A stretch of 64,000 nt of DNA from Halomarina litorea (lineage in GTDB: Archaea; Halobacteriota; Halobacteria; Halobacteriales; Haloarculaceae): NCBI RefSeq assembly GCF_024227715.1, contig NZ_CP100448.1, positions 124,001 through 188,000 on the forward strand, in the 5' to 3' direction. The notes under the pieces are model-generated. The model searched no databases. It worked only from the letters and a program-made list of their open reading frames with translations, and was not told the DNA's origin. Positions 1-64,000 of this stretch are shown piece by piece. Every line of letters starts with the position of its first letter. Position 1 is the first letter of the stretch. Made by a program: the position numbers and the translations under genes.

Positions 1-30
1 GTCCACGGGTTGGAAGCCGACGTAGACGAC

Positions 31-882
31 CTACTCCCGCAACGCCTCGGCGACGACGGGCGCGACGCTGACCGCACTCACGGCGCGTTCGATGGTGTCG
101 GTGCCGTAGACGGCCTCGCATCCCGCGCGGGCGAGTTTCGTCCGGGCGTCGGCGGCGAGCATGGGGTGGACGCAGGTGGCGAAGACCCGTCCGACGCCGT
201 CGTCCTGCAGGTGGTCGATGGCCCCGGCCATCGTCGACCCGGTGGCGATGATGTCGTCGACGACGACGACGTCCCGGCCCTCGACGGCCGTCTCGCTGGG
301 CGTGAGGCTCACCTCGCCGGTGTCGTAGTCGCGCACCTTCTCGAAGAAGTCCACGTCGCCCGTACCGTAGTCGGCGGACACCGTCTCGGCGAGGGCGGTG
401 GCGCTGGCGTCGGGCGCGAGGAAGAGAGGGTCGGTCAGGTCCGCGGGGAGGGGGTCGGCCAGCAGTCCGGCGGCGTCGACCGACTCGCAGGGGACGTCGA
501 AGAAGTCCGTCACGGCCTCCTCGTGGGGATTGACGGTCAGCACGCGGTCCGTCCCGGTGGAGATGGCCCGCGCCATCGCCCGGGCGGAGACGGGGTCGCC
601 ATCCGTGAACGCGCGGTCCTGCCGGGCGTAGCCCATGTACGGCAGGACGGTGGTGACCCGGTCGGCGTGTCGGCGGGCGACGTCCTGCAACTGGAGCAAC
701 TGGACGTGCGCGTCGCTCGACACCGTCGAGGCGACTACGACGGCGTGGTCGGCCTCGAACGGCGCGCGGACGATGAGTTCGCCGTCGGCGAACCAGTCGT
801 ATTCGACGGGTCCCACCCTCGCGTCCAGTTCGGCGGCCAGCGACGCCGCGAGCGACTGGGACGCGGACCCCGGAAGTATCAT
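31..882 (-). CDS. prs: Ribose-phosphate pyrophosphokinase (PRPP synthetase)
   Basis: A cytosolic enzyme of 283 residues that makes PRPP from ribose 5-phosphate and ATP, feeding nucleotide, histidine and tryptophan synthesis. Visible family marks are the ATP-contacting loop YARQDR (85-90), the catalytic-loop region VNPHEEAVTDFFDVP (118-132), and the PRPP-binding loop with DDIIATGST at 209-217. The length is normal for short archaeal PRPP synthetases. The ATG start at 882 is followed directly by the expected first strand. Upstream lies a decayed transposon gene rather than an operon partner, so prs is probably transcribed alone. Confidence 0.95.
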   Translation of the reverse strand: MILPGSASQSLAASLAAELDARVGPVEYDWFADGELIVRAPFEADHAVVVASTVSSDAHVQLLQLQDVARRHADRVTTVLPYMGYARQDRAFTDGDPVSARAMARAISTGTDRVLTVNPHEEAVTDFFDVPCESVDAAGLLADPLPADLTDPLFLAPDASATALAETVSADYGTGDVDFFEKVRDYDTGEVSLTPSETAVEGRDVVVVDDIIATGSTMAGAIDHLQDDGVGRVFATCVHPMLAADARTKLARAGCEAVYGTDTIERAVSAVSVAPVVAEALRE

Positions 883-1040
883 GGTCGGGCGTCGGCGGCG
901 CTGGCTAAAACGCGTTTTCCTTCGGGGGAGTCGCGAGAGAGGCGCGCGCCCGCGGCGGCCGCGACGATCCGGCCCTCGGTCGCGGGCGGAAGCGGGTCGG
1001 TCGCCCTTCCGGGGACCCCCATGTCAGAGCGTTGTAATGG

Positions 1041-1330
1041 GCGAGTCTGATACTCGCACAGGATGAAGTCCGAACGGTGTTTTTTGAGGTTCCGACCTTT
1101 TGAGAGGCGAACACGGGTGAACTGTGCGTCGTGCTTGAAGCCAGCTGCTTTGAACGACACGGTTGAACGCGGGGGGAGTCTCCGTTTTTGCGGTAGCCGG
1201 GCGGTCGGGCACGGTCGTCGCCGTTTCGACGCTTGCCGAACCAGCCGTTGAACGCTTCAGCGAGTTCTTCGAGAACGCGCTGACTGGGTTGAGAATGCAA
1301 GTCCGTGTAGCGTTCGTGGCTTTTGAGTTC
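1041..1330 (-). pseudogene. TnpB (IS1341/IS605-type) relic, frameshifted and truncated at both ends
   Basis: Two reading frames on the minus strand join into one stretch typical of haloarchaeal TnpB, the RNA-guided nuclease protein of IS200/IS605 elements. One frame gives LKSHERYTDLHSQ..., then NGWFGKRRNGD and RPPGYRKNGD (about 1330-1170). After a frameshift near 1165-1170 the next frame gives PPRSTVSFKAAGFKHD, RVRLSKGRNLK and SDFILCEYQTR (down to 1041). The N-terminal start and the whole catalytic C-terminal half (RuvC acidic residues, zinc finger) are missing. No transposon end was recognised. This is a dead fragment and the only trace of a mobile element recognised in the window. Confidence 0.8.
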
Positions 1331-1448
1331 CCCGTCCTCATCCTCGTCCTCGCCGCCGTGAGCAGTCTCGCCATCACGGCCATCGGACTCCGGGAGTTCC
1401 GGGGCGACCGGGGCTGCTGAAGGCGGGTCGCGTCGAGAATGCCTCCGT

Positions 1449-1910
1449 TCACGCCGTGGGGGACGCCCCGTCACAGCGCTCCCGGGGGTTCGTCGTCGTG
1501 AACGCCGTCAGCGAGGAGTCCGCACCGGGGTCGGTCGTGGCGTCGCCGACGACGAACAAGACCGCCACGACGTCGGCGTCGAACGTCGAGAGGTCGACGG
1601 ACCGCCAGTCGGGGGCGTCGGCCAGACGGCCCCGGACGACGTATCGGCCCGCCTCCTCCGCCCACGGACACGGTAGCTCCGTCCCGCCGAGTGCTGCCGA
1701 CGACCGGGCGGTCGCCTCGTAGGACCCCGAGTGGACCGCGGTCCCGTCGCGTTCGACGACGACGCTGACGGTGTGGGGGTCGGAGGCGTAGTTGCTCACC
1801 GAGACGGTGCCGAGGGTCGGCGGTGGTCCGTCACCGGGACGGAGTGCGGAGCACCCCGCGCCCGCGGAGAGGGCGGTCCCGAGGAGGGCGAGGGCTCGGC
1901 GTCGGCGCAT
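1449..1910 (-). CDS. Small secreted lipoprotein, function unknown
   Basis: A protein of 153 residues with a run of arginines (2-5), a short hydrophobic stretch and a lipobox ending in AGC at Cys20. This suggests Tat export and lipid anchoring on the outside of the cell membrane, as is common in haloarchaea. The mature part (about 130 residues) looks like one small beta-rich domain: it starts with GTVSVSNYASDPHTVSVVVERDG and contains GRYVVRGRLAD. It resembles many haloarchaeal lipoproteins of unknown role. No partner gene is evident. Confidence 0.75.
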   Translation of the reverse strand: MRRRRALALLGTALSAGAGCSALRPGDGPPPTLGTVSVSNYASDPHTVSVVVERDGTAVHSGSYEATARSSAALGGTELPCPWAEEAGRYVVRGRLADAPDWRSVDLSTFDADVVAVLFVVGDATTDPGADSSLTAFTTTNPRERCDGASPTA

Positions 1911-1944
1911 GGCGGAACCTATCTCCAGTAGAGAATAAATCTTG

Positions 1945-2733
1945 TCAGACCACCGCGATTCCTCGCACGTCTGGCACCCCGAGCGCGCGGGTCCGCCACT
2001 CCCCGTCCTCGCGGTCCTCGACGAGGAACGTCCCCGTCCCGGTGACGGCGTAGGTGGTCGCGCCGTAGGCGACGCCCGCGACGGGGTCCGTGGCGGGGAG
2101 GTCGACGGCAGTCCACTCGCCGCCCTCGCTCTCGCGGACGGACAGCGACCCGGGGGTGGCGGCGTGGGCGCGGTCGCCGTCGGTCGCCACGACCCGGAAG
2201 TCGCCGTCCAACAGGTCCATCCAGCCGTTTCCGAGGGCGTAGAGGCCCTCGCCGGTCGCGGCGAGGGGGACGCCTCTCGCGGTCACGTCGTGGGCGTCTG
2301 CGAGACCGACGTTCGTGAGGCCGCCGTCGGCGAGGCGGAACACGCCGTCTGCGGTCGCGAGCAGATGACCGTCGACGGCCCGCACGTCAGCGAGGTCGCC
2401 GACCGACTCCCAGCCCTCCCTGCGCCGGACGGCGACCCGTCCCTCCCCGGCGGCCACGAGGGTTCCGTCGGCGAAGCCGACGGCGTCCGCCGGGCCGAAG
2501 TCGGTCCCCTCGAACGCCTCGCCCGCCGAGACGAGGACGTCCTCGTCGGTCGCGACGGCGAGTCGTCCCTCGCTCGCGGTCACGTCACGGGCGACGCATC
2601 GTTCGACGAGGCCGAACTCGCCGACGAGGTCCCCGGAGACGCGCACCCGGACGACCCCGGCGCCGGTCGCGAGGAAGGCCCGGTCGCTCCCCGTCTTCTC
2701 GCTGTAGACGCGTTTCTCGTCGAGACTGCTCAT
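1945..2733 (-). CDS. HVO_0234-type beta-propeller protein
   Basis: A predicted cytosolic protein of 262 residues built from short repeats of beta-strand pairs (for example GRVAVRRREGWESVGDLADVR and DGDFRVVATDGDRAHAAT), as expected of a beta-propeller. I recognise it as similar to the haloarchaeal family named after Haloferax HVO_0234. Its molecular function is not known. The start was set at ATG 2733 (MSSLDEKRVYSEKTG). The frame is open further upstream, but that part has no protein-like composition and overlaps the next gene. It lies downstream of and in the same direction as a transcription regulator, so the two may be co-transcribed. Confidence 0.8.
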   Translation of the reverse strand: MSSLDEKRVYSEKTGSDRAFLATGAGVVRVRVSGDLVGEFGLVERCVARDVTASEGRLAVATDEDVLVSAGEAFEGTDFGPADAVGFADGTLVAAGEGRVAVRRREGWESVGDLADVRAVDGHLLATADGVFRLADGGLTNVGLADAHDVTARGVPLAATGEGLYALGNGWMDLLDGDFRVVATDGDRAHAATPGSLSVRESEGGEWTAVDLPATDPVAGVAYGATTYAVTGTGTFLVEDREDGEWRTRALGVPDVRGIAVV

Positions 2734-2773
2734 ACGCCGTCCGCGACCCGGAGGCGGGAAAGCGTGTCGGGAG

Positions 2774-3562
2774 TCAGTTTCGACCCCGGGTCGCCGAGTC
2801 GGCGCCGAGTTCGCGGGCGGCCGCCCGGTGGCGCTCGTAGGCCGCCGTCGCCCACGCGCAGGCGTCGATATCGTCGCTGACCGCGAGGCCCGCGACGGCC
2901 CCCTGGTCGGTGTACGAGACGAAGGCGACGGCCGCGTCGTCGAGGATGACCAGCCCGTACGGGAGGTGCGCGTCGTGTTCGTAGAGGGCGACGGCGTCGC
3001 TCTCCAGGGTCGCACGGAAGTCCGGGTCGGTATCGAGGCGGTCGACCGCCCCCGGTTCGAGGACGAGTTCGACGACGAGGTCGTCGTCCGAGACTCGCTC
3101 GCGGATCCGCGAGAGGTAGCGCGGCATGGCCACCGGCGAGACGCACTTGATGTGGGTCGCGTCCCCGGCGAGGACCTCGAACCGGGCCAGCGGGCGTTCC
3201 GGCGCGTGGCGCTCGCCGCAGACCTGCTGACCGCGGACGACCAGTGCGAGGGGGAGGGTGGCGTCGTCCGGGACGGACTCGATGATGGGCCGGGCCGCGG
3301 TGATGCGCTCGATTCCCGCGAGGAAACCGTCGTACTGGCGGCGGGCGAGACGACCGAACTGCGTCAGCGTCACCCGGCCACCCTCGGTTCGGACCAGCCC
3401 CAGTTCCTCCAGTTCGCGACGGGCCTTGTAGGCCGTCGAGCGTGAGACGCCGAGCAGGTCGCGCAGGTCGCGTTTCTCCCGCGGGCCGTCGGCCAGCAGG
3501 TCGAGGACGGGGGCCCGTCGCGCGAGGACGTCGACGAGTTCCGTCACCGGCTCTTCTCGCAT
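2774..3562 (-). CDS. Winged-helix transcription regulator with FilR1-like sensor domain
   Basis: A DNA-binding regulator of 262 residues. The N-terminal third holds a winged helix-turn-helix (PREKRDLRDLLGVSRSTAYKARRELEELGLVRTEGG, about residues 26-62). The remainder resembles the FilR1/DUF1724 sensor half found in many haloarchaeal and methanogen regulators. No ligand can be read from the sequence. The start was placed at ATG 3562; a TTG at 3580 is in frame but is a less likely start. It is next to the beta-propeller gene (41 bp gap) and divergent from the aminotransferase, either of which may be its target. Confidence 0.82.
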   Translation of the reverse strand: MREEPVTELVDVLARRAPVLDLLADGPREKRDLRDLLGVSRSTAYKARRELEELGLVRTEGGRVTLTQFGRLARRQYDGFLAGIERITAARPIIESVPDDATLPLALVVRGQQVCGERHAPERPLARFEVLAGDATHIKCVSPVAMPRYLSRIRERVSDDDLVVELVLEPGAVDRLDTDPDFRATLESDAVALYEHDAHLPYGLVILDDAAVAFVSYTDQGAVAGLAVSDDIDACAWATAAYERHRAAARELGADSATRGRN

Positions 3563-3794
3563 TCGAATCGGCGTAGGCAATCCCCCGTGAATACTCTTGC
3601 GACCGATGTTTCGTGCCTCGAAACATGTGCGGGACGGCGAACGCTGTGTTACGCGTTGAAATAAAGACCGTACGGGCGAAGCGCTAGCTGCGGACCGTGA
3701 CCCCGCTTCGGCCTTCCCACTGGGGCCAGCCCTCCTTCCCCCCCACGGCCCCTCCCCCCTCGAACCAGTACTCCCAAGCCCGCCGACGCGAAGT

Positions 3795-4877
3795 GTGCGC
3801 GTGTTCGAGCCAATCGCCTATCTGGAGTGGATCGCCGGCCGACCCGACGCCGCGACCCACGACCTCGGGTCGAGCGACCTCCGGTCCCCGTCGCCCGACC
3901 GGGGCGTCGTCCCGCCCGTCCTCGCGGACCGGTCCGACCCGACCGACGGGACCGTCGAGTCACTGCTCGCGGACGTGTACGACCACCCCGAGTCCGGCGT
4001 CCACGTCACTGCGGGGGCGACCCACGCGAACTGGCTCGTCGGGGCCACCTGCCTCTCGCGTGCCGACGAGTCCGCGGAGCCACGGGTCCTCGTCGAGTCG
4101 CCGGGGTACGAGCCACACGCCGCGACGCCACGGGGACTCGGCGGACGGGTCGAGCGCTTCGAGCGCCCGGCGGGTCGACTCGACCCCGATACGGTGGACG
4201 AGGCGCTGACCCCGGACACCGAACTCGTCGTCTGTACGAACCGGCACAACCCGACGGGGAGGCTCGCCGACCGGGGGACGCTCCGGGCCGTCGCCGAGCG
4301 GGTGGCGGACGTCGACGCGACGCTCCTCGTCGACGAGGTGTACGCACCCTACGGTACGAACGCCGGCACGGGACCGTTCGGAGGCGTCACCGCCGCCGGC
4401 CTCCCGAACACCGTCGTGGCGGGGTCGCTCACGAAATTCTTCGGGCTGGGTGGCCTCCGGGTCGGGTGGGTCCTCGGCGAGGCGTCGACCGTCGAGCGGA
4501 TGGAACGGGTCGGCTGGCACCTCCCGGTCGTCGCGGGGCCCAGTCGAGCGCTCGCGCGCCGGGCGCTCGCCCACAGGGAGGCGCTCTCGGCGCGCGCACA
4601 CGAGCGCGTGGCCGAGAACCACGCCCTGCTCTCGGCGTTCCTCGACGACCGGTCGGACCTCTCGGGGACGGTCCACGAGGGCTGTCCGTTCGCCCTGCTC
4701 GCCCACGAGGCGGCCGACGGCGACCGGGTCGCCCGGCGGGCGTGGGACGAGAGCGTCCTCGTCGTGCCGGGGCGCTTCTTCGACCGGCCCGGAGCGGTCC
4801 GCGTGAGCCTCGGCCTCGCACCCGAGGAGATGGAGCGGGCGCTCTCGGCGTTCGGGACGGCGCTCGACGCGCTCTGA
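3795..4877 (+). CDS. PLP-dependent aminotransferase, class I/II
   Basis: A fold-type I aminotransferase-like enzyme of 360 residues, GTG start. It keeps the NPTG motif (152-155), the Asp that binds the pyridine nitrogen in LLVDEVY (Asp180) and the Schiff-base lysine in GSLTKFFGLGGLRVGW (Lys214). Overall layout is closest to histidinol-phosphate/threonine-phosphate aminotransferase relatives such as CobD-like or capreomycidine-synthase-like groups. The substrate cannot be decided: no cobalamin or histidine genes adjoin it. The stretch 3581-3794 before it holds no gene. Confidence 0.85.
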   Translation: MRVFEPIAYLEWIAGRPDAATHDLGSSDLRSPSPDRGVVPPVLADRSDPTDGTVESLLADVYDHPESGVHVTAGATHANWLVGATCLSRADESAEPRVLVESPGYEPHAATPRGLGGRVERFERPAGRLDPDTVDEALTPDTELVVCTNRHNPTGRLADRGTLRAVAERVADVDATLLVDEVYAPYGTNAGTGPFGGVTAAGLPNTVVAGSLTKFFGLGGLRVGWVLGEASTVERMERVGWHLPVVAGPSRALARRALAHREALSARAHERVAENHALLSAFLDDRSDLSGTVHEGCPFALLAHEAADGDRVARRAWDESVLVVPGRFFDRPGAVRVSLGLAPEEMERALSAFGTALDAL

Positions 4878-4927
4878 GAACAGTCCTCGTCGACTCTCCG
4901 TTGGCTTCTCTGTCGGCGCTCTGTCGG

Positions 4928-5296
4928 TTACTCCTCGTCGGTCTCGTCGGTTCCGTCGGGACCCTCGGTCCCCATGGGTGCGACGGCCTCGGTGCCGGCG
5001 GCGGCGGCACCGGCGCTCGCCGACGCCCCGCCGTCCTGCCCGTCGAGGACGGCCCCGGCGTCGATGTCGGCGAGTTCCTCGTTCACGTCGACCGACACCG
5101 CCCCGTCGGCCCGCGTCCGGAACGCCTCGCGACTCGGGTACTCGCGGACCGTGAGCACGCGGTCGCCCTCGACGGTGACGACGGCCTCCGCGACGCCGTC
5201 TTCGTAGTGGAACTGACGACCCTGTCGTAACTGCAGGTCACCGGTGTCGAGTTCGTCCGTACCGTCGGCCCCAGGCGTGTCGCTCTCGTCGGACAT
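4928..5296 (-). CDS. Conserved acidic haloarchaeal protein, function unknown
   Basis: A protein of 122 residues with a well-formed small alpha/beta core (LRQGRQFHYEDGVAEAVVTVEGDRVLTVREYPSREAF, about 22-58) between acidic low-complexity ends. The Ala/Gly-rich tail holds GGASASAGAAAAGTEAV. No membrane segment or catalytic motif is visible. The start was set at ATG 5296 (MSDESDTPGADG); an upstream in-frame extension to 5413 reads through the divergent promoter region and is not protein-like. I do not recognise a named function. Confidence 0.6.
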   Translation of the reverse strand: MSDESDTPGADGTDELDTGDLQLRQGRQFHYEDGVAEAVVTVEGDRVLTVREYPSREAFRTRADGAVSVDVNEELADIDAGAVLDGQDGGASASAGAAAAGTEAVAPMGTEGPDGTDETDEE

Positions 5297-5435
5297 ATCG
5301 GGAGCGTTCGGTGTCGGGGGAGAAGGTGTTTGTGGCTCACAGGACGCCCTGACGCGCCGATACCACCCCCGAGATACACACGTAGCCGAGTGTTTTATTT
5401 TATGTACATTCATTAGTTCTTATGCTAGCTCGCAG

Positions 5436-5909
5436 ATGTCAGTTCCTCCACGCGTCGCCCCCGTTCCGCCCTCCCTCTCGCTCGTCGAGCAGGTCGACTG
5501 GAACGACTGCGCCGCGGCCTGTCTCGCCACCGTCACCGGCGACCCCCTCGACGCGGTCAAGCGGGCGGTCGACGTCCCCACGACGCACGGCGAGATGGAG
5601 CGCTACCTCGACGCCCACCCCCTCCCGAACGACCTCGTGACCGTTAGCGGCCGTCCGACGGTCCGGGCGCTCGCCCGGCAACACCGCCCGTTCGTCCGCT
5701 CGCGGCCGTTCGAGCGCCGAACGCTCGTCCTCTCGGTGGCCGCGCCCGTCCCGACCGTCGACTGGCACGCCGTCGTCCTCGACCGGGGGTCGGTCCTCGA
5801 CCCGGGCGGGCACTTCGACGAGCGCCGACTGTTCACCACCCCCTGCATCTGGGCGACGGAGGTCTACCCGGAGGAGTGGTCGCTGGCCCCGGTCCCCGAC
5901 CCGGCCTGA
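5436..5909 (+). CDS. C39/papain-like cysteine peptidase fold protein
   Basis: A protein of 157 residues starting MSVPPRVAPVPPSLSLVEQ. It carries the hallmarks of C39-type peptidases: DWNDCAAACLATVTGD (candidate nucleophile in DC, with a preceding Gln at LVEQVDWND for the oxyanion hole), a candidate catalytic His in VDWHAVVLDRG, and DPGG after it for the Asp position. There is no transporter or signal peptide, so it is a stand-alone cytosolic domain. It could be a peptidase, a deamidase or a transglutaminase-like enzyme. A TATA-like AT-rich stretch (5391-5420) lies upstream. Its 3' end overlaps the convergent acetyltransferase pseudogene by 46 bp. Confidence 0.7.
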   Translation: MSVPPRVAPVPPSLSLVEQVDWNDCAAACLATVTGDPLDAVKRAVDVPTTHGEMERYLDAHPLPNDLVTVSGRPTVRALARQHRPFVRSRPFERRTLVLSVAAPVPTVDWHAVVLDRGSVLDPGGHFDERRLFTTPCIWATEVYPEEWSLAPVPDPA

Positions 5910-6433
5910 CTCGCTGCCCACTCCTCCTCTAGGACACTCATCAGTACGAGCGACCAGTACTCCTCGCCGTGGCGTCTGGCGTCGCGGAGGGTCCCTTCCC
6001 GGGAGAACCCTACGCGCTCGTAGCACGCGAGCGCGACCTCGTTGAACGCGAACACCCGGAGTTCGATTCGGTAGAGGCCGAGGTCCTCGAAGCCGACGGC
6101 CAGCGCCCACCGGACCATGTTCGCCCCGTGTCCCTCTCCCCGCGCATCCGAGTCGACGATGACCCGCGAGACACTGGCCCCCCGGTGCTCCCGGTCGATG
6201 CGGTCCAGTTCGAGGTAGCCCACAAGTCCGTCCGACGAGAGAGACGCCGCGAAGGCCCGCCTGGCCGAGGTGGACTACTCCGTCTCCGCGAGGTGGTCGC
6301 GGGCCTGTCGTTCGTCGAGCGGGTACGAGAACGCCGTTCCGGCCCACTGAAGGAGGTCTGCCGGACCGTCGGTCCACTCGCCCACTTGGAGCAGGTCGCT
6401 AGCCGTCGCCGCTCGGAAACGGAGTCGAGACAC
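5864..6433 (-). pseudogene. GNAT N-acetyltransferase interrupted by an in-frame UAG
   Basis: One continuous frame on the minus strand encodes a GNAT acetyltransferase of about 189 residues: RFRAATASDLLQVGEWTDG at the N-terminus, YLELDRIDREHRGASVSRV and the acetyl-CoA loop DSDARGEGHGANMVRWAL, then ALACYERVGFSREGTLRDA. A TAG codon at 6275-6277 cuts it between LDERQARDHLAETE and STSARRAFAASLSSDGLVG, with no frame change and no loss of sequence. The likely start is GTG 6433. The simplest reading is a recent nonsense mutation. The C-terminal part with the CoA site could still be expressed from an internal start near 6223. Confidence 0.8.
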
Positions 6434-6675
6434 GACCGGACCGACCACTCTCGGAGAAAGAACTGTTCGGGCGTTACCAGTTGTCACCTGCCGAGAGGCA
6501 GTCGGCGGCGTGCTCCGAAGCCGACGGCGGCCGAGTGCGACGGAGGCGCCCCGATACCGCGAGCCACAGCGGTTCCGCGCTGGAGCCGTCTCCGGGGACC
6601 CGACCAATTTTGTATAGCACTTGACGGTATATGACGGTCAGTGCAAGGTTCGCAACCCCTTTGAGACGGCCGGCC

Positions 6676-6682
6676 GGAGAGG
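6676..6682 (+). promoter_or_regulatory. Shine-Dalgarno sequence before glmM-type gene
   Basis: GGAGAGG lies 6 nt before ATG 6689. A TATA-like GGTATATGA occurs at 6625-6633, about 60 nt upstream. This is one of the few genes here with a clear leader and ribosome binding site, since most starts appear leaderless. The stretch 6434-6688 otherwise holds no gene. Confidence 0.55.
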
Positions 6683-6688
6683 CCTCCA

Positions 6689-8056
6689 ATGAAGGTTTTC
6701 GGCTCCAGTGGCGTCCGCGGGGTCGCCAACGAGGAACTCACACCCGCGTTCGTCGGGCGGGTCGCGATGGCCGCCGGGTCGGTGTACGCCACGGGGGAGG
6801 AGTCACAGCGCGTCGCGCTGGGTCGGGACACGCGAGCGACCGGCGAGATGTTCGCCGACAGCGCCGCCGCCGGCCTCGCTGCGGTGGGCTGTGACGTCGA
6901 CCGGGTGGGCGTGCTGCCGACGCCCGCCCTGCAGGCGTACGCCGAACGCGAGGGCGTGCCCGCCGTGATGGTGACCGCCAGCCACAACCCCCCGCAGTAC
7001 AACGGCGTGAAGCTCGTCGGGCCGGACGGGGTCGAACTCACCCGTGACGCCCTCGAACGGGTCGAGGGTCGCCTGCTCGCCGAGGACTTCGCGCTCGTCT
7101 CGTGGGCGGAGACGGGGCGAAGCCGGCGCGTCGAACGCGCGCGGTCGGACTACGTCGACGCCCTCCTCGAGTCGGTCGACCGCGAGCGAATCGCGGCCGC
7201 GGACCTCACCGTCGCCCTCGACCCCGGCCACGGCGCGGGGTCGCTCACCAGCCCCCGGGTGTTCCGGGAGTTGGGCTGTCACGTCGTCACCGTCAACGCC
7301 CAGCCGGACGGCCACTTCCCCGGGCGCGACCCGGAACCGGTCGAGAAGAACCTCGCCGACCTGCGGCGACTCGTTCGGAGTTCGGACGCCGACGTGGGCA
7401 TCGCCCACGACGGGGACGCCGACCGGGCCATCTTCGTCGACGAGACGGGGACTCACATCGAGGGTGACGCCGCCCTCGCGGCCCTCGCCGGGGCCGAACT
7501 CGACGCGGGCGACACCACCGTCAGCGCCGTCAACGTCTCCCAGCGGCTCGTCGACGCGGTCGACCGGGCGGGCGCGACGCTCGAACTCACCCCCATCGGG
7601 AGTACGAACATCATCACCCGCATCCGCGAACTGCAGGCCGCGGGCAAGCGAGTTCCCGTCGCCGGCGAGGGTAACGGTGGCATCCTCTTCCCGGGGTACC
7701 GACTCGCGCGCGACGGGGCGTACACGGCCGCGCGCTTCCTCGAACTGCTCGCGGACCGCCCCGCGAGCGCGGTGGCCGCCGACCACGCCGGCTACCACAA
7801 CGTCCGCATCAACCTCGGGTACGAGGACGACGACGAGCGCGCTCGCCTCCTCGAACGGGCGGGAACGGCCGCCGAGCGCTCGGACGCGGCGTCGACCACC
7901 CTCGACGGCTACCGACTCGACTACGGCGACGCCTGGGTCCTCGTCCGCCCCAGTGGGACCGAACCCGTCGTGCGCGTCTACGCCGAGGCGCGCGACCCGG
8001 ACCGCGCCGAGTCGCTGGCCCGCGAGATGGAAGCCGAACTGCTCGCCGGCGGATAG
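6689..8056 (+). CDS. glmM: Phosphohexomutase (GlmM/phosphomannomutase family)
   Basis: A cytosolic enzyme of 455 residues in the alpha-D-phosphohexomutase superfamily. It interconverts hexose 1- and 6-phosphates and most likely acts on glucosamine phosphate for UDP-GlcNAc synthesis. All four site motifs are present: the phosphoserine loop TASHNPP (Ser98), the metal-binding loop DGDAD in AHDGDADRAIF, the sugar-recognition loop GEGNGGILFPGY, and the phosphate-binding loop RPSGTEPVVRVYAEA near the end. Archaeal members of this group vary in substrate (GlcN, Man or Glc phosphate), so the symbol is provisional. It stands alone with its own leader. Confidence 0.88.
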   Translation: MKVFGSSGVRGVANEELTPAFVGRVAMAAGSVYATGEESQRVALGRDTRATGEMFADSAAAGLAAVGCDVDRVGVLPTPALQAYAEREGVPAVMVTASHNPPQYNGVKLVGPDGVELTRDALERVEGRLLAEDFALVSWAETGRSRRVERARSDYVDALLESVDRERIAAADLTVALDPGHGAGSLTSPRVFRELGCHVVTVNAQPDGHFPGRDPEPVEKNLADLRRLVRSSDADVGIAHDGDADRAIFVDETGTHIEGDAALAALAGAELDAGDTTVSAVNVSQRLVDAVDRAGATLELTPIGSTNIITRIRELQAAGKRVPVAGEGNGGILFPGYRLARDGAYTAARFLELLADRPASAVAADHAGYHNVRINLGYEDDDERARLLERAGTAAERSDAASTTLDGYRLDYGDAWVLVRPSGTEPVVRVYAEARDPDRAESLAREMEAELLAGG

Positions 8057-8578
8057 CGCCGTCTCGCCGCTCTCCCCCGCGTTCTCTCGTGTTTCCCCGT
8101 CCGAGAGCGTCCGCTGTCGAGTGGAGCGGTAAATCGCATGACGCGATACGAAATCGAAGGGGCGGACGATTCACGCAGGGTCGACCACCCCGGGGGACGA
8201 CTGGCCGCGAAGTCGATGTGCGTCAGCCGCCGGTTCGGGGCAGGACGTCGGCCACGGCCCGGGAACGAACTACGGCGCGGGCGCCGGGCGGGCATCTATC
8301 ACCCTATTTTCATACCACGTGACACATCTCCGCCAGTGCGTTAGGGTTACTGGTGAGCGGGGGGTTCGCCCCCGGCGCACAGGGACCGGGACACCTTCTA
8401 CGTGAGCCTCGTCGTCGAGGAGGAGGCTCGCTTCCGGGCGAACGCGTCGAGACCGACCTTTCGGTGGACGAGAGCGGCGGCATCCGGGTGACGACCCGGC
8501 CCGTGCCGCCGGCTCGCCGGCGGCTCAGGCACCCGTCGCCCCGCATCGATTATCCCCTCGCCGACCCTCTGGGGAGGC
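8057..8578. other. Long non-coding interval between glmM and SOUL gene
   Basis: No convincing gene was found in 522 bp. It contains a GC-rich palindrome (GGGGGGTTCGCCCCC, about 8358-8372). Short open frames on both strands have no family resemblance. One fragment (DRDTFYVSLVVEEEARF, about 8388-8440) looks mildly protein-like but has a stop upstream and no good start. Confidence 0.5.
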
Positions 8579-9199
8579 ATGAATCGGACCGCGAAGTGGG
8601 CCGGCGGCATCGTCGGTGGGACGCTGACGCTCTGGGTCGGTTGGGGACTCTACTCGATTCGGTCGGCCGAGCGCGTCGACTACGAGTCCCTGGAGACCTA
8701 CGGCGACGTGGAGGTGCGCCAGTACCCGGCGGTCGTCCTCGCGGAGACCACCGCGCCGAGCGACGGCGAGGCGTTCCGGCGCCTGTTCGACTACATCACG
8801 GGCGCGAACGAGGGGAGGGCGAAGATATCGATGACCGCCCCCGTCAGGACCGGCGGCCAGAAGATCGCCATGACCGCGCCGGTCCAGACCGAACGCACCG
8901 ACGCGGGCGTCCGGATGGGCTTCTACCTCCCGGGCGACTACGCCCCGGAGTCGACGCCCGTGCCGACGGACCCCAGCGTCTCGCTCACGGTCGAGGCCCC
9001 CCGGACGCTCGCGGTCCTCCCGTTCTCGTGGTACGCGACGGACGGGCGGACCGAGCGCCGCGAACGGCGACTGCTCGACACGCTGGCGGACGAGGGCGTC
9101 GAGTGGCGCGGCGACCCGTTCCTCCTGCGGTACAACGACCCCTACACGCCGCCATTCATGATGCGAAACGAGGTGGCCGTCGAGGTCGACCCGAACTGA
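8579..9199 (+). CDS. SOUL-family haem-binding protein with N-terminal membrane anchor
   Basis: A protein of 206 residues. One membrane segment (about residues 7-27, KWAGGIVGGTLTLWVGWGLYS) is followed by a SOUL/HBP domain. Family marks are YGDVEVRQYPAVVLAETT, the repeated ISMTAPV / IAMTAPV motif typical of SOUL proteins, SFYLP-like GFYLPGDY, and a conserved end PPFMMRNEVAVEV. Family members bind haem or porphyrin, but the role in haloarchaea is not established. The anchor suggests activity at the cell membrane, with the domain side undecided. Confidence 0.88.
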   Translation: MNRTAKWAGGIVGGTLTLWVGWGLYSIRSAERVDYESLETYGDVEVRQYPAVVLAETTAPSDGEAFRRLFDYITGANEGRAKISMTAPVRTGGQKIAMTAPVQTERTDAGVRMGFYLPGDYAPESTPVPTDPSVSLTVEAPRTLAVLPFSWYATDGRTERRERRLLDTLADEGVEWRGDPFLLRYNDPYTPPFMMRNEVAVEVDPN

Positions 9200-9209
9200 G
9201 ACGGTCGGC

Positions 9210-10340
9210 TCAGACGTCCGCGAGGTCCGAGAGCGGCGGGTGGTCGGCGAGTGCGGCCTCGATACGCTCCAGTTCCTCACGGGCGGCCGCGAGGTCCGAC
9301 TCGACCGACCCCGAGGCGAGTCGCTCACGCTCCTCTGGGGTCAGGTCGGCGCGGGCGACGGCGCTCTCGCGGAGGGTCGCGTAGTCGGTCTCGCGCGGGA
9401 GCGCCCGCACCGCACGCAGGCGGGCGGCGACGTCATCGTCGGCGAACCGCGAGACGCAGGCGAGCAGTTCCTCACACCGGTAGCGGAGTCGCTCGCCGGG
9501 CGGCGGCGGCCACGAGACCACCAGCGGGTCCGCCGTGAGGCCGTCGAGGTACGTCTGGTTCGTCCCGACGGCGGCCTTCAGTTCCCGTGGCGACTCGACG
9601 TAGTGGTCCAGTTTCGACCGCGAGTAGTCGGCGTACTCCAGCAACCGGGGGATGGGTTCGGTGCCCGCACCGCCCGCGACGAACTCGCGGAGGCGCTCGG
9701 GCGGCCGGTCGTAGGGGACGAGCGGGTACTGCTCGGTGGTCTCGACGAACGCGAGAAGGTCGCGGGCGCTCGCCTCGCGGCGGAACGACCCGAACGCCTC
9801 GCGGACGGCCGACTCGTAGGCCGCGACGGGGTCGCGCAGACGGTGAGTGGGGGCGTCGAGGTCCGCCCCGCCGAGGCGGACGAGGCGGTCGAGGTCGTCG
9901 ATTCGCTCCTCGAGGGCGCGGCGGCGGCCGTGGACCGCGCTCCGGGCCTCCCGATAGCGCTCGCGGGCCGCCGTCCACTCCTCGTACAGGGCGGCGTACT
10001 CGGCGGCGGGGGCGAGCGCCTCGCGTGCGCGGTCGAAGTCAGTGGTGGAGAGGGTCTGTTGCTGGAGGGCCTCGTCCGCGGCGTCGAACGCCCCGCGCGC
10101 CGGGAGGTCGTCGGGCAGGTCCGAGAGGCGGTCCGCGACGGCCTCCTGAAACCCGACGTACTTTTCGAACTCGCCGTAGCCGGTGGCCTCGTCCTCGTGG
10201 CGGTCGAGGGTGCGGACGAACGCGGCGTGGCCGTCGGCGACGCGTTCGAGGCGGTCGCTCCCCACCTCCGCGACGCGTTCGCGGGCGTCGTGGAGGGTGT
10301 CTGCGGCGTCGGTCAGGTCGGCGACGGCGGAATCACTCAT
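9210..10340 (-). CDS. Coiled-coil protein, haloarchaeal family (DUF7118-like)
   Basis: A protein of 376 residues, almost entirely alpha-helical and charged. Long heptad-rich stretches sit at the N-terminus ([23 protein letters not shown]) and middle ([33 protein letters not shown]), and a helical end runs [29 protein letters not shown]. There is no signal peptide, membrane segment or enzymatic motif. It overlaps the end of hisI by 8 bp on the same strand and is probably translated with it. The function is unknown; I believe it matches a haloarchaea-specific family, but the DUF number is from memory. Confidence 0.7.
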
Positions 10341-10734
10341 ACACCGCGTCGGGGTCGAAGACGCGTTCGCCGACCGTCTCCACGTCCGCCGTCGCCCCCC
10401 GGCCGTCGTCCGTCACGGCGACGTCCTCCACGCGGCGGTGGAAACAGCTCCCGTGGCCGGTGTGGCAGGCCCCGCCCTCCTGGTCGACGAGGTAGAGCAG
10501 GGCGTCGCCGTCGCAGTCGACGCGCACCTCCCGGACGTGCTGGACGTGCCCGCTGGTCCCGCCCTTCTGCCAGAGTTCGTCGCGACTCCGGGAGTAGTAG
10601 TGCGCGAGGCCCGTCTCGCGGGTGCGCTCGACGGCCTCCGGGGAGACGTACGCGAGCATGAGTACGTCGCCCGACTCGGCGTCCTGTGCGACGGCGGGGA
10701 GCAACCCGCCGTCGAACGCGAGGTCCACGCTCAT
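10333..10734 (-). CDS. hisI: Phosphoribosyl-AMP cyclohydrolase
   Basis: The third enzyme of histidine synthesis, 133 residues; it opens the adenine ring of phosphoribosyl-AMP. Zinc- and magnesium-site signatures are clear: [65 protein letters not shown]. It is a stand-alone HisI without the HisE pyrophosphohydrolase domain. The start is ATG 10734, since the longer open frame upstream is not HisI-like. It overlaps the coiled-coil gene downstream. hisH lies 32 kb away, so the pathway genes are scattered. Confidence 0.95.
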
Positions 10735-10771
10735 ACACGAGGACTGGCGAGTCCGCCGGATAGCTCTTTTG

Positions 10772-10903
10772 TCAGTCGTCCGCGGGCGTGCCGTGGGACG
10801 TCCCGTCGGGGGCGAGCGCCCGCGCCCACGCGACACCGAGGAGGAGCATCGTCCACGCGAGGCCGACGACCGTCCCGGCGAGCCACGCGGTCCGAGCAGC
10901 CAC
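10772..10903 (-). CDS. Possible 43-residue single-span membrane protein
   Basis: A short frame starting at GTG 10903 encodes a likely membrane helix ([22 protein letters not shown], about residues 6-27) followed by a polar tail [13 protein letters not shown]. It is in line with, and 37 bp upstream of, hisI on the same strand. Codon third positions are nearly all G or C, as in real genes here. No family is recognised and an alternative upstream start cannot be excluded. Confidence 0.45.
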
Positions 10904-10971
10904 GCCGGACGGGGAGTCACGGACCGAGAGAGGTCTTGGGTCGGGAAATCACGTGGACCCTGCCGGGCAGG

Positions 10972-12018
10972 TCAGGCGAACCCGAGGACCGCGAGGGTGA
11001 GGAACAGCAGGTCGCCGAGGACGAGTCCGACGACCAGTCCGACGAACATCGGGACGATGAACGGCAGGCCAGGCGTGAGCCACACGCTGTCACGGTCGAC
11101 GAGGGCGTCCAGCCCCTCCCGGAGGTCGTCGGGCGTCGTCCCGTAGGCGTCGCCGTCGATGGACGCGAGGAAGGCCGCCGCACCCCACGGGTCGTCGTGG
11201 ACGACGCGGCGGACCGCGGGGTAGGGTGGCCCGTCGCCTGCGCCGCCGTCGGAGACGGGACGACCCCCGCCGGCAGCGACGTCCCGGGGCGGGTCGACCA
11301 CGCCGTCGCCGGGAGCGTGGGTCCGGTCGATGCTCGCCGGGTCGCGGTGCGCGTCGGGGGTGGCCCGGAGCGCCGCGAGCGAGGTCCCACGCCACCGCAG
11401 GTACATCCGGAGGGCGTCGAGGTCGAGGCCGCCGCGGCTCAGCCCCCCGTCGGGGTCCAGCAGTCGGCCGTACTCGCGTTCGATGGACGCGCTCTCGACG
11501 CGCTTCCCGACGAACATCGTCGGGGAGCGGTGGCCCGCCAGCGCGTTCCGGACGCCGAGGGCAAGCGGGAAGGCGAGCCCCACGAGGACCGTGTTGGTGA
11601 GGACGGTCAGCGAGAGCACGCCCAGACGACTGGACGCCAGCGGGAGCGTCGCCCACGGCAGGTAGTAGGCGGGGGTGGTGGGGAAGACCACCGCGAGCGT
11701 GATGAGCGCCTTCGCGTCCGCGCCGCCGAACCCGCCAATCCGCCAGAACAGGTAGCCCAACGGGGCGACGACGCCGAGGCTCACCACGGCCCGGATGAGG
11801 AACAGTCGCCTGGCGAACGCGGGGGCGTCGAGAACGGCCCACACGTCCCACGCCAGCGTGAGGAGGCCGACGACGAGCAGGGGGACCCACGTCAGGTTGG
11901 CGACCCGACGACTCTGGAGGTCGCGGTAGGCCGCCCACGCGAACGTGGGCACCGCGAGCAGGCGCAGGAGGTCGGGGACGGTGGCGACCCCGCCCAGAAC
12001 AGTCATCGGCTCGTACAC
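10972..12018 (-). CDS. pibD: Archaeal prepilin/preflagellin peptidase (A24 family, PibD-like)
   Basis: A polytopic membrane protease of 348 residues that removes class III signal peptides from type IV pilins and archaellins. The two aspartates of the GxGD family are visible: Asp33 in AYRDLQSRRV and Asp101 in GGFGGADAK. Several membrane segments surround them, and a large hydrophilic insertion of about 145 residues precedes the last segment pair. The GTG start at 12018 is supported by a TATA-like GATTAAAC (12041-12048) 27 nt upstream, which suits a leaderless message; ATG 12006 is the alternative. A pilin-like gene at 22296 may be a substrate. Confidence 0.88.
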   Translation of the reverse strand: MYEPMTVLGGVATVPDLLRLLAVPTFAWAAYRDLQSRRVANLTWVPLLVVGLLTLAWDVWAVLDAPAFARRLFLIRAVVSLGVVAPLGYLFWRIGGFGGADAKALITLAVVFPTTPAYYLPWATLPLASSRLGVLSLTVLTNTVLVGLAFPLALGVRNALAGHRSPTMFVGKRVESASIEREYGRLLDPDGGLSRGGLDLDALRMYLRWRGTSLAALRATPDAHRDPASIDRTHAPGDGVVDPPRDVAAGGGRPVSDGGAGDGPPYPAVRRVVHDDPWGAAAFLASIDGDAYGTTPDDLREGLDALVDRDSVWLTPGLPFIVPMFVGLVVGLVLGDLLFLTLAVLGFA

Positions 12019-12062
12019 GTTCCGACCTACTGCGCTACCGGATTAAACGTTGAGGGAATACG

Positions 12063-12458
12063 TCACTCCAGCAACTGTTCGAGCTGGTGGCGACGGCGTT
12101 CCAGGTCGGCTTTCGCCTGTACCGACCCCTGCGTGGCGAGGCGGTCGATGACGAGCAACGGGTCCGCGCCGGCCGTCTCGACGCGCCCGAGGAGGGCCTC
12201 GATGCCCCGGCGGTTGAGCGCCAGCGAGTCGAGCAATCCGAGCGCTAGCGCCATCGGGACGGCCGCCTCCCCGTCAGGCATCGCGCCGCTGACGTGCGAG
12301 AAGTCCGGGTCGGCGGGCGCGTCGCTCGCCTCGTTCAGCGTGAGACAGTTCGTACAGATGGCGGCGTGTTCGGGCCCGTCGGGGACGAACTCGCGGAGGT
12401 CCGCGGGGACGGCGAACGCGAGGGTCGGCGCGCCACACTCGGCACAGGCGTCGGTCAT
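12063..12458 (-). CDS. DUF6276-like small zinc-binding protein
   Basis: A protein of 131 residues beginning with two CxxC pairs (CAECG at 5-9 and CTNC at 35-38) that form a zinc ribbon, then a helical half (ALALGLLDSLALNRRGIEALLGRV and a charged coiled end). It resembles the haloarchaeal DUF6276 family, whose function is unknown. It sits between the prepilin peptidase and the ATP synthase cluster, with no clear tie to either. Confidence 0.7.
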   Translation of the reverse strand: MTDACAECGAPTLAFAVPADLREFVPDGPEHAAICTNCLTLNEASDAPADPDFSHVSGAMPDGEAAVPMALALGLLDSLALNRRGIEALLGRVETAGADPLLVIDRLATQGSVQAKADLERRRHQLEQLLE

Positions 12459-12545
12459 GCCCGTCGCTTGGCGCGGACGGGGAAAAGCGTGTAGAACGAC
12501 CGCAGAGAGAGTCGGGGCGTGACGGACGCCACGCGGTCGGGGACC

Positions 12546-13238
12546 TCAGTCGTCGGCGGTGATGGTCTCGCGCTTGACCTCCTCCTCGGTGGCCTCGCGT
12601 TCCGCCTTCTCCTCCTCTTCCTTCTTGGCCTTGATCTTCTTCAGCCGGAAAATCTCCTCGCGTTCCTGTTCTTCGAGCTTCTGCTCGATGTACTCCTGAT
12701 TGTCCCGGAGGTCGGGCAGGAGTTTGAACTCCAGTGCGTTGACGCGGCGCTTCGTGGTCTCGATCTCCTCCAGCATCTTCTTCATCGCCGTCTCCACCTC
12801 GGCCGCGAGGATGATCTGTTCTAAGAGTTCCTCGTAGGCCTCGGCGGCCTCGTCGATGCGCGCGGAGGTGCCGACGACGCCGTAGCCACGCTGGTCGAGG
12901 CTCTTTTTGACCTTCGAGGACTCGATCTGTGGCACGACGACGCCCATGATGTTCTTCGACTGCGTCGTGATCTCGGGGTGTTCCTTGAGGGCGGCGGCGG
13001 CACCGCGGACCGCCACGTCGCCGTCCATCGCCCGCGACATGTTGATCTTGCGCTGGGCGGTCTCGTAGGCGTCGTTCAGTCCCGACCGGGTGTCCTGTGC
13101 CTGGTCGAGGATGTCCATGAACTCCATGATGAGTCCGTCGCGCTTCTTCTCGAGGGTGTCGTGGCCCCGCTCGGAGAGCTCGATGCGCTCCTCGATCGCC
13201 ATGAGGTTCTTGCGCGTCGGCTTGACGTCCTTGGCCAT
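12546..13238 (-). CDS. atpD: A-type ATP synthase subunit D (central stalk)
   Basis: The central rotor shaft of the archaeal A1Ao ATP synthase, 230 residues. It has the expected long N- and C-terminal helices forming an antiparallel coiled coil, the start [31 protein letters not shown] and the C-terminal half [29 protein letters not shown]. The very acidic/lysine-rich tail ([24 protein letters not shown]) is longer than in methanogens. It is last in the cluster, 118 bp after subunit B, so it may have a processing site or its own weak promoter. Confidence 0.96.
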
Positions 13239-13356
13239 GTTGCCCTAGCTTCCCGCTTGTGGGACTTACGCCTTACTGTCCGTGGGACGGGGAGCGATAG
13301 TCGATAGCCGTCGCTTCCCGGGCGGCGTCGAAAGAACGGGAGATCGGTATCCGGAA

Positions 13357-14772
13357 TCAGTCGTCGGCGGGCGCCTCGACCGTCTCCGACTCCGACTCCT
13401 GGTAGTACTTCTCGATGAGGTCCTCGTCGATACGGTTGAGTTCCGCCTTCGGGAACATCGAGAGGAGATCCCAGCCGATGTCGAGGGTCTCCTCGATGTC
13501 GCGGTTGGTGTTGAATCCCTGGTCGACGAACTCCTCCTCGAAGCGGTCCGCGAAGTCGAGGAAGCGGTTGTCACGCTCGTCCAGTGCCTCGCGACCGACG
13601 ATGTTCACGAGGTCACGCAGGTCCTCACCCTCCGCGTACGCGGCGTACATCTGGTCGGAGACGTCGGCGTGGTCCTCGCGGGTGAGGCCCTCGCCGATAC
13701 CGTCGTCCATCAGCCGAGAGAGGCTCGGCAGCACCTGAATCGGGGGCTGGATGCCCTGGCTGTTCAGGTCGCGGTCGACGTAGATCTGCCCCTCGGTAAT
13801 GTACCCCGTCAGGTCGGGGATGGGGTGCGTGTCGTCGTCGCCCGGCATCGTGAGGATGGGAATCTGCGTCACCGAGCCGTCGCGACCCTCGATACGGCCC
13901 GCACGCTCGTAGAGGGTCGCCAGGTCGGTGTACATGTAGCCGGGGTAGCCACGACGGCCCGGCACCTCCTCGCGCGCCGCGCCGATCTCGCGGAGTGCCT
14001 CGCAGTAGTTGGTCATGTCCGTGAGGATGACCAGCACGTGGTAGTCCTTCTCGAAGGCGAGGTACTCGGCCGTGGTGAGCGCGAGTCGCGGCGTGATGGT
14101 CCGCTCGACTGCGGGGTCGTCCGCGAGGTTCATGAAGACCACCGAGCGCTCCAGCGCGCCGGTCCGCTCGAAGTCCTCCATGAACTCGTTTGCCTCCTCC
14201 GCGGTGATGCCCATCGCGCCGAAGACCACTGCGAACTCGCTGCCGCCCTCCTCGGCGGCGTCTTCGGGCACCGTCGCCTGACGGGCGATCTGGAGTGCGA
14301 GGTCGTTGTGCGGCAGGCCGGACGCCGAGAAGATGGGCAGCTTCTGCCCGCGGACGAGCGTGTTCATGCCGTCGATGGCCGACACACCCGTCTGGATGAA
14401 CTCCTCGGGGTACTCCCGTGCGGTGGGGTTGATGGCCGCGCCGACGATGTCCTCCCGGGAGTCCGGGACGATGTCGGGGCCGCCGTCGATGGGCTGACCC
14501 GACCCGTCGAGGACGCGCCCGAGGAGGTCCTCCGTCACCGGCATCTTCAGCGTCTCGCCGAGGAACCGGACCGAGGACTTGCGGTCGATACCCTCGGTGC
14601 CCTCGAAGACCTGGATGGCGACGTGGTCGCTGGTGGCCTCGAGGACCTGTCCGCGGCGGACGTCCCCGTTGGGGGTCTCGATCTCGACGATCTCGTCGTA
14701 GCCGATGGGTTCGTCGATCTCGACGAACACCAGCGGGCCACTGATTTCCGTGATTGTCTGGTATTCCTTCAT
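13357..14772 (-). CDS. atpB: A-type ATP synthase subunit B (non-catalytic)
   Basis: A regulatory nucleotide-binding subunit of 471 residues that alternates with subunit A in the A1 head. It starts [25 protein letters not shown]. It lacks a canonical P-loop ([22 protein letters not shown] in its place), as is proper for subunit B, and holds [24 protein letters not shown] and the conserved [13 protein letters not shown]. Translation follows subunit A after only 2 bp. The C-terminus is acidic. Confidence 0.97.
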
Positions 14773-14774
14773 GG

Positions 14775-16535
14775 TCAGTAGAGGTCCCGCAGTTGTTCGG
14801 TGATCTCCTCCTTGAGGTCGGCGATGAACTCCTCGTAGTTCTCGGCCGTCCCCATCCGGTTGAGCCGCGGTGCGGCCTCGATGCTCGTGATCTCCGTGAC
14901 CGGAACGCCCGCGTCGAGGGCCTTGAAGGCCTCGTCGTGGAACGTCTTGATGGCCGTGAGCATCAGGTAGGTCTTCTCGGGCTCACAGAACGAGTCCACG
15001 TCGTGGAACGCGTTCTGCTGGAGGTAGGACTCGCGCAGGTAGCGCGCGACTTCGAGGGTGAGCTGCTGGTCCTCGGGCAGCGCGTCCTTGCCGACGAGCT
15101 GGACGATCTCCTGCAGTTCGGCCTCCTCGTCGAGGACGTCGACGGCCCACTGGCGGGTGTCGTCCCAGTCCTCGCTGACGTTCTCCTTGAACCACGGGTC
15201 GAGCTGTTCCCGGTAGAGCGAGTACGACTCGTTCCAGTTGATAGCCGGGAAGTGCCGACGTTCGGCGAGGTCAGCGTCCAGCGCCCAGAACGTCTTGACG
15301 ATACGCAGGGTGTTCTGCGTGACCGGCTCCGAGAAGTCGCCACCCGGCGGGCTGACCGCGCCGATGACCGAGATGGACCCCTCGCTGCCGTTGATGTTCT
15401 GGAACTTGCCGGCGCGCTCGTAGAACTCGCTCAGGCGAGCGGCGAGGTACGCGGGGTACCCCTCCTCGCCCGGCATCTCTTCGAGACGCGACGAAATCTC
15501 GCGCATGGCCTCCGCCCACCGCGAGGTGGAGTCGGCCATCAGCGCGACGTCGTAGCCCATGTCGCGGTAGTACTCCGCGATGGTGATACCCGTGTACACA
15601 CAGGACTCGCGGGCCGCGACGGGCATGTTCGAGGTGTTGGCGATGAGACACGTACGGGACATGAGGGGCTTCCCGGTCCGGGGGTCTTCCAGTTCCGGGA
15701 AGTCCTCGATGACCTCCGTCATCTCGTTGCCGCGCTCGCCACAGCCGACGTAGACGACGATGTCCGCGTCGGCCCACTTCGCGAGCTGGTGCTGGGTGAC
15801 GGTCTTGCCCGATCCGAACGGACCGGGGATGGCCGCCGTCCCGCCCTTCGCGATGGGGAACAGGCCGTCGAGGATGCGCTGGCCCGAGACGAGGGGCGTC
15901 CGCGGGGTCTGTTTCTCGACGGTGGGTCGGGCCTTACGGACCGGCCACTCCTGTCGCATCGTGACCTCCTCGCCGCCCGAGAGGGTCGCGACCGGTTCGG
16001 TGACCGTGAACGACCCCTCCTCGATGGACTCGACGGTGCCGCCCTCGAAGCCCGGCGGGACGAGCACCTTGTGGTCGATGCTCTGGGTCTCGGGGACGAT
16101 ACCGACGACGTCGCCGGGTTCGACCGAGTCGCCCTCCTCGACCTCGGGGGTGAACTCCCACTCCTTCTCGAGGTCGATACCGGGGGCGTCCACGCCGCGG
16201 TCGAGGAACGCGCCCATCTTCTCTTCCAGCACGTCGAGCGGGCGCTGGACGCCGTCGTAGATGGAGTCCAGCATACCCGGCCCGAGGTCGACGGACAGCG
16301 GCTCGCCCGTGTTCGTGACGGGTTCGCCCGGCGCGACGTCCGAGGTCTCCTCGTACACCTGAATCGTGGTCAGGTTCCCTTCGATTTCGATGACCTCGCC
16401 CATCAGCCCTTCCTCGCCGACGTACACGACGTCGTTCATCCGGGCGTCGAGGTCCGCGGCGGTCACGACCGGACCGCTCACGCTCTCGATGACGCCGTCG
16501 GCGTCCTCGATGTCGATGTCTTGTGCTTGACTCAT
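14775..16535 (-). CDS. atpA: A-type ATP synthase subunit A (catalytic)
   Basis: The catalytic subunit, 586 residues; it binds and makes or splits ATP. The P-loop is GPFGSGKT (238-245). The catalytic Glu lies in GCGERGNEM, Walker B is in [33 protein letters not shown], and the non-homologous region (about residues 115-190) typical of A-subunits is present. There is no intein, although one is found in this gene in some other archaea. It is 4 bp downstream of subunit F, within one operon. Confidence 0.98.
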
Positions 16536-16539
16536 ACTG

Positions 16540-16863
16540 TTAGTCTTCCTCCATCAGGTCGATACCGATGGCACGCTTGATCTGCTCGCGCAGGCCGCCG
16601 CTCCCGGCGGACCCGCCCAGCGTGACGAGGACGGGTTCGACGCTCGTCTCCGCGCTCTTGCGGACGTTCCGCGAGAGGTGGTCGAGGTCCTCGTCGTGCA
16701 TCACGACGATGCCGACGTCCTCGGCCGCGAGCATCTCTTCGACGGCACTATCGAGTTCCTCCGGTTTGTCTTCGTCGGGGACGTTCGCGAACCGGCGAAC
16801 GCCCGCCAGACGGAACCCGGTGGTGAACTCGGGACTGCCGATGACTCCGATCTCCTGACTCAT
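16540..16863 (-). CDS. atpF: A-type ATP synthase subunit F
   Basis: A small central-stalk subunit of 107 residues with a Rossmann-like start [23 protein letters not shown] and [12 protein letters not shown] in the middle. The start ATG 16863 overlaps the stop of subunit C by 4 bp, so coupled translation is expected. A longer open frame upstream lies inside subunit C and is not used. Confidence 0.96.
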
Positions 16864-17915
16864 TGTACGACGAGTTCCTCCTCGATCTCGTCCTCCGAGA
16901 GGCCCGCCTCCTTGCCGCGGGCGATGGCTCGGATGTTGTCCACCTCGCGCTCCTTCGCGAGGATGTACGCGAGCACCGGGCACACCGACAGCGGGTACCG
17001 ACTGGAGAGCGTGTCCGAGTACTCGAGCAACGCCCGTTCGAGCGCCAGTTCGAACTCGATGAGGCTCCCCGCCGCGTCGAGTTCGTCGAGCGCCTGGTCC
17101 AGGTCGTCCCCGTAGGGGCTGGTGCGGATGCGCTCGACGAGCTGGTCGGGGTTGTTCACGAGCGTTCGAATCTCGCCCTCGTCGAACAGCCGCCCGCCGG
17201 GGATGTAGTACTCGGCGGGGTCGATGTCCGCGCCCGAGCGCGCCAGTCGCAGCGCGTTACGGATGTTCCGGAAGTCGATCTCGGCCTCCAGGAACTCGAT
17301 GTACAGGCGTGTCGCGCGGTCCGGCTCGCTCGGCAGGTCCGAGAGGAGCAGGCGGTAGTACGCGCGGTCGACGGCGTTCTCCAGTGGCACCAGCACGCCG
17401 GACTCCTCGTACTCGTCGAGGGCGGCGGCCAGCGGGTCGCCGAAGATGGTGTCGTCGAGCTGTTCGACGACGGCCTCGATGGACTCCGCCTCGACGAGGC
17501 GGTTCACCCGGCGCTCGGAGAACTCGCCCGCGCGGATGAGGTCGTCCTCGACCGACTGGCGGCCGGTCCCGGCGTAGATGCCGCGGACGACCGTCTTGAC
17601 GTTCCAGGCGTCGAACTTCCGCAGGTAGCGGGCGATGTAGTCGTACAGCTTCCCCTCGGCGAAGCGCAGCATGTCGTCGAAGTGCTTCGCGAGGTTGCGG
17701 TTCAGCGCGTACTCGATGAGGTCGACGCCCGAGTACCGCGACCCGAGCGCGTTCATCTCCTCTTCGTACTCCGTCTCCTCCATGAACCGGGCGATCTCGC
17801 CCGGCCCCATGCGGACCAGCTTGCGGTAGTCGTCCGCGTCGAAGAGGGCGGCGCGCCGCGAGCGAGCGCGGGCGGTGACGTACTCGTAGTTCGCTGCCTG
17901 GCCCGACGCGCTCAT
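16860..17915 (-). CDS. atpC: A-type ATP synthase subunit C (central stalk socket)
   Basis: A protein of 351 residues that links the central shaft to the membrane rotor ring (homologue of V-ATPase subunit d). It is all-helical, with three pseudo-repeats. Conserved parts include NYEYVTARARSRRAALFDADDYRKLVRM, LRKFDAWNVKTVVRGIYAG and LAYILAKEREVDNIRAIARGKEAGL at the end. It overlaps subunit E upstream and F downstream by 4 bp each. Confidence 0.96.
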   Translation of the reverse strand: MSASGQAANYEYVTARARSRRAALFDADDYRKLVRMGPGEIARFMEETEYEEEMNALGSRYSGVDLIEYALNRNLAKHFDDMLRFAEGKLYDYIARYLRKFDAWNVKTVVRGIYAGTGRQSVEDDLIRAGEFSERRVNRLVEAESIEAVVEQLDDTIFGDPLAAALDEYEESGVLVPLENAVDRAYYRLLLSDLPSEPDRATRLYIEFLEAEIDFRNIRNALRLARSGADIDPAEYYIPGGRLFDEGEIRTLVNNPDQLVERIRTSPYGDDLDQALDELDAAGSLIEFELALERALLEYSDTLSSRYPLSVCPVLAYILAKEREVDNIRAIARGKEAGLSEDEIEEELVVQ

Positions 17916-18499
17916 TGTCCCTGCTCGTCGAACAACTCCTCGCTCACCTCGCGGAGGTTGTCCTCCCAGACGTCGGCGAGCACGGAGTCGAACGTGTTGT
18001 TCACGCGGATGCGCGAGTTCTCGCTCTCGACGACGACGCCACCGAGGCAGTCGACGTCACCGGCGTGCTCGTAGCCGTCGTAGTCCGCGAGGATGTCCAC
18101 GAGGAGGCCGGCGTCGTCGGGACGACCGTGCACCTGCACGGACGACGAGTCCTCGAACTCCTCGGCGGCGTCCTCGAGGAGGACGCGAGTGAGTTCCTCG
18201 CGGTCGTCCTCCATCTCGGCGATCTGGGTCTCGACGCTCTCCCGAACCTCCTCGAGGACGTCCCGGCGTGCTTCGAGGCGCATCTGCTTGGCCTCGAGCT
18301 TCGCGCTGGAGAGCTTCTGCTCGCGTTCCTGTGTGATCTGTCGCTCGACCGTCTCCTCTCGTTCTTCGAGGATATCCTCCGCGTCCGCCTCCGCCTCGGA
18401 GACGATAGCCTCTGCGCGTTCGTCCGCGTCGGAACGAATCTCCTCCGCACGCGCGCGGGCTTGTTCTCGGATGTCCTCTTCGACCGTATCAAGGCTCAT
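17912..18499 (-). CDS. atpE: A-type ATP synthase subunit E (peripheral stalk)
   Basis: A peripheral stalk subunit of 195 residues. The N-terminal two thirds is a long charged coiled coil (DIREQARARAEEIRSDADERAEAIVSEAEADAEDILEEREE...), and the C-terminal globular part contains CLGGVVVESENSRIRVNNTFDSVLADVWEDNLREVSEELF, the usual E-subunit end. It pairs with subunit H. It starts 22 bp after the c-ring gene. Confidence 0.96.
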   Translation of the reverse strand: MSLDTVEEDIREQARARAEEIRSDADERAEAIVSEAEADAEDILEEREETVERQITQEREQKLSSAKLEAKQMRLEARRDVLEEVRESVETQIAEMEDDREELTRVLLEDAAEEFEDSSSVQVHGRPDDAGLLVDILADYDGYEHAGDVDCLGGVVVESENSRIRVNNTFDSVLADVWEDNLREVSEELFDEQGQ

Positions 18500-18521
18500 G
18501 CGTAATAAATAGGGAGACGGT

Positions 18522-18788
18522 TTACAGCGTCAGGAAGACGACGACCAGCGCGAGGATGACGAGCGTCTCGGGCAGGACCGTCAGGATGAGGCCACGACCG
18601 AACATGCTCTCGTCCTCGGCGATGGCGCCGACAGCGGCGGCACCGATACCGCGCTCCGCGTATCCCGCACCGAACGCGGCCAGCCCAACGGCGAGGGCGG
18701 CACCCGAGGTGGGGGGGATGGCGGCGGTTGCCTGGTCCTGAAGGGGCAGTACGAACGTGCTGACGAATGCGAGTGCGAGTTCTAGCAT
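18522..18788 (-). CDS. atpK: A-type ATP synthase subunit K (proteolipid ring)
   Basis: The membrane rotor subunit, 88 residues; two membrane helices form the ion-translocating ring. The first helix has the GAALAVGLAAFGAGYAERGIG pattern, and the ion-binding carboxylate is expected in GAIAEDESMFGRGLILTVLPET. The N-terminus is hydrophobic and could be a third helix or a signal peptide. The gene is preceded by 180 bp with a TATA box and a hairpin, so it can be transcribed on its own; this fits the higher copy number needed for a ring. Confidence 0.94.
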   Translation of the reverse strand: MLELALAFVSTFVLPLQDQATAAIPPTSGAALAVGLAAFGAGYAERGIGAAAVGAIAEDESMFGRGLILTVLPETLVILALVVVFLTL

Positions 18789-18861
18789 GGATTCCGGTAT
18801 GGTTCGCTCGTAACCGAACAGTTGGGACTCAACGTAGCGACTCCATAAAGCTTCCCAAATT

Positions 18862-18877
18862 CGCCCGCCTGCGGGCG
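18862..18877 (-). promoter_or_regulatory. Hairpin in the leader of atpK
   Basis: A perfect 6-bp stem (CGCCCG/CGGGCG) with a 4-nt loop lies in the gap between the end of atpI and atpK. It sits between the TATA box at 18921-18930 and the atpK start, so it would be in the atpK leader RNA. It may be a processing or stability element or a partial terminator for the atpHI message. Confidence 0.45.
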
Positions 18878-18920
18878 GGAGAACCGCCCGAATCGCAAGG
18901 TTAGTGATGCTGGACGTGGG

Positions 18921-18930
18921 ACTATATAGG
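18921..18930 (-). promoter_or_regulatory. Probable TATA box for an internal atpK promoter
   Basis: CCTATATAGT on the minus strand lies in the atpI-atpK gap, with a second AT-rich patch (AAGCTTTATGG) nearer to the gene. Transcription from here would give a leader of roughly 100 nt before ATG 18788. Confidence 0.45.
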
Positions 18931-18968
18931 TTCGTCAGGAGAGAGGCGACGACCGACCGGCGACCCGG

Positions 18969-21188
18969 TCAGTCCTCGGTGGTGTACTGACGCTCGTAGC
19001 CGAACGGCGCGTACGCCTCGCCGCCGCCCTCGTAGAACTTCCCGAAGAACTCCACGTACTCGAGACGCACGGCCTGCAGGCCGGCGCTCGTGATACCGAG
19101 GACGAGCACGAGAAGGTGTCCGAGGACGAGGACGACGATACCGAAGATGATACCGAGGACGAGCATCACCGCACCCTCCCCGTTGAACAGCCCCGAGAAG
19201 ATGACCTCACCGGCCTCCTGGGCCGCCTGGACCTCCTCCGGGTCGGAGAAGAAGATGAGGTGGAACTCGCCGTCGTGGGCGTACGCCCCGAACACGAGCA
19301 GGTTGACCGCAAGCGCCATGCCGGCTTTCGCCAGCAACACGGCGGCCAGCCGGGTGTACGAGACGACGTGCCCGAAGCCCTGCGTGATGGACTCGATGAG
19401 ACCGATGCCGCCCTCCGCGTAGATGACCAGCGCGAGGCCGATGGCGAAGGCGGCGAGGCCCGCGAGTCCCACGGTGGGGGAGAACCCGGTGAAGCCGAGG
19501 GGGAGTGCGGCCTTCTCGCCGCTCCCGAACACGGTGAACATGAATGGGGGTTTCGCGGCGGACGCCGAGGTGCTGAACACCCACACCCACAGCCCGACGG
19601 TGAGGAGAATCCACGAGAAGCTCTCGACGAACGCCTCGCCGAAGCCGTGACTGAGGTTCTCGTAGAAGTCGAACAGCCGACCGACCACGAGGTGCAACAC
19701 GCCGACGACGACGCTCAGCAGGAGCCACGCCTGGGCGTAGTAGATGTAGTGCGGCTGCAGGCCCTTGTGGATGGGCGGGTGGCCGTTCCACAGGATGTCG
19801 CCGAGCTGATGCAGGCCGAAGAACTCGCCGTACAGGATACCGAAGAGGGCGGTGAACCCGCCGGCCCACAGGCCGATGGCGCCGAGGCTGCGGACGACGT
19901 CGCCCTCGAAGCGCTGCATGAGGAAGTAGCCGAGTCCCATGTACAGCAACCCGTAGCCGAGGTCACCGATCATGAACCCGAAGAACAGCGGGAACGTGAG
20001 GAACAGGACCACGGTGGGGTCCAGTTCGGAGTACTTCGGGCGGTTGATGACCTCCACCAGCGCCTCGAACGGCCGGACGGCGTCGGGGTTGTCCTGGATG
20101 ACGGGCGGCGCGACGCTCCCGCCGTGTCGCTCGTCGTGACCGCTGCCGGTCGCGTCAACCGCATCACTCCGGTGCCCCCCGTCCGCGACGACTTCGCCGC
20201 CGTCCGCCGCGGTCGGTTCGGGCGTGCCGGGGGCGCCGCCGACGTCCTCGCGGTCGACGACGCGCCCTTCGCCGTCGTACTGGGCGCGTTCGAGTTCGTC
20301 CACCTCGACGTGGTCGCCGACCTCCTGATGGAGGCCCTCGGCGAGGTCCACGAACCGCTTGGTGGGAATCCAGCCCTCGGCGACGAAGGCGTTCTCCGTC
20401 GTCGCGAACGAGAGCGGGGCCTCCTGACGCTGGACCTGGATGACGAGTTTCTCCTCGGCCGCCAGCAGGAAGCCGCCGACCTCGGAGCGCATCTCGCCGA
20501 GTTCGTTCTGGACCGTCTCCAGACGCGAGCGGAGGTCCTCGCGTTCGTTGCGGAGCTGTGCGAGGTACTCCTCGGGGCTGGAGTCGGCCTCGGGCACGTC
20601 GTAGGCGGTGAACTCCGCCTCGACGAGCACGTCCGAGAGGTCGTCGGTCCGCGCGAAGATGGCGACGACGCCCTCCTCCTCGTACACCTCGTAGGCGCCG
20701 ACGTCGGAGCGCGCCAGCACCTCCCGGACGCGGTCGGCGTCGCCGTCACCGACCGCGACCGAGAGCGTGTCGTAGTCCCGGAGCAGGTCGAGGTCGATGC
20801 CGAGTCTCGCGAACGGCTCGACCGCGGAGATGCGGTCCTCGACCGCGCGAAGCTCGTCTTTGAGTTCGTCGCGCCGGTCGTCGAGTTCGTTGACCTCCTC
20901 GCGGACCGACTCCAGTTCGGCCGCGAGTTCGTCGTCGTCGAGGATGCGGGCGTCGGTCGCCTCCTCGCCGGTGACGTCGAGGATGGACTGGAGCGAGCGG
21001 ACGGTGACGAGCATCTCGGAGGCCTCGTCGGCGCCCTCGATGGGGTCGCCGGGGGTGAAGCCCTCGTAGGAGCCGTCGTAGTCGGTCATGTGCAGCAGGC
21101 GGAGCTCGTGGACCGTCTCGATGGCCTCGTCGAGCACCTGCTTGGAGCCGGTGACCGACACCCGGCTCATCCGTTCAGGTCTGAGCAT
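18969..21188 (-). CDS. atpI: A-type ATP synthase subunit I (stator a-subunit)
   Basis: A protein of 739 residues with a cytosolic N-terminal half (coiled coil and globular lobes) and a C-terminal membrane half with about seven to eight segments. It forms the ion half-channels against the K ring. The membrane part begins after PFEALVEVINRPKYSELDPTV and includes LTFPLFFGFMIGDLGYGLLY and the conserved YTRLAAVLLAKAGMALAVNLLVF, with the key Arg in TRLA. A Gly/Asp-rich linker of about 65 residues (VDREDVGG...GHDERHGGSVA) joins the halves and is a halophile-style insertion. It overlaps subunit H by 14 bp. Confidence 0.96.
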   Translation of the reverse strand: MLRPERMSRVSVTGSKQVLDEAIETVHELRLLHMTDYDGSYEGFTPGDPIEGADEASEMLVTVRSLQSILDVTGEEATDARILDDDELAAELESVREEVNELDDRRDELKDELRAVEDRISAVEPFARLGIDLDLLRDYDTLSVAVGDGDADRVREVLARSDVGAYEVYEEEGVVAIFARTDDLSDVLVEAEFTAYDVPEADSSPEEYLAQLRNEREDLRSRLETVQNELGEMRSEVGGFLLAAEEKLVIQVQRQEAPLSFATTENAFVAEGWIPTKRFVDLAEGLHQEVGDHVEVDELERAQYDGEGRVVDREDVGGAPGTPEPTAADGGEVVADGGHRSDAVDATGSGHDERHGGSVAPPVIQDNPDAVRPFEALVEVINRPKYSELDPTVVLFLTFPLFFGFMIGDLGYGLLYMGLGYFLMQRFEGDVVRSLGAIGLWAGGFTALFGILYGEFFGLHQLGDILWNGHPPIHKGLQPHYIYYAQAWLLLSVVVGVLHLVVGRLFDFYENLSHGFGEAFVESFSWILLTVGLWVWVFSTSASAAKPPFMFTVFGSGEKAALPLGFTGFSPTVGLAGLAAFAIGLALVIYAEGGIGLIESITQGFGHVVSYTRLAAVLLAKAGMALAVNLLVFGAYAHDGEFHLIFFSDPEEVQAAQEAGEVIFSGLFNGEGAVMLVLGIIFGIVVLVLGHLLVLVLGITSAGLQAVRLEYVEFFGKFYEGGGEAYAPFGYERQYTTED

Positions 21189-21507
21189 GGACGGCCTCCT
21201 TGAAGCGGTCGAGCACCTCCGCTACGACCTCGGGTTCGCGCTCGCGCGCCTGTGCTTCGAGTTCGGCCCGCTCGGTGCGGCCCGCCTCGAGGATGGACTC
21301 GCGTTCCTCCTCGATTCCCGCGCGGGCCTCGGCGAGACGCTCCTCTTCCATCTCGTCGGCCTCCGCGCGGGCCTGTTCGCGGATGTCGTCGGCACGTTCG
21401 CGGGCCTCGGAGATGCGCTCGTCGCGGTCCGCCTCCGCCTCGGCGACGATCTCGTCGGCCTCGCGCTCGGCCTCCTTGATGCGGTCAAGGACCTCGGGTC
21501 TGGCCAT
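21175..21507 (-). CDS. atpH: A-type ATP synthase subunit H (peripheral stalk)
   Basis: The first gene of the cluster, 110 residues, nearly all one charged coiled coil (LDRIKEAEREADEIVAEAEADRDERISEARERADDIREQAR...). It forms the peripheral stalk heterodimer with subunit E. The overlap with atpI suggests translational coupling. The operon promoter should lie in 21508-21560, but only a weak AT patch (CTATTTGG near 21533) is visible. Confidence 0.93.
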   Translation of the reverse strand: MARPEVLDRIKEAEREADEIVAEAEADRDERISEARERADDIREQARAEADEMEEERLAEARAGIEEERESILEAGRTERAELEAQAREREPEVVAEVLDRFKEAVHAQT

Positions 21508-21642
21508 AATGATGTGGGGAGATAACCAGAGCGGCTATTTGGTAGTTGCGAAGCGCGCGCACGTTGCGAGCGCGGAGGCCTTCCTCCGTCGTCGCGTCCG
21601 CGAATCCGCAGAACTATGCCGCCCTGCGACCAATTACGAGCA

Positions 21643-22299
21643 ATGGGAGTCCTCGAGAACAAGGCCCGCGCACGGCTGTTCTACAAGTACCTCTCGAAGG
21701 TGTACGACCAGGTGAACCCGTTCATCTGGAACGAGGAGATGCGCACGGAGGCCATCGACCTCTTCGGCGTCGAGGCCGGCGACAGGGTCCTCGACGTGGG
21801 CTGTGGCACCGGCTTCGCCACCGAGGGCCTGCTGGAGGTCACCGAGGACCTCTACGGTCTCGACCAGAGCCCCCACCAACTGGAGAAGGCCTACGAGAAG
21901 TTCGGCAAGCGCGGCCCCGTCCAGTTCCACCTCGGGGACGCCGAACGCCTGCCGTTCGCCGACGACTCCTTCGACGCCGTCTGGTCGTCGGGGTCCATCG
22001 AGTACTGGCCCGACCCGGTCGCGACGCTCGCGGAGTTCCGCCGCGTCGTCAAGCCCGGCGGGCCCGTCCTCGTCGTCGGCCCGAACTACCCTCGGTCAGG
22101 CGTGTTCCAGAAGCTCGCCGACGCCATCATGCTGTTCTACGACGCCGAGGAGGCAGACCGGATGTTCCGCGAGGCGGGCTTCGAGGAGTTCGACCACCAC
22201 TTCCAGGGGCCGGACTACAGCCCCGAAATCGCCATCACGACCGTCGCACGCACCCCCGAGGCGGACACTGACGAGGCGGAAGTCGAGTCCACGGCCTAG
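21643..22299 (+). CDS. SAM-dependent quinone methyltransferase, VTE3-like
   Basis: A class I methyltransferase of 218 residues. The SAM-binding motif is VLDVGCGTGFATEG (residues 48-61). Several diagnostic stretches match the catalytic part of plant 2-methyl-6-phytyl-benzoquinone methyltransferase (VTE3): an N-terminal FYKYLSKVYDQVNPFIWNEEM, LDQSPHQLEKA, GSIEYWPDP and VVGPNYPRSG. By analogy it should methylate a prenylated quinone, probably in making methylated menaquinone for the respiratory chain. No plant-type C-terminal membrane anchor is present. ATG 21643 was chosen because the extra upstream residues are not conserved in type. It is divergent from atpH, which fits a respiratory theme. 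Confidence 0.8.
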   Translation: MGVLENKARARLFYKYLSKVYDQVNPFIWNEEMRTEAIDLFGVEAGDRVLDVGCGTGFATEGLLEVTEDLYGLDQSPHQLEKAYEKFGKRGPVQFHLGDAERLPFADDSFDAVWSSGSIEYWPDPVATLAEFRRVVKPGGPVLVVGPNYPRSGVFQKLADAIMLFYDAEEADRMFREAGFEEFDHHFQGPDYSPEIAITTVARTPEADTDEAEVESTA

Positions 22300-22802
22300 A
22301 CGCGCACCTCGCTCGTGGCGACCACCGACCCGTCGACGACGATTCTCACCTCGACGACGGACCCCTCGGAGAGCGGCGTGTTCGTCCCCGCGATGCTGAA
22401 GGCCCCCGTCGCACCCGGCTCCCACGAGCCACCCCACGCGCTGTTGAACGGCCCGGTGGGACCGCTCTCGAACCCCCGCGCCGCGAAGAACGGAACCGGG
22501 GGCTGGTGGGCGATGGGCGACCCGTCGACCCGCACCCGCACCGACAGGTCCTCGACCGGGAGCGGGTCGCCTGCGAGGTAGGTCACAGCGATTCGCCCCG
22601 AGGCGTCGGCGTCGACGTCGAACGCGGCGGCGGGCGGCGGGTCGGGCGGTTCGACGGCCAGCGTCGTGGTACCGACGCCCGCCGCGAGGAGGACGACCAG
22701 CGCGACGAGGAGGACGCTCGCGAGCGGTGCGGACGCTCGGTCGCCGGCGTCGGGCGCAGCGGTCGGGGACGGGCGTGACACGGGGGGGACTGGCCCTGGC
22801 AT
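22296..22802 (-). CDS. Type IV pilin-like protein
   Basis: A protein of 168 residues with a polar head (to about residue 23), then DRASAPLASVLLVALVVLLAAGVGTTTLAVEPP. This is a class III signal peptide-like junction followed by the hydrophobic assembly helix of archaeal pilins. The rest (DVDADASGRIAVTYLAGDPLPVEDLSVRVRVDGSPI...) is the beta-rich domain seen in haloarchaeal pilin-like (DUF1628-type) proteins. It could be cleaved by the prepilin peptidase at 10972. The usual Q-x-x-x motif after the cleavage site is poor, so it may be a minor or divergent pilin. It is followed on the same strand by a secreted protein. Confidence 0.65.
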   Translation of the reverse strand: MPGPVPPVSRPSPTAAPDAGDRASAPLASVLLVALVVLLAAGVGTTTLAVEPPDPPPAAAFDVDADASGRIAVTYLAGDPLPVEDLSVRVRVDGSPIAHQPPVPFFAARGFESGPTGPFNSAWGGSWEPGATGAFSIAGTNTPLSEGSVVEVRIVVDGSVVATSEVRV

Positions 22803-22814
22803 CCTACAAGAACG

Positions 22815-24200
22815 TCAGGACCGCTGGATGGACTGCTGTTCGCGGGCGAAGACGGTCGCCGTCACCCGCTGGCCGCGGTACTCGGCCGTGACGGTCACGA
22901 GCACCGACCGGGGCGTCACGGTCCAGAGGGACCCGTCCGTCCCCGTGCGCCCGATGCTCTCGTTGTTGACCGATATCTCGGCGTCGAGGCGCTCGCCCGC
23001 CGCGTCGGTGACGGTGACGTTGAGGGGGCCGCTCTCGTGGGTCCGCCCGAGCGTGAGCGTCAGCCCCGCCGTCTCGTTGGTCTTCGCCTTGGTCGTCGTG
23101 GGGACGAGCGAGAGGTCCTTCGCCTGGTACTCCGCGAACACCCGGTCGCTCCCGCCGTCGAGGAACGTGGTCAAGGTCCCGTGCGGGTGGTCCATCACCA
23201 CCTGGTAGATGCCGGCGTTGCTGAGCGTGCTGCTGCTGGTGGGTATCTCCACCCCGATGAACGAGGTGGCCCACGGGTAGAGTTCGCTCGCCCGCGAGAT
23301 GACCTGGTTTATCTGGTGGTTGCCGCTCTCGCCGCGGTACCGGTTGGGAGCGTCGGGGTCCCGGAGGCCGTCGACGTACGCCTCGCGAAGGAACAACCGC
23401 CGGCCGTTGCGCTCGACGACCCCGCTCAGGACGACCGAGCGCTCGGTCGTCTCGACGAACACGCGGGCCGGCGGGACGCGCCCGGCGTGGACGGACTGGA
23501 GGTGGTCCCGGACGGGGCCGGTCAGCGGGACGAGGTCGGCGCGGATGCGGCCGAGTCGCTCCGCGGTCACGTCGGACCCCGGCGTGCGCAGGCGGTAGCT
23601 GTCGAGGCGGTCGACGGTCGTGCCCAGTCGGTCGGCCGCGGCGCTGACCTCCGTGAGCGTCCGGACGAACGCCCCCGTCGAGAGGTCGCCGTCGTTGTAC
23701 TCGCGGAGCGCCTCCCGTTCCCGCTGGCGGAGCGCCTCTGTCCGGTTCTCGGTCAGGCGGGTGTAGCGTTCGAGGACCGCCCGTCGACCCGCGTCCGACT
23801 CGGCGGCGGAGAACGCCGCCCGGAGCGTCTCGGCGTGGAGCCGACCGTCGAGGGTCGCCGACTCCGCGGCGAGCGTCGCCGAGAGGTCGAGCGAGGAGTC
23901 GTTGTAGGCGGTCACGACGACCTCGCCCCGCGGGGGCGCGAGGTAGTTCGTCGTGTCCGTGACGCAGACGACGAACGTGTCGTCGCTGCAGTCGTCCGAG
24001 CGGCGGAAGGCGGTGAGCGGGGCGGTCGAGGGCGAGTCGGGACCCGGGCGGGGCGACCCGGCGTCGGCGGGGGCGGAGTGTGCAGGCGGGGCGGTCCCCG
24101 GCGTCGGCTGGCCGGCCGCGTTCGGGGACAGCGGGACCGCCGCGACCCCGACCGAGAGGACACAGCAGACCGCCAGCAACGACAGGAGGACGCGACGCAT
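22815..24200 (-). CDS. Secreted haloarchaeal protein of unknown function (DUF7094/DUF7096-like)
   Basis: A protein of 461 residues with a Sec-type signal peptide (MRRVLLSLLAVCCVLSVGVAAVP). A low-complexity Pro/Ala spacer (25-60) leads to a helical, charged middle (about 110-230: LERYTRLTENRTEALRQREREALREY...) and a C-terminal beta-rich part with an Ig/carboxypeptidase-regulatory-like end (GPLNVTVTDAAGERLDAEISVNNESIGRTGTDGSLW). The phrase DTTNYLAPP near the start of the mature protein is typical of a haloarchaeal secreted family. A TATA-like TTTATATTT at 24223-24231 lies about 27 nt before the start. It faces the membrane regulator gene across that promoter. Confidence 0.65.
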   Translation of the reverse strand: MRRVLLSLLAVCCVLSVGVAAVPLSPNAAGQPTPGTAPPAHSAPADAGSPRPGPDSPSTAPLTAFRRSDDCSDDTFVVCVTDTTNYLAPPRGEVVVTAYNDSSLDLSATLAAESATLDGRLHAETLRAAFSAAESDAGRRAVLERYTRLTENRTEALRQREREALREYNDGDLSTGAFVRTLTEVSAAADRLGTTVDRLDSYRLRTPGSDVTAERLGRIRADLVPLTGPVRDHLQSVHAGRVPPARVFVETTERSVVLSGVVERNGRRLFLREAYVDGLRDPDAPNRYRGESGNHQINQVISRASELYPWATSFIGVEIPTSSSTLSNAGIYQVVMDHPHGTLTTFLDGGSDRVFAEYQAKDLSLVPTTTKAKTNETAGLTLTLGRTHESGPLNVTVTDAAGERLDAEISVNNESIGRTGTDGSLWTVTPRSVLVTVTAEYRGQRVTATVFAREQQSIQRS

Positions 24201-24310
24201 TTGCTACGTGAATGCGACCGGAAATATAAAAAGACGCCCCTCCGAGAGATTCGTTCACAGGTCACGACGATGGAAAGCGTTTTCCTGTCCGGGTGAAGAG
24301 TCGCCTACGT

Positions 24311-25501
24311 ATGCGGTCCGGGACGCACGCCGCCCTCCACATCGCCGTTTGTCTGCTCGTGCTCGCCGGACCGGGGCTGGCGGCACAGACAGCGCCGACC
24401 GACGGCGCCTCCGACGCCACCGGTACCACCATCACCATCGAGGTGCGCCCGGGCGGCGACGCGCGGGTCACCGTCTCGACCGCCTTCGCGCTCAACGGCT
24501 CCAACGAGACGAGCGCGTTCGCCGACCTCGCCGAGGACTTCGAACGGGGCGATGGGCGGGCCGGCTACTCCATCGCCCCGTTCGAGCGTGCCGCCGCCGC
24601 CGCCAGCGAGGCGACGGGACGGCAGATGACCGTGACCGACGTGCGCTACGAGGCGAGCGTCGAGAACGGGACGACCCCGGGCAACGCGACCGGCCGCCTC
24701 GCGCTCTCCTTCGAGTGGCAGAACTTCTCGGTCGTCGACGGGGACACCGTGCGCCTCGGCGACGCCTTCGAGACGCCGAACGGGACGTGGCTCCCCGGAC
24801 TCACCGCCGACCAGCGACTCGTCGTCGAGGTCCCGGAGGGGTACACCCTGCTCGACGCCGACGCCCCCATCGAGGACGGGGCGCTGGTCTGGCGCGGCCC
24901 GACCGACTTCGACGACGACGACCTGGACGTGGTCCTCGAACGCGGCCAGACCACCACCACGCCGACGCCGGGACCGAACGGGACCGACGCGTCGGGACCG
25001 AACGGGACCGACCCGCCCGGCGAGGACCCCGAGGGCCTCACGGCACCGCTGTTCGGGAGTGTCGCACTCGTCGTCGGCACCGTCGCCCTCGGGGCGTACG
25101 CGCTGTCCTCGCGCGACGACGACCTGCCGTCGCCCGCCGCGACCGCCGACCTCGACGGTGGTGGCGGGGACTCCGGGACCGCCCCCGGGGCGAACGGGCC
25201 GGCCGCCGTCGGTGCCGGCGCGGTCGAGGAGGCCGACGGGGCCGTCGCACCGCCGCCGGACGACGGCATCGACGAGGAACTGCTGAGCGACGAGGAGCGC
25301 GTCGAACGCCTGCTCCGGTCGAACGGCGGGCGGATGCGGCAGGCCGACATCGTCATCGAGACGGGGTGGTCGAACGCGAAGGTCTCCCAACTGCTCTCGG
25401 CGATGGACGAGGAAGACCGGGTGGACAAACTCCGAATCGGCCGCGAGAACCTCATCAGCCTGCCGGGCGTCGAGACGGGAATCGGCGTCAACGACGAGTG
25501 A
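24311..25501 (+). CDS. Membrane-anchored HTH transcription regulator
   Basis: A protein of 396 residues. A signal peptide (to about 28) precedes an extracellular beta-rich domain of about 210 residues (GTTITIEVRPGGDARVTVSTAFALN...). Then come a Thr/Pro/Gly-rich stalk with two near-identical NGTD units, one membrane span (PLFGSVALVVGTVALGAYAL, about 251-270), an acidic linker, and a C-terminal winged helix (SDEERVERLLRSNGGRMRQADIVIETGWSNAKVSQLLSAMDEEDRVDKLRIGRENLISLPG). The layout fits a one-component sensor that reads an outside or membrane signal and binds DNA from the membrane. Similar haloarchaeal proteins exist (DUF7345/DUF7343-type); their signals are unknown. Confidence 0.8.
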   Translation: MRSGTHAALHIAVCLLVLAGPGLAAQTAPTDGASDATGTTITIEVRPGGDARVTVSTAFALNGSNETSAFADLAEDFERGDGRAGYSIAPFERAAAAASEATGRQMTVTDVRYEASVENGTTPGNATGRLALSFEWQNFSVVDGDTVRLGDAFETPNGTWLPGLTADQRLVVEVPEGYTLLDADAPIEDGALVWRGPTDFDDDDLDVVLERGQTTTTPTPGPNGTDASGPNGTDPPGEDPEGLTAPLFGSVALVVGTVALGAYALSSRDDDLPSPAATADLDGGGGDSGTAPGANGPAAVGAGAVEEADGAVAPPPDDGIDEELLSDEERVERLLRSNGGRMRQADIVIETGWSNAKVSQLLSAMDEEDRVDKLRIGRENLISLPGVETGIGVNDE

Positions 25502-25559
25502 CACGGCCCGCTGACGGTTTCTAAACGTTTAACCCGGCAGGGTCGTGACTAGCGACCGC

Positions 25560-26348
25560 ATGAAAATACTGGTCGCCGTAAAGGAGGTGGCCGAGGCCGA
25601 AGACGAGTTCGAAATCGACGGTCTCGACATCGACGAACGGTACCTCGAGTACGACCTCAACGAGTGGGACGACTACGCCATCGAGGAGGCGGTCCAGATC
25701 GCCGAGGCGGGCGACGACGTGGAGGTCGTCTCCGTCACCGTCGGCGAGGAGCGGACCGAGGAGACCATCCGCATGGCCCTCGCGAAGGGCGTCGACCGCG
25801 CCATCCGCGTCTGGGACGACACCCTCGCGGGCGCGGACAGCCTCGACGTGAGCGCGAAGGCCGACATCCTCGCGGCGGTCGTCGAGGCCGAGGACCCCGA
25901 CCTCGTCCTGACCGGCGTGCAGGCCAACGACGACGGCTACGGCGCGACCGGCGTCTCCGTCGCCGAGGTCGTCGGCTACGAGTGGGCCGCGGTCGTCAAC
26001 GAACTCGAACTCGACGACGACACCGCCCACGTCCGACGCGAACTGGAGGGCGGCGTCGAGGAACTCACCGACGTCGACCTGCCCGCCGTGCTGACCATCC
26101 AGACGGGTATCAACGAACCCCGCTACGCCAGCCTCCGCGGCATCCGGCAGGCGCAGTCGAAGCCCCTCGACGTACAGGGGCTGGAGGACCTCGGTCTCGA
26201 CGCGAGCGTCGTCGAGTCGCCCGTCGAGCGCACCGCGATGTTCGAACCCGAGAGCGAGAGCGACGTCGTCACCTTCGAGGGTGACGCCGGCGAGGAGGCC
26301 GGGCAACTGGCCGAACTGCTCCGGGACAAGGGGGTGGTCGAGGGATGA
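25560..26348 (+). CDS. etfB: Electron transfer flavoprotein beta subunit
   Basis: The AMP-binding small subunit of ETF, 262 residues. It carries electrons with EtfA from acyl-CoA-type dehydrogenases to the quinone pool. It begins MKILVAVKEVAEAEDEFEIDG and has YDLNEWDDYAIEEAVQIAE, DLVLTGVQANDDGYGATGV and the ETF beta signature region ELTDVDLPAVLTIQTGINEPRYASLRGI. ATG 25560 was chosen over an upstream Met by fit to the family; an AT-rich promoter patch (AAACGTTTAA) lies about 30 nt before. It overlaps etfA by 4 bp. Confidence 0.95.
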   Translation: MKILVAVKEVAEAEDEFEIDGLDIDERYLEYDLNEWDDYAIEEAVQIAEAGDDVEVVSVTVGEERTEETIRMALAKGVDRAIRVWDDTLAGADSLDVSAKADILAAVVEAEDPDLVLTGVQANDDGYGATGVSVAEVVGYEWAAVVNELELDDDTAHVRRELEGGVEELTDVDLPAVLTIQTGINEPRYASLRGIRQAQSKPLDVQGLEDLGLDASVVESPVERTAMFEPESESDVVTFEGDAGEEAGQLAELLRDKGVVEG

Positions 26349-27310
26349 CGGATGTCCTCGCACTCGCCGAACACCGCCGTGGCTCCCTGCGTGACGTCTC
26401 CTTCGAGATGATCTCGGCGGGTCGCGAACTCGCCGACGCACAGGGCGGCGACCTGCACCTCGCCGTCATCGGCGGCGACGTGGACTCATTCGCCGACGAC
26501 CTGAACCGCGAGGGCGTGGACGCAATCCACACCGTCGCGGAGGGCGAGGAGTTCAACCACGACGTGTACGTGCAGGCCATCGAACAGCTCTACGCGGAGG
26601 TCGCGCCGACGGCGCTCCTGATTCCCAACTCGGTCAACGGGCTGGACTACGCGCCGGCCGTCGCCGAGCGACTGGACGTGCCGCTGGTCACCGACGCCGT
26701 CGGTCTCGACCGGAACGGCGCGCTGGAAGTGACCCGCGAGATGTACGGCTCGAAGGTGGCGACGACCGTGGAAGTCGACGCCGACGAGGTCGTCGTGACG
26801 GTCCGCCCCGCCGAGTGGCCGCAGGCCGAAGGCGAGGGGAGTGCGGAGATCCAGTCGTTCGACGCCGACATCGACGAGTCGCAGGTCCGTTCGACGGTCA
26901 CCGGCTTCGAGGAGGTCGGCGGCGGCGACGTCGACATCAGCGACGCCGACGTCCTCGTGAGCGTGGGTCGCGGCATCGAGGAGGAGGAGAACATCGAACT
27001 CGTCGAGGCGCTCGCGGACGCCCTCGGCGCGACGCTCTCCTCGTCCCGGCCTATCGTCGACTCCGGGTGGCTGCCGAAGAACCGGCAGGTCGGCCAGTCC
27101 GGCAAGGTCGTCACGCCGAAGGTGTACATCGCGGTCGGCATCTCCGGGGCCGTCCAGCACGTCGCCGGGATGAAGGGCTCGGAGACCATCGTCGCCATCA
27201 ACACCGACCCGAACGCGCCCATCATGGACATCGCCGACTACGCCATCGTCGACGACCTGTTCGACGTGGTGCCCGAACTCATCGAGGAGTTCGGCGGCGA
27301 AGCGCCGTAG
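26345..27310 (+). CDS. etfA: Electron transfer flavoprotein alpha subunit
   Basis: The FAD-binding subunit of ETF, 321 residues. The C-terminal FAD domain is complete: VGRGIEEEENIELVEALADALGATLSSSRPIVDSGWLP, QVGQSGKVVTPKVYIAVGISGAVQHVAGM, and the closing INTDPNAPIMDIADYAIVDDLFDVVPELIEEF. There are no fixX or fixC partner genes next to it, so the quinone reductase partner is elsewhere. Translation is coupled to etfB. Confidence 0.95.
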   Translation: MTDVLALAEHRRGSLRDVSFEMISAGRELADAQGGDLHLAVIGGDVDSFADDLNREGVDAIHTVAEGEEFNHDVYVQAIEQLYAEVAPTALLIPNSVNGLDYAPAVAERLDVPLVTDAVGLDRNGALEVTREMYGSKVATTVEVDADEVVVTVRPAEWPQAEGEGSAEIQSFDADIDESQVRSTVTGFEEVGGGDVDISDADVLVSVGRGIEEEENIELVEALADALGATLSSSRPIVDSGWLPKNRQVGQSGKVVTPKVYIAVGISGAVQHVAGMKGSETIVAINTDPNAPIMDIADYAIVDDLFDVVPELIEEFGGEAP

Positions 27311-27475
27311 ACGTTCGGAAGATCCGACTTCGCACCTTTATCGGCCGAAGCGGAAGAGCGAACAGCGACCGCGAGCGACGAAGCCCTCGGGCCCTTGGGT
27401 CGGGAACCACACGCCGCGCGCCTCGGTCGCTCGCTAGGCTCACGAGAACTTCGAGTCCACCAGAGCCGGGACACC

Positions 27476-28033
27476 CTACTCCGCCAGTTCGTGGAGCGTC
27501 ACCTCGAACGTCCCGTTTTCCACTTCCACGGTCATCATCGTCGCCACGTCGGCGGGGTCCGCGCCCGTCGCCGACCCCGGGTTGAGCACGCGGATGCCCT
27601 CGTGGACGTCGTCGACTACCTGATGGGAGTGACCGCCAACGCCGACGACGGGGTCGTCGTTCGCCCACCCGCGCACCCGTGCGCGGGCCGTGTCCGCGAC
27701 GGCGTTCAGCCAGTCCTCCCGCGTCATGACCATCCCGTCGGTCGGGAAGACGGCCCGTTCGACGGGGTTGAGCGTGCCGTGGGTGACGACGAAGGTGACG
27801 CCGCCCACGGTGACCGCATCGACGTCGGGCAGGCCGATGCCGACCGGGTCGACGTTCCCGTTGACCGCCGTGAGGTCCGCGGCGAGTTCGCGGACGTCGG
27901 CCAGTACCTCGGGCGCCTCGAAGTCGCCGGCGTGGATGGTGTGGTCCGCGGCCGCGATTCGCTCGCGGAACGGATCGGTGATGGCGTCGGCGCGTTCGGG
28001 GACGTGCGTGTCGGAGACGAGTGCTACCTGCAC
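27476..28033 (-). CDS. YfcE/MJ0936-type metallophosphodiesterase
   Basis: A calcineurin-like phosphoesterase of 185 residues. Metal ligands appear in order: SDTHVPER (Asp8, His10), HAGDFEAPEV (Asp in GD), VNGNVDPVG (Asn), VVTHGT (His) and VGGHSHQ (Gly-His-Ser-His). This set is typical of small bacterial/archaeal phosphodiesterases, whose natural substrate is uncertain. Start ATG 28033. It is divergent from the methyltransferase gene at 28151 and convergent with etfA; the 165 bp after etfA hold no gene. Confidence 0.88.
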   Translation of the reverse strand: MQVALVSDTHVPERADAITDPFRERIAAADHTIHAGDFEAPEVLADVRELAADLTAVNGNVDPVGIGLPDVDAVTVGGVTFVVTHGTLNPVERAVFPTDGMVMTREDWLNAVADTARARVRGWANDDPVVGVGGHSHQVVDDVHEGIRVLNPGSATGADPADVATMMTVEVENGTFEVTLHELAE

Positions 28034-28150
28034 GGCCCCGAACTGACGGATCGACCGGCAAAAGTGTATCCGAGGTAGAACTATATACGAGGAGGGACGG
28101 GTCGGAGCGCATCGACGGCGCTTTCCTCACCCGCGGGGGAGACGGAGACC

Positions 28151-28861
28151 ATGCCCGAGGACGCCCCATCCCCCATCGCCCTCGACGCCTACGAGACGAT
28201 GGCCGACGCCTACAGCGACCGGGTCGGCGAGGCCCCGTTCAACGCCCTCCTCGAACGACCCGCGACGCGGGACCTGCTCCCGGAACTCGACGTCGAGCGT
28301 GTCCTCGACGCCGGATGTGGCCCGGGCGTGACGACGAGCGAACTGCGCGAGGCGGGTGCCGAGGTCGTGGGCGTGGACGTGAGCCCCCGGATGCTCGGCC
28401 ACGCGCGAGGGCGGGTCGGCGGGCACGTCGTCCGCGCGGACCTCGGGTCGCCGCTCCCCTTCCCCGACGACACCTTCGACGGCGTCCACAGTTCGCTGGC
28501 CTTCCACTACGTCGCCGACTGGCCGGCCCTGTTCGCCGAACTCGCGCGCGTGCTCCGGCCCGGCGGGTGGCTGGTCTGTTCGGTCCAGCACGCTTTCGCC
28601 GACTTCGACCGGGTTGGCGGGGACTACTTCGCGCGGGAGCGAATCGTCGAGACGTGGGACGGCTTCGGCGGCCCCGTCGAGGTGCCCTTCTTCCGCCGCC
28701 CGATGGGCGCGCTCTTGAACGGGTTGCTGGAGGCGGGCTTCCGGTTCGAGCGCTTCGACGAGTGCGAACCGACGGCGGCGTTCCGCGAGGCCGACCCGAA
28801 GTCCTACGACCGCGTCTCGACGGAACCGACGTTCCTCGCTCTGCGGGCGCGACTGGCGTAG
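28151..28861 (+). CDS. SAM-dependent methyltransferase, class I
   Basis: A protein of 236 residues with the SAM-binding motif VLDAGCGPGVTTSELREAG (51-69), the acidic ribose-binding loop VVGVDVSPRML, LPFPDDTFDGVHSSLAFHYVADWP and RVLRPGGWLVCSVQH. It belongs to the UbiE/type-11 group. The substrate is not readable. A TATA-like ACTATATACG at 28080-28089 lies 60-70 nt upstream and could serve either this gene or the divergent phosphodiesterase. Confidence 0.85.
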   Translation: MPEDAPSPIALDAYETMADAYSDRVGEAPFNALLERPATRDLLPELDVERVLDAGCGPGVTTSELREAGAEVVGVDVSPRMLGHARGRVGGHVVRADLGSPLPFPDDTFDGVHSSLAFHYVADWPALFAELARVLRPGGWLVCSVQHAFADFDRVGGDYFARERIVETWDGFGGPVEVPFFRRPMGALLNGLLEAGFRFERFDECEPTAAFREADPKSYDRVSTEPTFLALRARLA

Positions 28862-28918
28862 GTTCGACCGTCCCCGGTTTCGTCACCTACAAACCACGTC
28901 ATCTCCTCTTTATACGCG

Positions 28919-29773
28919 ATGGAGTATCTGGAGTCCCGGCGCGGACGCGTCGAGGACCGACTGGAGGAGGTCCTCGACGGGGTCGAACCGTCGGAACTCG
29001 CCGAGCAGGTGCGCCACGTCTCGCTGTCGGGGGGCAAGCGCGTGCGCCCGACGGTGGCCGTCCTCTCGTGTGAGGTGGCGGGCGGGACCACCGAGGACGC
29101 CCTCGACTTCGCGGTGGGCATCGAACTCGTCCACAACGCCTCGCTGGTCATCGACGACATCATCGACGAGTCCGAACTCCGGCGGGGGGTGGACGCGGCG
29201 TGGACCCGCTACGGCTACGGCCCGGCGCTCGTCGCCTCAGACGGCCTGCTCGGCGAAGCGTTCGCGCTGTTCTCCAGCGACGAGGAGGCCATGCAGGTGG
29301 TCGCGGAGGCGATGGTCGAACTCGGCGAGGGGGAGGCGACGGAACTCGTCGCCCAGCCCACCACCGAACAGGAGTACATGACCCTCGCACGCCGGAAGAC
29401 GGGGGCGCTGTTCCGCGCCGCCGCCGAACTGGGTGCCATCGCCGCCGACGCCGACGCCTACACCGTCGAGGCGTTCGGCCAGTACGCCGAACGCGTCGGC
29501 ATCGCCTTCCAGATTCGCGACGACGTGCTGGACGCCACGGCGGACGCCGCCCTGCTGGGCAAACCCGCCGGGCAGGACGAGGTGATGGAACGGCCCTCGC
29601 TCGTCCAGATAACGGACATCACGCCCGAGGAGGCGGACCAGCGCGCCCGCGACCAGGCCGACGCCGCGCTCGACGCCCTCGATACCGCCCACATCCCCGA
29701 GAGCAGCCGGCAGGGACAGGCGATGGAGTACCTCCGCGATTTAGCAGAGTTCGTCGTCGTCCGCGAACGGTAG
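28919..29773 (+). CDS. Short-chain polyprenyl diphosphate synthase
   Basis: A trans-isoprenyl diphosphate synthase of 284 residues. The first Asp-rich motif is IDDIIDES with LRRG after it, the second is IRDDVLDATAD, and the substrate loop SGGKRVRP sits at about residues 38-45. It makes geranylgeranyl- or longer diphosphates for ether lipids or quinone tails; chain length cannot be read safely. It is somewhat shorter than most IdsA proteins. Its stop is immediately followed by the ATG of the GrpB-like gene. Confidence 0.88.
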   Translation: MEYLESRRGRVEDRLEEVLDGVEPSELAEQVRHVSLSGGKRVRPTVAVLSCEVAGGTTEDALDFAVGIELVHNASLVIDDIIDESELRRGVDAAWTRYGYGPALVASDGLLGEAFALFSSDEEAMQVVAEAMVELGEGEATELVAQPTTEQEYMTLARRKTGALFRAAAELGAIAADADAYTVEAFGQYAERVGIAFQIRDDVLDATADAALLGKPAGQDEVMERPSLVQITDITPEEADQRARDQADAALDALDTAHIPESSRQGQAMEYLRDLAEFVVVRER

Positions 29774-30313
29774 ATGACGGACGGCGGGTCCGAACCCCAG
29801 CTCGGCCTCGCCCGCGGGACGGTCGAACTCGTCGACCACCGCGAGTCGTGGCACGACGCCGCAGACCGCGAGGCCGACCGCCTGCGTGACTTGCTCGGCG
29901 AGCGTGCGCTGGCGATAGGACACGTCGGGTCCACCGCGGTCCGGGAGCTCGCCGCCAAGCCGATACTCGACCTCTCGGTGGCGGTCGGCTCCCTCGCCGT
30001 CGCCCGCGACTGTGTCCCCCTCCTCGAACCCGCGGGCTACGACCACCGCCCGGACGACCCCGTCCCGGACCGGGAGTTCCTCGCGCGCGGGTCGCAGGAT
30101 TCCCGCACGCACTACCTCACGCTGACGCCACTCGGGAGCGGGACGTGGTGCGACCACCTCGCCTTCCGCGACCACCTCCGGGAGCACCCCGAAACCCGAC
30201 GGCGCTACGAACGGGTCAAACGCGAACTCGCCGTGCGGTGTACGGACCGGGCGGCCTACACCGAGGCGAAGAGCGGGTTCGTGGAGCGAGTCCTGCGGGA
30301 CGCGCGGCGCTGA
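29774..30313 (+). CDS. GrpB/UPF0157 nucleotidyltransferase-fold protein
   Basis: A protein of 179 residues matching the GrpB (UPF0157) family: VELVDHRESWHDAADREADRLRDLLGER, the core GHVGSTAVRELAAKPILDLSVAV (nucleotidyltransferase-like GS and D-x-D region), THYLTL and FRDHLREHPETRRRYERVKREL. Some family members are fused to CoaE; the function of the stand-alone form is unknown. Start and stop with the upstream synthase gene abut exactly, so the two are translated from one message. Confidence 0.85.
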   Translation: MTDGGSEPQLGLARGTVELVDHRESWHDAADREADRLRDLLGERALAIGHVGSTAVRELAAKPILDLSVAVGSLAVARDCVPLLEPAGYDHRPDDPVPDREFLARGSQDSRTHYLTLTPLGSGTWCDHLAFRDHLREHPETRRRYERVKRELAVRCTDRAAYTEAKSGFVERVLRDARR

Positions 30314-30316
30314 CGC

Positions 30317-31243
30317 CTACTCGTCGGCGCTGTCGATTCTTGCCTCCGTCCCCGCCAGCAACTCCACGACCTGCATGACCCCGGAGTTGTCGTCCCGGCC
30401 CATCCCGTTCGCGACCATCGACTTGTAGAGTTCGTGGACGAGTTCGGTCGCGGGCATGGGTGACTCGAAGGCCTCGCCCGCGTCGGTGGCGATGCGGAGG
30501 TCCTTGTACTGGTACTCCGCGAAGAAGCCGGGGTCGAAGTCGCCGCGAATCATGCTGGGCGCGCGGTTGTCGAGCGTCCAGCACCCCGCCGCGCCGCCGC
30601 TGATGGCGTCGACGACGGCTTCGAGGTCCGCGCCCGCCTTCTCGGCGAAGACGAGTGCCTCGCTGACGGCGACGTTCGTGGTGGCGACCACGATCTGGTT
30701 GCACGCCTTCGTCACCTGCCCCGCGCCGTTCGGCCCGCAGTGGGTGACCGTCGCGCCCATCACGTCCAGCAGGTGGCGGTGGTCGTCCAGTACCTCGGCG
30801 TCGCCGCCGACCATTATCGAGAGGGTGCCCTCGATGGCCCCCTCCTCGCCGCCGCTAATGGGCGCGTCGAGCATCGAGACGCCGCGGTCGTTCAGTTCCG
30901 CGGCGAGTTCCTCGGTGACGGTCGGCGAGATGGTCGACGTGTCGACGACGGTCATCCCCTCGCTCACGCCGTCGACGACGGGGTTCGCCTCCTCCTCGTT
31001 CCCGAGGACCACCTTCTCCACGTCCGGCGAGTCGGGGAGGCAGGTAATCACGACGTCGACCCGTTCGGCCACGTCGCGCGGGGAGTCGCCCGCTTGCCCG
31101 CCGTACTCGACCAGTTCATCGACCGGGTCCGACGAGCGGTTGTACCCCACCACGTCGTACCCCGCGTCGAGGAGGTTCTTCGCCATCGGGAGGCCCATGA
31201 TGCCGAGACCGACGAATCCGACTGTCGTCTCCGTGTCTGCCAT
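30317..31243 (-). CDS. 3-hydroxyisobutyrate / tartronate semialdehyde-type dehydrogenase
   Basis: An NAD(P)-dependent beta-hydroxyacid dehydrogenase of 308 residues. The dinucleotide fold is VGFVGLGIMGLPMAKNLLDAGYDVVGYNRS (8-37); the Arg after the second strand suggests NADP. The substrate loop is LDAPISGGEEGAIEGTLSIMVGG, and the catalytic lysine is expected in GQVTKACNQ. Candidate substrates are 3-hydroxyisobutyrate or 2-hydroxy-3-oxopropionate. ATG 31243 was chosen; the frame stays open far beyond it, but only as the antisense of polC. It is convergent with the GrpB gene (3 bp gap). Confidence 0.88.
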   Translation of the reverse strand: MADTETTVGFVGLGIMGLPMAKNLLDAGYDVVGYNRSSDPVDELVEYGGQAGDSPRDVAERVDVVITCLPDSPDVEKVVLGNEEEANPVVDGVSEGMTVVDTSTISPTVTEELAAELNDRGVSMLDAPISGGEEGAIEGTLSIMVGGDAEVLDDHRHLLDVMGATVTHCGPNGAGQVTKACNQIVVATTNVAVSEALVFAEKAGADLEAVVDAISGGAAGCWTLDNRAPSMIRGDFDPGFFAEYQYKDLRIATDAGEAFESPMPATELVHELYKSMVANGMGRDDNSGVMQVVELLAGTEARIDSADE

Positions 31244-31423
31244 GCACGGGAGCGCGTGGCACGCTCCCAAAAGTGTTGGTACGTGGTACGCCGAGGCCCC
31301 CGCCCGTGGGGTGGAAGTGAAGACTTTTGCCCGCGTCGTCGCACCCCACTGTATGCACGAAGGGGACGCTCGCGTCCGCCCCGCACGCGAGTTCAGGGGA
31401 CCCACGACGCGCGCGAGGGCACG

Positions 31424-34400
31424 ATGAGACCGAGCGACGAGGCGTACTTCGAGCGTCTGGAGTCGCGACTGGACGAGGCGTTCGCCGTCGCGGAGGAGGC
31501 GAAGAAACGTGGCGGCGACCCGGAACCCGAAGTCGAGATACCCGTCGCGAAGGACATGGCCGACCGCGTCGAGAACATCCTCGGCATCGAGGGCGTCGCC
31601 GAACGGGTGCGGGAACTCGAAGGCGAGATGTCCCGCGAGGAGGCGGCCCTCGAACTCGCGGAGGACTTCGCGGAGGGCCGCGTCGGGGACTACGACACCC
31701 GTGCGGGGAAAGTGGAGGGTGCGGTCCGGACCGCGGTGGCCCTCCTGACCGAGGGGGTGGTCGCCGCCCCCATCGAGGGCATCGACCGCGTCGAGATTCT
31801 GGACAACGACGACGGGACGGAGTTCGTCAACGTCTACTACGCCGGCCCGATTCGCTCGGCGGGCGGGACCGCACAGGCCCTCTCCGTCCTCGTCGCCGAC
31901 TACACCCGCGCGCTCATCGGCATCGACGAGTACAAGCCGCGGGACGTGGAGGTCGAACGCTACGCCGAGGAGGTGGCCCTCTACGACAAGGAGACGGGCC
32001 TGCAGTACTCCCCGAAGGACGAGGAGACGAAGTTCATCGCCCGGAACATGCCCATCATGCTGGACGGGGAGGCGACGGGTGACGAGGAGGTGTCGGGGTT
32101 CCGTGACCTCGAACGGGTCGACACCAACTCCGCGCGCGGCGGGATGTGTCTCGTCATGGCCGAGGGGATCGCGCTCAAGGCCCCCAAGATTCAGCGCTAC
32201 ACCCGCCAACTCGACGAGGTGGACTGGCCGTGGCTTCAGGACCTCATCGACGGCACCTACTACGAGAGCGGCGACGGGGGAGAGGAGGACGCCGGGGACG
32301 ACGAGGCGGACGCGGAGGGCGACGGTGCGACGACCGGAGACGAGGCGCCCGACCCCGAACCGACCGGGCCGCCGCGCGTCGAACCGGCCACGAAGTTCCT
32401 CCGAGACCTCATCGCGGGCCGGCCCGTCTTCGGCCACCCGAGCGAGGAGGGAGGCTTCCGCCTGCGCTACGGCCGGGCGCGCAACCACGGGTTCGCGACG
32501 GCGGGCGTCCACCCCGCGACGATGCACCTCGTGGACGACTTCCTCGCCACCGGGACGCAGATAAAGACCGAACGACCGGGGAAGGCGGCGGGCGTCGTCC
32601 CCGTCGACACCATCGAGGGACCTACCGTGAAACTCGCCAACGGGGACGTCAGGCGCGTCGACGACCCCGAGGAGGCACTCGAAGTGCGAAACGGCGTCGT
32701 GAAGATTTTGGACCTCGGCGAGTACCTCGTCAACTTCGGGGAGTTCGTCGAGAACAACCACCCCCTCGCGCCCGCCTCCTACACCGTCGAGTGGTGGGTG
32801 CAGGACCTCGAAGAGGCGGGCTGTGACGTGCAGGCGTTGCGCGACGACCCGCACGTCGAACTCGAACACCCGGACGCCGAGGCGGTCCTCACGTGGGCCG
32901 AGGAGTACGACGCCCCCCTCCACCCCACCTACACCTACCTCTGGCACGACCTCTCGGTCGACGACTACGAGGATCTCGCGACGGCGGTGGCCGAGGCGGG
33001 CGAGTGGGACGGCGACACCCTCGTCCTCCCCCGGACCGACGCGGTCTGTAACGCACTCGAGACGCTCATCGTCCAGCACAATCAGGGGAGCGAGCGAGTG
33101 ACCGTCCCCGACGCCCGGCCCCTCGTTCGCACCCTCGGCCTCACTGACGACCTCGAGAAACCGTGGGACGCGACGGAGGTTCCCCCCGAGGCCCGCGAGT
33201 GGGCCGACGGCGAGAACGCGATGAAGGCGGTGGAGGCCGTCGCCCCCTTCCGGGTGCAGGAGCGCGCCCCGACGCGCATCGGCAACCGGATGGGTCGCCC
33301 CGAGAAATCGGAGAGCCGCGAGATGAGCCCCGCCGTCCACACGTTGTTCCCCATCGGCGAGGCCGGCGGGAGTCAGCGCGACGTGAGCAGGGCCGCCTCC
33401 CACACCGACTCGATGCGCGGGAAGGCCGGGCAGATAGAGGTCGAAGTCGCCCGCCGGGACTGTGGCGAGTGCGGCGAGCGGACGTTCAAGGCCCGCTGTC
33501 CGACGTGCGACGGACGGACGAACCCGGTCTTCGAGTGCTGGTCCTGTGGCACCGAGACCGAACCCGACGAGGCCGGACGCGCGGAGTGCCCCCGGTGTGG
33601 CCGCGAGGCCGAACCCGTCGAACGGCGGGTCGTGGACGTGGCCGGCGAGTACCGCGACGCCCTCGCCAGCGTGGGGGAGCGACCCACCGCCTTCGAGATT
33701 CTGAAAGGCGTGAAGGGGCTGTCCTCGACGTACAAGATACCCGAACCCATCGAGAAGGGCGTCCTCCGGGCGAAACACGGCGTCAGTTCGTTCAAGGACG
33801 GCACGGTCCGCTACGACATGACCGACCTGCCGGTCACCTCGGTTCGCGCGGAGGAACTGGACGTCTCCGCCGGCCAGTTGCGTGACCTCGGGTACGAGAC
33901 GGACATCGACGGCGAACCCCTCGAACACGACGACCAACTGGTCGAACTCCGGGTGCAGGACATCGTCCTCTCGGACGGCGCGGCCGAACACATGCTCAAG
34001 ACAGCTGACTTCGTCGACGCCCTCCTCGAGCAGTACTACGGCCTCGAACCGTTCTACGACGTCGACGAGCGACAGGACCTCGTCGGCGAACTGGTCTTCG
34101 GGATGGCACCCCACACCAGCGCGGCCGTCGTCGGCCGGGTCGTCGGGTTCACCTCGGCGGCGGTGGGGTACGCACACCCGTACTTCCACGCGGCGAAACG
34201 GCGGAACTGCTTCCACCCGGAGACGAAGCTGTGGTACGAGGACGAAAGCGGGGAGTGGCGTCACGGGAGCATCGATTCGTTCGTCGAGGGGCGACTGGAC
34301 GACCCCGAGACGGACGACTTCGGGACGCTGGTGTCCGAACTGGACGAAGAAGTCCGAGTTCGGTCCGTCACGGACTCGGGGGAGCCAGTTCTGAAGCCGG

Positions 34401-35488
34401 TCGAGGCCGTCTCGAAGCACGTCGCACCGGACCACTTGGTCGAAATCAAAACGGCGGACGGTCGGTCGCTCACGGTCACACCCGACCACGAACTGCTCGT
34501 CTGGGAGGGCGGGGTGACGCGTGTCGCAGCGAGCGAAGTGACTCGGGGGATGGAGGTGCTGGCGCGGGACCCCGAAACCCGACCCTCATCCGTCGAACCA
34601 GTCGCTGCGGACGGCGGTGTCGCACGCGCCGAGGTGACTGGCGTCGAGTTCGTCCGGTCCGACGTCGAGAACACCTACTGCCTCACGGTCGCGGATACCC
34701 ACAATGTAGCGGTAGAAGGGCTACAGGCCGCGAACTGCGACGGCGACGAAGACTGCGTCATGCTCCTCATGGACGGTCTGCTCAACTTCTCGAAGTCCTT
34801 CCTGCCGGACAAGCGCGGCGGGCGGATGGACGCCCCGCTGGTGATGTCCTCGCGCATCGATCCCGCAGAAATCGACGACGAGGCGCACAACATGGACGTC
34901 GTCCGGGAGTACCCCCGCGAGTTCTACGAGGCGACCCGCGAGATGGCCGACCCCGGCGAGGTGGAGGACCTGGTGCAGATTGCGGAGGTCAACCTCGGGA
35001 CGGACCGCGAGTACACCGACTTCCACCACACCCACGATACGTCGAACATCGCGCTGGGGCCGGACCTCTCGGCGTACAAGACGCTCGGGAGCATGATGGA
35101 CAAGATGGACGCTCAGTTGGCCCTCGCACGGAAACTGCGGGCAGTCGACGAGACGGACGTCGCCGAACGCGTCATCGAGTACCACTTCCTGCCGGACCTC
35201 ATCGGGAACCTCCGGGCGTTCTCCCGACAGGAGACGCGCTGTCTCGACTGCGGCGAGAAGTACCGGCGGATGCCCCTCACCGGCGACTGTCGGGAGTGCG
35301 GCGGCCGGGTGAACCTCACCGTCCATCAGGGGTCCGTGAACAAGTACATGGACACCGCCATCCACGTCGCCGAGGAGTTCGGCTGCCGCGACTACACGAA
35401 ACAGCGCCTCGAAGTGCTGGAGAAGAGCCTGGAGAGCGTGTTCGAAAATGACAAGAACAAGCAGTCTGGCATCGCTGATTTCATGTAG
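31424..35488 (+). CDS. polC: DNA polymerase D large subunit DP2 (PolC), intein-containing
   Basis: The precursor is 1354 residues; removing the 176-residue intein (929-1104) leaves a DP2 of 1178. It is the polymerizing subunit of the replicative D-family DNA polymerase. It begins MRPSDEAYFERLESRLDEAF and has YYAGPIRSAGGTAQALSVLVADYTR, zinc clusters (CGECGERTFKARCPTC; CWSCGTE...CPRCGREAE) and, after the intein, DGDEDCVMLLMDGLLNFSKSFLPDKRGGRMDAPLV with its catalytic aspartates. The last zinc motif is CLDCGEKYRRMPLTGDCREC, and the end KNKQSGIADFM is PIP-box-like. An acidic insertion of about 35 residues near 285-320 is halophile-specific. The small subunit gene is not in the window. Confidence 0.97.
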   Translation: MRPSDEAYFERLESRLDEAFAVAEEAKKRGGDPEPEVEIPVAKDMADRVENILGIEGVAERVRELEGEMSREEAALELAEDFAEGRVGDYDTRAGKVEGAVRTAVALLTEGVVAAPIEGIDRVEILDNDDGTEFVNVYYAGPIRSAGGTAQALSVLVADYTRALIGIDEYKPRDVEVERYAEEVALYDKETGLQYSPKDEETKFIARNMPIMLDGEATGDEEVSGFRDLERVDTNSARGGMCLVMAEGIALKAPKIQRYTRQLDEVDWPWLQDLIDGTYYESGDGGEEDAGDDEADAEGDGATTGDEAPDPEPTGPPRVEPATKFLRDLIAGRPVFGHPSEEGGFRLRYGRARNHGFATAGVHPATMHLVDDFLATGTQIKTERPGKAAGVVPVDTIEGPTVKLANGDVRRVDDPEEALEVRNGVVKILDLGEYLVNFGEFVENNHPLAPASYTVEWWVQDLEEAGCDVQALRDDPHVELEHPDAEAVLTWAEEYDAPLHPTYTYLWHDLSVDDYEDLATAVAEAGEWDGDTLVLPRTDAVCNALETLIVQHNQGSERVTVPDARPLVRTLGLTDDLEKPWDATEVPPEAREWADGENAMKAVEAVAPFRVQERAPTRIGNRMGRPEKSESREMSPAVHTLFPIGEAGGSQRDVSRAASHTDSMRGKAGQIEVEVARRDCGECGERTFKARCPTCDGRTNPVFECWSCGTETEPDEAGRAECPRCGREAEPVERRVVDVAGEYRDALASVGERPTAFEILKGVKGLSSTYKIPEPIEKGVLRAKHGVSSFKDGTVRYDMTDLPVTSVRAEELDVSAGQLRDLGYETDIDGEPLEHDDQLVELRVQDIVLSDGAAEHMLKTADFVDALLEQYYGLEPFYDVDERQDLVGELVFGMAPHTSAAVVGRVVGFTSAAVGYAHPYFHAAKRRNCFHPETKLWYEDESGEWRHGSIDSFVEGRLDDPETDDFGTLVSELDEEVRVRSVTDSGEPVLKPVEAVSKHVAPDHLVEIKTADGRSLTVTPDHELLVWEGGVTRVAASEVTRGMEVLARDPETRPSSVEPVAADGGVARAEVTGVEFVRSDVENTYCLTVADTHNVAVEGLQAANCDGDEDCVMLLMDGLLNFSKSFLPDKRGGRMDAPLVMSSRIDPAEIDDEAHNMDVVREYPREFYEATREMADPGEVEDLVQIAEVNLGTDREYTDFHHTHDTSNIALGPDLSAYKTLGSMMDKMDAQLALARKLRAVDETDVAERVIEYHFLPDLIGNLRAFSRQETRCLDCGEKYRRMPLTGDCRECGGRVNLTVHQGSVNKYMDTAIHVAEEFGCRDYTKQRLEVLEKSLESVFENDKNKQSGIADFM
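34208..34735 (+). other. PolC mini-intein (176 residues, no homing endonuclease)
   Basis: The insertion splits the polymerase active-site motif between RRN and CDGDEDC. It starts with Cys (block A: CFHPETKLWYED), has block B SLTVTPDHELLVWEGG with the TxxH motif, and ends with block F TYCLTVADTHNVAVEGLQ and a final Asn before +1 Cys. The residue before the final Asn is Ala instead of the usual His. The interior (about 100 residues between B and F) is far too short for a LAGLIDADG endonuclease, and no such motif is seen. It should splice the two parts of DP2 together. Confidence 0.93.
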
Positions 35489-35704
35489 GGCGGTTTGCTG
35501 CGGTCGGCGGCGCGCTTCACGCGCCACTCGCTGGCAGAACCTCCACCGAAGCCTCCGTTCACCCGTTCGGTCCGCTCACGGGCTCCTCGGCCCGCTCGTT
35601 CGCGTTGCTCGTTCGCTCGTGGCAGGGCGAGAACCGATTACACGGCGACGGGTGGGAGCTGAGCCTCCCAAATCGGACCGGGCCGCCGAGTACGGCAGGG
35701 TAGG

Positions 35705-37210
35705 TCAGTAGAACAGCGCGGGCAGCGCGAGTGCGACGCCGTTCGTCCAGCCGAAGCCGAACTGGAGGGGGTACTCTCCGCCGCCGCCCGCGCCGGTGCC
35801 CCCGGTGACGTCGTACTTCTCGAGCAGTAGTCCCTCGCGGTCGAACACGTCGCGGTTGAGGTCGAGCCACCTGCCGGCGACGAGTTCCGCGAGTCGGTCG
35901 TGGCCGTACTCCCGGAGCCCAACGGCCGCCATCCAGTGGAGCGGTGCCCAGCCGTTGGGGTAGTCCCACTGCTCGCCCGACTCCGTCAGCGTCGTCACCA
36001 GCCCGCCGGGGTGGAGGAAGTGCTCGTCGAGGTGGGCCGCGACCGACGCCGCCTGTTCGTCCGTCGCCATCCCGCAGAACAGGGGGACGACGGCCGCGAG
36101 CGACCAGGTGTCGGTCCGGTTGCCCTCGGACCAGCAGTAGTCGAAGTAGAAGCCCGCTTCCTCGTCCCAGCACAGGGCGTCGACCGCGTCCCGTCGTCGC
36201 TCGGCGGCGCGGGCGTACTGGTCGGCGCGTTCGGGGTTCCCGCTGGCTCGCTCCCACTCCGAGAGCTTCGACTCCATGGCGTAGCAGAACGCGTTCAGGT
36301 CGACCGGGAGGAGGTCAGTCGTGCGAATCGTCGTCAACTCGTCGTCGGCCGCGAGCCACCGACTGCTGAAGTCCCAGCCCGATTCGCAGGCCGCCCGGAC
36401 GTCACGGTAGACTCGCCGGTCGGGGCGGTCTGCGTCCGCCGCGAGGGCCACGTCCTCGCGGTAGGACTCCTCGCGCGGCCCCGACCGGTCGTCCCAGTAC
36501 CGGTTGAGGACGCCGTCGTCGGTCCGGACGGCGCGGCGGGCGGCCGGGTCGTCCCCGGTCGTCCCCTCCGCGCCGTCCATCCAGAACTCGTGTTCTCGCC
36601 GGAGGGCGGGGAGGTACTCCCGGACGCCGTCGAACCCGCGTTCGCTCTCGAGGACGTCGAGGAGGTGACAGAACATCGGGGGGTGCGAGCGGGTCGTGTA
36701 GTAGAGGCGGTTGCCGTTCGGGACGCAGCCGTACTCGTCGATGAGCGCCGCGCAGTTCTCGGCGAGTTCGTCGATGAGGTCGATGCGGCCCGTGACTGCC
36801 AGTCCGACCGCGGTGAAGTAGGTGTCCCAGTAGTAGCTCTCCCGGAACCGCCCGCCGGGGACGACGTACCGGTTGGGGACGGGGAGGAAGGTCCCCCGCT
36901 CGCGGTCCTCGCGCGGGTGTCTGATGAGGAACGGCCAGAGTTCGTCGATGTACCACTCCATCGAGACCGTCGAGGGGTCGGCGGCGACGACGGGGTCCTC
37001 GGGGAGGGAGAACGCCTCGGCGACGAACGCCTCGACGTCGAAGTCCGATCCGGAGCGCTCGCGTTCACGTTCGAAGCGCGCCCTCAGCTCCGCGGTGTCC
37101 CACTCGGGGACGGCGTCGACGAACGTCTTCGAGTCGTCGAACGCGCCCGAGAGCTGGACGGTTTCGAAGAGGTCGCCGTCGAGTTGGGGATAGGAAGCGA
37201 ACGCGCTCAC
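35705..37210 (-). CDS. treA: Trehalase, glycoside hydrolase family 37
   Basis: An enzyme of 501 residues that splits trehalose into two glucoses. It contains trehalase signature 1 (VPGGRFRESYYWDTYF, about 117-132) and signature 2 (GEQWDYPNGWAPL). The catalytic acid is expected in ESGWDFSSRW and the base in LLLEKYDVTG, where GH37 enzymes have their Asp and Glu. There is no signal peptide, so it is cytosolic, like E. coli TreF. Trehalose is a compatible solute, so this enzyme may return stored solute to glucose. GH37 is uncommon in archaea. The 216 bp on its 3' side hold no gene. Confidence 0.92.
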   Translation of the reverse strand: MSAFASYPQLDGDLFETVQLSGAFDDSKTFVDAVPEWDTAELRARFERERERSGSDFDVEAFVAEAFSLPEDPVVAADPSTVSMEWYIDELWPFLIRHPREDRERGTFLPVPNRYVVPGGRFRESYYWDTYFTAVGLAVTGRIDLIDELAENCAALIDEYGCVPNGNRLYYTTRSHPPMFCHLLDVLESERGFDGVREYLPALRREHEFWMDGAEGTTGDDPAARRAVRTDDGVLNRYWDDRSGPREESYREDVALAADADRPDRRVYRDVRAACESGWDFSSRWLAADDELTTIRTTDLLPVDLNAFCYAMESKLSEWERASGNPERADQYARAAERRRDAVDALCWDEEAGFYFDYCWSEGNRTDTWSLAAVVPLFCGMATDEQAASVAAHLDEHFLHPGGLVTTLTESGEQWDYPNGWAPLHWMAAVGLREYGHDRLAELVAGRWLDLNRDVFDREGLLLEKYDVTGGTGAGGGGEYPLQFGFGWTNGVALALPALFY

Positions 37211-37397
37211 ACGGTCACTGGTAGATACCCATCCTTAACTCCTGTCGTCCGTACCGAACCGGCCGCTATCGACTCCCGCTCCGGACGTTCGTCCGCGATG
37301 GAGGGACCACCCATCCCGTGGTCTGACGGGTCGCTCCGGGGAGTGCGCGGGTGTGTGACGCCAGCCCCGGCGTTCGCCGCGCGGCGTCGCCTGTTCG

Positions 37398-37934
37398 CTA
37401 CCCCTCGTCCAGCCACTCGTCCGCGAGGGCGGCGTAGTAGTGGACGGTGACGTACTCGCCGTCGATGAACTCGGCTTCCTCGAACGCCGCCTCGTGGCGG
37501 AATCCCAGCTTCTCCCAGATGCGCCGGGAGCCGACGTTGCCCTCGAAGACGCGGGCGAACACGCGGTGGAAGCGCTTCTCGCGGAAGGCGTACTCCGTGG
37601 CGAGCCGACTGGCCTCGGTGCCGTAGCCGTGGCCCCAGAATTCCTCGGCGAGCAGGATGCCGAGTTCGGCGTTGACGCCGCTGTTCCCGCGGGGGTGGAC
37701 GCCGACGGAGCCCATCGGCTCCTCGCCGCGACAGACGAGGAGGCTCGCGTGGCCGTCGTCGGAGGCGCGCTCCTCGAACCACTCGCGTTCCTGCTTGCCG
37801 TTGATGGGGTCGCGCGCGCCGAGGTAGCGGCGCACGTTCGGCGCGTTGACCGTCCGCTGGAGGAAGCCGAGGTCCTCCTCCTCGATGGTCCGAAGCGTCA
37901 CCGCGTCGCCCTCGATGAAGACGGGTCCGGGCAT
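37398..37934 (-). CDS. RimJ/RimL-type GNAT N-acetyltransferase
   Basis: An acetyltransferase of 178 residues. It starts MPGPVFIEGDAVTLRTIEEEDLGFLQR, typical of the RimJ-like group, and carries GSVGVHPRGNSGVNAELGILLAEEFWGHGYGTEASRLATEYAF (acetyl-CoA loop GHGYGTEA) and FEGNVGSRRIWEKLGFRHEA. Substrates in this group range from ribosomal protein N-termini to small amines; none can be assigned here. Start ATG 37934. Confidence 0.85.
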   Translation of the reverse strand: MPGPVFIEGDAVTLRTIEEEDLGFLQRTVNAPNVRRYLGARDPINGKQEREWFEERASDDGHASLLVCRGEEPMGSVGVHPRGNSGVNAELGILLAEEFWGHGYGTEASRLATEYAFREKRFHRVFARVFEGNVGSRRIWEKLGFRHEAAFEEAEFIDGEYVTVHYYAALADEWLDEG

Positions 37935-38000
37935 AGGTTGACCTCCGCGTGAGAGGTAAAGCCGTTTCGGGGGCCGTGAGAACCCCTGACTCGGGCGGCG

Positions 38001-38615
38001 TCAGTCGTCGTCCGGATACTTCGGGTCGCGCTTCGAAGCGCGTTCGAGCGACGTCTCCACCACGTCGCGGACGTCGCCGTGGAAGATGCCGCCGTGGCCC
38101 GAGTACATGTGCTCGACGCCGTCGGGCATCCGGTCGAGGAGGTCCTCGATGGACTGGATGAGGCGCTCGCGGGACTGGCCGGGCATGTCCGTGCGTCCGA
38201 AACTGCCGTAGTCGAACGCGCCGTCGTCGTGGACGACGACGTCGCCGCTGAACAGGGTCGTCTCGCTCACGAACGCGAGGTGGTCGCCCGCGTGGCCGGG
38301 GGTGTAGACGGCCTCGAACTCCTCGTCGCCGATGGTGGCGGTGTCACCGTCCTCGATCGCGTGGGTGCGCCGCGGGTGGTCGCCGTAGGCGTAGCAGTCA
38401 CACTCGAAGGCGTCGAGGACGGCGTCGAGTTCCGAGACGTGGTCCCCGTGCTGGTGGGTGAGGACGACCCGGTCGAGGTGGTCCGTGTGGTCCCGGACGA
38501 CGTCCACGACGCCCGGCATCGCACCGGCGTCGACGAGCGTCGGACTGTCGCCCAGTGCGAGGTAGGCGTTGCAGGTGAACGCCTCGGCGTCGGCCGTGAC
38601 GTTGTGGACATCCAT
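38001..38615 (-). CDS. MBL-fold metallo-hydrolase (glyoxalase II-like)
   Basis: A protein of 204 residues with the metallo-beta-lactamase core motif THQHGDH, then YTPGHAGDH, LFSGDVV with the bridging Asp, and SGHGG near the end. This gives a full two-metal site. The layout fits glyoxalase II-like thioester hydrolases or related MBL enzymes of unknown substrate. ATG 38615 (MDVHNVTADAEAFTCNAYL) was chosen because the longer frame lacks family sequence. Confidence 0.88.
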   Translation of the reverse strand: MDVHNVTADAEAFTCNAYLALGDSPTLVDAGAMPGVVDVVRDHTDHLDRVVLTHQHGDHVSELDAVLDAFECDCYAYGDHPRRTHAIEDGDTATIGDEEFEAVYTPGHAGDHLAFVSETTLFSGDVVVHDDGAFDYGSFGRTDMPGQSRERLIQSIEDLLDRMPDGVEHMYSGHGGIFHGDVRDVVETSLERASKRDPKYPDDD

Positions 38616-38722
38616 ACGCCCACACGGGAGTGGCTGCCACTTCAGCCTACCTACAGGAGCAACAGTATCGGTCTGCAACCCACCCAACACTTTTCCCGGG
38701 CAATTCCTAAGTCTGACTCACT

Positions 38723-38893
38723 ATGGGCTTCGGGAGCTACGATGAGTCCGAGCAGGACAATCAGGAAATCGACACCGACTTCGACGAGGACGAGAGCCTC
38801 GCGACCGGTGAGGCCCACAGAGGCGAAGTGAACTTCGAGTTCGAGGAGTCCAACGACGAACTCCTCAACCGACTCGAAGAGATGAAAGACTGA
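38723..38893 (+). CDS. DUF5786 small acidic protein
   Basis: A very acidic protein of 56 residues: MGFGSYDESEQDNQEIDTDF at the start and NDELLNRLEEMKD at the end. I recognise this as the haloarchaeal DUF5786 family of short conserved proteins, whose function is unknown. The gene sits 3 bp before the DUF99 gene on the same strand and is likely co-transcribed with it. Confidence 0.85.
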   Translation: MGFGSYDESEQDNQEIDTDFDEDESLATGEAHRGEVNFEFEESNDELLNRLEEMKD

Positions 38894-38896
38894 GCC

Positions 38897-39484
38897 GTGT
38901 CGCCCCGCGGGCGGGCACTCGGTGTCGCCGAGTCCTACGCCGACGCCGACCGGAGCACCGTCGCCGGCGCGGTCCTGCGCGCCGACCGCGCCCTCGACGG
39001 ACTCGCCTTCTCTTCGATAACCGTCGGCGGCAGCGACGCGACCGACCGCGTCGCCGACCTGTACGACTCGCTCGGCCGCGAGGACGTCCGCTACCTCCTC
39101 GTCGCGGGCATCGCCCCCGCGTGGTTCAACCTCCTCGACCTGCTCGCCCTCCACGACGCCGTGGAGCGACCCGTCCTCTCGGTGTCCTTCGAGGCGAGTC
39201 CGGGCCTCGGGGACGCCCTCCGCGAGCAGTTTTCCGGGGCGGCCCTCGACGCCCGACGCGCCGTCTACGAGCGCCAGCCACCTCGACGGCCGGTCGAGGT
39301 GAACGGCGAGACGGTGTACGTCCGGAGCGTCGGCCTCGACGACGGCGAGGCGGTGGCCGTCGTCCGCGCGTTCACCCCCGAGGGGGGCCGGCCGGAACCG
39401 CTCCGAGTCGCCCGTCTCGCGGCGCGGGCCGGCGACGACTTCCGGCGGACGAGTGACTTCGGACGGGCGGACGACACCCGGTAG
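38897..39484 (+). CDS. DUF99 (UPF0215) protein
   Basis: A protein of 195 residues, GTG start. It contains the DUF99 features RALGVAESY at the start, a repeated Asp/Gly pattern (SSITVGGSDATDRVADLYDSLG), YLLVAGIAPAWFNLLDL and LSVSFEASPGL. This archaeal family has an endonuclease V-like fold, but no function is established. It follows DUF5786 directly and precedes the uracil-DNA glycosylase gene, so a DNA-repair link is possible though unproven. Confidence 0.83.
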   Translation: MSPRGRALGVAESYADADRSTVAGAVLRADRALDGLAFSSITVGGSDATDRVADLYDSLGREDVRYLLVAGIAPAWFNLLDLLALHDAVERPVLSVSFEASPGLGDALREQFSGAALDARRAVYERQPPRRPVEVNGETVYVRSVGLDDGEAVAVVRAFTPEGGRPEPLRVARLAARAGDDFRRTSDFGRADDTR

Positions 39485-39544
39485 GACGGCACGGCCTGCG
39501 TGGGCGACCGCACCTGATTAGTCGCTGCCGCGCGCGCCCACGGT

Positions 39545-40141
39545 ATGGACCTCGAACACATGGACGGCCTCGTCGTGGAGGGCTGTACCCGCTGTCCGGC
39601 GCTCTGTGAGTCCCGGTCGCGCATCGTCAACGGCGCGGGCGCCGAGGACGCGGCCCTCGTGTTCGTCGGCGAGGGCCCCGGCGCACAGGAGGACGAACAG
39701 GGCGAACCGTTCGTCGGACGCTCGGGGAGCGTCCTCGACGCAGCCCTCGACGAACGCGGCCTCTCGCGCGACGAGGTGCGCATCACCAACTGCGTGCGTT
39801 GTCGCCCGCCGGACAACCGCGACCCGCACACGGACGAACTCGCCAACTGCCGGGACTACCTCGAACGCGAACTCGACCTCGTGGACCCCGACCTCGTCGT
39901 CACGCTGGGGAAGGTGCCGAGCCAGCACCTCCTCGGGCGGGACGTGGCCGTCACGAAGGAAGCCGGGAGCGTCCACGAGGTCCGCATCGGAGAGACGACC
40001 CGCCGCGTGCTGGTGAGTCTCCACCCCGCCGCGACGCTGTACGACCGGAGCCAGCAGGAGACGTTCGAGGCGGCGCTGGACGAGGCGGCGGCGCTCGTGG
40101 GTGCGGGGGAGTCCGACCAGTCGCGACTGGGCGACTACTGA
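39545..40141 (+). CDS. udgA: Uracil-DNA glycosylase, family 4
   Basis: A glycosylase of 198 residues that removes uracil from DNA, which matters where cytosine deamination is frequent in GC-rich genomes. The iron-sulfur ligands are in GCTRCPALC (Cys14, Cys17), CVRCRPP (Cys86) and ANC (Cys102). The active-site motif A is GEGPGAQEDEQGEPFVGRSG (43-61 region), and motif B is SLHPAATLYDRS. Length and layout are normal for family 4. Confidence 0.93.
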   Translation: MDLEHMDGLVVEGCTRCPALCESRSRIVNGAGAEDAALVFVGEGPGAQEDEQGEPFVGRSGSVLDAALDERGLSRDEVRITNCVRCRPPDNRDPHTDELANCRDYLERELDLVDPDLVVTLGKVPSQHLLGRDVAVTKEAGSVHEVRIGETTRRVLVSLHPAATLYDRSQQETFEAALDEAAALVGAGESDQSRLGDY

Positions 40142-40175
40142 CGAGCGGCTAAGAGCGCGCGCGAAGACCGACGGC

Positions 40176-41210
40176 CTAGTTCTTGCTGCCGCCGCCCATC
40201 CCGAGCCACTTCCCGGGGGTGCCGAGGTCGCGCAGGGCGTCGATGACGCTCTTGCCCTCGTGTTCACCCGGACGCAGGCGCGCGCGGATGCGCGAGGAGA
40301 CGAGTTCGACGGACAGGACGATGAAGATGACCATCGCGATGCCCGCCGCGGCACGGCTGTACGCGCCGAGTGCGATGCGGGTGTTGATGTACGACCCGAT
40401 GCCGCCCGCACCGTAGACGCCGAGGCTGATGGCGATGCGGGTGTTGATCTCGAGGATGTAGAGCGTCCACGCGACGAACGAGGTAGACACCTGACTCAGC
40501 ATCCCGAACGAGATGATCTGCGGGCGGTTCGCGCCCGTCGACCGAATGGCCTCGATGGGCCCCTCGTCGATCTCCTCCAGTTCGTCGGTGAACAGTCGCC
40601 CGAGGTTCCCAATGGTGTCGGTGGCGACGGCGAGCATGGCCGACAGCGGCGTGATGCCCGCCAGCGGGATGTAGATGAGGATCCAGACGAGCGCCGGGAT
40701 GGCGCGGATGGTGGACATCGTCCCGCGGAAGAGGAAGTTGAACGGGAACGGGACGACGCGCTCGCTCCCGAGGATGCCGAAGATCAGCGCGAGGGGGAAG
40801 CCGAGCACGGTCCCGACGAACCCGATGACGATGGTGATGAGGCTCAGGCCGACGATGGTCCGGCCGCGGCCGGCCTCGGTGGTGAGCGTCTCGACGAACG
40901 TCCCCGGGTGGAGGAACGACTCCCAGAGGCCGGCGAGTCGACCGATTCCCTCCGCGTCCGCGCCCACCTCGTTGTTCTTCGAGTAGAGCGTGAACTCCTC
41001 GAACTTCGGCGGGACGAACTCGGAGACGGCCTCGGTGAACTGCGGCCACTGGCCGACGAGACTGCTGATGGAGAACTGGAGCACCTCCAGTCCGAGGGAG
41101 GTGAGGCCGACGACGACGGCGAGGCCGACCAGCATGAGGACTCGCCTGGCCTGCTGGCTCCGTTCGATGGACTGGAGAGCCTCGTCGATGGTCCGACGCT
41201 CGTTGCTCAC
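40176..41210 (-). CDS. phnE: Phosphonate-type ABC transporter permease
   Basis: A membrane permease of 344 residues. An N-terminal span (VLMLVGLAVVVGLTSLGLEVLQ) is followed by an external loop of about 80 residues and a five- to six-span binding-protein-dependent permease domain with LFRGTMSTIRAIPALVWILIYIPLAGITPLSAMLAVATDTIG, which includes the EAA-like region, and RSTGANRPQIISFGMLSQV. It matches PhnE. The start overlaps phnC's stop by 4 bp, so the order of translation is phnD, phnC, phnE. Confidence 0.9.
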   Translation of the reverse strand: MSNERRTIDEALQSIERSQQARRVLMLVGLAVVVGLTSLGLEVLQFSISSLVGQWPQFTEAVSEFVPPKFEEFTLYSKNNEVGADAEGIGRLAGLWESFLHPGTFVETLTTEAGRGRTIVGLSLITIVIGFVGTVLGFPLALIFGILGSERVVPFPFNFLFRGTMSTIRAIPALVWILIYIPLAGITPLSAMLAVATDTIGNLGRLFTDELEEIDEGPIEAIRSTGANRPQIISFGMLSQVSTSFVAWTLYILEINTRIAISLGVYGAGGIGSYINTRIALGAYSRAAAGIAMVIFIVLSVELVSSRIRARLRPGEHEGKSVIDALRDLGTPGKWLGMGGGSKN

Positions 41211-41983
41211 TGGACCACCTCCTCGCCCGACTCGTCAGTCGCGAGGTGGGGGGCGCTGTCGCCGCCCGGCCCGTAGTAGATGTCGTCGACCTCGTCCATC
41301 GTGAGTTCCTCGCGGGTGCCGTCGAAGACGACGCGCCCGTCGCGGATGCCGATGAAGCGGTCGCCGAACTCGCGGGCGAGGTTCACCTGGTGGAGGCTCG
41401 CGATGGTGGTCAGTTCGCGCTCCTTGGCGGCGCTCTTCATGTAGCCCATGACGTCGCTGGCGGCCTTCGGGTCGAGGCTGGCGACGGGTTCGTCTGCGAG
41501 CAGGAGGTCCGGGTTCTGGACGAGGGCGCGGGCGATGCCGACGCGCTGTTTCTGTCCCCCGCTCATCGACCCGGCGCGTTGCTGGGCCTCCGAGAGCAGG
41601 CCGACGGTGTCGAGAGCTTCGAGGGCGGCGCGCTTGTCGTCGTCGGTGTACGCGGAGACGAGACTGCGGGCGTAGCCGGTGCGGCCGAGCGCACCCGTGA
41701 GCGCGTTCCGGTAGGCGCTCATGCTCTCGATGAGGTAGTGCATCTGGAAGACCATCCCGACCTCGCTGCGCGCGCCGCCGACCGTGCTGTCGCCGATGCG
41801 CACCTCGCCTTCGGTCGGTTGGGTGAGACCGTTGAGCACGCGCAAGAGGGTGGACTTGCCCGCGCCCGAAGGGCCGAGGACGACGACGAACTCCCCTTCG
41901 GGGATGTGGACGGAGACGTCGTCGAGTGCGACGGTGTCCTCGCCGTAGCGTTTGGTGACGTTTTCGAGTGAGACTGCGGGCAT
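41207..41983 (-). CDS. phnC: Phosphonate-type ABC transporter ATPase
   Basis: An ATPase of 258 residues that powers uptake. Walker A is GPSGAGKST (37-45), the signature is MSGGQKQRVGIARAL, Walker B is LLLADEPVASLD, and the switch His lies in TIASLHQVNLA. The last is the PhnC-type SLHQ rather than the usual TH. Substrates in this group include phosphonates, phosphite and phosphate esters. No C-P lyase genes are in the window, so the transported compound is open. Confidence 0.92.
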   Translation of the reverse strand: MPAVSLENVTKRYGEDTVALDDVSVHIPEGEFVVVLGPSGAGKSTLLRVLNGLTQPTEGEVRIGDSTVGGARSEVGMVFQMHYLIESMSAYRNALTGALGRTGYARSLVSAYTDDDKRAALEALDTVGLLSEAQQRAGSMSGGQKQRVGIARALVQNPDLLLADEPVASLDPKAASDVMGYMKSAAKERELTTIASLHQVNLAREFGDRFIGIRDGRVVFDGTREELTMDEVDDIYYGPGGDSAPHLATDESGEEVVQ

Positions 41984-42034
41984 TGAGTGTGGTAATCGTG
42001 AGGGATTTGAAAGGCGTTACGTCCCGCGTTCGGA

Positions 42035-43066
42035 CTACCCTTCGAGGAAGCCGATGTCGATACCGAGTTGCTTGGCCACGTCGATGACGGGCTGGTAGGT
42101 CTCGGCGTCGGCCTCGCGCACGTCGGAGAACCAGAGGTCGTCGTCCGTGTCGGCCTCGCCGTCCTCGCCAAGGTACATCGACTCGGGGGAGTCGAGGAGT
42201 GCCTGCGTGACCGAGGACTGCTGTTCCTCGGGGAGCAGGGGGCTGACCGCGATGGGGGCGCGCGGGATACCCTCGTACTTCTTCACGTACTCGATACCTT
42301 CCTTCTGCTCGCGGTTGTCGTTGAGCGTGATGAACTCGCCGACGCCGGCGGCGTCGGCCTGTCCGGTGTTGACCGCGGCCAGCGCCTTGTCGTGACCGCC
42401 GGCGAACTGGGCGGTGAAGTCGGCGCCGCCGTCGCTCTGGGGCAGTTCGCCGATGCTGAGGCCCGCCTGCTTGAGCATGTACAGCGGGAACAGCGCGCCG
42501 CTGGCGCTGAGACGGTCCGCGAAGGCGATGGTCTTGCCCTTGAGGTCCGAGAGCGAACTGACGTCGCTGTCGGCGCTGGTGACGATGGTGCTGACGTAGG
42601 TGTACGAGCCGTAGCCCTTGCGCTGGAGGACGATGTTGACCTTCTCGGCCTTGACGCCGAGTGCGGCCGCGAACGGCCCCATCTCCGCGACGTCGGCCGT
42701 CCCGGAGTCGAGCGCGGACATGACCGCGCTGTAGTTGTTCCCGTACGTGAGTTCCGTGGGGACCGAGAGCGCCTCGTTGAGGTAGCTCTTGACCGGCGCG
42801 TACTGCGCCATCATCTGCTCCTGTGGCTCGGAGGGCGACATGATGAAGTTCAGCGTGCCGTCGCGGAACTTCTCCCCCGAGTCGGACGTGGACTCGCCCG
42901 ACCCGTTGCCCGACGGGGAGCCCTCCCCGTCCGTCGTGTCGTTCGTGCTACCGCCGCCCGACCCGTTGTCGCCGTCGCCGCCGTCGCCGCCGCCGAGGCA
43001 TCCCGCGAGGAGCCCCGCGCTGCCGAGTGCACCTGCCGTCTTCAGGAAGTCGCGTCGTTTGGACAT
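42035..43066 (-). CDS. phnD: Phosphonate-type substrate-binding lipoprotein
   Basis: A periplasmic-type binding protein of 343 residues. A twin-arginine signal (SKRRDFLKTAG) and lipobox LLAGC anchor it outside the membrane; a Gly/Ser/Asp linker of about 45 residues follows. The PhnD/PtxB-type domain includes LNFIMSPSEPQEQMMAQYAPVKSYL, a Tyr in TELTYGNNYSAVMSALDSGTADVAEMGPFA, and TIVTSADSDVSSLSDLKGKTIAFADRLSASGALFPLYML. It is the first gene of the transporter operon, and the linker is typical of haloarchaeal lipoproteins. Confidence 0.9.
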   Translation of the reverse strand: MSKRRDFLKTAGALGSAGLLAGCLGGGDGGDGDNGSGGGSTNDTTDGEGSPSGNGSGESTSDSGEKFRDGTLNFIMSPSEPQEQMMAQYAPVKSYLNEALSVPTELTYGNNYSAVMSALDSGTADVAEMGPFAAALGVKAEKVNIVLQRKGYGSYTYVSTIVTSADSDVSSLSDLKGKTIAFADRLSASGALFPLYMLKQAGLSIGELPQSDGGADFTAQFAGGHDKALAAVNTGQADAAGVGEFITLNDNREQKEGIEYVKKYEGIPRAPIAVSPLLPEEQQSSVTQALLDSPESMYLGEDGEADTDDDLWFSDVREADAETYQPVIDVAKQLGIDIGFLEG

Positions 43067-43224
43067 TGTGCGAACATCTCCACATTCCGATGGATGATTC
43101 TAAGTCTTTCTACTTCAGCCGGAATATCACGACGAGGAGTGACACCTATATATGTCCATCATGTCGTCCGCGGACACAACTCGGACGACGGAACTGACTT
43201 GCCGGCGTCGGCCGTAGCGCACCC

Positions 43225-43869
43225 ATGAGCATGCAGGTCACCGCCGACGTGGTCGTCGTGGACTACGGCCTCGGGAACCTCCGGAGTGTCACCCGGGGCC
43301 TCGAACGCGCCGGGGCCGGAGTGGAAGTCAGCGCCGACCCGGCCGTTCTCGACCGTGCCGACGGCGTGGTCCTCCCCGGCGTCGGAGCGTTCAGCGAGGG
43401 CATGGAGAACGCCGGCCCGTTCCGCGACGTCCTCCTCGACCTCGCCGCGGAGGGCACGCCCCTGTTCGGCATCTGTCTCGGGATGCAGATGCTCCTGACG
43501 ACGAGCGAGGAGGCCACCCACGCGGGACAGGGCGACGTGGAGGGGCTGGACCTCGTTCCCGGCCGGAACGTGCGGTTCGCCGAGGGGCAGAAGGTGCCCC
43601 ACATGGGCTGGAACGAACTCGACGTGAAGCGCGACCACCCCCTCGTCGAGGGTGTCGACGGACAGCACGCCTACTTCGTCCACTCGTACTACGCGGTCCC
43701 TGACGACGAGAGCGCCACCGTCGCCACCACGGACTACGGGCGCGAGTTCGCCTCCATCGTCGCCAACGACCGGGGTAACGTCTTCGGGACCCAGTTCCAC
43801 CCCGAGAAGTCGGGCGAGACGGGCCTGCGCATCCTCCGGAACTTCGTAGAGATGTGCGCCGAGAAGTAG
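43225..43869 (+). CDS. hisH: Imidazole glycerol phosphate synthase, glutaminase subunit
   Basis: A class I glutamine amidotransferase of 214 residues that supplies ammonia to HisF in histidine synthesis. It starts with VVVVDYGLGNLRSVTRGLE. The nucleophile is Cys84 in FGICLGMQML, and the His-Glu pair is His192/Glu194 in FGTQFHPEKSG. HisF is not next to it. A TATA-like CCTATATATG occurs at 43145-43154, about 75 nt upstream. Confidence 0.95.
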   Translation: MSMQVTADVVVVDYGLGNLRSVTRGLERAGAGVEVSADPAVLDRADGVVLPGVGAFSEGMENAGPFRDVLLDLAAEGTPLFGICLGMQMLLTTSEEATHAGQGDVEGLDLVPGRNVRFAEGQKVPHMGWNELDVKRDHPLVEGVDGQHAYFVHSYYAVPDDESATVATTDYGREFASIVANDRGNVFGTQFHPEKSGETGLRILRNFVEMCAEK

Positions 43870-43975
43870 TCGAAACGCGAAAGTGCGGTAGATGACCAGC
43901 GTTCGCGCGAGGGTGTCACCCCGAGCGCGATTCTCGGGCGCGAGTGGAGCGAGCGCCCGCACTTTTTCGTGCCAT

Positions 43976-44113
43976 TGCGAGACGCTCGGCGTCTCGCAGG
44001 CTCCCAGAAACTTCGTTACCAGAACGCTCTGCGTTCTGGTTGCCAGCGGGACCGGCGGTCCCGCGCGCTTGCTGGGAGAGGGTTTTCGAGGAGCGGTGCG
44101 CCGCAGGCGCACC
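43976..44113. repeat. Array of four strong hairpins downstream of hisH
   Basis: Four almost perfect stem-loops lie in 138 bp of gene-free DNA. They are 43976-43998 (9-bp stem, 5-nt loop), 44018-44040 (10-bp stem, loop TCT), 44046-44064 (8-bp stem GCGGGACC, 3-nt loop) and 44095-44113 (8-bp stem GGTGCGCC, 3-nt loop). They lie between the convergent ends of hisH and the SWIM gene, so one role may be transcript termination or protection. The two middle hairpins are part of an inverted repeat with 44576-44632. Confidence 0.7.
44011..44067 (+). repeat. Left copy of inverted repeat flanking the SWIM gene
   Basis: By hand alignment, 49 of 57 positions match the reverse complement of 44576-44632. It contains two hairpins. 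Differences within the longer hairpin are compensated so that pairing is kept (ACCAGAACGC/GCGTTCTGGT here against ACCGGAACGC/GCGTTCCGGT in the other copy). Confidence 0.75.
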
Positions 44114-44130
44114 CGACGAAGAAAACGGTG

Positions 44131-44478
44131 CTATAGGAACTCTCGGACTTCCGAGTACCACATGTCGTGGTGGTCGACGGCGTCGAGACCGCGCGCGAGG
44201 TCGACGGCGATGACGTGCCAGCAGCGCTCGTCGGGGTCCTCGGGGTCGAGGTTGTACTGGCTGTCCTTGCAGCCACAGCCGCCGTCCTCGACGACGTACT
44301 CCTCGGCGTGGCCGACGACGACAGTGAAATCGAGGTACTCCTTCACCCGTCGCTCGGCGACGGCCTCGATGGCACGGGACCCCCGGGAGCCGTGGGCGTC
44401 GAGGAGTTGACGGGCGACGCGGGCGTCGAGTTCGCCCGTCTCGGCCAGCGTCGCCCGCCACTCGTCGGCCGATGTCAC
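44131..44478 (-). CDS. SWIM zinc-finger protein
   Basis: A protein of 115 residues. The SWIM motif CxC...CxH is formed by Cys68, Cys70, Cys86 and His88 (GGCGCKDSQYNLDPEDPDERCWHVIAV). In front is a helical half with RVKEYLDFTVVVGHAEEYVVED. SWIM domains bind DNA or proteins and occur in recombination (SWS1-like) and transposon-related proteins; stand-alone forms are common in haloarchaea with no known function. The gene lies exactly between two inverted repeat copies, which raises the question of whether it moves as a cassette. Confidence 0.85.
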   Translation of the reverse strand: MTSADEWRATLAETGELDARVARQLLDAHGSRGSRAIEAVAERRVKEYLDFTVVVGHAEEYVVEDGGCGCKDSQYNLDPEDPDERCWHVIAVDLARGLDAVDHHDMWYSEVREFL

Positions 44479-44575
44479 ACCATGGGTAGCCGGGGGGGGG
44501 CAAAACAGGTTCGGGTCACGGCGAACGCCAGTGAGCCGTGACTAGGGAGCGGTAGCGACTGTAGTCCCGACGAGC

Positions 44576-44632
44576 CGCGCGGGACCTTCGGTCCCGATGG
44601 AAACCGGAACGCGGAGCGTTCCGGTGACGAAG
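44576..44632 (-). repeat. Right copy of inverted repeat flanking the SWIM gene
   Basis: This is the reverse complement counterpart of 44011-44067 (8 mismatches in 57). With the left copy it encloses about 510 bp containing only the SWIM zinc-finger gene. Confidence 0.75.
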
Positions 44633-44689
44633 CGAGTCGGGAGCAAGGAGCGCGAGCGAGTGGGGTCACGGCGAACGAGTCGACTCAGA

Positions 44690-44800
44690 GTGGAAGGAGC
44701 ACGGGAGTGCCCCGTCGTCTACCACGTCGGCGCGAAAGCCCTCGCAGTGGACGGCGACCCAGTCGGGATCGTGTCTCGGGGGACGGCCGCGTCACGATAG
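44690..44800 (+). CDS. Doubtful 36-residue open frame
   Basis: A short frame from a possible GTG start reads VEGARECPVVYHV and then GAKALAVDGDPVGIV, with G/C-ending codons and protein-like composition. It has no recognised family, is very short, and could be the remnant end of a lost gene. Confidence 0.2.
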   Translation: MEGARECPVVYHVGAKALAVDGDPVGIVSRGTAASR

Positions 44801-44863
44801 CGGAGCCTCTCGGGTTTCGCCGGAGATAGTGGCCCTTTTCGCCCCCGAGGGGGTGGCCCGTGT

Positions 44864-45973
44864 ATGGAAGTGCGCGAGGGGAACGTCACGGTGGAGGTGC
44901 CCGAGCAACCGGAGGCGGGGGCGGGCGAGGGGGTCTTCTTCAACCCCGATCAGGAGTTGAACCGCGACCTGACCGTCGCCGTCCTGCGCGAACACGCCAC
45001 CCGCAGACACGACGGCCGGCCGGGCGAGTACCTCGACGCCACCGCCGCCAGCGGTATCCGGGGGGTGCGGGCCGCGAGCGAGGGCTGGGACGTCACCTGC
45101 TGTGACGTGGACGAGGAGGCCGTCGAACTCGCCCGCGAGAACCTCGCGCGCAACGACCTCGCCGGCGAGGTTGTCCATCGGAACGCGAACGCCCTCATGT
45201 ACGAACACCGGTTCGACGTGGTGGACGTCGATCCCTTCGGAACGCCCATCCCCTTCGCGGACGCCGCCTTCCGGAGCGGGCGGGAACTGGTCTGTATCAC
45301 CGCGACGGACACCGCACCCCTCTGTGGGGCGCACTTCGAGAGCGGCGTCCGGAAGTACGGCGCGATACCCCGGAACACCGACTTCCACGCCGAGATGGGC
45401 CTCCGGGTCCTCCTCTCGGCACTCGTGCGAACCGCCGCCCGGTACGACGTGGGCGCCGAACCCGTCTTCAGCCACGCGACGCGCCACTACGTCCGGACGT
45501 ACCTGCGCGTACACAATCGGGCGACCGATGCGAACGACGCACTCGACGAACTGGGCTACGTCTACCACTGCGAGGACTGCCTCTACCGCGAACACGCGTT
45601 CGGCCTCGTCGCCAACCCCGTCGACACCTGCCCGCTCTGCGAGGGGACGCGGGTGCAGGCGGCGGGACCCCTCTGGCTCGGTGCGGCCCACGACCCGGCG
45701 TTCGTCGAGGCGGTCCGCGGGCGAATCACCGACGAGATGGGGACCGCGAAGCGTGCCGGCCGCCTCTGTGAACGACTCGAGGGTGAACTCCACGAGCCGA
45801 CCCACTACGACCAGCACCGCCTCTCGAAGGAGTGGAACATCTCGGCAATCGGGATGGACGAGTTCCTCGACCGCCTGCGAGAGGCGGGCTTTGCGGCTTC
45901 GCGGACCCACTTCGGAGGGACGACGTTCAAGACGGACGCAGACGTCGGCGAGATTCGCCGCGCGACGACCTGA
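44864..45973 (+). CDS. trm1: tRNA (guanine26-N2)-dimethyltransferase
   Basis: An enzyme of 369 residues that dimethylates G26 of tRNA using SAM. It has [18 protein letters not shown] at the start, the SAM site [19 protein letters not shown], the catalytic motif [17 protein letters not shown] (DPFG), [11 protein letters not shown], and a C-terminal zinc cluster (CEDCLYREH...CPLCEG). The Trm1 hallmark [40 protein letters not shown] near the end is intact. Confidence 0.96.
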
Positions 45974-45993
45974 GGCGCGAGCGGGGTCCCCCT

Positions 45994-46002
45994 GATTATA
46001 TG
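45994..46002 (+). promoter_or_regulatory. TATA box for the YihY gene
   Basis: GATTATATG lies about 28 nt before the GTG start at 46027, the spacing expected of a leaderless haloarchaeal message. This supports that start. Confidence 0.55.
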
Positions 46003-46026
46003 TAATCCTCGCGTGAATCCCGTCCC

Positions 46027-47313
46027 GTGAGCCACACCGCATCCCGACCGGTCGACATCCTCAAGGGGGTGATACACGGCGTTCGGTCGGACCGCATCAC
46101 GTTCGTCGCGGCGAGTCTCGCCTACTACGCGTTCATCTCGCTCGTCCCGCTGCTGTTGCTCGGGCTCGTCGTGGCGAACGTCGTCGGCGGTGAGGCGTTC
46201 CGGACGGAGGTCATCGGCATCGTCGAGGCCCAGCTCGGAGCCGCGGCCGGCGAGGAGATCGGCGGAGCGCTCAGGAACCAGCAGGGACAGGCGGGCGCGT
46301 CCATCGTGGCGCTCGTGACGCTCCTCTGGAGTGCCCTCAAACTGTTCCGCGGGATGGACGTGGGGTTCTCGACGGTCTACGGCGGCCCCATCGGTGGGTT
46401 CGTCGACCAACTGCGCGACGGCTTCGTGACGCTCGTCGCCGTCGGCGGCGGCATCGCCTTCACCATCGCCATCGGTGCCCTCCTCGCGATACCCTCGTTC
46501 GAACTCGTCGTCGCCGGCGTCGACCTCCTCGACCTCCTCGGGACGGTCCTCCTGCTCTGCGGGTTGACGGTCACGTTCCTCCCGCTGTACTACGTCCTCC
46601 CGACGGCCGACATCTCCATCACCGAGGCGATTCCGGGGGCGGCGTTCGCCGCCGTTGGCTGGACCGCCCTCCAGACGGGCTTTCGCCTCTACACGGAGGT
46701 ATCGAGCGGCTACGAGGCCTACGGCGTCCTCGCGGGCGCGCTGTTGCTCGTCACGTTCCTCTACTTCGGCGGCCTCGTCCTGCTGACCGGCGTCGTCCTG
46801 AACGCCGTCCTCGCGGGGCGCATCGACCAGGCGACGGACTTCAACGGGAAGAAGGCGGCACGCGGAGACACCACTCAGTTCATGAACGACGACACTACCT
46901 TCGAGACGGAACCGGCGGACGACGACTTCGGCGCGGAGGACCTCGACGAGGACGACCTCGAATCGGAGGTCCGCAGGCTGCGCAGACAGCTTCGCACCTT
47001 CGAGGACGAGATCGAGGACCGGACCGTCCACCGCGACGAACTGGAGAGCGACATGCGCCGGTACGTCCGCAAGCGGATGCGGCGCGGGAAAGCCCGCGGG
47101 TGGGGACCGTACCTCGTGCTCCTCTACGGGACGGCCATGACCATCGCCGCCTTCACGCTCATCGAGAGCGGCCTCTGGGCCGTCATGGCGATGTTCGTCA
47201 TCTGGCTGTCGACGCTCGGCCTCTACTTCGTCTTCCTGGCGATGGGCGCGGCGCTCAACTTCGTCGGCGTCCCCGGTCGCCTCCTCGACTTCGTCAGGAG
47301 CAAGCGCGGGTGA
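46027..47313 (+). CDS. YihY/BrkB-family inner membrane protein
   Basis: A protein of 428 residues, GTG start. It has the family start DILKGVIHGVRSDRITFVAASLAYYAFISLVPLLLLGLV, about six membrane segments in the first 270 residues, PTADISITEAIPGAAFAAVGWTALQTGF and LYFGGLVLLTGVVLNAVLAGRI. An unusual extension of about 150 residues follows: an acidic stretch, a charged coiled coil (DLESEVRRLRRQLRTFEDEIEDR), then two more membrane segments. Members were once called RNase BN but are membrane proteins of unclear role; the C-terminal extension is archaeal. Confidence 0.88.
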   Translation: MSHTASRPVDILKGVIHGVRSDRITFVAASLAYYAFISLVPLLLLGLVVANVVGGEAFRTEVIGIVEAQLGAAAGEEIGGALRNQQGQAGASIVALVTLLWSALKLFRGMDVGFSTVYGGPIGGFVDQLRDGFVTLVAVGGGIAFTIAIGALLAIPSFELVVAGVDLLDLLGTVLLLCGLTVTFLPLYYVLPTADISITEAIPGAAFAAVGWTALQTGFRLYTEVSSGYEAYGVLAGALLLVTFLYFGGLVLLTGVVLNAVLAGRIDQATDFNGKKAARGDTTQFMNDDTTFETEPADDDFGAEDLDEDDLESEVRRLRRQLRTFEDEIEDRTVHRDELESDMRRYVRKRMRRGKARGWGPYLVLLYGTAMTIAAFTLIESGLWAVMAMFVIWLSTLGLYFVFLAMGAALNFVGVPGRLLDFVRSKRG

Positions 47314-47383
47314 GCGAGTCAGTCCGCTCGCGACCGCGTGCCGCGGCCAAGCGGTAAGTTCTCGCCGACCGTAGTTCTCCCCG

Positions 47384-48331
47384 ATGACCCTGTTCCAGTC
47401 CTCGCCGATACCGGAGCGGGGAGTCGACGTCGTCGACGCGCTCCAGTCGCTGCTCGGAGACCCCCTCTTCGTCGTGTTCGCGCTCGTGACGCAACTCGGC
47501 GACCCGTGGTTCTACTTCGTCGTCCTCACGGGCCTGTACCTCGTCGCCGACGACGTGGCTCCGCTCGACCGGCGACGGGCGGCGTTCCTCGTCGCGCTGG
47601 CGCTCGGCGTCGTCGCGCTCACGAGCACGCTGAAGGGATACTTCGGCCTCCCGCGCCCGCCGGTCCCGGAGGTGGTTCCGGGAATCGAGGTGGTACCGCC
47701 GGCGCTACACCCGCTGTATCTGAGCGTCGCCACCGCCGACGGCTTCGCGTTCCCGAGCGGCCACGCCCTCGGCACCGCCGCCATCTGGGGGGGCGTGGCG
47801 CTCGTCCTCCGGGTCTCGACGCTCCCGCGGCGACTGCTGGCCGCGGCGCTGGTCGCGGGCCTCGTCGCGCTCTCGCGACTCGTCCTCGGCGTCCACTACC
47901 TCGTCGACGTCCTCGCCGGAGCGGTCGTCGGCGCGGCGTTTCTCGCCGTCGTGTACCTGCTGGCCGAACGGGGCGAGCGACCGAAGCGCGCGTTCGCCCT
48001 CGCCGTCGCGCTGGCGGTGGTGAGCGTCGTCACGCGGGGCCTCACCTTCGAGACGGCCGCGGCGCTCGGCGCGACGACGGGGGGGATGGTCGCGTGGCAT
48101 TACGCCGACGACCATGTCGTCGGCCGTCGCCTCACCCGCCGGGAGTGGGCCATCGGAGCGACGATGCTCGGTACGCTCGGCGTCGGCTTCGCCGTCCTCT
48201 ACACGTACCTGCCGAGTCCGGCCGTGGCGTTCGTCGGCGGCGTACTGGTCGTCGTGGGGGTACTGATGACGCCGTTGCTGGCCGACGAAGCCGACGAGCC
48301 GGACGGCCGCGAGGCGAACGTGGGGGTGTAG
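47384..48331 (+). CDS. PAP2-type membrane phosphatase
   Basis: A polytopic protein of 315 residues with the three PAP2 phosphatase motifs in order: KGYFGLPRPP, FAFPSGHALGTAA and SRLVLGVHYLVDVLAG (catalytic His in the second and third). The active site should face outside. It probably removes phosphate from a lipid phosphate or polyprenyl pyrophosphate carrier. Four further membrane segments follow the catalytic core. It is 70 bp downstream of the YihY gene on the same strand. Confidence 0.92.
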   Translation: MTLFQSSPIPERGVDVVDALQSLLGDPLFVVFALVTQLGDPWFYFVVLTGLYLVADDVAPLDRRRAAFLVALALGVVALTSTLKGYFGLPRPPVPEVVPGIEVVPPALHPLYLSVATADGFAFPSGHALGTAAIWGGVALVLRVSTLPRRLLAAALVAGLVALSRLVLGVHYLVDVLAGAVVGAAFLAVVYLLAERGERPKRAFALAVALAVVSVVTRGLTFETAAALGATTGGMVAWHYADDHVVGRRLTRREWAIGATMLGTLGVGFAVLYTYLPSPAVAFVGGVLVVVGVLMTPLLADEADEPDGREANVGV

Positions 48332-48543
48332 GGACGAGAGGACGGACGGGGCGGGCAGGCGGCACGGCTCCGGACTCGCGGAGCGTGGTGCCGCACTCCC
48401 GCGTCCGTCCGGGCGCGGGTCGGGACGTGGTCCCCGTCGCGCTCCGCGACGCGACTCAGGTCACGGGGGCGATGGCCGCGGCTTCCGGGATGAACGTTCG
48501 GGCGTCGAAAGGAGGGTGTCGCGTGTGGTTCGCGCGCGCTGGC
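48332..48543. other. Interval between PAP2 and glnA 3' ends
   Basis: This gene-free convergent region of 212 bp is GC-rich. No strong hairpin array comparable to the one at 43976 was found. Confidence 0.4.
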
Positions 48544-49908
48544 TCAGAACGTCTCGAGGTAGCGGTCGAGTTCCCACTGGGAGACGTCGACGCGGTAGTC
48601 GTCGTACTCCTGGGTTTTCGCGGCGACGAACTTCTCGTAGACGTGGTCGCCGATGGCCTCGCGGACGACTTCGTCGCTCTCGAGGGCCGTGAGCGCCTGC
48701 CCGAGGTTGGCGGGGAGCGTGTCGATGCCGTACTCCTCGCGTTTCTCCTCGTCGAACTCGTAGATGTTCTCGCGGACCGGGTCGGGGGCCTCGAGGTCGC
48801 GTTCGATGCCGTCGAGACCGGCGTGGATGATGACCGCGAGCGCGAGGTAGGGGTTACACGACGGGTCCGGCGAGCGCAGTTCGATGCGCGAGGCGGCCGG
48901 GACGCGGGCCGCAGGCTTGCGGATGAGCGCCGAGCGGTTGCGGTCGGACCACGCTACGTAGACGGGTGCCTCGTAGCCGGGGACGAGGCGCTTGTAACTG
49001 TTGACCGTCGGGTTGCAGATGGCCGTGATGGCCGGGGCGTGTTCGAGGACGCCCGCGAGGAACGAGTGGGCCGTCGCCGAGAGGTTGAACTCGTCGTCGT
49101 CGTCGTGGAACGCGTTCTCGCCGTCCTCGGTGAACAGCGAGACGTGGGTGTGCATCCCCGACCCGTTGATCCGGGCGATGGGCTTGGGCATGAACGTCGC
49201 GTGGTAGCCGTGTTCGGCGGCGATGGCGCGGACGACCATGCGGAAGGTGGCGACGTTGTCGGCCGTCGACAGCGCGTCGTCGTACTTGAAGTTGATCTCG
49301 TGTTGCCCCTCCGCGACCTCGTGGTGGCTGGCCTCGATCTCGAAGTCCATCTGTTCGAGGCCGTAGATGATGTCACGGCGGACATCGGAGGCGAGGTCCT
49401 TGGGGGCGACGTCGAAGTAGCCGCCGGCGTCGTTGGTCTTCGTCGTCGCGGTCCCGTCCTCGTCCTCCTCGAACAGGAAGAACTCGGGTTCGGGCGCGGC
49501 GTTGACCTGGTAGCCCATCTCGTCGGCGCGTGCGAGCGCCTGCCGGAGGACGTACCGGGGGTCGCCCTCGAACGGTTCGGCCGTCGAGGTGTCGACGACG
49601 TCGCACATGAGGCGGGCGGACTTCCCGTCGCGCCACGGCAGGACGGCGAACGTCGCCGGGTCGGGCATGAGGCGCATGTCGCTCTCCTGGATGCGGACGA
49701 ACCCCTCGATGGAGGAGCCGTCGAAGTAGATGCCCTCGGTGAACGCCTTCTCGGCCTGCGAGGCCGGGACGGCGACGTTCTTCACCGTCCCGAGGATGTC
49801 GGTGAACTGGAGGCGCAGGAAGTCGACTTCCTTCGATTCGATCTCGTCGACGACCGACTGGGCTGCCGTCGTCAACCCACCGTCGGGAGTTACGTTTGGG
49901 TTTGTCAT
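48544..49908 (-). CDS. glnA: Glutamine synthetase
   Basis: A glutamine synthetase of 454 residues that joins ammonia and glutamate using ATP. Signatures are [83 protein letters not shown] and [28 protein letters not shown]. The adenylylation-site Tyr region of bacterial GSI-beta is absent ([13 protein letters not shown] at the end), so control is expected at other levels. A TATA-like CTTTATAG (49939-49946) lies about 33 nt upstream, facing the divergent lrp gene. Confidence 0.96.
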
Positions 49909-49938
49909 CTTGCGCGTTGTCCATACATCCGCCTATTC

Positions 49939-50010
49939 CTATAAAGCGGTACTGGTCAGCGCAACCCTCGCCCTTCTCCGCGAGGAAATGGATATTCGTA
50001 AAATTATAGT
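49939..50010. promoter_or_regulatory. Divergent promoter region of glnA and lrp
   Basis: Two AT-rich boxes face outward in a 126-bp gap: CTTTATAG on the minus strand (49939-49946) for glnA and AAAATTATAG on the plus strand (50000-50009) for lrp. The close pairing of an Lrp-type regulator with glnA suggests that the regulator binds here to control both, as reported for other haloarchaea. Confidence 0.6.
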
Positions 50011-50034
50011 CCCCCCACAGACTGGGTAGGTGTG

Positions 50035-50493
50035 ATGACGTACGAAAATCTAGACGAGAAGCTCGTCAACGCCCTCCTGCAGGACGGGCGAGCCAGTCTC
50101 CGGAGCCTCGCGGAGGAACTCGACGTCTCCGTCACGACCGTCTCGAACCACCTGAAGGACCTCGAATCGAAGGGGGTCATCCGCGGCTACACCCCCATCG
50201 TGGACTACGACGCGCTAGGCTACGACGTGACCGCCGTCATCCAGCTGAAGGTGGAGGGCAACGCCATCCAGGAGGTCGCGGACGCGCTCCGCGAGGCCAA
50301 GCAGATGATCTCCGTCTACGAGGTGACCGGCGACCACGACATCATCGCCATCGGCAAGTTCCGCGACACGGACGGCATGAACGAGCAGATCAAACAGCTC
50401 CTGCGGGACACGAACATCAAGGAGTCGAACACCAGCGTGGTGCTGAACGCCGTTACCGAACACGAGCAGTTCCCGCTCGACGTCGAGGAGTAG
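50035..50493 (+). CDS. lrp: Lrp/AsnC-family transcription regulator
   Basis: A protein of 152 residues. The N-terminal helix-turn-helix is [45 protein letters not shown]. The C-terminal RAM/AsnC ligand domain includes [51 protein letters not shown]. It likely senses glutamine or another amino acid and controls glnA next door. ATG 50035 was preferred to the overlapping GTG 50032; both suit a leaderless start with the TATA-like box near 50000. Confidence 0.93.
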
Positions 50494-50529
50494 GGGTCTT
50501 AGGTGGCCGTCCCGCCAAGGGACCTCCAC

Positions 50530-51807
50530 ATGCTCACGACGACGGCCGCACTCCTCGGTGGCCTCGCCATCCTCGCGCTCACCCTCGCCAGTGCCTACTT
50601 CTCCAGCAGCGAGATCGCCGTCTTCTCGCTGCCCGCCCACCGCCTCGACGGCATGCCCGACTCCCGCCGGGTCGGAACGCTCAGACGCCTCAAGGCCGAC
50701 CCGCACCGCCTGCTCGTCACCATCCTCGTCGGCAACAACGTCGTCAACATCGCCATCGCCAGCATCGCCACCGTGCTCCTCGCGGATGCGCTCCCCGCCG
50801 AGTACGCCGTCGTCGCCTCCACGCTCGGCGTGAGCACGGTGGTGCTCGTCTTCGGCGAGATCGTCCCGAAGTCCTACGGCGTCGCCAACGCCGAGTCGTG
50901 GGCGGTCCGCTCGGCGGGGTCGCTCGCGACGCTCCAGTGGGTCCTCTACCCCATCGTCGCCGCCTTCGACCGGGGGACGGCCGCCCTCGCGCGACTCGTC
51001 GGCGGAGAGCGTGACCTCGAACGCCCCTACGTCACCCGCGAGGAACTCTCAGCGCTGGTCGGGACGGCCGAGGAACAGGGCGTCATCGACGACGAGGAAG
51101 AGCGGATGCTCCAGGGCGTCTTCGAGTTCGCGGAGATAACCGCGGGCGAGGTGATGACCCCCCGGGCCGACGTGGTCGCCGTCGCCGCGGACACCCCCGT
51201 CGACGAGGCGCTCGCGACCTGCGCGCGCGAGCGTCGGACGCGCCTGCCCGTGTTCGAGACGGACCTCGACAGCGTCGTCGGCTACGTCGACGTCCGGGAC
51301 CTGCTGGGCGCCGAGGCGCGCGGCGAGGCGCTCACGGACGTGCTCAACCCCGTCCTCCACGTCTTCGAGGGGCGCGCGCTCGACGAGGTGCTCGAGGACC
51401 TCCGGGCGGAGGGCGTCGAACTCGCCGTCGTCTTCGACCAGTTCGGCGCGGCGGAGGGACTGCTGACGCTGGAGGACCTCGCGGAGGCCGTGGTCGGCGA
51501 ACTGTACGACGTGGGCGAGCGACGGACAGTCGTCCCCCTCGACGCCGGGGGCGTGCGCGCCCGCGGGAAGGCCGCCGTCGGGGACGTGGCGACCGCGCTC
51601 GGGACCCCCTTCGGCGACGACGACCTGCAGACCGTCGCGGGACTGCTCGCCGACCGCCTCGGACGGCCCGCCGAGGAGGGCGAGACGGTGCGCGTCGACG
51701 GCGTGGCGCTCACCGTCGAACGCGTCGCGGGCAACCGCGTCCGCCGGGTGCACGTCGAGTCAGAGGAGGTCGAGCGCCCACCGGACGAGGACGGCACCGA
51801 GGAGTAG
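50530..51807 (+). CDS. CNNM/CorC-HlyC family transporter-like protein
   Basis: A protein of 425 residues. The DUF21/CNNM membrane domain (about 1-170) has ASAYFSSSEIAVFSLPAHRL and LVGNNVVNIAIASIATVLL, with FGEIVPKSYGVANAES. Two CBS domains follow (GVFEFAEITAGEVMTPRADVVAV... and ALTDVLNPVLHVFEGRALDEVLEDLRAEGVELAVVFDQFGAAEGLLTLEDLAEAVVGE). A CorC_HlyC domain ends the protein. Family members are linked to Mg2+/Na+ efflux. The last 48 bp overlap the convergent exchanger gene. Confidence 0.9.
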   Translation: MLTTTAALLGGLAILALTLASAYFSSSEIAVFSLPAHRLDGMPDSRRVGTLRRLKADPHRLLVTILVGNNVVNIAIASIATVLLADALPAEYAVVASTLGVSTVVLVFGEIVPKSYGVANAESWAVRSAGSLATLQWVLYPIVAAFDRGTAALARLVGGERDLERPYVTREELSALVGTAEEQGVIDDEEERMLQGVFEFAEITAGEVMTPRADVVAVAADTPVDEALATCARERRTRLPVFETDLDSVVGYVDVRDLLGAEARGEALTDVLNPVLHVFEGRALDEVLEDLRAEGVELAVVFDQFGAAEGLLTLEDLAEAVVGELYDVGERRTVVPLDAGGVRARGKAAVGDVATALGTPFGDDDLQTVAGLLADRLGRPAEEGETVRVDGVALTVERVAGNRVRRVHVESEEVERPPDEDGTEE

Positions 51808-52695
51808 GGACCCCTCCGGCCGGGAGAGTCGGCGGCCGCTGGCGACGAGGCCGACGGCGACGACCGAGAGACCGAGGAGCCACGCCGTCTGCCCGACCGC
51901 TTCGTCCGCGACCGGGAGGGGGGCAACGACGGCGGCCACGCCGAGGACGCCGAGCAGGTTGAACAGGTTGCTCCCCAGTACGTTGCCGACGGCGATGGTA
52001 GCGAACCCGCGCCGGGCGGCGACGACGCTCGCCGCGATTTCGGGCGAGGAGGTCCCGATGGCGACGACGGTGACGCCGATGACCCACTCCGAGACGCCGA
52101 GCAGGCGCGCGAGGTCGCTCGCGGCCGAGACGACACCGTTCGCGCCCGCGGCGATGGCGACGATGCCTGCGACGGCGAGCAGAGGGGAGAACCACCGGGC
52201 GGGGGCCGCCGCGGACTCCGGGGGCAGGTCGGCCCCGCGGACGAACAGGACGACGAGGTAGACGACGAACAGGACCAGGAGGACGCCGCCCTCGACGGAC
52301 GAGAAGCGCAGGTCGCGGACGAACCAGAGTACGAGTGCCGTCGCGAGGAGGACCATCGGGCCGTCGCGGCGCACCAGTTCCCGGGGCACCGCGACGCTCG
52401 TGCCCGCGAGAAGGACGACACCGCCGAGGATGCCGAAGTTGAACAGGTTCGACCCGACGACGCCGCCCACGGCGAGGTCCGGCCGGCCGACGAGGGCCGC
52501 GTCGACCGCCACCGCGAACTCCGGTGCCGACGTGCCGACCGAGACGACGGTGAGACCGACGACGAGGTCCGAGACGCCGGCGCGACGGGCCAGTCGGGTC
52601 GCGTGGTCGACGAACAGCGTCGCCCCGAGCCACAGCGCGCCGACCGACGCCACCAGCACCACGACGTCGACCACCACGCCGACGGAATCCACCAT
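51760..52695 (-). CDS. Na+/Ca2+ exchanger family (CaxA/NCKX-like) antiporter
   Basis: A cation/Ca2+ antiporter of 311 residues with about ten membrane segments and the two inverted alpha-repeats. These are GLTVVSVGTSAPEFAVAVDAALVGRPDLAVGGVVGSNLFNFGIL and GVTVVAIGTSSPEIAASVVAARRGFATIAVGNVLGSNLFNLLGVLG. The Glu of GTSxPE and Asn of GSNLFN are the ion ligands. The start ATG 52695 follows a non-conserved open extension. It is divergent from the HD-domain gene and overlaps the CNNM gene at its 3' end. Confidence 0.93.
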   Translation of the reverse strand: MVDSVGVVVDVVVLVASVGALWLGATLFVDHATRLARRAGVSDLVVGLTVVSVGTSAPEFAVAVDAALVGRPDLAVGGVVGSNLFNFGILGGVVLLAGTSVAVPRELVRRDGPMVLLATALVLWFVRDLRFSSVEGGVLLVLFVVYLVVLFVRGADLPPESAAAPARWFSPLLAVAGIVAIAAGANGVVSAASDLARLLGVSEWVIGVTVVAIGTSSPEIAASVVAARRGFATIAVGNVLGSNLFNLLGVLGVAAVVAPLPVADEAVGQTAWLLGLSVVAVGLVASGRRLSRPEGSLLLGAVLVRWALDLL

Positions 52696-52759
52696 GTGGT
52701 ACGTGACAGACGGAGGGGAGATAGGAAAGCCTATCCCGCAATCGGGGCAGGATGCGGCC

Positions 52760-53350
52760 ATGCTCGACGCCGTCCGCGACCGCGCCCGCCCGTTCTTCGA
52801 GGGGGCGGCCCCCGCTCACGACTGGCACCACGTCGAACGGGTCGGACGCCTCGCCCGGACGCTCGCCCGTCTCGACGACGACGAGACGGTCCTCCTCGCC
52901 GCCGTCTACCTCCACGACGTGGGACGCGAACGGGAGGCACGCGGGGAAGTCGAGGACCACGCCGTCTGGGGGGCGGAGCGTGCCCGCGAGATTCTGCCCG
53001 ACGTGGGGGCGGACGAGGACACGACGGACCACGTCGCCCACTGCGTGCGCGCCCACCGGTACTCCGGGAGCGTCGAACCGGAGACGCGCGAGGCGCGCGT
53101 CCTCTGTGACGCGGACAACCTCGACGCGATGGGCGCGGTGGGTATCGGGCGGGCGTTCGCCCACGGCGGGACGCTCGGTCACCCGATGCACGGCGACGAG
53201 GCGAGCCAACTCGCCCACGCGAAGGGGAAACTGCTCTCGCTGCGCGACCGGATGTACACCGAGCGGGGCCGGGAACTCGCGGCTCACCGCCACTCGGTGG
53301 TCGAGGAGTTCGTCGCGGAGTTCGAGGCGGAACTGGCGGGCGAGCGCTGA
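52760..53350 (+). CDS. HD-domain phosphohydrolase
   Basis: A protein of 196 residues. The metal-binding HD signature is complete: HDWHHVERVGRLARTLA, AAVYLHDVGRERE (His-Asp), a later HCVRAHRYSG and CDADNLDAMGAVGIGRAFAHGG. It resembles YedJ/YpgQ-type nucleotide or diadenosine phosphohydrolases. ATG 52760 was chosen because the long upstream frame is antisense to the exchanger gene. Confidence 0.88.
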   Translation: MLDAVRDRARPFFEGAAPAHDWHHVERVGRLARTLARLDDDETVLLAAVYLHDVGREREARGEVEDHAVWGAERAREILPDVGADEDTTDHVAHCVRAHRYSGSVEPETREARVLCDADNLDAMGAVGIGRAFAHGGTLGHPMHGDEASQLAHAKGKLLSLRDRMYTERGRELAAHRHSVVEEFVAEFEAELAGER

Positions 53351-53602
53351 GCGGAACCGGCCGAGTCGCCCGCGACGGTGACAGCGCCGCCGCTGGCCGG
53401 GCGATAAACGAGAGAAGTGGTCTGAAGACGGTGCGAGTGGTAGACAGTCGGAGGACCCCGAGCGCCGGAGCGCGAGGGTCCGCCGTGAGTGACCACCGAA
53501 CTGCCGAAGGCAGTTCGACGGGAGCGAGCGGCGATTTTAGTCCAGGTTTTGCCAGTGAACGAGCGGCCGTCAGGCCGCGAGTGAGCGCAGCAAAACGTGG
53601 GC
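53351..53602. repeat. Hairpin-rich interval between HD gene and thermosome
   Basis: This gene-free convergent region holds at least three inverted repeats: GGACCC/GGGTCC arms around 53453-53480, a 9-bp stem with loop GAA at 53497-53517 (CGAACTGCC/GGCAGTTCG) and a 6-bp stem at 53563-53578 (GCGGCC/GGCCGC). It resembles the array after hisH in style but not in sequence. Confidence 0.5.
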
Positions 53603-55282
53603 TTACATCATGCCGCCCATGCCGCCGCCCATACCGCCCATGCCGCCGCCCATACCGCCACCGCCGGGCGGCATCTCGTCCTCGTCGTCGTCGCTGCTGC
53701 CGCCGCCCTTGAGGTCGCCGGCCGCGATGACGTCGTCGATGCGGAGGATCATCACGGCGGCCTCGGTGGCGCTCTCGACGGCCTGCGTCTTGACACGCAG
53801 GGGTTCGACGACGCCGTCGTCCTGCATGTTCACGACGTCACCCGTGTAGGCGTCCAGCCCCGAGGTCTGCTCGCCGGCCGAGTGCTTCGAGCGCAGGTCG
53901 ACCAGCGAGTCGATGGGATCGAGCCCGGCGTTCTCCGCGAGCGTGCGGGGGATGACGTCGATGGCGTCCGCGAACGCCTCGATGGCGAGCTGCTCGCGCC
54001 CGCCGACGCTGTCGGCGTACTCGCGCAGTTCGAGGGCGAGTTCCGTCTCCGGAGCGCCGCCGCCGGGGAGGACCTTGCCGTCCTCCAGCGTGACGCGCAC
54101 CACGCCGAGCGAGTCGTCGATGGCGCGTTCGACCTCGTCGACGACGTGCTCCGTGCCGCCGCGGAGGATGAGCGTGACGGACTTGGCCTCCTCGACGTCC
54201 TCGACGAAGATGCGCTCGTCGCCGCCGATGTCCTTCTGGGCGACGCTGCCGGCGAAGCCGAGGTCGTCCTCGGTGATATCGTCGACGTTGGAGACGAGGC
54301 GACCGCCCGTCGCGCGGGCGAGGCGCTTCATGTCGCTCTTCTTGGCCCGGCGGACGGCGATGATGCCCTCCTGTGCGAGGTAGTGCTGGGCCATGTCGTC
54401 GATGCCCTTCTGACAGAAGACGACGTCGGCACCGACCGATTTCAGTTTGTCGACCATCTCCTTCAGCTGTTTTTCCTCCTGGTCGAGGAACTGCTGGAGC
54501 TGGTCGGGGTCCGTGACGTTGACCTCGGCGTCGATCTCGGTCTCCTTGACCTCGATTGCCGTGTCGAGGAGCGCGATGTTGGCGTCCTCGGCGGCGTAGG
54601 GCATGTTGTCGTGGACGCGCTCCTTGCCGATGATGACGCCCTCGACGAGTTCGGACTCGTCGACGGAGCCACCGACGACCTTCTCGACTTTGACGTTGTC
54701 CGTGTCGATACCCTCGTCGTCGGCGACGGCCTGCACGGCGCTGACGACGAGCGTCGAGAGCGTGTCCTTCGCGGTCTCCGCGCCCTTGCCGGTCATCGCG
54801 GTCGAAGCGATCTGTTCGAGGATCTCGGTGTCGTCGGCGCCGACCTCGATGGCCATGTCCTCGAGGACTTCCTTGGCCTTCTGGGAGGCCTGGCGGTAGC
54901 CCTGTGCGAGGATGGTGGCGTGGATGTCCTGTTCGAGGAGGTCCTCGGCCTTCGCGAGGAGTTCGCCCGTGATGACGACGGCCGTCGTGGTGCCGTCGCC
55001 GACCTCGTCCTCCTGGGTCTGGGCGACCTCGACGATCATGTTCGCCGCGGGGTGCTCGATGTCCATCTCGTCGAGGATGGTCACGCCGTCGTTCGTGACG
55101 ACGACGTTGCCCGAGTTGTCCACGAGCATCTTGTCCATCCCCTTCGGGCCGAGTGTCGTCCGAACCGCTTCGGCGACCGCTTTCCCGGCCGTGATGTTCA
55201 TCGACTGGGCATCTCGCCCGGAGGTCCGCTGGCTGTCCTCCGACAGTACGATGAGGGGCTGGTTGCCCATCTGTTGAGCCAT
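53603..55282 (-). CDS. Thermosome (group II chaperonin) subunit
   Basis: An ATP-driven folding-chamber subunit of 559 residues. It has [13 protein letters not shown] near the N-terminus, the ATP-site motif [15 protein letters not shown], the hinge and apical domain with [15 protein letters not shown], and [17 protein letters not shown]. The C-terminus is a flexible tail of repeated GGM units ([22 protein letters not shown]), as in other haloarchaeal and group I chaperonins. The start ATG 55282 follows a strong TATA box. Other thermosome subunits are not in the window. Confidence 0.97.
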
Positions 55283-55308
55283 AGTCGGTCGAACCGTTGT
55301 CTGCGGTT

Positions 55309-55318
55309 CTATATAAAA
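55309..55318 (-). promoter_or_regulatory. TATA box of the thermosome gene
   Basis: CTTTTATATAG on the minus strand (about 55309-55319) lies 27-36 nt before ATG 55282. It is one of the best TATA matches in the window, as expected for a strongly expressed heat-shock gene. Confidence 0.6.
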
Positions 55319-55416
55319 GCTACGAACCTGATCGGGTGACCGCCCCACGGCGGCGTGTCACGCTTCGTGGTGCCTCGTGTCACACGCCCTTAAGTGCGGT
55401 TCGACCCGTCCGCTGG

Positions 55417-55896
55417 TCACGCCACGGCCCGTACGTAGACGTGTTCGGGGTAGGACTCCCCACCGATGACGGTCCGGCCCGTCGAGACGCGTTCGAACCC
55501 GTTGGCGCGGTAGAACTCGTTGCCGGGGTCGTTCGCGGCGAGGGTCATCGCCTGTACGCGTTCGACGCCCCGCTTCGCCATGTCTCGGCAGGCCGCCTCG
55601 AGCAGGTGCGACCCGATGCCCTCCCGGCGGTAGTCCGGGTCCACGTAGAGGCGCATCACCGTCCCCACGTCGCCGTCGACGATACCGTGGGAGAACCCCA
55701 CCACGTCCTCCGCGACGGCGACGAGGACGCGCACGTCGCTGGCTTCCACGTCCGCGGCGAGTTGCTCCTCGCCGTACCACTCGTCGACGGTTTCGGTGGC
55801 CGTCTCCCGTGTCAATACCGGGTCGCGCTCCCACGACCGGCGTGCGACCGACCGGAGCGCCGACACGTCCGCCGGCGTCGCTTCGCGTACGTCCAT
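55417..55896 (-). CDS. GNAT N-acetyltransferase
   Basis: An acetyltransferase of 159 residues. MDVREATPADVSALRSVARRSWE is the first strand and helix. The acetyl-CoA loop is MRLYVDPDYRREGIGSHLLEAACRDMAKRG, and the closing motif is ANDPGNEFYRANGFERV. This pattern fits RimI-like general acetyltransferases; the substrate is unknown. ATG 55896 was preferred to an upstream Met because residue 1 then aligns with the usual start. Confidence 0.87.
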   Translation of the reverse strand: MDVREATPADVSALRSVARRSWERDPVLTRETATETVDEWYGEEQLAADVEASDVRVLVAVAEDVVGFSHGIVDGDVGTVMRLYVDPDYRREGIGSHLLEAACRDMAKRGVERVQAMTLAANDPGNEFYRANGFERVSTGRTVIGGESYPEHVYVRAVA

Positions 55897-55942
55897 GATC
55901 CACGATAGCACCTGACGGAAAGTAAAGCTAGCCGACGCCGGG

Positions 55943-56110
55943 TCAGCCCACCGCCTCGAACGGTTCGAGGCAGTCGTTGCAGTAGTGGATGGACCGACAG
56001 AGCGACGGCCCCTTCGGGTGTTCGCGTTCGGTGTTCGTCCCGCCGCAGTAGGGACAGGCCGCCGGTTCGCTGTCGCCGCCGGCCTCGACCGAGGGGTCGA
56101 GGCGTCTCAT
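55943..56110 (-). CDS. Zinc-ribbon protein corresponding to the C-terminal part of PaaD
   Basis: A protein of 55 residues with two Cys pairs, CPYCGG and CNDC, around TNTEREHPKGPSLCRSIHY, and the end EPFEAVG. This matches the zinc-binding tail that closes bacterial PaaD (CPxCGS...CNxCxEPFE). Here it is a separate gene overlapping the MIP18-domain gene by 4 bp, so PaaD is encoded as two polypeptides made by coupled translation. Confidence 0.8.
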   Translation of the reverse strand: MRRLDPSVEAGGDSEPAACPYCGGTNTEREHPKGPSLCRSIHYCNDCLEPFEAVG

Positions 56111-56577
56111 ATCGACACCCCGAACTCCCGCAGGTCCTCTCTTCCCGCCTCGGTGACGAACTCGATGGACCACTCGGGACTCCAGACGAGTTCGACCTCG
56201 CTCCGGTCAACTCCCTCCGGCGAGGCCGCCGCCTCCTCGATGTCGCCCATCAGCATCGACCGGGCCGGACACCCGGTGTAGGTGAGCGTCATCCGGACGC
56301 GCGCGACGGTCTCTTCGCCCACTTCCTCCACGAGGACGCCGTAGATGAGGCCCAAATCGACGACGGAGACGGGCATCTCCGGGTCCTCCACCTCGTAGAG
56401 GGCGTCCCAAACGGCGTGTTCCAGCCCTTCGGACCCCTCACCCGTCGCGGGGATACCCTGTTCGGCGGCGGGTTTCCCCGGCGTGTAGTCGGTGTACGCA
56501 CAGTAGGTGGGGCCCTCGCCGTCGAGCGTGGCGTCGAGGTCGTCGAACTCCGCCTCCGAGGTGTCGTACTCAGACAT
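56107..56577 (-). CDS. paaD: PaaD N-terminal (MIP18/DUF59) protein
   Basis: A protein of 156 residues with the metal-sulfur cluster assembly (MIP18) domain: AVWDALYEVEDPEMPVSVVDLGLIYGV, VARVRMTLTYTGCPARSMLMGDIEEA and VELVWSPEWSIEFVTEAGREDLREFG. In bacteria PaaD is needed to mature the phenylacetyl-CoA epoxygenase. The N-terminal 60 residues are an acidic extension not found in bacterial PaaD, and the zinc tail is on a separate gene. It overlaps paaC by 8 bp. Confidence 0.88.
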   Translation of the reverse strand: MSEYDTSEAEFDDLDATLDGEGPTYCAYTDYTPGKPAAEQGIPATGEGSEGLEHAVWDALYEVEDPEMPVSVVDLGLIYGVLVEEVGEETVARVRMTLTYTGCPARSMLMGDIEEAAASPEGVDRSEVELVWSPEWSIEFVTEAGREDLREFGVSI

Positions 56578-57409
56578 CGTCGGGGTCCGGCATGAGGCGG
56601 GGCGCCTCGGTGCGGTCGAGCATGCGGTACGTGTAGGTGAGTTCGTTGAACTGGCGGAACCACGGGTCGGTGTGGCTCCCGTCGCGCCCGCGCGCGCCGG
56701 GCAGGAACTCGTCCGGGTCGTCGTCGGGGTCCATCGGGAGGGAGACGCCGAGGCCGTCGAGGAACGTCCCGACGATGCTGAGCCACTCGTCGCGCAGCTG
56801 GTCGATGGGCGTCGGGCGAATCGCCAGTTCCACGATGTCGGCCTCGTGCTCGGTGGGGACGAACAGCGTCAGCGCGTGGGGGAACAACTCGTCCACCGCG
56901 TCCTGCACCCGTCTCCGCCCCGCCTCGTCCTCGCAGAGCCGTTCGAGCCAGTTCTGGGCGTGTTCGCGGTGGTAGTGCTCCTCGCCTCTGACCTTCCCCA
57001 CCCGGTCGGCGATGCGGGGGTACGTCGTCTCGGTCAGCGCCTCCAACTGGAGGAACTCCGCCACGTCGTAGAGGTAACTGCGGACGACGGCGTCAGCCCA
57101 GTCGCCTGCGGCGAAGGGGCGTTCGACGAGCGTCGAGTGGCGGAACGCCTCCGGGTCGCGCTCCCAGATGAGTTCGGACTCCGAGGGACCGAAGTCCTGA
57201 AGCAAGTCGTACCAGAGGCGGGCGTGCCCGAGTTCGTCCTGCGCGATGTTCGCGATGGCGATGTCGGCCTCCAGCGTCGGCCCCTGACACTGCCACTCGG
57301 TGTAGCGGTCCGCGAGGACGAACTCGTCGTCCGCGAGGGCGAAGAGGAGCGACTGGACGGCCTCGCGCTCACGTTCCGAGAGTTCGCCCGGGGTACCCAG
57401 CACCGCCAT
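56570..57409 (-). CDS. paaC: Phenylacetyl-CoA epoxygenase subunit PaaC
   Basis: The structural partner of PaaA, 279 residues, ferritin-like. It has LLFALADDEFVLADRYTEWQCQGPTLEADIAIANIAQDELGHARLWYDLL, VVRSYLYDVAEFLQLEAL and RGEEHYHREHAQNWLERL. The C-terminal tail (DPDEFLPGARGRDGSHTDPWFRQFNELTYTYRML) is halophile-like. The start ATG 57409 overlaps the paaB stop (TGATG). Confidence 0.93.
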   Translation of the reverse strand: MAVLGTPGELSEREREAVQSLLFALADDEFVLADRYTEWQCQGPTLEADIAIANIAQDELGHARLWYDLLQDFGPSESELIWERDPEAFRHSTLVERPFAAGDWADAVVRSYLYDVAEFLQLEALTETTYPRIADRVGKVRGEEHYHREHAQNWLERLCEDEAGRRRVQDAVDELFPHALTLFVPTEHEADIVELAIRPTPIDQLRDEWLSIVGTFLDGLGVSLPMDPDDDPDEFLPGARGRDGSHTDPWFRQFNELTYTYRMLDRTEAPRLMPDPDDV

Positions 57410-57744
57410 CAGTTGCCCTCCGCGGCTTCCTCGCGGCCACGCTCTGCGACCTCCTGTTCGCGCTGGGAGTCCTCTATCTCCTGTGCGAACGTCTCGTCGG
57501 TGTTGTAGTTCGTCGCCCAGCGGTACTGCTTCTGGGTGAGGCCGCCCATGGCGATGCCCTCGTCGTCGGAGTCGACCTCCGTTATCTCCTCCTTCGGGAC
57601 GACCCACAGCGAGTGGGCGGGCTTCCGGCGGGCGTGCATCACCTGCGCGAACAGTTGCGCCATCTCCCGGTCGGGAGCGTGGACGTTGCCCACGTGAACG
57701 TGGTAGTCCTTGCGCTTCTCCTGTCTGAAGACTTCGAATATCAT
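57409..57744 (-). CDS. paaB: Phenylacetyl-CoA epoxygenase subunit PaaB
   Basis: A protein of 111 residues that bridges the PaaA and PaaC parts of the complex. It starts MIFEVFRQEKRKDYHVHVGNVHAPDREMAQLFAQVMHARRKPAHSLWVVP, the PaaB pattern. An acidic/Gln tail (IEDSQREQEVAERGREEAAEGN) follows. It lies 2 bp after paaA. Confidence 0.93.
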   Translation of the reverse strand: MIFEVFRQEKRKDYHVHVGNVHAPDREMAQLFAQVMHARRKPAHSLWVVPKEEITEVDSDDEGIAMGGLTQKQYRWATNYNTDETFAQEIEDSQREQEVAERGREEAAEGN

Positions 57745-57746
57745 GG

Positions 57747-58703
57747 TCAGTCGGCCGCCGACGGGGCGGTTCGGGGGTTCTCGATGGTCTCACGCACCCA
57801 CTCGACGGCCTCCTGAGTGCGGTGGCGCTTGGCTATCTGACCCTTCCCCTGCGGGTACTCGTTTCTCGCGATCTGCATGAACTCGTCCCAGTCCAGGTCG
57901 TCTTCTTCCACCTCGTAGCGCTCCGTCTCCTCGTTGAACTCGACGCGCGGCGAGTCGGGAATCTCGAGGCCGTACTTCTCGGCCTTCGGGAGATAGACGT
58001 TGAGGAACGCGGTGCGGAGGGCGTCGTTGCTCATCGTCTTCAGGCCCACCGCCGTCGAGAAGTCGTTGTGCGTCGACTTGTCGTCGGTCGGCCCGAAGAA
58101 CTGCAGGATGCGCGGCCACCACTTCTCGAAGGCCTGCTGGAGGCGCTCCTGATCGCGGCGGGTGCCCGTGCCGAGTTCCTTCAGGATGTCCTCGCCGTGT
58201 TTGATGTGGAAGCCCTCCTCGAAGCAGATCTTGTCGATGGCGTGGGCGTACGGCTCCCACGAGGTGCGCTTGAGGGTGGCCTGCCGGCGCATCGCCGCCC
58301 CGTCGACGAAGAACATGATCATCGGCAGTTCGTACCAGTCGTCGAGCGGGTAGTGAAAGCAGTTGAGGAACTTCCCCTGCCCGTTCGCCAGTTCGTCAAG
58401 CATCTGCTCTCGGGTCTTGATGCCGAGGTTCTCGGCGGCCCGGTACAGCAACTGTCCGTGGCCGATCTCGTCTTGCACCTGCGCGGAGACGGCGAGCTTC
58501 CGGTCCAGACTGGGTGCCTGCCGGATGAACGGGCGTTCGATGTACGCGCCCATGATCTCGCTGTTCGCGTGGAACTGGATCATCCGCGTGGCCGCCTTGC
58601 GGTACTCCTCGGGCATATCGTCGGTCGGCCCGAACTCCCGCGGGCCGGCGCGCGCTTTCACTTCCTCGAGGTCCATGCGCGGCCATTTGTCACGAACCCG
58701 CAT
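57747..58703 (-). CDS. paaA: Phenylacetyl-CoA epoxygenase catalytic subunit PaaA
   Basis: A di-iron oxygenase of 318 residues that epoxidises the ring of phenylacetyl-CoA in aerobic degradation of phenylacetate and phenylalanine. The iron ligands lie in the two helix pairs MIQFHANSEIMGAYIERPF with AQVQDEIGHGQLLYRAAENLG, and DKICFEEGFHIKHGEDIL. ATG 58703 was chosen because a TATA box sits 27-35 nt upstream; ATG 58676 (MDLEEVKAR) is the alternative. The reductase PaaE and the ligase PaaK are not in the window. Confidence 0.94.
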   Translation of the reverse strand: MRVRDKWPRMDLEEVKARAGPREFGPTDDMPEEYRKAATRMIQFHANSEIMGAYIERPFIRQAPSLDRKLAVSAQVQDEIGHGQLLYRAAENLGIKTREQMLDELANGQGKFLNCFHYPLDDWYELPMIMFFVDGAAMRRQATLKRTSWEPYAHAIDKICFEEGFHIKHGEDILKELGTGTRRDQERLQQAFEKWWPRILQFFGPTDDKSTHNDFSTAVGLKTMSNDALRTAFLNVYLPKAEKYGLEIPDSPRVEFNEETERYEVEEDDLDWDEFMQIARNEYPQGKGQIAKRHRTQEAVEWVRETIENPRTAPSAAD

Positions 58704-58729
58704 GCAGGTTAGCCCGCGTATGAACGCGT

Positions 58730-58738
58730 TTTATATAT
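58730..58738. promoter_or_regulatory. Shared TATA box between paaA and the HTH regulator
   Basis: TTTATATAT is nearly palindromic and lies 55 bp deep in a divergent gap. Its centre is about 31 nt from the paaA start and 25 nt from the regulator start, both suited to leaderless messages. No second TATA-like box is seen in the gap, so both genes may use this one in opposite directions. Confidence 0.55.
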
Positions 58739-58758
58739 CGTTCGTGCCAACTTGGTGC

Positions 58759-59397
58759 ATGATTGCGGAGTGTCTCGTCGTGGAGTTCGCCGTCTCCGGC
58801 GACGACTGCCCGCTGGCGGACGCCTCGCGGGCCGTTGGCGTGACCGTCGACGCCCAGCCCCCACAGCTCAGAGCCGACGGCAACGCCCTCCTGCAGTTCG
58901 GCGCGCCCGACGACGACCGACTCGCGCAGGTCCTCGACGCCGACCCGAGGATTCGCTACCTCCACCGCGCGCGCAAGGACGGCCGCGCGAACTTCCGTTG
59001 TCTGTCGAAACACCCCTGCGTCGTCCACGAACTCGTCAGCGCGGGGTTCGTCGCGGAGTCCCTCTCCTACCGCGACGGGAACGCCCGCTTTACCGGCGCG
59101 GTCGTCGGATACGACGTGCTGGAGGGCGTGATGAACCGCGCCGGCGAGACCGTGGGCGTGCGCCTCGAACGGGTTCACCCCCTCGGTGCCGACGAGGACC
59201 GGTCGGTCGCCCAGCGCTGGAACGTCACGCCGCGACAGGAGGCGGCCATCCGCACCGCCCTCGCGATGGGCTACTACGCCGTCCCGCGCGAGGTGGACGC
59301 CGCGGGCGTGGCGGCGGAACTCGGCATCAGCAAGTCGGCGTTCCTCGAACGACTCCGCCGCGGGGAGCGCGCGCTGTTCGCCCAGTTGTTCGGCTAA
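58759..59397 (+). CDS. Bat-type HTH regulator, likely controlling paa genes
   Basis: A protein of 212 residues. The N-terminal domain (AECLVVEFAVSGDDCPLADASRAVGVTVDAQPP...) resembles the sensor half of bacterio-opsin-activator-like proteins. The C-terminal HTH_10 region is WNVTPRQEAAIRTALAMGYYAVPREVDAAGVAAELGISKSAFLERLRRGERALF. Being divergent from paaABCD over one promoter, it most likely regulates that operon and itself. The ligand would be phenylacetyl-CoA by analogy, but this is inference. ATG 58759 was chosen; the open frame before it is antisense to paaA. Confidence 0.85.
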   Translation: MIAECLVVEFAVSGDDCPLADASRAVGVTVDAQPPQLRADGNALLQFGAPDDDRLAQVLDADPRIRYLHRARKDGRANFRCLSKHPCVVHELVSAGFVAESLSYRDGNARFTGAVVGYDVLEGVMNRAGETVGVRLERVHPLGADEDRSVAQRWNVTPRQEAAIRTALAMGYYAVPREVDAAGVAAELGISKSAFLERLRRGERALFAQLFG

Positions 59398-60359
59398 TCG
59401 TCGTCGCGGTCCGGCACCGTCGAGAGGTGCGAGCGCCCGGTGACGGTGGAGTAACGGAGCGAGGCCCGCTTGCGTCCCGGTACCGTCGAGTGGCGCCCGG
59501 AACGGCCGCGGCCCGACCCCGATCGGCGGTCGTCGCTCGCCTCCTCGACCCGCTCTTCCGCCGAGGACGCGAACGCGTCCAGGTCCCCCTGCGCGCGGTC
59601 GATGCCCTCGCGGAACGACGAGAGGCCCTCGCGCAGTCGTTCCCGGAGTTCCGACTCGACGAGCCCGGAGTCGTCCTCGCTGTCGTCGGACCCGCCCTCG
59701 TCGTCGTCGAGGGGGCCGACGGCCGGGACCGACACGTCGATACCGTCCGATTCCGACTCGTCGTCGGGGTCACCGTCTCCCTCGTCTTCGGGGTCGGCAA
59801 CGGCGTCCGCCGCCGTCTCGACGGCCGACTGGACCGATTCCGCCACCGACTCCTCGTCGCCGTCCCCGTCGTCCCCGGATTCGTCATCGTCGGTGTCCGT
59901 GACGGCGTCCGCCACTGTCTCGGCGGCCGACTGGACCGACTCCGCCACCGACTCCTCGTCGTCGGGTGCCCCCTCTTCGGCTCCGTCGGGGTCGGCCTCG
60001 CCGTCCGCCGTTTCGCCTTCGTTCTCGCCGTCCTCGAAGAGGTCGAGGAGGTCCGCGCGGTGTCCGTCGGCGTCCTCGTCCTCCTCGCGGTCCGCGAACC
60101 GCGAGAGCTTCAACAGGCGTTCGAGTTCGAGGACCCGTCGCGAGTCGCCCTCCGCGAGTGCCTCGGGGATGCTCGCGTCCTCGTCGTCCTCGTCCGCGAG
60201 GCCGACGGCGCCGAGGAGGTCCGCGGAGTCGTGGCCCTCGACGATACCGCTGGCGGCCGCCGCGACCGCGTCGAGGGTCTCGTCGTCGTCCGCCTCGATG
60301 GCGTCGGCCGCGTCGGCGAGGACGGCGTCGATGCGGTCGCGCAGGTCCGTATCAGTCAT
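59394..60359 (-). CDS. Acidic repeat protein with basic repeat tail (fourth gene of low-complexity operon)
   Basis: A protein of 321 residues with no recognised family. The N-terminal helical region (1-115) contains MTDTDLRDRIDAVLADAADA and VLELERLLKLSRFADREED. A duplicated helix follows: EESVAESVQSAAETVADAV (135-153) and EESVAESVQSAVETAADAV (169-187), each followed by Asp/Glu runs. A further predicted amphipathic helix (LRERLREGLSSFREGIDRAQGDLDAFASS) comes next. The tail is basic with three related units: HSTVPGRKR (290-298), YSTVTGRSH (303-311) and LSTVPDRDD (312-320). No signal peptide or membrane segment is seen. It starts 1 bp after the third gene and overlaps the convergent regulator by 4 bp. 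Confidence 0.75.
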   Translation of the reverse strand: MTDTDLRDRIDAVLADAADAIEADDDETLDAVAAAASGIVEGHDSADLLGAVGLADEDDEDASIPEALAEGDSRRVLELERLLKLSRFADREEDEDADGHRADLLDLFEDGENEGETADGEADPDGAEEGAPDDEESVAESVQSAAETVADAVTDTDDDESGDDGDGDEESVAESVQSAVETAADAVADPEDEGDGDPDDESESDGIDVSVPAVGPLDDDEGGSDDSEDDSGLVESELRERLREGLSSFREGIDRAQGDLDAFASSAEERVEEASDDRRSGSGRGRSGRHSTVPGRKRASLRYSTVTGRSHLSTVPDRDDD

Positions 60360-60360
60360 C

Positions 60361-61293
60361 TCACTCCCCGTCGTCGCTCTCGCCGTCCGTCCGTTCCTCG
60401 AACTCGTCCATGATCTCGTTCGTCATCTCGTCGCGCGAGAGGTTAGCCTTCACGCCGACCTCCTTCGCGACCGCCTGGAGTTCGCGGTAGGACATCGCCC
60501 CGAGCAGTTCCCGGTAGGTCTCGGCGCGGAGGTCGTCGGCGTTCGACGGGAGGGGAACCTCGAGGTCCTCGTTCTCGTCGAGTTCCTCGACGTCACCCTC
60601 GGGTTCACCGTCCTCCGACTCGTCACCTTCCGACTCGTCACCTTCCGACTCGTCACCTTCCGACTCGTCACCTTCCGACTCGTCACCTTCCGACTCGTCG
60701 CTCTCCGACGTTTCCTTCTCGGATTCCTCACCTTCCTCGGTCACGTCGGGGACCGCGTCGGTGGCGGAGTCGGTCGCTTCCTCGACTGCCTCGGTCGCGG
60801 TGTCGGTCGCCTCGCCGGCGGCATCTGCGGCGGCATCCGCGGATTCGCCGGCGGTGTCGGCAGCCTCCTCCGCAGTCTCGCCAGCGGAATCGGCGGCCTC
60901 CTCTGCGGACTCGACCGCCCCGCTGGTCGCCTCCTCGACGGCAGAGTCCGAGTCGTCGTCCGAGCCGCCGTCGACGACCTGCTGTATCGCCTCCTCTGCG
61001 CCGACTTCCTTCAGGTCGTCGACGAGTGACGACAGGGCCTCCCGGTCGGTCAGCAGTCCCCGGAGGGACTCCACGACGGCGTCGATGGCTGACTGGACCA
61101 GTTCGCGGAGCGATTGGCCCTCGTCGAGACCCTCCCGGACGGCGTCCTCGGCGGCACCGCCGGCCTGTCGGCCGATGGTCCGTCCCGCCGTGGCACCGAT
61201 GCTCCGCCCGACCTCCGCGGCGACCTCCTCGTCGGTCAACTTCTCCTGAACCTTGTCCGCGATGGCGTTGCTGAGGGAGCTACTGTCCGCCAT
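60361..61293 (-). CDS. 11-residue-repeat acidic protein with SAP/Rho_N-like end (third gene of low-complexity operon)
   Basis: A protein of 310 residues. The N-terminal part has a glycine-zipper-like stretch (GRSIGATAGRTIGRQAGGAAE, 29-49) and a helical domain (LRELVQSAIDAVVESLRGLLTDREALSSLVDDLKEVG). Residues 119-183 are consecutive 11-residue units such as AEEAADSAGET, AEEAADTAGES and ADAAADAAGEA, the spacing of LEA, phasin-like and synuclein-like amphipathic helices. Then come a GDESE repeat (202-227) and a C-terminal SAP/Rho_N-like domain (YRELLGAMSYRELQAVAKEVGVKANLSRDEMTNEIMDEF). ATG 61293 overlaps the second gene by 14 bp. Confidence 0.78.
   Translation of the reverse strand: MADSSSLSNAIADKVQEKLTDEEVAAEVGRSIGATAGRTIGRQAGGAAEDAVREGLDEGQSLRELVQSAIDAVVESLRGLLTDREALSSLVDDLKEVGAEEAIQQVVDGGSDDDSDSAVEEATSGAVESAEEAADSAGETAEEAADTAGESADAAADAAGEATDTATEAVEEATDSATDAVPDVTEEGEESEKETSESDESEGDESEGDESEGDESEGDESEGDESEDGEPEGDVEELDENEDLEVPLPSNADDLRAETYRELLGAMSYRELQAVAKEVGVKANLSRDEMTNEIMDEFEERTDGESDDGE
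60616..60705 (-). repeat. 15-bp tandem repeat coding for GDESE units
   Basis: Five exact copies of a 15-bp unit (plus strand CGACTCGTCACCTTC) and a sixth altered copy lie inside the third operon gene. The DNA identity of the copies, not just the protein, points to recent expansion by slippage, and copy number may vary between strains. Confidence 0.85.
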
Positions 61294-61543
61294 CGTCACC
61301 TCCGACGTCGAGGAGACGATGGAGGAGCGACGTCCCGACCGTGCGGCCGAGCGCTCCCCCGACGAGTCCGCCCAACAGTTCCCCGACGCGAGCACCGATG
61401 GTCTCGCCGACACCGTCGCCGTCCGCCGACTCGTCGTCGAGGAGGTCGCCGAGGGCGGTTCCCTCGAACGCATCTCCGAAGTCGACCCCCCGGAGCAACT
61501 CGACGTAATCGATACGGTCGGCGAGCGACTGGTCGTCACCCAT
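61280..61543 (-). CDS. Glycine-zipper small protein (second gene of low-complexity operon)
   Basis: A protein of 87 residues. The first half is polar (LADRIDYVELLRGVDFGDAFEGTALGDLLDDES). The second half is Gly-rich and hydrophobic with GxxxG spacing (GETIGARVGELLGGLVGGALGRTVGTSLLHRLL, 46-78). This could pack as a membrane-associated or self-assembling helical hairpin. A related motif (GRTIG/GRTVG) occurs in the next gene. It lies 2 bp after the first gene and overlaps the third by 14 bp. No named family is recognised. Confidence 0.7.
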   Translation of the reverse strand: MGDDQSLADRIDYVELLRGVDFGDAFEGTALGDLLDDESADGDGVGETIGARVGELLGGLVGGALGRTVGTSLLHRLLDVGGDDGGQ

Positions 61544-61545
61544 CC

Positions 61546-62172
61546 CTACTCCTCGTCCTCCTCGTCCCCGTTCTCACCCTCGTCCGCGCCGTCCTTGTCT
61601 TCGTCAGTCAGGTTGTCGAGTCCGAGCGCCTGCGAGAGGACGCCGATGAGCACCTGCGTGATGATGTCGCCGACCGGGACGTCCTCAAGCGCGTCGCTGA
61701 GCCTGCTCGTGGCGCTGTCGAACGCGGAAGAGAGCTTCTCGCCGACGTCGAAGTCCATGCCGAGACCGTCGAGGAGGCTTCCGAGGCCGCCGTCGAGCAG
61801 GCCGGCGACCGACGACAGGAGGTTGCCGAGGAGGTTGCCGTCCCCCTCGACCGCCTCGATGTCCAGAACGAGTTCGCTCACGTCGACGTCGAGGCCCAGA
61901 AGGTCGACCTCCAACCCGTGCAGGTCGAGAAAGAGGACGCCGGTTCCTTCCTGTTCGTTCGCGATGGCCCCGGCCGACATGTCCTCGGTCCGCCGGCTCT
62001 CGTCGTCACCCTGCTCGTCCCCTTCCTGCTCGTCCCCTCCCTGCTGTTCCTCTTCCTCTTCTTCTTCCTCCTCCTCCTCTTCTTCCTCCTCCTCCTCTTC
62101 TCCGCCGTCGGTGAGGAGGACCGCGTCATTCTCCGTCGAGTCCACGCGCTTGTCGTCGTTTGAGTCGTCCAT
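61546..62172 (-). CDS. Poly-Glu protein with NLLGNLL-type domain (first gene of low-complexity operon)
   Basis: A protein of 208 residues. After an acidic start comes a run of 18 glutamates (25-42) and more acidic sequence. A hydrophobic conserved core follows: TGVLFLDLHGLEVDLLGLDVDVSELVLDIEAVEGDGNLLGNLLSSVAGLLDGG (77-129), then further amphipathic helices and an acidic end. The core resembles a short domain (LDLLGLVVDLN...GNLLGNLLCAVAGLLD) that I recall from uncharacterised proteins of diverse bacteria. No signal peptide is present. A TATA-like AATATGT (62198-62205) lies about 30 nt before the start, so this gene leads the operon. Confidence 0.75.
   Translation of the reverse strand: MDDSNDDKRVDSTENDAVLLTDGGEEEEEEEEEEEEEEEEEEQQGGDEQEGDEQGDDESRRTEDMSAGAIANEQEGTGVLFLDLHGLEVDLLGLDVDVSELVLDIEAVEGDGNLLGNLLSSVAGLLDGGLGSLLDGLGMDFDVGEKLSSAFDSATSRLSDALEDVPVGDIITQVLIGVLSQALGLDNLTDEDKDGADEGENGDEEDEE
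62047..62100 (-). repeat. 54-bp GAA/GAG tract coding for 18 glutamates
   Basis: A pure run of GAA and GAG codons in the first operon gene. The codons are mixed, so it is not a simple trinucleotide slip, but the strand bias (all purine on the coding strand) is extreme. Confidence 0.85.
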
Positions 62173-62197
62173 GCTCTTTGCTGTGCAGACGAAACGG

Positions 62198-62205
62198 ACA
62201 TATTA
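62198..62205 (-). promoter_or_regulatory. TATA-like box for the low-complexity operon
   Basis: TAATATGT on the minus strand lies about 30 nt before ATG 62172, at the spacing for a short or absent leader. The gap to the amidohydrolase gene downstream on the plus side is only 66 bp. Confidence 0.45.
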
Positions 62206-62238
62206 CCGTGGGTTGCTCAGGCAAGCCACGCGTGCGGG

Positions 62239-63114
62239 TCAGAGTCCGAGGAACGCCTCGGCGTTCTCCCAGAGGAGCTTCCGCTGGACGTCCTCCGGGA
62301 AGTCGGTGTACGCCTCGAACTGCTCCAGCCACCGTCCCGGGCGAATCATCGGGTAGTCCGTGCCGAACATCACCTTGTCCTGCAGAACCGTCCCCGCGTA
62401 GTGGAGCACCTGGTCGTCGATGTACTTCGGGAGCCACCCCGAGAGGTCCATGTGGACGTTGCCCTTCTGCTGGCAGATGGCGAGTTGCTCCTTCTCCCAC
62501 GGGAAGGCGGGGTGCGCGAGGAGGATATCCATCTCGGGGTGGTCCGCGGCCACGTCGTCGACGAGCATTGGGTCCCCGTACTTCAGTTTCAGCCCCCGGC
62601 CGCCGGGCGCGCCGGCCCCGAGCGTCGAGGACCCGCCGTGGAAGACGACGGGCACCCCGAGGTCCTCGATGGCGGTCCACAGGTCATCGTGGACGGGGTC
62701 GCTCGGGTCGAAGCCCTGTGCGATCTGCTGGAACTTGAACCCCGAGAGGTCGAGGTCCTCGACGCACCGTCGGGCCTCCGCCACGCAGTCGTCCTTCAGG
62801 GGGTCGACGCTCCCGAACCCGACGAGGAAGTCGGGGTAGTCGTCGCGCACCTCGGCGACGTAGTCGTTCGGCACCGGCGGGTTGCCGGTGTTCGTCTCGG
62901 CGTCCCACCCGAGCATGACCGCCCGGCCGACGCCCGCGGCGTGGTACTCCTCGACCATCTCGTCGTAGTCCCACGTCTCCACCCCGGTCCCGAACTTGCG
63001 GGCGGCATCGGCCATCATCTCGCCGCCCGCCACCTCCAGGAACTCCGCCGTCGGCTGGTGGGCGTGGGTGTCGATGGCCCGCGGGCCGTCCTCGGCTTCG
63101 AGTACGTCGAGCAT
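62239..63114 (-). CDS. Amidohydrolase-family metal-dependent hydrolase
   Basis: A TIM-barrel hydrolase or decarboxylase of the amidohydrolase-2 group, 291 residues. The metal motif DTHAH is at 15-19; VVFHGGSS, MDILLAHPAFPWEKE and VMFGTDYPMIRP supply the remaining His and Asp ligands. Relatives include gamma-resorcylate and ACMSD-type decarboxylases and lactonases; the substrate is not determined. It might belong to aromatic degradation like the paa genes nearby, though four unrelated genes lie between. Confidence 0.88.
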   Translation of the reverse strand: MLDVLEAEDGPRAIDTHAHQPTAEFLEVAGGEMMADAARKFGTGVETWDYDEMVEEYHAAGVGRAVMLGWDAETNTGNPPVPNDYVAEVRDDYPDFLVGFGSVDPLKDDCVAEARRCVEDLDLSGFKFQQIAQGFDPSDPVHDDLWTAIEDLGVPVVFHGGSSTLGAGAPGGRGLKLKYGDPMLVDDVAADHPEMDILLAHPAFPWEKEQLAICQQKGNVHMDLSGWLPKYIDDQVLHYAGTVLQDKVMFGTDYPMIRPGRWLEQFEAYTDFPEDVQRKLLWENAEAFLGL

Positions 63115-63199
63115 GTCAATCAGTACACACGCAGAGGCAAAAAGGCGGTCGGCGGACCCTGTGTCGTCGACCGGGCGTCAGCCGGGGACGGAGGGTGGC

Positions 63200-63652
63200 T
63201 CAGGCGGACGGCCCGCCGAGGAGATCCGGCGAGAACACGCCGACCTGTCGCATCAGGCCGAGCACGTCGGCGTTGACCCACGTCTCGACCGTCTTGCCGT
63301 CCTCGATGCGGGTGAAGACGGTGCCGGTGATGGTCACGGGCTTGTGGGTCGCCGGGATCCCTACGAACGCCCCGTCGTGGGTCCCGCGGTACGTGTAGCG
63401 CGTGGCGACGAGGTCGCCCTCCGCCACCTGGTCCTCGATGGTCGCCTCGAGGTCCGGGAACGCGGTGTGGAGCATCCGGAAGTACGCGCGCATCCCGCCG
63501 ATGCCGCGGACCTCCTCGCCGCCCGGCCCGCCGTGCTGGACGACGTCGTCGGCCACGAGGGCGTCGAGGGCGTCGTAGTCCCGCCCGTTGAACACCGCTT
63601 CGTTGAACTCGCGGACGTGCGCTTTTTGCTGGTCGATGGTAGAGACTGCCAT
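63200..63652 (-). CDS. SnoaL-like ester cyclase-family protein
   Basis: A protein of 150 residues with the NTF2-like cone fold of SnoaL polyketide cyclases: AHVREFNEAVFNGRDYDALDALVADDVVQHG, GIGGMRAYFRMLHTAFPDLEATIEDQVAEGDLVATRYTYRGTH, and HKPVTITGTVFTRIEDGKTVETWVNADVLGLMRQVG. Haloarchaea carry many such proteins of unknown substrate. ATG 63652. It is divergent from the aminotransferase at the window edge. Confidence 0.88.
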   Translation of the reverse strand: MAVSTIDQQKAHVREFNEAVFNGRDYDALDALVADDVVQHGGPGGEEVRGIGGMRAYFRMLHTAFPDLEATIEDQVAEGDLVATRYTYRGTHDGAFVGIPATHKPVTITGTVFTRIEDGKTVETWVNADVLGLMRQVGVFSPDLLGGPSA

Positions 63653-63748
63653 TGGAGTCACCACCGTATTGGATGGTCGTTCGTGGACAAAAGCCTGTCT
63701 CGGGGACACATCGGTGTGTTTTCGGCGTTCAAGCGAGAGGAGTCGATA

Positions 63749-64000
63749 ATGACCGAGGCACCCGACGTCGACGAACTGGCACCACCCACCCGGACGCTGA
63801 TGGGTCCCGGCCCGAGCGAGGTCCATCCGCGCGTCCTCCGGGCGATGGCGACGCCCCTCGTGGGCCACCTCGACCCGTCGTTCGTGGACGTGATGAGCGA
63901 GGTCCAGGAGCTCCTGCGGTACGTCTTCCGGACCGACAATCAGTGGACCCTGCCCATCAGCGGGACCGGGTCGGCCGCCATGGAGGCGGCGGTCGCCAAC
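63749..64000 (+). CDS. Class V aminotransferase, partial (runs off the window)
   Basis: The first 84 residues only. TRTLMGPGPSEVHPRVLRAMATPLVGHLDPSFVDVMSEVQELLRYVF and TLPISGTGSAAMEAAVAN are the start of the alanine-glyoxylate/serine-pyruvate aminotransferase group (PLP fold type I, class V). The Schiff-base lysine lies beyond the window. The likely reaction is amino transfer between serine or alanine and glyoxylate or pyruvate. Confidence 0.9.
   Translation, partial: MTEAPDVDELAPPTRTLMGPGPSEVHPRVLRAMATPLVGHLDPSFVDVMSEVQELLRYVFRTDNQWTLPISGTGSAAMEAAVAN

Follow-up and report, generated by a model that had tools for sequence, protein, structure and literature searches.

The window analysed here comprises 64,000 nt (C1:124001-188000) of the 3.88-Mb genome of Halomarina litorea. 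In this window, a gene for a small protein with a SWIM-type motif is located between hisH and TRM1, and a structured intergenic element was found on each side of it (Table 1). The CxC...CxH motif was invariant across 13 aligned orthologues. The SWIM profile PF04434 matched 10 of these 13 at E <= 1 (best 0.0011), whereas no match at this threshold was obtained for the protein of the window itself.

Table 1 Features of the hisH-SWIM-TRM1 region (positions within the window)
Feature	Position	Strand	Support
hisH, imidazole glycerol phosphate synthase subunit; reads into left element	43225-43869	+	TIGR01855, 6e-64
T5C tract facing hisH; strong terminator motif tested in Haloferax volcanii	43963-43968	+	PMC7237163
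Left element, full length (model R1), between convergent hisH and SWIM gene; closing stem GTGCC/GGTGC	43969-44131	+	fold, copies
H1 hairpin, 10 bp, triloop	43976-43998	+	
3WJ double-hairpin domain, left copy; stem TCCCAG/CTGGGA encloses H2 and H3	44002-44077	+	R2, 82.3 bits
H2 hairpin of left 3WJ, 10 bp	44018-44040	+	
H3 hairpin of left 3WJ, 8 bp	44046-44064	+	
P4: TTTTC - H4 (44095-44113) - GAAAACGGTGC; right edge overlaps SWIM stop by 1 nt	44083-44131	+	R3, 75.6 bits
SWIM-motif small protein, conserved single-copy core gene	44131-44478	-	motif, orthologues, synteny
Exact 15-bp direct repeat GGGTCACGGCGAACG, copy 1, flanks right 3WJ	44513-44527	+	
Right element, stand-alone 3WJ; outer stem TCCCGAC/GTCGGGA, exchanged relative to left copy	44566-44641	-	R2, 89.4 bits
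H3 hairpin of right 3WJ, 7 bp	44580-44596	-	
H2 hairpin of right 3WJ, 10 bp	44603-44625	-	
Exact 15-bp direct repeat GGGTCACGGCGAACG, copy 2, flanks right 3WJ	44663-44677	+	
TRM1, tRNA (guanine-26-N2)-dimethyltransferase	44864-45973	+	NF003327, 1e-195

The original prediction described a 57-bp inverted repeat on both sides of the SWIM gene, and this repeat is real. Arm 44011-44067 matches the reverse complement of arm 44576-44632 at 49 of 57 positions, while the best ungapped 57-mer match in 500 dinucleotide shuffles of both flanks did not exceed 34. Two hairpins with stems of 10 and 8 bp had been assigned to each arm. This was correct for the left arm and for the longer hairpin of the right arm, but the right H3 is one pair shorter. 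The 57-bp arms cut through bigger units, namely an element of 163 nt on the left and a domain of 76 nt on the right. Both arms are members of a haloarchaeal family of structured intergenic elements. Hence, they are not two unrelated terminators, as had been considered: the arms are homologous within one dispersed family, and of the two just the left arm is located at gene 3' ends. The inverted repeat is formed by two family members near each other in opposite orientation, and a special pairing of the arms is not needed.

The 163-nt left element contains four hairpins and its predicted fold is strong (z = -5.1). A closed multi-branch structure is obtained, in which the closing stem is followed by H1 and by two hairpin-enclosing stems, CTCCCAG/CTGGGAG around H2 and H3 and GTTTTC/GAAAAC around H4. 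The domain of two triloop hairpins within an enclosing stem, termed three-way junction (3WJ), is nested in this element and stands alone elsewhere. The left arm is part of a composite 3'-end element with the module P4 as its core. A BLASTN search of the whole genome for the repeat unit, run with 43960-44130, revealed two further long copies at C1:1722540 (90% over 171 bp) and C1:2521489 (89% over 137 bp) as well as about 45 pieces. The linkers are conserved between the copies; the intervening hairpins vary in sequence with pairing retained. At the same hisH-SWIM junction of the congener G001 the whole orthologous element is present. Its stems are heavily changed yet complementary, e.g. the H2 arms ACCAGAACGC/GCGTTCTGGT of the window are replaced by ACCGGCGGC/GCCGCCGGT. 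The congeners G006 and G007 have retained the gene-side part of the element at this junction. In the genus, the stem around the left 3WJ is also found as a plain hairpin, e.g. CTCCCAG-AAGC-TTC-GCTT-G-CTGGGAG at locus L115. Hence, the double hairpin seems to have been inserted in, or lost from, the loop of this stem. Between two loci of the window genome (L076 and L077) the hairpin interior differs as if inverted (GA...AA versus TC...TC). In G003 and G004 the hisH side of the SWIM 3' end carries a different block, consisting of T4, a large hairpin and A4 GGTGG (L034, L035). Thus, a terminator-like layout persists at the hisH-SWIM junction though the sequence has been replaced.

The right element is a 3WJ without P4, placed in the divergent gap between the SWIM gene and TRM1. 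Among the relatives compared, the best for the right arm were C1:98360 of G001 (79.7 bits) and C1:1722591 (74.3 bits); the left arm reached 68.0 bits. The 15-bp direct repeat at its flanks overlaps a short palindrome (GTCACGGC/GCCGTGAC) and may be a target duplication or part of an outer stem; around it, the congeners are too divergent to show an empty site. In G001, G004, G006 and G007 the SWIM/TRM1 gap (44479-44863 in the window) holds about 500-600 bp of common, probably coding sequence. By eye, this is an isochorismatase-like reading frame on the minus strand, which both the window genome and G003 lack.

The SWIM gene had been proposed to be a cassette with structured inverted ends that is mobilised in trans. 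The geometry, with homologous arms inverted around one gene, agrees with this proposal. However, the gene was present in 39 of the 40 genomes of the order that were searched, as a single copy in nearly all of them, and it occupies the same place in relatives. Among 29 of these, compared with 1.5-kb flanks each, it adjoins TRM1 in 22, hisH in 13 and both in 12, and most of the 29 lack the repeats. Furthermore, the left and right arms are not each other's nearest relatives, and the left arm extends into the 163-nt element, which is also found without SWIM. As a syntenic single-copy core gene that lacks such repeats in most relatives, the SWIM gene is not the cargo of a cassette. The cassette was therefore rejected as extremely improbable, and we infer that the SWIM gene is a bystander.

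For the 3WJ, the H2-H3 domain was aligned with further copies (model R2). The two copies in the window differ by one exchanged pair alone (A-T against G-C), so the compensatory stem changes claimed for this locus amount to a single pair. Across the family they are abundant, and pairing is preserved despite sequence change well beyond the two window copies. In the alignment of 42 copies, 94.6% of cells were paired and changes on both sides occurred in 21 of 25 pairs. Double changes amounted to 161 compared to 43 in shuffled data, and the covariation score was 0.435 in contrast to 0.04-0.10 (at most 0.096) for slid structures. This alignment was fitted to the structure; an independent MAFFT alignment is the fairer test, and with it 17 of 26 pairs were changed on both sides. 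The outer stem is rewritten almost freely between copies, and the unpaired linkers and positions are conserved across 26 genera. Stand-alone 3WJs, including the right arm, are also located at divergent and tandem junctions; neither 3' anchoring nor an orientation rule was observed for them.

It was further examined whether the structure is formed by DNA or RNA. Transcripts of one strand should favour G-U pairs. In the three main helices (P1, H2 and H3) G-U was not commoner than A-C (10 versus 17 among 890 cells); hence, these helices are unlike a one-strand RNA. The 2-bp inner helix of the 3WJ has the opposite bias (G-U 11, A-C 2), which gives a hint of RNA on that strand. Loops of three bases were found in 111 of 128 distinct hairpins of the element regions compared to 64 of 255 in flanking DNA, with a stem cut-off of 8 bp in the elements and 7 bp in the flanking control. 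GNA (36) and TNC (37), which are mutual complements, together account for 73 of these 111 triloops, compared to 7 of 64 in the control. In single-stranded DNA, C(GNA)G loops are known for their high stability, e.g. in d(GCGAAGC). Within the oriented, sequence-fixed H3 stem (n = 157) the loops were TTC (82), GAA (18), TCC (25) and GGA (10). Because these are reverse-complement states with few intermediates, the loops seem to invert as units, as would result from template switching in a palindrome.

These loop states are also what is expected if the elements are functionless palindromes kept perfect by template switching. Such neutral palindromes leave the conserved unpaired linkers across 26 genera, the P4 sequence and its 3'-end anchoring unexplained, and we regard them as a very unlikely explanation. 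A one-strand transcript acting as a structured non-coding RNA or riboregulator is somewhat better supported, albeit still unlikely. The strong fold, the covariation, the conserved unpaired positions of the 3WJ, the purine-rich internal loop of P4 and the bias of the inner helix are in accordance with it, but the main helices and the missing orientation rule of the stand-alone copies are not. A known RNA family was rejected as well: Rfam, applied to positions 43000-46000 of the window at E <= 1, gave a single chance match inside the SWIM gene and none above the gathering threshold, and for 20 family loci tRNA and RNase P genes alone were matched. Altogether, the pairing and loop patterns favour, without proving, a structure at the DNA level or on two strands.

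P4 is a palindrome of T4-5C, a hairpin and GA4-5 with outward T tracts on both strands. In the window, the T4C tracts are located at 44083 (+) and 44125 (-). The arrangement TTTTTCGAGGAGYGG - hairpin - CCCGACGAAGAAAAAGGTG is conserved across genera, and so are the T tracts. P4 matches were detected in 17 genomes of a draw of 147 from the phylum; all 17 belong to this order. The unpaired segments GAGGAG and GACGA(A) (44087-44131) are purine-rich and conserved across genera; on the plus strand, these internal-loop purines could form tandem G-A pairs.

The left element and P4 mark gene 3' ends. The 3' edge of R1 lies -1 to +6 nt from the stop codon of the opposing gene in 32 of 45 full-length hits of the genus, where about 1.5% would be expected, and the 5' edge beside a stop codon in none of the 45. 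In other genera, 14 of 27 3' edges are at gene stops compared to 1.5% of random intergenic positions. With the P4 model, stop codons adjoined 10 of 13 matches in the window genome and, in other genomes, 9 of 27. P4 also abuts tRNA 3' ends, with distances of 0 nt for tRNA-Pro (L357) and tRNA-Ser (L377) and 5 nt for tRNA-Phe (L332). Some full-length hits have no adjoining gene end. As the genes were called with a simple codon-usage script, by which short genes and tRNAs can be missed, the stop-adjacent fractions are lower bounds. A restriction to convergent genes was rejected, since the gene on the other side of the full elements, which are at 3' ends, can point either way. At L371 and L373, P4 is followed by an apparent tRNA-Pro 3'-end fragment, and a few hundred bases away a tRNA-Pro is present in complete form. 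These fragments are possibly attachment-site remnants of tRNA-integrating elements that carried the terminator along.

The T4-5C tracts of P4 match the T5C terminator motif of Haloferax volcanii (Berkemer et al. 2020, PMC7237163), which terminated 95% of transcripts in vivo. As in the T-stretch terminators of haloarchaea, the TC-containing tract is located in intergenic DNA after the gene. In contrast to those of Haloferax, the palindromic P4 carries the tract on each strand, followed in either direction by a hairpin; in the Haloferax study, hairpins were reported upstream of the termination sites (PMC7237163). The layout of bacterial intrinsic terminators, a hairpin and then a T run, was not found in P4, where T4-5C precedes the hairpin on both strands. 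Since P4 is a palindrome, a polymerase would meet T-C before the hairpin from either side, and most of the hairpin array would be transcribed on read-through alone. P4 marks the 3' ends of protein genes and tRNAs alike and is thus most simply a terminator. Judged by its sequence and location, it is most likely a bidirectional one.

R1 matches at E <= 0.01 amounted to 30 in the window genome, and six of the seven congeners had 8-24 each. This model was matched in 55 of 116 genomes and 32 of 45 genera of the order, the 3WJ (R2) in 52 of 116 complete genomes and 26 of 45 genera with up to 29 copies per genome. A pattern scan of 84,980 species gave, among the matches listed, haloarchaea throughout except for one MAG labelled 'Euryarchaeota archaeon'. 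Confinement to the main chromosome was not confirmed. All 58 R1 matches are on C1, but one copy on C2 was found with R2, indicating a depletion at most. In genome G120, an intergenic element of 167 bp with a double hairpin between CTTTTGCC and GCAGCAAAAGG is identical at two loci and 97-99% identical at a third (L152, L153, L154), with different flanks. Two 3WJ copies of the window genome have a stretch of 191 bp in common at 93%. Such near-identical copies at separate loci indicate that the copies spread. A possible route of this spread is recombination or gene conversion between intergenic regions.

Among the closest known systems are the CGTC-tagged REPs (Di Nocera et al. 2013, PMC3733652), described from five bacterial phyla with no mention of haloarchaea. 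Like the 3WJ hairpins, they are short, dispersed, intergenic palindromes in which CGTC immediately precedes the stem; frequent location near gene 3' ends and the lack of a linked transposase are further common properties. Directly 5' of the H2 stem, CGTC is exact in 34 of 42 copies and one change off in the other eight. The REPs have a CCA-bearing tail directly after the stem; in the 3WJ, CCA was found in 30 of 42 copies, but two nt past the stem end (TTCCA, TGCCA, TCCCA). CGTC-tagged REPs have loops of 4-5 nt and A-T at the first two stem positions; here, triloops predominate and A/G-T/C is followed by C-G, which forms the second pair in 39 of 42 copies. Unlike in these REPs, the hairpins are embedded in a three-way junction with a covarying enclosing stem. 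The main text of a 2025 survey of REPs in bacteria and archaea contains no word beginning with 'Halo' (PMC12306157).

PATEs and SMRs of Haloquadratum walsbyi (Dyall-Smith et al. 2011, PMC3119063) are likewise small, dispersed and transposase-free, with palindromes and with one element inserted within the palindrome of another. In the available part of that description, PATEs have near-terminal palindromes related to IS605-type ends and SMRs comprise about 80-110 bp with inverted terminal repeats; neither is described there as 3'-anchored or as a covarying three-way junction. Repetitive hairpins in intergenic DNA are also known as repetitive hairpin-forming elements of organelles, e.g. of sponge mtDNA (PMC2800124). 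As far as the abstract of this source goes, the likeness is one of description, and the organisms are unrelated. No description of P4 or the 3WJ was found in the literature on terminators, REPs, haloarchaeal repeats and structured RNAs, covering mainly open-access journal articles. Hence, the family appears to be undescribed.

The likeness to CGTC-tagged REPs allows for another reading, in which the 3WJ is a single-stranded DNA mobile element, its hairpins being sites for HUH transposases (IS200/IS605, RAYT-type) acting in trans and the 3' ends just tolerated insertion sites. CGTC and the CCA-bearing tail fit this reading, as do minimal triloops on perfect stems, near-identical dispersed copies and nested modules. 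However, Y1_Tnp (PF01797) was absent from the window genome (98% complete) and from five of seven congeners, mostly rich in elements, and a RAYT-type partner was therefore rejected. Virus-borne spread was rejected too, as two family patterns of 29-34 bases had no match in IMG/VR virus contigs. Moreover, tolerated insertion would not account for positions so close, to within a few nt, to gene ends. A mobile element of this kind is thus rather improbable, although less so than the one-strand RNA.

For this family, whose distribution, covariation and 3'-end anchoring have been shown, we consider it likely that P4 is a two-way terminator and the 3WJ a REP-like module, with the SWIM gene as a bystander. 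P4 would terminate transcription both ways at its T tracts, and the extra hairpins may limit read-through as a fail-safe or insulator. Like REPs, the 3WJ would be dispersed by copying, and its palindromes would be maintained at the DNA level or via selection on transcripts of both strands. More tentatively, and with clearly less confidence, the 3WJ could be a haloarchaea-wide folded-DNA (cruciform-like) or two-strand element that has its stems rewritten and its GNA/TNC loops inverted, spreads, and acts as an insulator in bidirectional terminators.

If these readings hold true, two structured elements that appear undescribed would be present in about half of the haloarchaeal genomes. P4 would then serve as a compact two-way terminator at gene 3' ends, including those of tRNA genes, and a ready-made part for haloarchaeal annotation and genetics. 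The 3WJ would be an archaeal REP-like element with very strong covariation and without the G-U signature of a one-strand RNA. Due to this combination, the question of DNA versus RNA structure is directly testable with the 3WJ.
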